Below are positions 1 through 10,000 of a stretch of DNA of 10,000 bases, piece after piece. The position numbers were made by a program, and so were the translations under genes. Below the pieces are notes generated by a model that was not told where the DNA came from, made no database searches, and worked only from the letters and a program-made list of their open reading frames with translations. Source of the stretch: Nitrospira sp. (GTDB lineage: Bacteria > Nitrospirota > Nitrospiria > Nitrospirales > Nitrospiraceae); assembly GCA_020216985.1 (NCBI GenBank), contig JAIWOH010000008.1:1-10000 (forward strand). Reading direction: 5' to 3'. How positions within the stretch are numbered: position 1 is the first letter of the stretch; every line of letters begins with the position of its first letter.

Positions 1-41
1 GGCTGCTACCGGGGCATCGCTGCTCCCCTCACTCCTATCCG

Positions 42-1244
42 CTAATAAGGGAAATCGAGCCCGGCAAAAATAGCACCCCCTTCTTTGCTGAATCCATAAT
101 CAATTCGTCCCACAACGTTAGGTCGAATGATTCCCCGAAAACCGATCCCGGGCGTGATGCGGTAGTCCTTGAAACTGACGTCCTTAAACGAGCTGAACAC
201 CTGCCCCGTATCGACGAAGGGGGCGATCTCGAAATCCGCCATCACTCCGGCCAGACGGGTACGAAGGATATGGATGCGCTCCTCGACGCTCAGGGCGATG
301 AGCTGCTTGTCGATATACCGATCCACCCCGTATCCGCGCAGATTGTTCTGCCCTCCCAAAGAACTCAGCTCATAAAACGGCACGTCCGTCCCGATCGTCG
401 CCTGGAGGTCGCCGCGAATGACTAAGATGGCGCGTTTGGATTCGCTCGCAAACATTTTTTTGACCTCGATTCCGTATCGGGAATAGAGCGGCTGCGCGCC
501 GGGATGAAAATTATGGTTGATTTCCGCATAGGCCGTCACCGCCATTCCGTCCGTCGGTGTAACAAGGTTGTTACGGGTATCGTAGTGGAACGAAATCCGT
601 TCACCCAAAATGGTGGCTCCCCCAACCCCGGAGACCGTCGGAAATCGATTCCCGGTAAAAGGCAACACGGTGGCTCCCGGATCAATGGCGTCCATGTGGC
701 GAAACCGCTGGCTGACGGCGATCTGCGTTACCTCGTTCGCATAGACACCGAACTTCCAGTTGATTCTGGTCTCCGAGGCCGTATAGTTGGTCTCGTCGTG
801 GAGCGGTGTCGTCGGCCCCAGCCCGAAAAACCGCACCGTCGCGTTCTTAAAGTGGGCGGCGCTGATCCCGATGCTGTAGCGACCATTGCTGAAGCCGGGA
901 TCGACATAGCTCAAGAGAAATCGCCGCTCGATCTTTTCCGACCAAGACGCGATGCCTCTGAGTTCCTTCCCGCCCGGCTGGTAATGAAACAGGTTCAAAG
1001 TCCCTCGGACACCGACAATGCTGTTGTAGATCACCATCGGCGCGATCAGATGTTTGAGCTCGCCGTCGGGACCGGTGATCAGGGCAGGCACGATCATGCC
1101 GTAATCGTTGCCGTCGTTCTTGCTGGAACTGATGGCGGGAATGGGAAAGTACTGCACGTCCGCATGAGCGACGCCCGCCAAAAAAGATCCGCATGGTCCG
1201 ATAAGCACGAGCGCAAGGACAAGTATGGGAGCAAGACGACGCAC
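42..1244 (-). CDS. Omp85-family (BamA/TamA-like) outer-membrane beta-barrel without POTRA domains
   Basis: A predicted 400-residue outer-membrane protein. Residues 1-28 look like a Sec signal peptide: basic MRRL, a hydrophobic core, and an AHA cleavage site. Most of the remainder resembles the C-terminal barrel of the bacterial surface antigen (Omp85) family. HYDTRNNLVTPTDG (220-233) matches the family's YDTR..P..G strand-turn motif. LGGQNNLRGYG (286-296) carries the LRGY version of the conserved (V/I)RG(F/Y) lumen-loop motif. FVDTGQVF (343-350) and the terminal strand ending LDFPY also fit. Only about 20 mature residues precede the barrel, so there is no room for POTRA domains. BamA (about 800 residues) and TamA (about 580) are much longer. 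The start is GTG with only a weak Shine-Dalgarno; no ATG offers a better signal peptide. It begins 36 bases after mlaC and is probably the last gene of the operon. A role as the outer-membrane partner of the Mla system is inferred from position. Family call good, function unknown. Confidence 0.85.
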   Translation of the reverse strand: MRRLAPILVLALVLIGPCGSFLAGVAHADVQYFPIPAISSSKNDGNDYGMIVPALITGPDGELKHLIAPMVIYNSIVGVRGTLNLFHYQPGGKELRGIASWSEKIERRFLLSYVDPGFSNGRYSIGISAAHFKNATVRFFGLGPTTPLHDETNYTASETRINWKFGVYANEVTQIAVSQRFRHMDAIDPGATVLPFTGNRFPTVSGVGGATILGERISFHYDTRNNLVTPTDGMAVTAYAEINHNFHPGAQPLYSRYGIEVKKMFASESKRAILVIRGDLQATIGTDVPFYELSSLGGQNNLRGYGVDRYIDKQLIALSVEERIHILRTRLAGVMADFEIAPFVDTGQVFSSFKDVSFKDYRITPGIGFRGIIRPNVVGRIDYGFSKEGGAIFAGLDFPY

Positions 1245-1280
1245 GAACGGTCTCGTACCTTCGAAGCGACGATACGACTG

Positions 1281-1937
1281 CTATGGAGATTTGATCTTCT
1301 CGGACTTTTTGCGGAGTTGTTCGACAAGATCGGCATAGGAAGACGCCTTGATGATCTTGGCAAATTGCCCCCGGTAATTATTCACCAGGCTGACCCCGTC
1401 GATCACGACATCGTACACGCGCCAATCATTCGCTTTTTGAATCAACCGATAATCAAGAGGGATTTCCGTTTTATCCGACAGCACCTTCGTCCTGACTTCC
1501 GCGTATTCCTTTTCAGTCCGCTCGTTTAAGTATTGAACACCTTCGCCGGAATAGGTCTCGATCTTGTCGGCATACGAATTCGTCAGCAACGTGCGAAACA
1601 GCGTCACGAACTCCCGTTTCTCCTCGTCGGACAAGGTATTCCAAGGAGCGCCAAGCGCGCGTTTCGACATCTCTTGATAATCGAAACGGGCCTCCACGAC
1701 TCGCTCCAGCATCTGTCGTCGCTCCTCAGCCTTCCCCGGCTGTTTGAGCTCATCCTGGCGGAGGATGCGCAGCACTTCGTCGATCGTCGTTCTCATTGCT
1801 TCCGTCGGAGCTCCCGCGTATCCGACAACCGGCGACAGCGACGCAACAACGACGAGACCGAGAACCCACGCCGCCATGCGTCGTTTCAGAAACACGCGAG
1901 CCGGCTGGTTTACTTCTCCTTGAAGAAATATCGCCAT
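1281..1937 (-). CDS. mlaC: MlaC/Ttg2D-family periplasmic lipid-binding protein (HpnM-like)
   Basis: A 218-residue member of the MlaC/Ttg2D ('toluene tolerance') family. These soluble periplasmic carriers shuttle a lipid between the inner-membrane MlaFED complex and the outer membrane. A basic N-terminus (FLKRR) and hydrophobic segment at about 22-38 form a signal peptide, with cleavage likely near GYA/GA (40-43). The family domain covers about 50-210. Diagnostic stretches are FDYQEMSKRALG (85-96), LSDEEKREF (102-110) and the C-terminal DGVSLVNNYRGQF (170-182), close to the family consensus. The ATG at 1937 was chosen because a strong GGGAGGA lies 6 bases upstream. A TTG further upstream (1955) lacks this, and the internal Met21 has no ribosome binding site. 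Hopanoid clusters in other bacteria often carry a MlaC relative named HpnM, so that name fits equally well given shc and hpnG upstream. Lipid specificity cannot be read from the sequence. Confidence 0.92.
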   Translation of the reverse strand: MAIFLQGEVNQPARVFLKRRMAAWVLGLVVVASLSPVVGYAGAPTEAMRTTIDEVLRILRQDELKQPGKAEERRQMLERVVEARFDYQEMSKRALGAPWNTLSDEEKREFVTLFRTLLTNSYADKIETYSGEGVQYLNERTEKEYAEVRTKVLSDKTEIPLDYRLIQKANDWRVYDVVIDGVSLVNNYRGQFAKIIKASSYADLVEQLRKKSEKIKSP

Positions 1938-1943
1938 GCTCTT

Positions 1944-1950
1944 TCCTCCC
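1944..1950 (-). promoter_or_regulatory. Ribosome binding site of mlaC
   Basis: On the minus strand GGGAGGA lies 6 bases before the ATG at 1937. It is the strongest Shine-Dalgarno in the operon and decides the mlaC start over the TTG at 1955, which lies upstream of it. Confidence 0.75.
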
Positions 1951-1989
1951 GACAAAAGATCGTTTGCAGACTCTTAAGACTTGACTTGC

Positions 1990-2433
1990 CTACTTCACCT
2001 TTCCATGCACATATTGGCTGACCAATTCCTCCAAATCCAACCCGGACTCAGTATCGCGGATTATACCGCCCGCTTGCAACGGCTCGCCTCCCCCGCCTGG
2101 CGACAACGACACGAACTTCTCCCCGATAATGCCCCTGGTCTTAATCGACGCGAAGGTATCGGTGTAGAGCTTGACATTGTTGTGCACCGCCAACCGGACA
2201 ACCGCCTGATCATCCTTCAGTGCAATCGATTTGACCCGTCCCACCTCGACACCGGCGATTTCCACGGCCGCACCGGGTTTGAGACCGGACGCCGAGTTAA
2301 ACGGCGCGTCCACCTCGTACAGATCGCCGCCGACCAATTCCAGCTTGCCGAGCTTGATCGAGAGATAGCCCAAACAGACGATCCCGACCAACACGAACAC
2401 TCCGACGGTCAATTCCAGCCTGCTTTTCTCCAT
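1990..2433 (-). CDS. mlaD: MlaD-family MCE-domain lipid transporter subunit
   Basis: A 147-residue MCE protein. MlaD forms a hexameric ring anchored in the inner membrane by one N-terminal helix. It passes lipid between the MlaE permease and periplasmic MlaC. Residues 9-27 are the transmembrane anchor (VGVFVLVGIVCLGYLSIKL). One MCE domain covers about 38-116, with the typical ASGLKPGAAVEIAGVEVGRV (48-67). The following GIIGEKFVSLSPGG (101-114) and RDTESGLDLEELV (126-138) match the family's EKY(I/V).L.PGG and D(T/I)QSA..LE.L patterns. The protein ends soon after, so the C-terminal helix is shorter than in E. coli MlaD (183 residues). The ATG at 2433 has GAGGGAG 6 bases upstream; the alternative start 12 codons earlier overlaps the end of mlaF and has no such site. 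It sits 13 bases after mlaF and 52 before mlaC. A single MCE domain argues for the Mla type rather than PqiB or YebT, which have several. Confidence 0.94.
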   Translation of the reverse strand: MEKSRLELTVGVFVLVGIVCLGYLSIKLGKLELVGGDLYEVDAPFNSASGLKPGAAVEIAGVEVGRVKSIALKDDQAVVRLAVHNNVKLYTDTFASIKTRGIIGEKFVSLSPGGGGEPLQAGGIIRDTESGLDLEELVSQYVHGKVK

Positions 2434-2439
2434 GCCGTA

Positions 2440-2446
2440 CTCCCTC
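2440..2446 (-). promoter_or_regulatory. Ribosome binding site of mlaD
   Basis: GAGGGAG on the minus strand, directly after the mlaF TAA stop and 6 bases before the ATG at 2433. It fixes the mlaD start and places the site in the 13-base mlaF-mlaD gap, which suggests coupled translation. Confidence 0.7.
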
Positions 2447-3205
2447 TTATCCACTCGGAGAAACCGCACGCAACGAGACGGTCCCTCCGACCGAGATGAA
2501 CTCCTGAATGTCCGGATCTTGCGTCCGCTGGAATTCCAGGGGTTCCGCCATCAGTGCAATGCGTCCGCCCTTCAACATGGCGACATAATCGGAAATACCG
2601 AAAATTTCCGGAATTTCATGGCTGACCATCACGGCGGTGAACCCGAATTTGCGCTGCATGCCGGTAATGAGATCATGGATCGACTTGGCCATCAGCGGAT
2701 CAAGGCCGGTCGTCGGTTCATCAAAGAGAATGATCTCCGGTTGCATGACCAGCGCCCGCGCCAAGCCGGCGCGTTTGCGCATGCCCCCGCTCAGCTCGGC
2801 GGGGAATTTATGTCCCATCCCGGCCAGACCGACCTGCTCCAATTTCTCTTCGACGCGACCGGTGACCTCCGGTCCTTTCATACGAAGTCGCTCGCGCAAC
2901 GGAAACGCCACGTTCTCAAACACCGTCAGCGAGTCGAACAACGCCGCCCCCTGAAACAGCATCGCAAACCGTTTGCGAACATCGTTGAGCGCGCGACCCC
3001 GCAATCGCGAGATTTCCATCCCATCGACCCACACTTCTCCCGAGTCGGGTTGCATCAGTCCGATCATGTGTTTGAGCAGCACGCTCTTGCCTTCTCCGCT
3101 GCGGCCGATGATGGTCGTCAGCTTCCGCGGCGGAATGACAAGGTCCACCCCTCGCAGCACCGGATGCCCGCCCAAAGTTTTCGTCACGCCGACCAGTTTG
3201 ATCAT
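2447..3205 (-). CDS. mlaF: MlaF-family ABC transporter ATP-binding protein
   Basis: A 252-residue ABC ATPase that powers lipid transport by the MlaE permease from the cytoplasmic face. All catalytic motifs are present: Walker A GRSGEGKS (34-41), Q-loop LFQGAALFDSLTV (83-95), signature LSGGMRKR (138-145), Walker B IILFDEPTTGLD (158-169) and H-loop VSHE with His196. FQGAALFDSLTVFENV and LSGGMRKRAGLARAL are characteristic of the MlaF/Ttg2A branch. The frame stays open upstream to 3448, but that part is antisense-like sequence overlapping mlaE. The domain's first strand begins at MIKLVGVTK, so the ATG at 3205 is chosen. Oddly, the nearest Shine-Dalgarno-like bases (GGAAG) abut this ATG with no spacer, and a hairpin lies just upstream, so initiation may depend on coupling with mlaE. 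It lies 50 bases after mlaE and 13 before mlaD. Confidence 0.95.
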   Translation of the reverse strand: MIKLVGVTKTLGGHPVLRGVDLVIPPRKLTTIIGRSGEGKSVLLKHMIGLMQPDSGEVWVDGMEISRLRGRALNDVRKRFAMLFQGAALFDSLTVFENVAFPLRERLRMKGPEVTGRVEEKLEQVGLAGMGHKFPAELSGGMRKRAGLARALVMQPEIILFDEPTTGLDPLMAKSIHDLITGMQRKFGFTAVMVSHEIPEIFGISDYVAMLKGGRIALMAEPLEFQRTQDPDIQEFISVGGTVSLRAVSPSG

Positions 3206-3214
3206 CTTCCAACG

Positions 3215-3239
3215 GGTTCGAGGCCTGCGGCCTTCAACC
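3215..3239 (-). other. Intercistronic hairpin between mlaE and mlaF
   Basis: In the 50-base mlaE-mlaF gap the transcript can fold as GGTT, a 2-base internal loop, AGGCC, loop GCA, GGCCT, a 2-base internal loop, then AACC. That is 5 uninterrupted base pairs plus 4 outer ones. No T-run follows, so it is not an intrinsic terminator. It ends 9 bases before the mlaF ATG and could affect mRNA stability or mlaF initiation. Either role is inference. Confidence 0.4.
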
Positions 3240-3255
3240 GAACGACCGACCGCTC

Positions 3256-4026
3256 TTACAACAGCACCGACGTCAAGAAATAATCCCACACGAGAATCAG
3301 AACCGAGGACAACACCACCGCCTCCGTCGTGGCCGTGCCCAACCCTTCCGCGCTCATCCTGGTGTAAAAACCCTTGTACGTACAGACCCAGCTGACGATC
3401 AGTCCGAAGCTGATGGATTTGAGAATGCCCCCATAGACGTCTTTCCATTCGACCGACGACGCAATTGAATTCCAGTAGGACCCCGCATTGACACCCAACA
3501 ACTCCACACCGACCAAATGGCCGCCGTAAATCCCGACGACGTCGAAAATCGCCACCAGCAACGGGACGCCGATCAAGCCAGCGACAAGCTTCGGCGCGAT
3601 CAAGTACTGAAGCGGATTGACTGCCATGGTGTCGAGTGCGTCGATTTGCTCTGTAATCCGCATAATACCGATTTCCGCCGTCATCGCCGAACCGGCTCGG
3701 GCCGTCACCATCAGCGCCGCCAGCACGGGCCCCAGCTCTCGAATCATGCTGAGCGCCACCGCCGAACCCAGCAGTCCTTCGGATCCGAATTTCCGAAGCG
3801 TGTAGTACCCTTGAAGAGCCAGCACCATGCCCGTAAAGGCGGCCGTCAATACGACGACGAACGTCGACTTGTATCCGATGAAATGCAGTTGTTTGACGAT
3901 CTGAACGACCCGGAAGGGTGGGCGAAACAACCAGGCAACGGACGAAACCACGAAGATCAACATCCGGCCCATCTCACCGACCACATTCATCGTCCAACGT
4001 CCGAGCCGTTCCAGCATCGTGATCAT
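3256..4026 (-). CDS. mlaE: MlaE-family ABC transporter permease
   Basis: The inner-membrane permease of the Mla phospholipid/lipid transporter, about 256 residues from the ATG at 4026. An amphipathic N-terminal segment is followed by several hydrophobic helices. The family's hallmark central block is intact: GMVLALQGYYTL, then IRELGPVLAALMVTARAG, then TAEIGIMRITEQIDALDTM. The C-terminal YTRMSAEGLGTATTEAVV also matches. The start is uncertain. The frame opens at an ATG at 4077, giving 273 residues and a 35-base overlap with hpnG. In-frame ATGs at 4026 and 4017 give 256 and 253 residues, nearer the usual length of about 260, and begin just after the hpnG stop. None has a convincing Shine-Dalgarno. 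I prefer 4026 because the extra residues of the long form look unlike the family. The gene order E-F-D-C differs from the F-E-D-C-B of enteric bacteria, and no MlaB (STAS) gene is present here. Confidence 0.93.
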   Translation of the reverse strand: MITMLERLGRWTMNVVGEMGRMLIFVVSSVAWLFRPPFRVVQIVKQLHFIGYKSTFVVVLTAAFTGMVLALQGYYTLRKFGSEGLLGSAVALSMIRELGPVLAALMVTARAGSAMTAEIGIMRITEQIDALDTMAVNPLQYLIAPKLVAGLIGVPLLVAIFDVVGIYGGHLVGVELLGVNAGSYWNSIASSVEWKDVYGGILKSISFGLIVSWVCTYKGFYTRMSAEGLGTATTEAVVLSSVLILVWDYFLTSVLL

Positions 4027-4042
4027 AGGGGATTGTGAGCCG

Positions 4043-4864
4043 TCAGTCTTTGAATTGCCCGGCAACCGTACCGACATAGCGTTTGAAAAACGAGGTCAGA
4101 TTGGCGGCCGCCGTCCGGCTCTGCCGACGAAGCCGCCACAGACCCGCCAATCGGGAGGGATGCCCCACCACCGAAGCCATGCCTTTCAGCCAACCGGCCG
4201 GTTGGAGAAACAGATTGAAATCCAGGGCAAGATCTTCATCCAAGAGGTCCGAGACCGTGCGGACGATGACAAACGACACTCGCGCACGCCGCGCCTCCTC
4301 CGCCAACGCCGCGCTTTCCATATCCAGACCGACCGCACCGGTGAGGCTGGCAAAATGCCGTTTGTCCGTCGCGCTGCCGACAATACGATCAGTGGAGACG
4401 AATCGACCGACGTGATTGGCCTGCCCGCTCACCTGGGCCAACCGAATCATCGCTTCCCCTTCGTCCTCCGACATCTCCCTCATCGGAAGCCGACCGGCAT
4501 CTCCTCTTCCCATGGCAATCACCTCACGGCCGAGCAGCAACGCCCCGATCTCCGTTGGGACAAGGGCACAGGCAAACCCCGTTGAAACCGCCAGGGTGAA
4601 GGGCTGACGCGTCAGCAGTCTTTGGGCGGCCCTGCCGGCCTTCTCCGGACCGATACCGGTTCGGGCCAACCAATACTCGCGGGTGCCTTCCTTATACACC
4701 AGGACCGTCATTCCATCGACATCCTGCCGAGTTTCCGTTCCGAATGCGGCGCGGACGGCCTTTGTTTCCCATACAGTCGCAGCGAACAGCGCAATTCGCT
4801 TGATCGGCGTCGTGCCAGGAAGAGGAAAGAAATCGATCGGAGAGGCGGAATCTTCAGCGGTCAA
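4043..4864 (-). CDS. hpnG: Hopanoid-associated nucleoside phosphorylase HpnG (adenosylhopane phosphorylase)
   Basis: A 273-residue protein of the purine nucleoside phosphorylase / MTA-SAH nucleosidase superfamily. In hopanoid producers HpnG removes adenine from adenosylhopane, giving (phospho)ribosylhopane, a step toward bacteriohopanetetrol and related extended hopanoids. Visible fold motifs are RIALFAATVWETKAV (23-37), TGIGPEKAG (69-77), STGFACAL (94-101), the ribose-binding GLDMESAALA (179-188, Glu183) and VRTVSD (201-206), whose Asp sits where the family places its catalytic acid. The start is a TTG whose bases overlap the shc stop as TTGA; I found no better ATG or GTG. Such an overlap implies translational coupling to shc. 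Compared with generic nucleosidases, the C-terminal 50-60 residues (QPAGWLKGMA onward) are an extension seen in hopanoid-cluster members. The neighbouring shc makes the hopanoid assignment much more likely than MTA/SAH nucleosidase or futalosine hydrolase. Confidence 0.88.
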   Translation of the reverse strand: MTAEDSASPIDFFPLPGTTPIKRIALFAATVWETKAVRAAFGTETRQDVDGMTVLVYKEGTREYWLARTGIGPEKAGRAAQRLLTRQPFTLAVSTGFACALVPTEIGALLLGREVIAMGRGDAGRLPMREMSEDEGEAMIRLAQVSGQANHVGRFVSTDRIVGSATDKRHFASLTGAVGLDMESAALAEEARRARVSFVIVRTVSDLLDEDLALDFNLFLQPAGWLKGMASVVGHPSRLAGLWRLRRQSRTAAANLTSFFKRYVGTVAGQFKD

Positions 4865-7035
4865 TGATCAGCCCGGTACGACCCGGCAGCCTGGGCATGA
4901 TGGCGCAGTTCGTCCGCCCGGGTTTTCCCTCGAGCCCGGAGGTTCCGGTACATCGCGAGCGCCCACAACGGGAAATACTGGCAGTACCAATGATAACGGA
5001 GGTAGAACACGCGCGGGAATCCCGTACCGGTATGGCGAACTTCCTCCCATGACCCGTCCTTCATTTGATGGCGCAGGAGAAATTGCACCCCGCGCGCGAC
5101 GCTGAAGGAGTCCACCACGCCGGCGGACATCAATCCCATCAAGGCCCAGGCCGTCTGTGACGGCGTGCTCTCCCCTTTGCCGCTGAAGGCAGGATCCGCA
5201 TACGACAGACAGGACTCGCCCCATCCGCCGTCCGGATTTTGTTTCGATTCCAACCATGAGACGGCCCGGCGGATGTACGGAGACGACGGATCTTCCCCCA
5301 TGGCGCGAAGGCCCGCCAGAACGGACCACGTTCCATAAATATAGTTGACGCCCCACCTTCCATACCAACTGCCGTCCTGTTCCTGTTCCTTCTTTAAAAA
5401 GGCCAAGGCCGGCCCGACGGCGGGATGCGTCCGATCGTACCCCAACGTCCCCAGCATCTCCAGACATCGCCCGGTCAAGTCCGATGTACTGGGGTCCAGC
5501 AACGCGCGGTGATCCGCAAACGGAATGTAGTTGAAGACGACACGATTGTTGTCCTTATCGTACGCCCCCCATCCTCCGTCCGACCCTTGCATGGCCAGGA
5601 CCCACTTCATGCCGCGGCGGATCGACTCCCGTTGCTCGGCGGTTTGAGCCATCTTCAATTTTGCAAGCCCCATGAGCACGACAGCGGAATCGTCGACGTC
5701 CGGGTACAACTCATTCTCAAACTGGAAGTACCATCCGCCTGGTTCGGCCGCGGGGGAGGAGACGATCCAGTCTCCCTCCTTCTTGGTCTGCCTGGACATC
5801 AGATACGCCGCGGCTTTCTGCAAAGCGGGATGGTCCTGCGACATGCCGGACTCGATCATGGCATTGATGAGCAACGCCGTATCCCAAATCGGAGAAAAGC
5901 AGGGCTGCAGATGGAGGGCAGGAAGAGACCGGCCGTCCAGCTCCACCGAATCGTACACCTCCAGTTCCTCGATCTCACGCAACGCCTTGACGACGAGGGG
6001 GTCGTCCGCGTCATAGCCCATGCACTGTAACGCCATGATGGAGTTGGCCATGGCCGGATAAATGGCGCCAAGCCCTCCGGTTCCCTTCATGTGCTCCAGC
6101 ATCCAGTCGGCGGCCCTTTTCAAGGCTTTCCTGCGCAACGCCCGCAGCGGCATCCGATCATAGACCTTCAGCAACGCATCAAGCGCCACGAAGAAATTGT
6201 GCGGCGTAAACCAATCCTGATCTTTATTGAACGGCGGGTATTTCCAATAGCGAATCGTCCGGCGGGGAACAGGATACAGTTCATCGATGCCCTGCTGACG
6301 CGAAATCCGGCACACCGGACGGTACGCAAACACGATGAGCAATGGGATCAGCACGGCCCGCGACCAATACGAAATGGCATAGACGTTGAAGTAGAACTTC
6401 TTCGGCAGCAACATGATTTCGACGGGCATGTGCGGCACGCCTTCCCAGTCATATTGATCGAACAACGCCAGGGCGATCTTGGTGAAGACGTTGGCTTGCA
6501 CCACGCCGCCCATGGCTAGAATACGTTCTTTGGCTCGAACCATGAACGGCTCGTCGGCGGACACGCCGGTCAATTTGAGGGCGAAATATGCCTTGACGGA
6601 CGCGCTGATTTCGGATGGTCCGCCGTAATAGATCGGCCAGCCACCGTCTGGCAATTGCGTGGCCTTCAAGTACCGAACGGCTTTCTCTTCACGATCGGGG
6701 TCCACGCGATCAAGAAATCGGCGGAGCATGATGTATTCGGACGTCAACGTGGTGTCCGCTTCAAGCTCCGCCACCCAGTATCCTTCCGCATGCTGGCGAT
6801 TCAGGAACCACGTCTGGCTTCGTCGGATGGCGTCGTCGATCGCATCAGGCTGGTTGTGAGCATGGCCGGTTGCACGCCGAGTCGCCGGCTCCAACGACGG
6901 CAACCCCGTCATCTTCTCGGAGACAAGCCGCAACGACGGCGACGGAGAAGGCTCCACAGCATGGCTGAGCTTCCCCGGGCTCGTCGAAAGCAAACCTTCA
7001 GAGAGACGACTGATAAGCGAGCGAATGAGGTTCAT
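4861..7035 (-). CDS. shc: Squalene-hopene cyclase
   Basis: The key enzyme of hopanoid synthesis: it protonates squalene and cyclises it to hopene/hopanol, acting as a monotopic protein on the cytoplasmic membrane. The product is 724 residues. The catalytic acid motif DVDD is at 446-449, within LYPDVDDSAVVLMGL. QW-type repeats are visible at about 77-87 (QHAEGYW), 122-134 (QLPDGGW), 478-491 (QGSDGGW), 546-560 (QEQDGSW), 594-607 (QNPDGGW) and 652-664 (QMKDGSW). The C-terminal FPRVFYLRYHWYCQYFPLWAL block is typical of bacterial enzymes. The ATG at 7035 has GGAAAG 5 bases upstream; a TTG 17 codons earlier has none. About 60 residues rich in Ser, Pro and Arg precede the conserved core, more than in shorter family members of about 630 residues. 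It is the first gene after a promoter and overlaps hpnG. The symbol hpnF is equally used. Oxidosqualene cyclase is unlikely given the DVDD motif (VSDCTAE-type in those enzymes) and the hopanoid neighbour. Confidence 0.97.
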   Translation of the reverse strand: MNLIRSLISRLSEGLLSTSPGKLSHAVEPSPSPSLRLVSEKMTGLPSLEPATRRATGHAHNQPDAIDDAIRRSQTWFLNRQHAEGYWVAELEADTTLTSEYIMLRRFLDRVDPDREEKAVRYLKATQLPDGGWPIYYGGPSEISASVKAYFALKLTGVSADEPFMVRAKERILAMGGVVQANVFTKIALALFDQYDWEGVPHMPVEIMLLPKKFYFNVYAISYWSRAVLIPLLIVFAYRPVCRISRQQGIDELYPVPRRTIRYWKYPPFNKDQDWFTPHNFFVALDALLKVYDRMPLRALRRKALKRAADWMLEHMKGTGGLGAIYPAMANSIMALQCMGYDADDPLVVKALREIEELEVYDSVELDGRSLPALHLQPCFSPIWDTALLINAMIESGMSQDHPALQKAAAYLMSRQTKKEGDWIVSSPAAEPGGWYFQFENELYPDVDDSAVVLMGLAKLKMAQTAEQRESIRRGMKWVLAMQGSDGGWGAYDKDNNRVVFNYIPFADHRALLDPSTSDLTGRCLEMLGTLGYDRTHPAVGPALAFLKKEQEQDGSWYGRWGVNYIYGTWSVLAGLRAMGEDPSSPYIRRAVSWLESKQNPDGGWGESCLSYADPAFSGKGESTPSQTAWALMGLMSAGVVDSFSVARGVQFLLRHQMKDGSWEEVRHTGTGFPRVFYLRYHWYCQYFPLWALAMYRNLRARGKTRADELRHHAQAAGSYRADH

Positions 7036-7040
7036 ACGAT

Positions 7041-7046
7041 CTTTCC
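7041..7046 (-). promoter_or_regulatory. Ribosome binding site of shc
   Basis: GGAAAG on the minus strand, 5 bases before the ATG at 7035. It favours this start over the in-frame TTG at 7086, which has no purine-rich site in front of it. Confidence 0.5.
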
Positions 7047-7135
7047 GGCGCGAGAAGCAGGACGAGACCCGCTCTTTTTTCCCCAAGACTCAGAAATCTT
7101 GCGCAACCGATCTGTTCCATCACGATTGCACCTTA

Positions 7136-7163
7136 ATAAGCCCTGGACCGCCTGGGGGCTTAT
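7136..7163 (-). promoter_or_regulatory. Perfect inverted repeat over the -10 box and start region of the shc promoter
   Basis: On the minus strand ATAAGCCC and GGGCTTAT form perfect 8-base arms around a 12-base centre. The upstream arm shares five bases with the predicted -10 box, and the centre covers the expected transcription start. This position suits a repressor operator. The same sequence in RNA would be a hairpin, but with only four GC pairs and no T-run it makes a poor terminator for smc. Regulatory role inferred. Confidence 0.4.
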
Positions 7164-7187
7164 AACAAACGGCCCTATTGGAGTCAA
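7159..7187 (-). promoter_or_regulatory. Predicted sigma70-type promoter of the shc-hpnG-mla operon
   Basis: On the minus strand the -35 box TTGACT (7187-7182) and -10 box TATAAG (7164-7159) are separated by exactly 17 bases. Each matches five of six consensus bases. Initiation would fall near 7152, leaving a leader of about 115 bases before the shc ATG. It lies in the only sizeable non-coding gap, directly upstream of the seven-gene run. No comparably good promoter was seen in the short gaps inside the run. Confidence 0.55.
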
Positions 7188-7227
7188 GCGACCGCACGAA
7201 AAGTCCTGTGTCCGCTTGACCTTTTCG
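7183..7227 (-). repeat. Two interleaved inverted repeats just after smc
   Basis: Reading the minus strand from the smc stop, arms occur in the order A-B-A'-B'. CGAAAAG (7227-7221) and CTTTTCG (7203-7197) form one 7-base pair of arms. GTCAAGCG (7220-7213) and CGCTTGAC (7190-7183) form one 8-base pair. Both are perfect. The last arm contains most of the shc -35 box. With no bases between A and B, both stems cannot easily form in full at once, so they may be alternatives. No T-run follows either stem, so neither is a standard intrinsic terminator. Confidence 0.4.
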
Positions 7228-7228
7228 G

Positions 7229-10000
7229 TCACGCGGTCGGTTGAAGATCTGCCAACCGTACGGACACCAACTTGGAGACTCCCGGCTCTTCCATCGTGAC
7301 CCCGAAGAGAGAGTCGGCGATCGCCATCGTTCGTTTATTGTGAGTCACGACCAAGAACTGAGCGTTCTGCGACAAATCCCGCAACACCGCGGTGAACCGG
7401 CCGATGTTCTCCTCGTCCAACGGCGCGTCGATTTCGTCCAAAAGACAAAACGGCGTCGGCCTGATCAGAAAGCTGGCGAACAACAGCGCCATCGCCGTCA
7501 GAGTTTTCTCTCCCCCCGACAGCATCGTGATGCTCTTGAGCCGTTTCCCCGGCGGCTGCGCGACGATATCGATGCCGGGCTCTTGATCCCCCGGCTCGCC
7601 GGCGTCTTCCGAAGGCGGCTCTTCGACGAGCCGAAGTTCGGCCCGGCCTCCCGGGAAGAACTGGCCGAACACTTCGCCGAATTTTTGCTGCAAGTCCTCG
7701 AAGGTCGAGGCGAACATATCTTTGGTCGTGCGGTTGATCCGCTGAATAATGGCCTTGAGCGAACCGATCGAGTTCGAGAGATCCTCTTCTTGAGTCGAGA
7801 GAAACGTATGCCGCTGCTCCAACTCTTCATGCTCACGAATGGCCGCCAGATTGATGGGACCCATGCGATCCAATCGCTCACGCAATTTCTGAAGTTGCTC
7901 CTTGATCTCGTCGTCCGAACCCCGTGCCAGCGACGGAGCCGCGCTTTCGCTCCCTTCCACCGGCTGGTCGCCGGACGTCGGTTGATCGTCGGCCAGCGCC
8001 CGCGGTTCCAATTGATAGGTTCCCGACAACGTGCTTTCAACCATGCTCAATTGAGTCTGCAACTGAGCCCGACGCACTTCGACTCCCATTCTAGCTTCGC
8101 GCACCGCCGCCAGTTCCCTGCGTATCTCCTCCGCGCCAGCTTCCAACGTCTGACGAACGGACAATTCCTGAGCCTGCCGCTCTTGGGCCGACGCCAGATC
8201 GGCACTGAGCTGCGCTGCCGATGCACTGAGTTCGCGGAAGACCGCTTCCTGCCTTGCCTGCTCCTCCTTGCTGTCCTGAATCGCGCGCGCCAACTCTTGC
8301 AGATGTTGAGTCAACGATTGACGCCGTCGGCTCATGTCCGTCTGCTGCTGCGTGACGCGAGCCAGGTCGGCCTGTTCATGCTCTTGTTTGGCCCGTAGCC
8401 CTTCCAACAGCAGTCGCGCCTCGGTGAGCCGCTCCTGAAACGCCCTCCCTCGGCCGTCGATCTCGACCAGCCGCTCCTGCATTTGAGCCAAGATTGTCTC
8501 GCGTTCGGTTTTCTCAATCACCCATTGTTGAAGCTGTATCTCAATCGCTTTCTTTTCCTCCGCGTATCGCTCGACGGCCGCTTTGTTCCTGGAAACGTCT
8601 GTCTCAATATGTTTCACCTTGAGGTCGAGGTCGGCCGCCACTTGATTCGACGCCTCATCATCTTTGCGCAACGCCAGTTCACGCATCTCGGCCCCGCGCA
8701 AATCATCCGTGATCCGCTTCATTTGCGCCGACAGCTCCTCGACCTTGGCCTGTAATTCCAACCGCCGTTGCTTGTCCTGCTCGAGCGCCGTTGCGATAAT
8801 TATCCGTTCCCTTTGCAGATCAACGACTTCCCGTCGCCGTTCCAGCAACCCGCGATCTCCGCGCGCCTGCCCCCCGCTGATGACCCCCGAGGCATCCACA
8901 ATCTCTCCCGCTCGCGTGACCAATAGGGGCCCCCGTTGGTCCGACCATATCCGTTGTTCCCAAAGCCGCAGGGCGTCGTGCAGAGATTCCACAAAGACGA
9001 CCCGATCAAACAGACTATCGCGAGCCGCGAGCAAATCCTCTTCTGTCTGAATAAGATCGACGGCGCGCCCCAGCACACCCGGCTGTCCCGCCATCGCCGT
9101 CCACCACTCCTCTGCCTGCCCGCCCGTCCGTTCCCACCGAGGCTGTTTTGGAATGAACGTCCCGCGTCCCAGCGATTTTTCCCGCAGAAACTCGACAGCC
9201 CGCGTCGCGACCGCCGGTTCGTCGACCACCCATCCGTGCACACGTTCGCCGAGGAAGGCTTCCACGGCTCGATCCAGCTCCGATGGAACGGTCAGCCATT
9301 CAGCCAGCGCGTCCCCGACGCCGCCGCAAGACTTCAACGCCGTCGCCTCGTCGCTCCCCTGCCGCCCGTATCCCATTTCTTCCCGCACCAGTCCCTGCAA
9401 GGCGTTCAATCGAGAATCGACCGCGGCCGCTTCCTCGGACCGGCGTAAAATCACTTCATCGAGCGCCCGGAGTTCTTCAGCGACCTGCGCCGCGGTTCTT
9501 CGAGTCAGTTCTTGATGCTCCCGCAAACTCTCCACCAACTTGCCTGCCTCTCCCTGCTCCAGCCGCAGCGACTCGCGTTGCACATTCACGGTGACGCGCT
9601 GGGCCAGGGCGTCGGCCAGATTCGCTCCCAACAGTGCCTCGCGCCTGGTCGCCTCGTCCAGACGCAGAGCCAACTGGGCCAGCGCCTGCTCCGCGTTCGC
9701 CACTTGCACCGCCAACCGGAGGAGATCTTGATGACCACGATCTTTTTCGACCGCTGCCGTCGCCCGTTGTTCTGAAAGACGGGCCATTTCTTGGTCCAAC
9801 TCCGCGCAGACGACCTCGCGGTCCTTGAGTTCTCGTTCTATCTGCGCCAATGAGGCCTCGATCGCCTCGCGCGAGGCTTCCAGATCTTTTTCGACTTGCG
9901 CAAGGTCGTCGAATTCCTTCGCCTCTTGCTGTTGTTGCTGCTCGAATAATTGGCGCCGATTCCTGGCCACTTCCGAGGCCGTCAGGGCCTGCCCCTGCCG
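7229..10000 (-). CDS. smc: Chromosome segregation ATPase SMC (C-terminal part; N-terminus beyond the right edge)
   Basis: About 923 codons of an SMC protein, open to the window edge. SMC dimers with ScpA/ScpB organise and separate sister chromosomes at the nucleoid. Numbering from the first codon in the window, residues 1-200 are the end of the ascending coiled coil (Gln/Glu/Arg/Leu-rich). About 205-380 is the hinge, with KSCGGVGDALAEWL, AFLGERVHGWVV and the exit motif DASGVISGGQARGDRG. About 380-660 is the descending coil. The C-terminal ATPase half includes MGPINLAAIREHEEL, AQPPGKRLKSITMLSGGEK (signature, about 828-833), Walker B FCLLDEIDAPLDE (851-863) and VTHNK. The Walker A half is missing only because the window ends. 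A GTG at 9970 is not the true start, since the frame continues upstream as coiled coil. A Pro/Ser/Asp-rich linker at about 665-700 interrupts the coil near the head. RecN and Rad50 are excluded by the hinge and length. Confidence 0.96.
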   Translation of the reverse strand, partial: RQGQALTASEVARNRRQLFEQQQQQEAKEFDDLAQVEKDLEASREAIEASLAQIERELKDREVVCAELDQEMARLSEQRATAAVEKDRGHQDLLRLAVQVANAEQALAQLALRLDEATRREALLGANLADALAQRVTVNVQRESLRLEQGEAGKLVESLREHQELTRRTAAQVAEELRALDEVILRRSEEAAAVDSRLNALQGLVREEMGYGRQGSDEATALKSCGGVGDALAEWLTVPSELDRAVEAFLGERVHGWVVDEPAVATRAVEFLREKSLGRGTFIPKQPRWERTGGQAEEWWTAMAGQPGVLGRAVDLIQTEEDLLAARDSLFDRVVFVESLHDALRLWEQRIWSDQRGPLLVTRAGEIVDASGVISGGQARGDRGLLERRREVVDLQRERIIIATALEQDKQRRLELQAKVEELSAQMKRITDDLRGAEMRELALRKDDEASNQVAADLDLKVKHIETDVSRNKAAVERYAEEKKAIEIQLQQWVIEKTERETILAQMQERLVEIDGRGRAFQERLTEARLLLEGLRAKQEHEQADLARVTQQQTDMSRRRQSLTQHLQELARAIQDSKEEQARQEAVFRELSASAAQLSADLASAQERQAQELSVRQTLEAGAEEIRRELAAVREARMGVEVRRAQLQTQLSMVESTLSGTYQLEPRALADDQPTSGDQPVEGSESAAPSLARGSDDEIKEQLQKLRERLDRMGPINLAAIREHEELEQRHTFLSTQEEDLSNSIGSLKAIIQRINRTTKDMFASTFEDLQQKFGEVFGQFFPGGRAELRLVEEPPSEDAGEPGDQEPGIDIVAQPPGKRLKSITMLSGGEKTLTAMALLFASFLIRPTPFCLLDEIDAPLDEENIGRFTAVLRDLSQNAQFLVVTHNKRTMAIADSLFGVTMEEPGVSKLVSVRLADLQPTA

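Follow-up and report, generated by a model that had tools for sequence, protein, structure and literature searches.

The genes for hopanoid synthesis in a Nitrospira genome lie in one conserved row with genes for an Mla-type lipid transporter and an Omp85-superfamily barrel, which suggests that a single unit both produces and transports this lipid. The window (the whole stretch of DNA analysed) comprises positions 1-10,000 of contig JAIWOH010000008.1 from a Nitrospira MAG that is 87% complete. We give an even chance to the reading that the row is an isoprenoid-to-hopanoid operon of the Nitrospirales with an mlaEFDC-omp85 delivery line, in which the pump can be exchanged (Mla or RND). The narrower proposal, that an MCE-type ABC transporter hands hopanoids to MlaC and on to a POTRA-less Omp85 protein, with the motor swapped between Mla and RND and the carrier kept, is offered more tentatively.

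Composition of the row

Seven genes (shc, hpnG, mlaE, mlaF, mlaD, mlaC and omp85) lie on the minus strand, all open and with no internal stops (Table 1). An earlier note on this DNA had described them as tightly spaced on the same strand, and this was borne out: with the starts chosen here, the gaps from shc to omp85 are -4, -35, 50, -23, 34 and 36 bases, the largest thus being 50 bases. On sequence grounds the row may be co-transcribed. The gene upstream of it, smc, has the same orientation and is separated from it by 193 bases. No extra gene occurs among the seven, and MlaB (STAS) is absent from the row; we accordingly class the set as a variant of the Mla type. The extent given earlier for the row holds for the seven genes but is too short, as in relatives the row runs past omp85 into dxs-ispG. 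This continuation is invisible in the window because the contig begins at window base 1. The window contained no Rfam matches for RNA elements and no tRNA genes.

Table 1. Features of the shc-omp85 row and the sequence 5′ of it
Feature	Description	Positions	Strand	Remarks	Pfam match (bits)
Promoter-like site	TTGACT-N17-TATAAG	7159..7187	-	123 bases 5′ of shc start	
shc	Squalene-hopene cyclase, 724 aa	4861..7035	-	TIGR01507; DVDDSA motif	SQHop_cyclase_C (506)
hpnG-like	Nucleoside phosphorylase, 273 aa	4043..4864	-	4-base overlap with shc	PNP_UDP_1 (67)
mlaE	Permease, 273 aa	3256..4077	-	TIGR00056; possible alternative start ATG 4026	MlaE (275)
mlaF	ATPase, 252 aa	2447..3205	-	PF00005; Walker A GRSGEGKS, LSGG, IILFDEP	ABC_tran (112)
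mlaD	Short, single MCE, 159 aa	1990..2469	-	TIGR04430	MlaD (75)
mlaC	Predicted exported NTF2-like lipid carrier, 224 aa	1281..1955	-	PF05494	MlaC (176)
omp85	Omp85-superfamily barrel, POTRA-less, 400 aa	42..1244	-	PF01103; LRGY motif	Omp85 (65)

Shc scored 786.9 bits against its TIGR family (cut-off 431.1) and has six QW-type motifs besides DVDDSA. An upstream TTG at 7086 is a possible alternative start of shc. HpnG removes adenine from adenosylhopane. The phosphorylase scored 92.4 bits against TIGR03468, the best among 12 families listed, and contains the MESA and RTVSD motifs; the score is under the cut-off of 187.1, and the protein is therefore named HpnG-like only.

Mla systems move phospholipid between membranes. 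In the row MlaE, MlaF, MlaD and MlaC are encoded together, as expected of such a system, and both MlaE (267.3 bits, cut-off 212.2) and MlaD (139.4 bits against the OM-asymmetry family, cut-off 135) pass their family thresholds. MlaA had no match in the window's own genome, which is incomplete, and was present in 20 of the 23 same-genus genomes searched, this one included; it never adjoins the row in the loci read. MlaC resembles phospholipid-bound structures and carriers. Its best NCBIfam match was HpnM (TIGR03481, 109.6 bits, under the cut-off of 160.1), an identity that we rejected, as unlinked MlaC proteins of shc-less genomes score alike (100.7 and 99.2 bits). Structure prediction supported the folds of MlaC and the barrel. 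The latter combines an Omp85 domain, a barrel fold and the LRG[YF] motif, as in the Omp85 superfamily. It does not qualify as BamA or TamA, since PF01103 is the sole domain found, POTRA domains are lacking and TIGR03303 gives 38.4 bits against a cut-off of 297. A sequence search at E values up to 1 returned no solved relative of the barrel.

The promoter reported earlier before shc corresponds to the promoter-like site TTGACT-N17-TATAAG. It was missed by the automatic scan, which requires the second hexamer to end in T; over the whole window that scan returned 4 promoter-like sites against 3.1 in shuffles. The best site in the 230 bases 5′ of shc scored at least 9/12 in 76 of 78 loci, against 18% of mononucleotide shuffles, and 10/12 in 35 of these loci, against 1.9%, the loci being related and hence not independent. 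TTGAC opens the best site in 77 of the 78, at 70-181 nt ahead of the shc start.

Conservation of the linkage and exchange of the pump

Gene order around shc in relatives, a comparison that the earlier note had proposed, showed linkage conserved far beyond chance. All seven genes were found in 74 of 80 named loci, which are the best 80 of 234 and close relatives, mostly of one genus; the other six are broken by contig ends. A fairer test of linkage is the phylum sample, where the distance between MlaE and shc is no more than about 3 kb in all 32 genomes of the window's own family (f1), the distances being compared by eye from the listed places. Downstream of the row relatives carry dxs (70/70) and ispG (60/61), genes of the MEP pathway, often with hpnH beside them. 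MEP genes flank the row on both sides, ispH (64/64) among them. Omp85 is absent from two f1 genomes (L094 and L096) and from several genera of the sister family (f2), which counts against a delivery line ending in the barrel.

Beyond f1 the linkage persisted with changes in its parts. Of 48 f2 genomes, 39 have mlaC no more than 6 kb from shc, and in 20 of the 48 the shc-linked mlaC occurs without that mlaE; 14 of these 20 have no MlaE match at all. Decay of mlaEFD in place with mlaC kept was also seen, as remnants at locus L160 and as one weak mlaD remnant at L168. Family f27 has the whole linkage in three of six genomes, the three others being cut by contig ends. In f8 it was found in another order, with hpnH, in four of six genomes (the other two are on broken contigs), and there, as in f20, mlaD and mlaC are separated by a gene of the TolC family. 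The MlaC tree joins f8 to unlinked relatives (99/96), apart from the Nitrospirales, which makes the f8 linkage appear separate unless the unlinked families have lost it. In all three shc-bearing f28 genomes the gene immediately after shc or shc-hpnG encodes an RND pump, in the mlaEFD slot, and in one of them (G212) it is followed by mlaC-omp85-dxs-ispG. Genome G216 retains RND-mlaC with shc not over the cut-off, a point against coupling of this transport to hopanoids. Three other families hold mlaEFD...mlaC sets (L113-L115), and shc is not over the cut-off in their genomes (G047, G014 and G107).

The suggestion that Mla takes the place of HpnN was only partly upheld. The best HpnN match in the window's own incomplete genome (E 4.6e-7) did not qualify, and HpnN was over the cut-off in none of the 32 f1 and none of the six f8 genomes; in a 148-genome sample, shc was over the cut-off in 64 and HpnN in four. 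The f28 RND pump in the mlaEFD slot likewise fits substitution. Among 47 f2 genomes (G189, whose contig ends inside mlaC, was omitted) both systems occurred in nine, Mla only in 15, HpnN only in 18 and neither in five (Fisher p = 0.008, kinship ignored; 14 of the 18 HpnN-only genomes are one genus). The HpnN count comprises 24 genomes over the cut-off and three partial matches at contig ends, and in two of the 24 genomes counted as Mla-positive a contig end truncates mlaE. Strict exclusion was rejected, as nine f2 genomes hold both, three of them in one gene row (L143-L145, with a true HpnN after mlaC-omp85-tpr). In L163-L166, also of f2, HpnN lies beside its own MlaA- and MlaC-family genes.

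Proposed cargo and direction of transport

If the row is a delivery line, Shc and HpnG would produce the hopanoid core, MlaEFD in the inner membrane would swap lipid with MlaC, MlaC would cross the periplasm with the lipid, and the Omp85 barrel would act at the outer membrane. MlaC, often with Omp85, would be the steadiest transport part, and the inner-membrane pump would be interchangeable between the Mla ABC complex and RND pumps. We infer that hopanoid is a cargo, probably together with phospholipid, that transport runs from the inner to the outer membrane, and that MlaC touches the barrel. Against this, the best-characterised Mla systems are held, in the part of the source available, to move phospholipid from the outer to the inner membrane (PMC10665443). 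MlaC is no closer to HpnM than its unlinked relatives are, and the f2 genomes with neither system or with both count in the same direction.

The earlier suggestion that the row may be a dedicated hopanoid system was not supported: in the one-contig genome G110 the row's MlaE and MlaC are the only ones found, and the shc-less L113-L115 hold the same set. These cases weigh against hopanoid delivery and would fit a conventional Mla system for phospholipid, expressed together with the hopanoid and isoprenoid genes because both serve envelope upkeep but never touching hopanoids, as would the MlaD score over the OM-asymmetry cut-off and the fit of MlaC to phospholipid-bound structures. We regard this account as rather unlikely, given the 20 f2 genomes that keep shc-linked mlaC without that mlaE, the RND pumps that occupy the slot elsewhere, and the second MlaE present in most f1 genomes among the places listed; three copies of this second system were examined, each with its own long MlaD and a PqiC-like lipoprotein. 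In G105 the second MCE system has a STAS domain fused to MlaE.

The co-occurrence of Mla and HpnN in nine f2 genomes, their shared row in L143-L145 and the MlaA- and MlaC-family genes beside HpnN in L163-L166 would also suit a division of labour, in which hopanoid is exported by MlaC and Omp85, joined by HpnN or a different RND pump in genomes that have one, and MlaEFD returns phospholipid, so that Mla and HpnN are partners and not substitutes. This appears improbable: the f1 and f8 genomes without HpnN over the cut-off would need another exporter, and the f28 RND pump substitutes for mlaEFD rather than joining it. Gene order may also persist inside a genus, and most named loci are of one genus, so that the neighbourhood could be an inherited accident with no functional link. 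Already disfavoured, this is very improbable in view of the f8 linkage, which has another gene order and looks separate by the MlaC tree (with the proviso above), and of the in-place pump swaps and losses across families.

Relation to known systems

To our knowledge, how hopanoids travel to the outer membrane has been outlined only for organisms that have HpnN. The row points to candidate parts of the missing route in nitrifiers that are widespread, and the observed swaps and losses offer a natural check on which component accompanies the lipid. Should the delivery reading be true, Mla-type systems move more than phospholipid, with Mla a carrier of polycyclic triterpenoids, and a barrel outside protein assembly shares in lipid delivery, with Omp85 as a lipid-delivery pore; it would also aid the reading of nitrite-oxidiser hopanoids as biomarkers. 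In the titles and abstract openings listed by searches of open-licence literature we found no description of an mla-hopanoid operon in Nitrospira.

The E. coli Mla genes (mlaFEDCB, with mlaA elsewhere) share the MlaE, F, D and C families, adjacent and in one direction. The E. coli order is F-E-D-C-B, whereas the Nitrospira row has E-F-D-C without mlaB and, unlike E. coli, a trailing Omp85 barrel and surrounding hopanoid and MEP genes. HpnN with HpnM/VacJ in Rhodopseudomonas and Burkholderia similarly pairs a pump of the inner membrane with a partner from the MlaC or MlaA family, encoded with hopanoid genes. In the excerpts available, HpnN is a hopanoid shuttle with HpnM possibly involved (PMC12583986), and a VacJ-family lipoprotein is the second gene of the hpnN-hpnM operon (PMC7157819). 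The Nitrospira pump differs in being of the ABC/MCE and not the RND type, and its MlaC is under the HpnM cut-off.

BstA, BstB and BstC of Methylococcus capsulatus likewise join a synthesis operon to transport parts for a cyclic triterpenoid-type lipid, described in the accessible part of the source as an RND pump, a periplasmic carrier and an outer-membrane-associated TPR-like protein (PMC10942540); on that description the carrier families differ from those of Nitrospira. The f2 TPR protein was rejected as BstC, with 29.4 and 23.7 bits against a cut-off of 350 and similar scores for other TPR families. In Veillonella parvula (mlaEFD-tolC-tamB) MlaEFD is likewise encoded with outer-membrane parts; MlaC and MlaA are lacking, MlaD is elongated, and hopanoid genes are not mentioned in the portion of the source available (PMC10665443). 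Leptospirillum is credited, in the excerpt available, with an 'HpnCDEFGIJHGRP and BamA hopanoid system' (PMC7231039). A likeness to that cluster is seen in f14, where all four loci examined have an Omp85 relative 0.9-1.1 kb past shc and no mla genes. One of the four (L132) contains a fused HpnG-Omp85 reading frame.

Gene content and conservation of the row

The window carries eight genes on the minus strand: smc (truncated where the window stops), shc, hpnG, mlaE, mlaF, mlaD, mlaC and omp85. The seven that the earlier note had read as one row were all intact and on the minus strand, with successive gaps of -4, -35, 50, -23, 34 and 36 bases. The expected motifs were found in Shc (DVDDSA), MlaF (Walker A and LSGG) and the barrel (LRGY). 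Shc, MlaE (TIGR00056) and MlaD passed curated cut-offs. HpnG, MlaC scored as HpnM and the barrel scored as BamA did not, and these three are therefore named by family only. The window covers bases 1-10000 of contig C64 of a Nitrospira MAG, which comprises 2.26 Mb in 222 contigs and is 87% complete.

Coordinates of features in the window and in loci of related genomes
Feature	Sequence	Coordinates	Observation
Promoter-like site	window	7187-7159	TTGACT-N17-TATAAG
hpnG	window	4043-4864	HpnG far more variable than neighbours; 42-61% identity outside closest loci versus at least 71% for Shc
DUF3187 protein (PF11383)	L079	17062-18087	Found in 31 loci, flanked by omp85 and dxs
TPR protein, f2	L084	12309-13055	Follows mlaC or omp85 and precedes dxs; resembles BstC weakly
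TPR protein, f2	L124	13889-14686	As for L084
Single open frame, f14	L132	6640-8862	740 aa, spanning HpnG-like and Omp85 parts; separate genes in other f14 loci read

Gene order in relatives was read from the best 80 of 234 stretches encoding close Shc relatives, labelled Nitrospira, Nitrospirae/Nitrospirota or Nitrospiraceae, and once Nitrosospira. The proposed row was conserved among these best 80: 74 have all seven genes, arranged and oriented alike, and in the other six the contig stops before the row is complete. Within the window's family (f1), MlaE lay within about 3 kb of shc in 32/32 genomes of the 148-genome phylum sample, its own included, the listed places being matched by eye.

In relatives the row extends beyond omp85. 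On the same strand, dxs followed in every one of the 70 loci whose sequence reaches 3 kb or more past omp85, and ispG was found in 60 of the 61 reaching at least 4.5 kb, the exception (L050) giving no match; the Mla part is therefore flanked by hopanoid genes and isoprenoid-precursor genes. Further along, hpnH was present in 15 loci and a GT87 gene took that place in 28. Gene names of the extended row were checked by NCBIfam on N. moscoviensis proteins. In two loci (L094, L096) the DUF3187 protein was the sole barrel-like gene and an omp85 match was absent.

The putative promoter of the earlier note was recovered, and the best promoter-like site had a TTGAC box in 77 of the 78 relatives having enough sequence, including loci with smc more than 1 kb off. 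The smc-shc spacing was below 600 bases in 51/73 loci, so smc is a common but not constant neighbour; ispH preceded smc in 64/64 loci. No Rfam match was obtained in the intergenic region.

Recurrence of the linkage and exchange of the inner-membrane pump

The same row was found in family f27, whole in three of six genomes and cut by contig ends in three. Family f8 has another order (mlaE-F-D, a TolC-family gene, mlaC, hpnH, shc, hpnG) in four of six genomes, the other two being on broken contigs; the TolC-family assignment rests on one f8 protein, which scored below the cut-off. In the sister family, f2, both shc and MlaC were present in 48/48 genomes and lay at most 6 kb apart in 39. Of the remaining nine, G160 carries both on a single contig but widely separated, and in eight the two genes are on different contigs; in G169, which belongs to these eight, hpnG-mlaC has no adjoining shc. 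An Omp85 relative lay 0.9-1.1 kb past shc in all four f14 loci inspected, where mla was absent, and near shc on the opposite strand in one of three from f22. Most other phylum loci read contained mlaEFD (MlaE about 45-51% identical) with no shc or mlaC match, and L113-L115 contained mlaEFD...mlaC (56-60%) without shc.

The pump has been swapped while MlaC remains. HpnN scored above the cut-off in 4/148 genomes of the phylum sample, each of them from f2; it did so in 0/32 f1 and 0/6 f8 genomes. A partial match adjoined shc at a contig end in G029 (f6). Across f2 in full, 24/48 genomes had HpnN above the cut-off, with three further partial matches at contig ends. An mlaE of the shc-linked type was present in 24/48 (two cut by contig ends), missing from 23 and not scorable in one. 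Twenty genomes had mlaC near shc but no such mlaE, 14 of them without any MlaE match. In G169 (L160), hpnG and mlaC are separated by pieces of mlaE, mlaF and mlaD, and in G181 (L168) by a single weak mlaD fragment (E 7e-4); judged by these remnants, mlaEFD has decayed in place in both. On an MlaC tree of 40 rows, the mla-less f2 rows required four changes, two or more of which are imposed by branches with good support; mlaEFD was therefore lost on at least two occasions, or else lost and later regained. HpnN-side MlaC formed its own group (100/98), f8 MlaC joined unlinked MlaC of f15, f20 and f23 (99/96), and window MlaC grouped with f1 at 84/93, under the strict mark.

In family f28 an RND protein of 834-841 aa follows shc or shc-hpnG in G212, G214 and G218. 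It is of the HAE3/MMPL type, with 108 and 115 bits to HpnN against a cut-off of 752. The RND gene precedes mlaC-omp85-dxs-ispG in G212, and RND-mlaC-dxs-ispG is present in G216 (L183; 96% complete) with no shc above the cut-off. Several f2 genomes (e.g. G171, G183, G190) contain a second cyclase gene, at about 600-630 bits to TIGR01507.

Probable cargo of the proposed delivery line

Shc and hpnH have been reported in Nitrospirales (PMC10579370), and for Leptospirillum a BamA has been listed alongside the hopanoid genes (PMC7231039). Searches of open-licence literature listed no report of an mla-hopanoid operon. In the mechanism we judge most likely, the row would be a single operon encoding hopanoid-core synthesis and a delivery line. 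As we infer its cargo, direction and contacts, MlaEFD would drive ATP-dependent lipid exchange with MlaC, MlaC would be the carrier through the periplasm, and the barrel would act at the outer membrane. We give an even chance that hopanoid is a real cargo of this line in the window's organism. An accidental neighbourhood is very improbable.

An Mla system moving phospholipid only is a less probable but serious alternative. The Mla systems known in most detail are described as moving phospholipid in the retrograde direction, though that direction was long in dispute (PMC10665443). G110 also counts against a dedicated exporter: this single-contig genome gave a single match to MlaE and a single match to MlaC, the two of them in the shc row, with its one MlaA elsewhere. 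Two MlaE were found in 13/15 same-genus genomes, the window's own included; among 23 searched, MlaC numbered one in 10, more in 12 and none in one (54% complete).

That Mla and RND pumps divide the work between them seems unlikely. In the earlier note's proposal Mla stands in place of HpnN, the established hopanoid shuttle of proteobacteria, where the role of HpnM is described as unsettled (PMC12583986). That proposal agrees with the lack of HpnN above the cut-off in f1, but true HpnN shares the mla-type row, past mlaC-omp85-tpr, in G188, G174 and G187 (genus g77 of f2). In G183 the mlaC-omp85-tpr and HpnN halves are on two contigs. In four f2 loci (L163-L166) HpnN adjoins an MlaA-family gene and a second MlaC-family gene, a layout like the one reported for hpnN and VacJ in Burkholderia (PMC7157819).

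The second MCE system, read in G105, G094 and G055 (loci L100, on contig C22 of G105, L102 and L103), comprises a long MlaD, a PqiC-like lipoprotein and MlaF. These three contained no MlaC, and MlaA was nearby only in G105. Its MlaE is fused to STAS.
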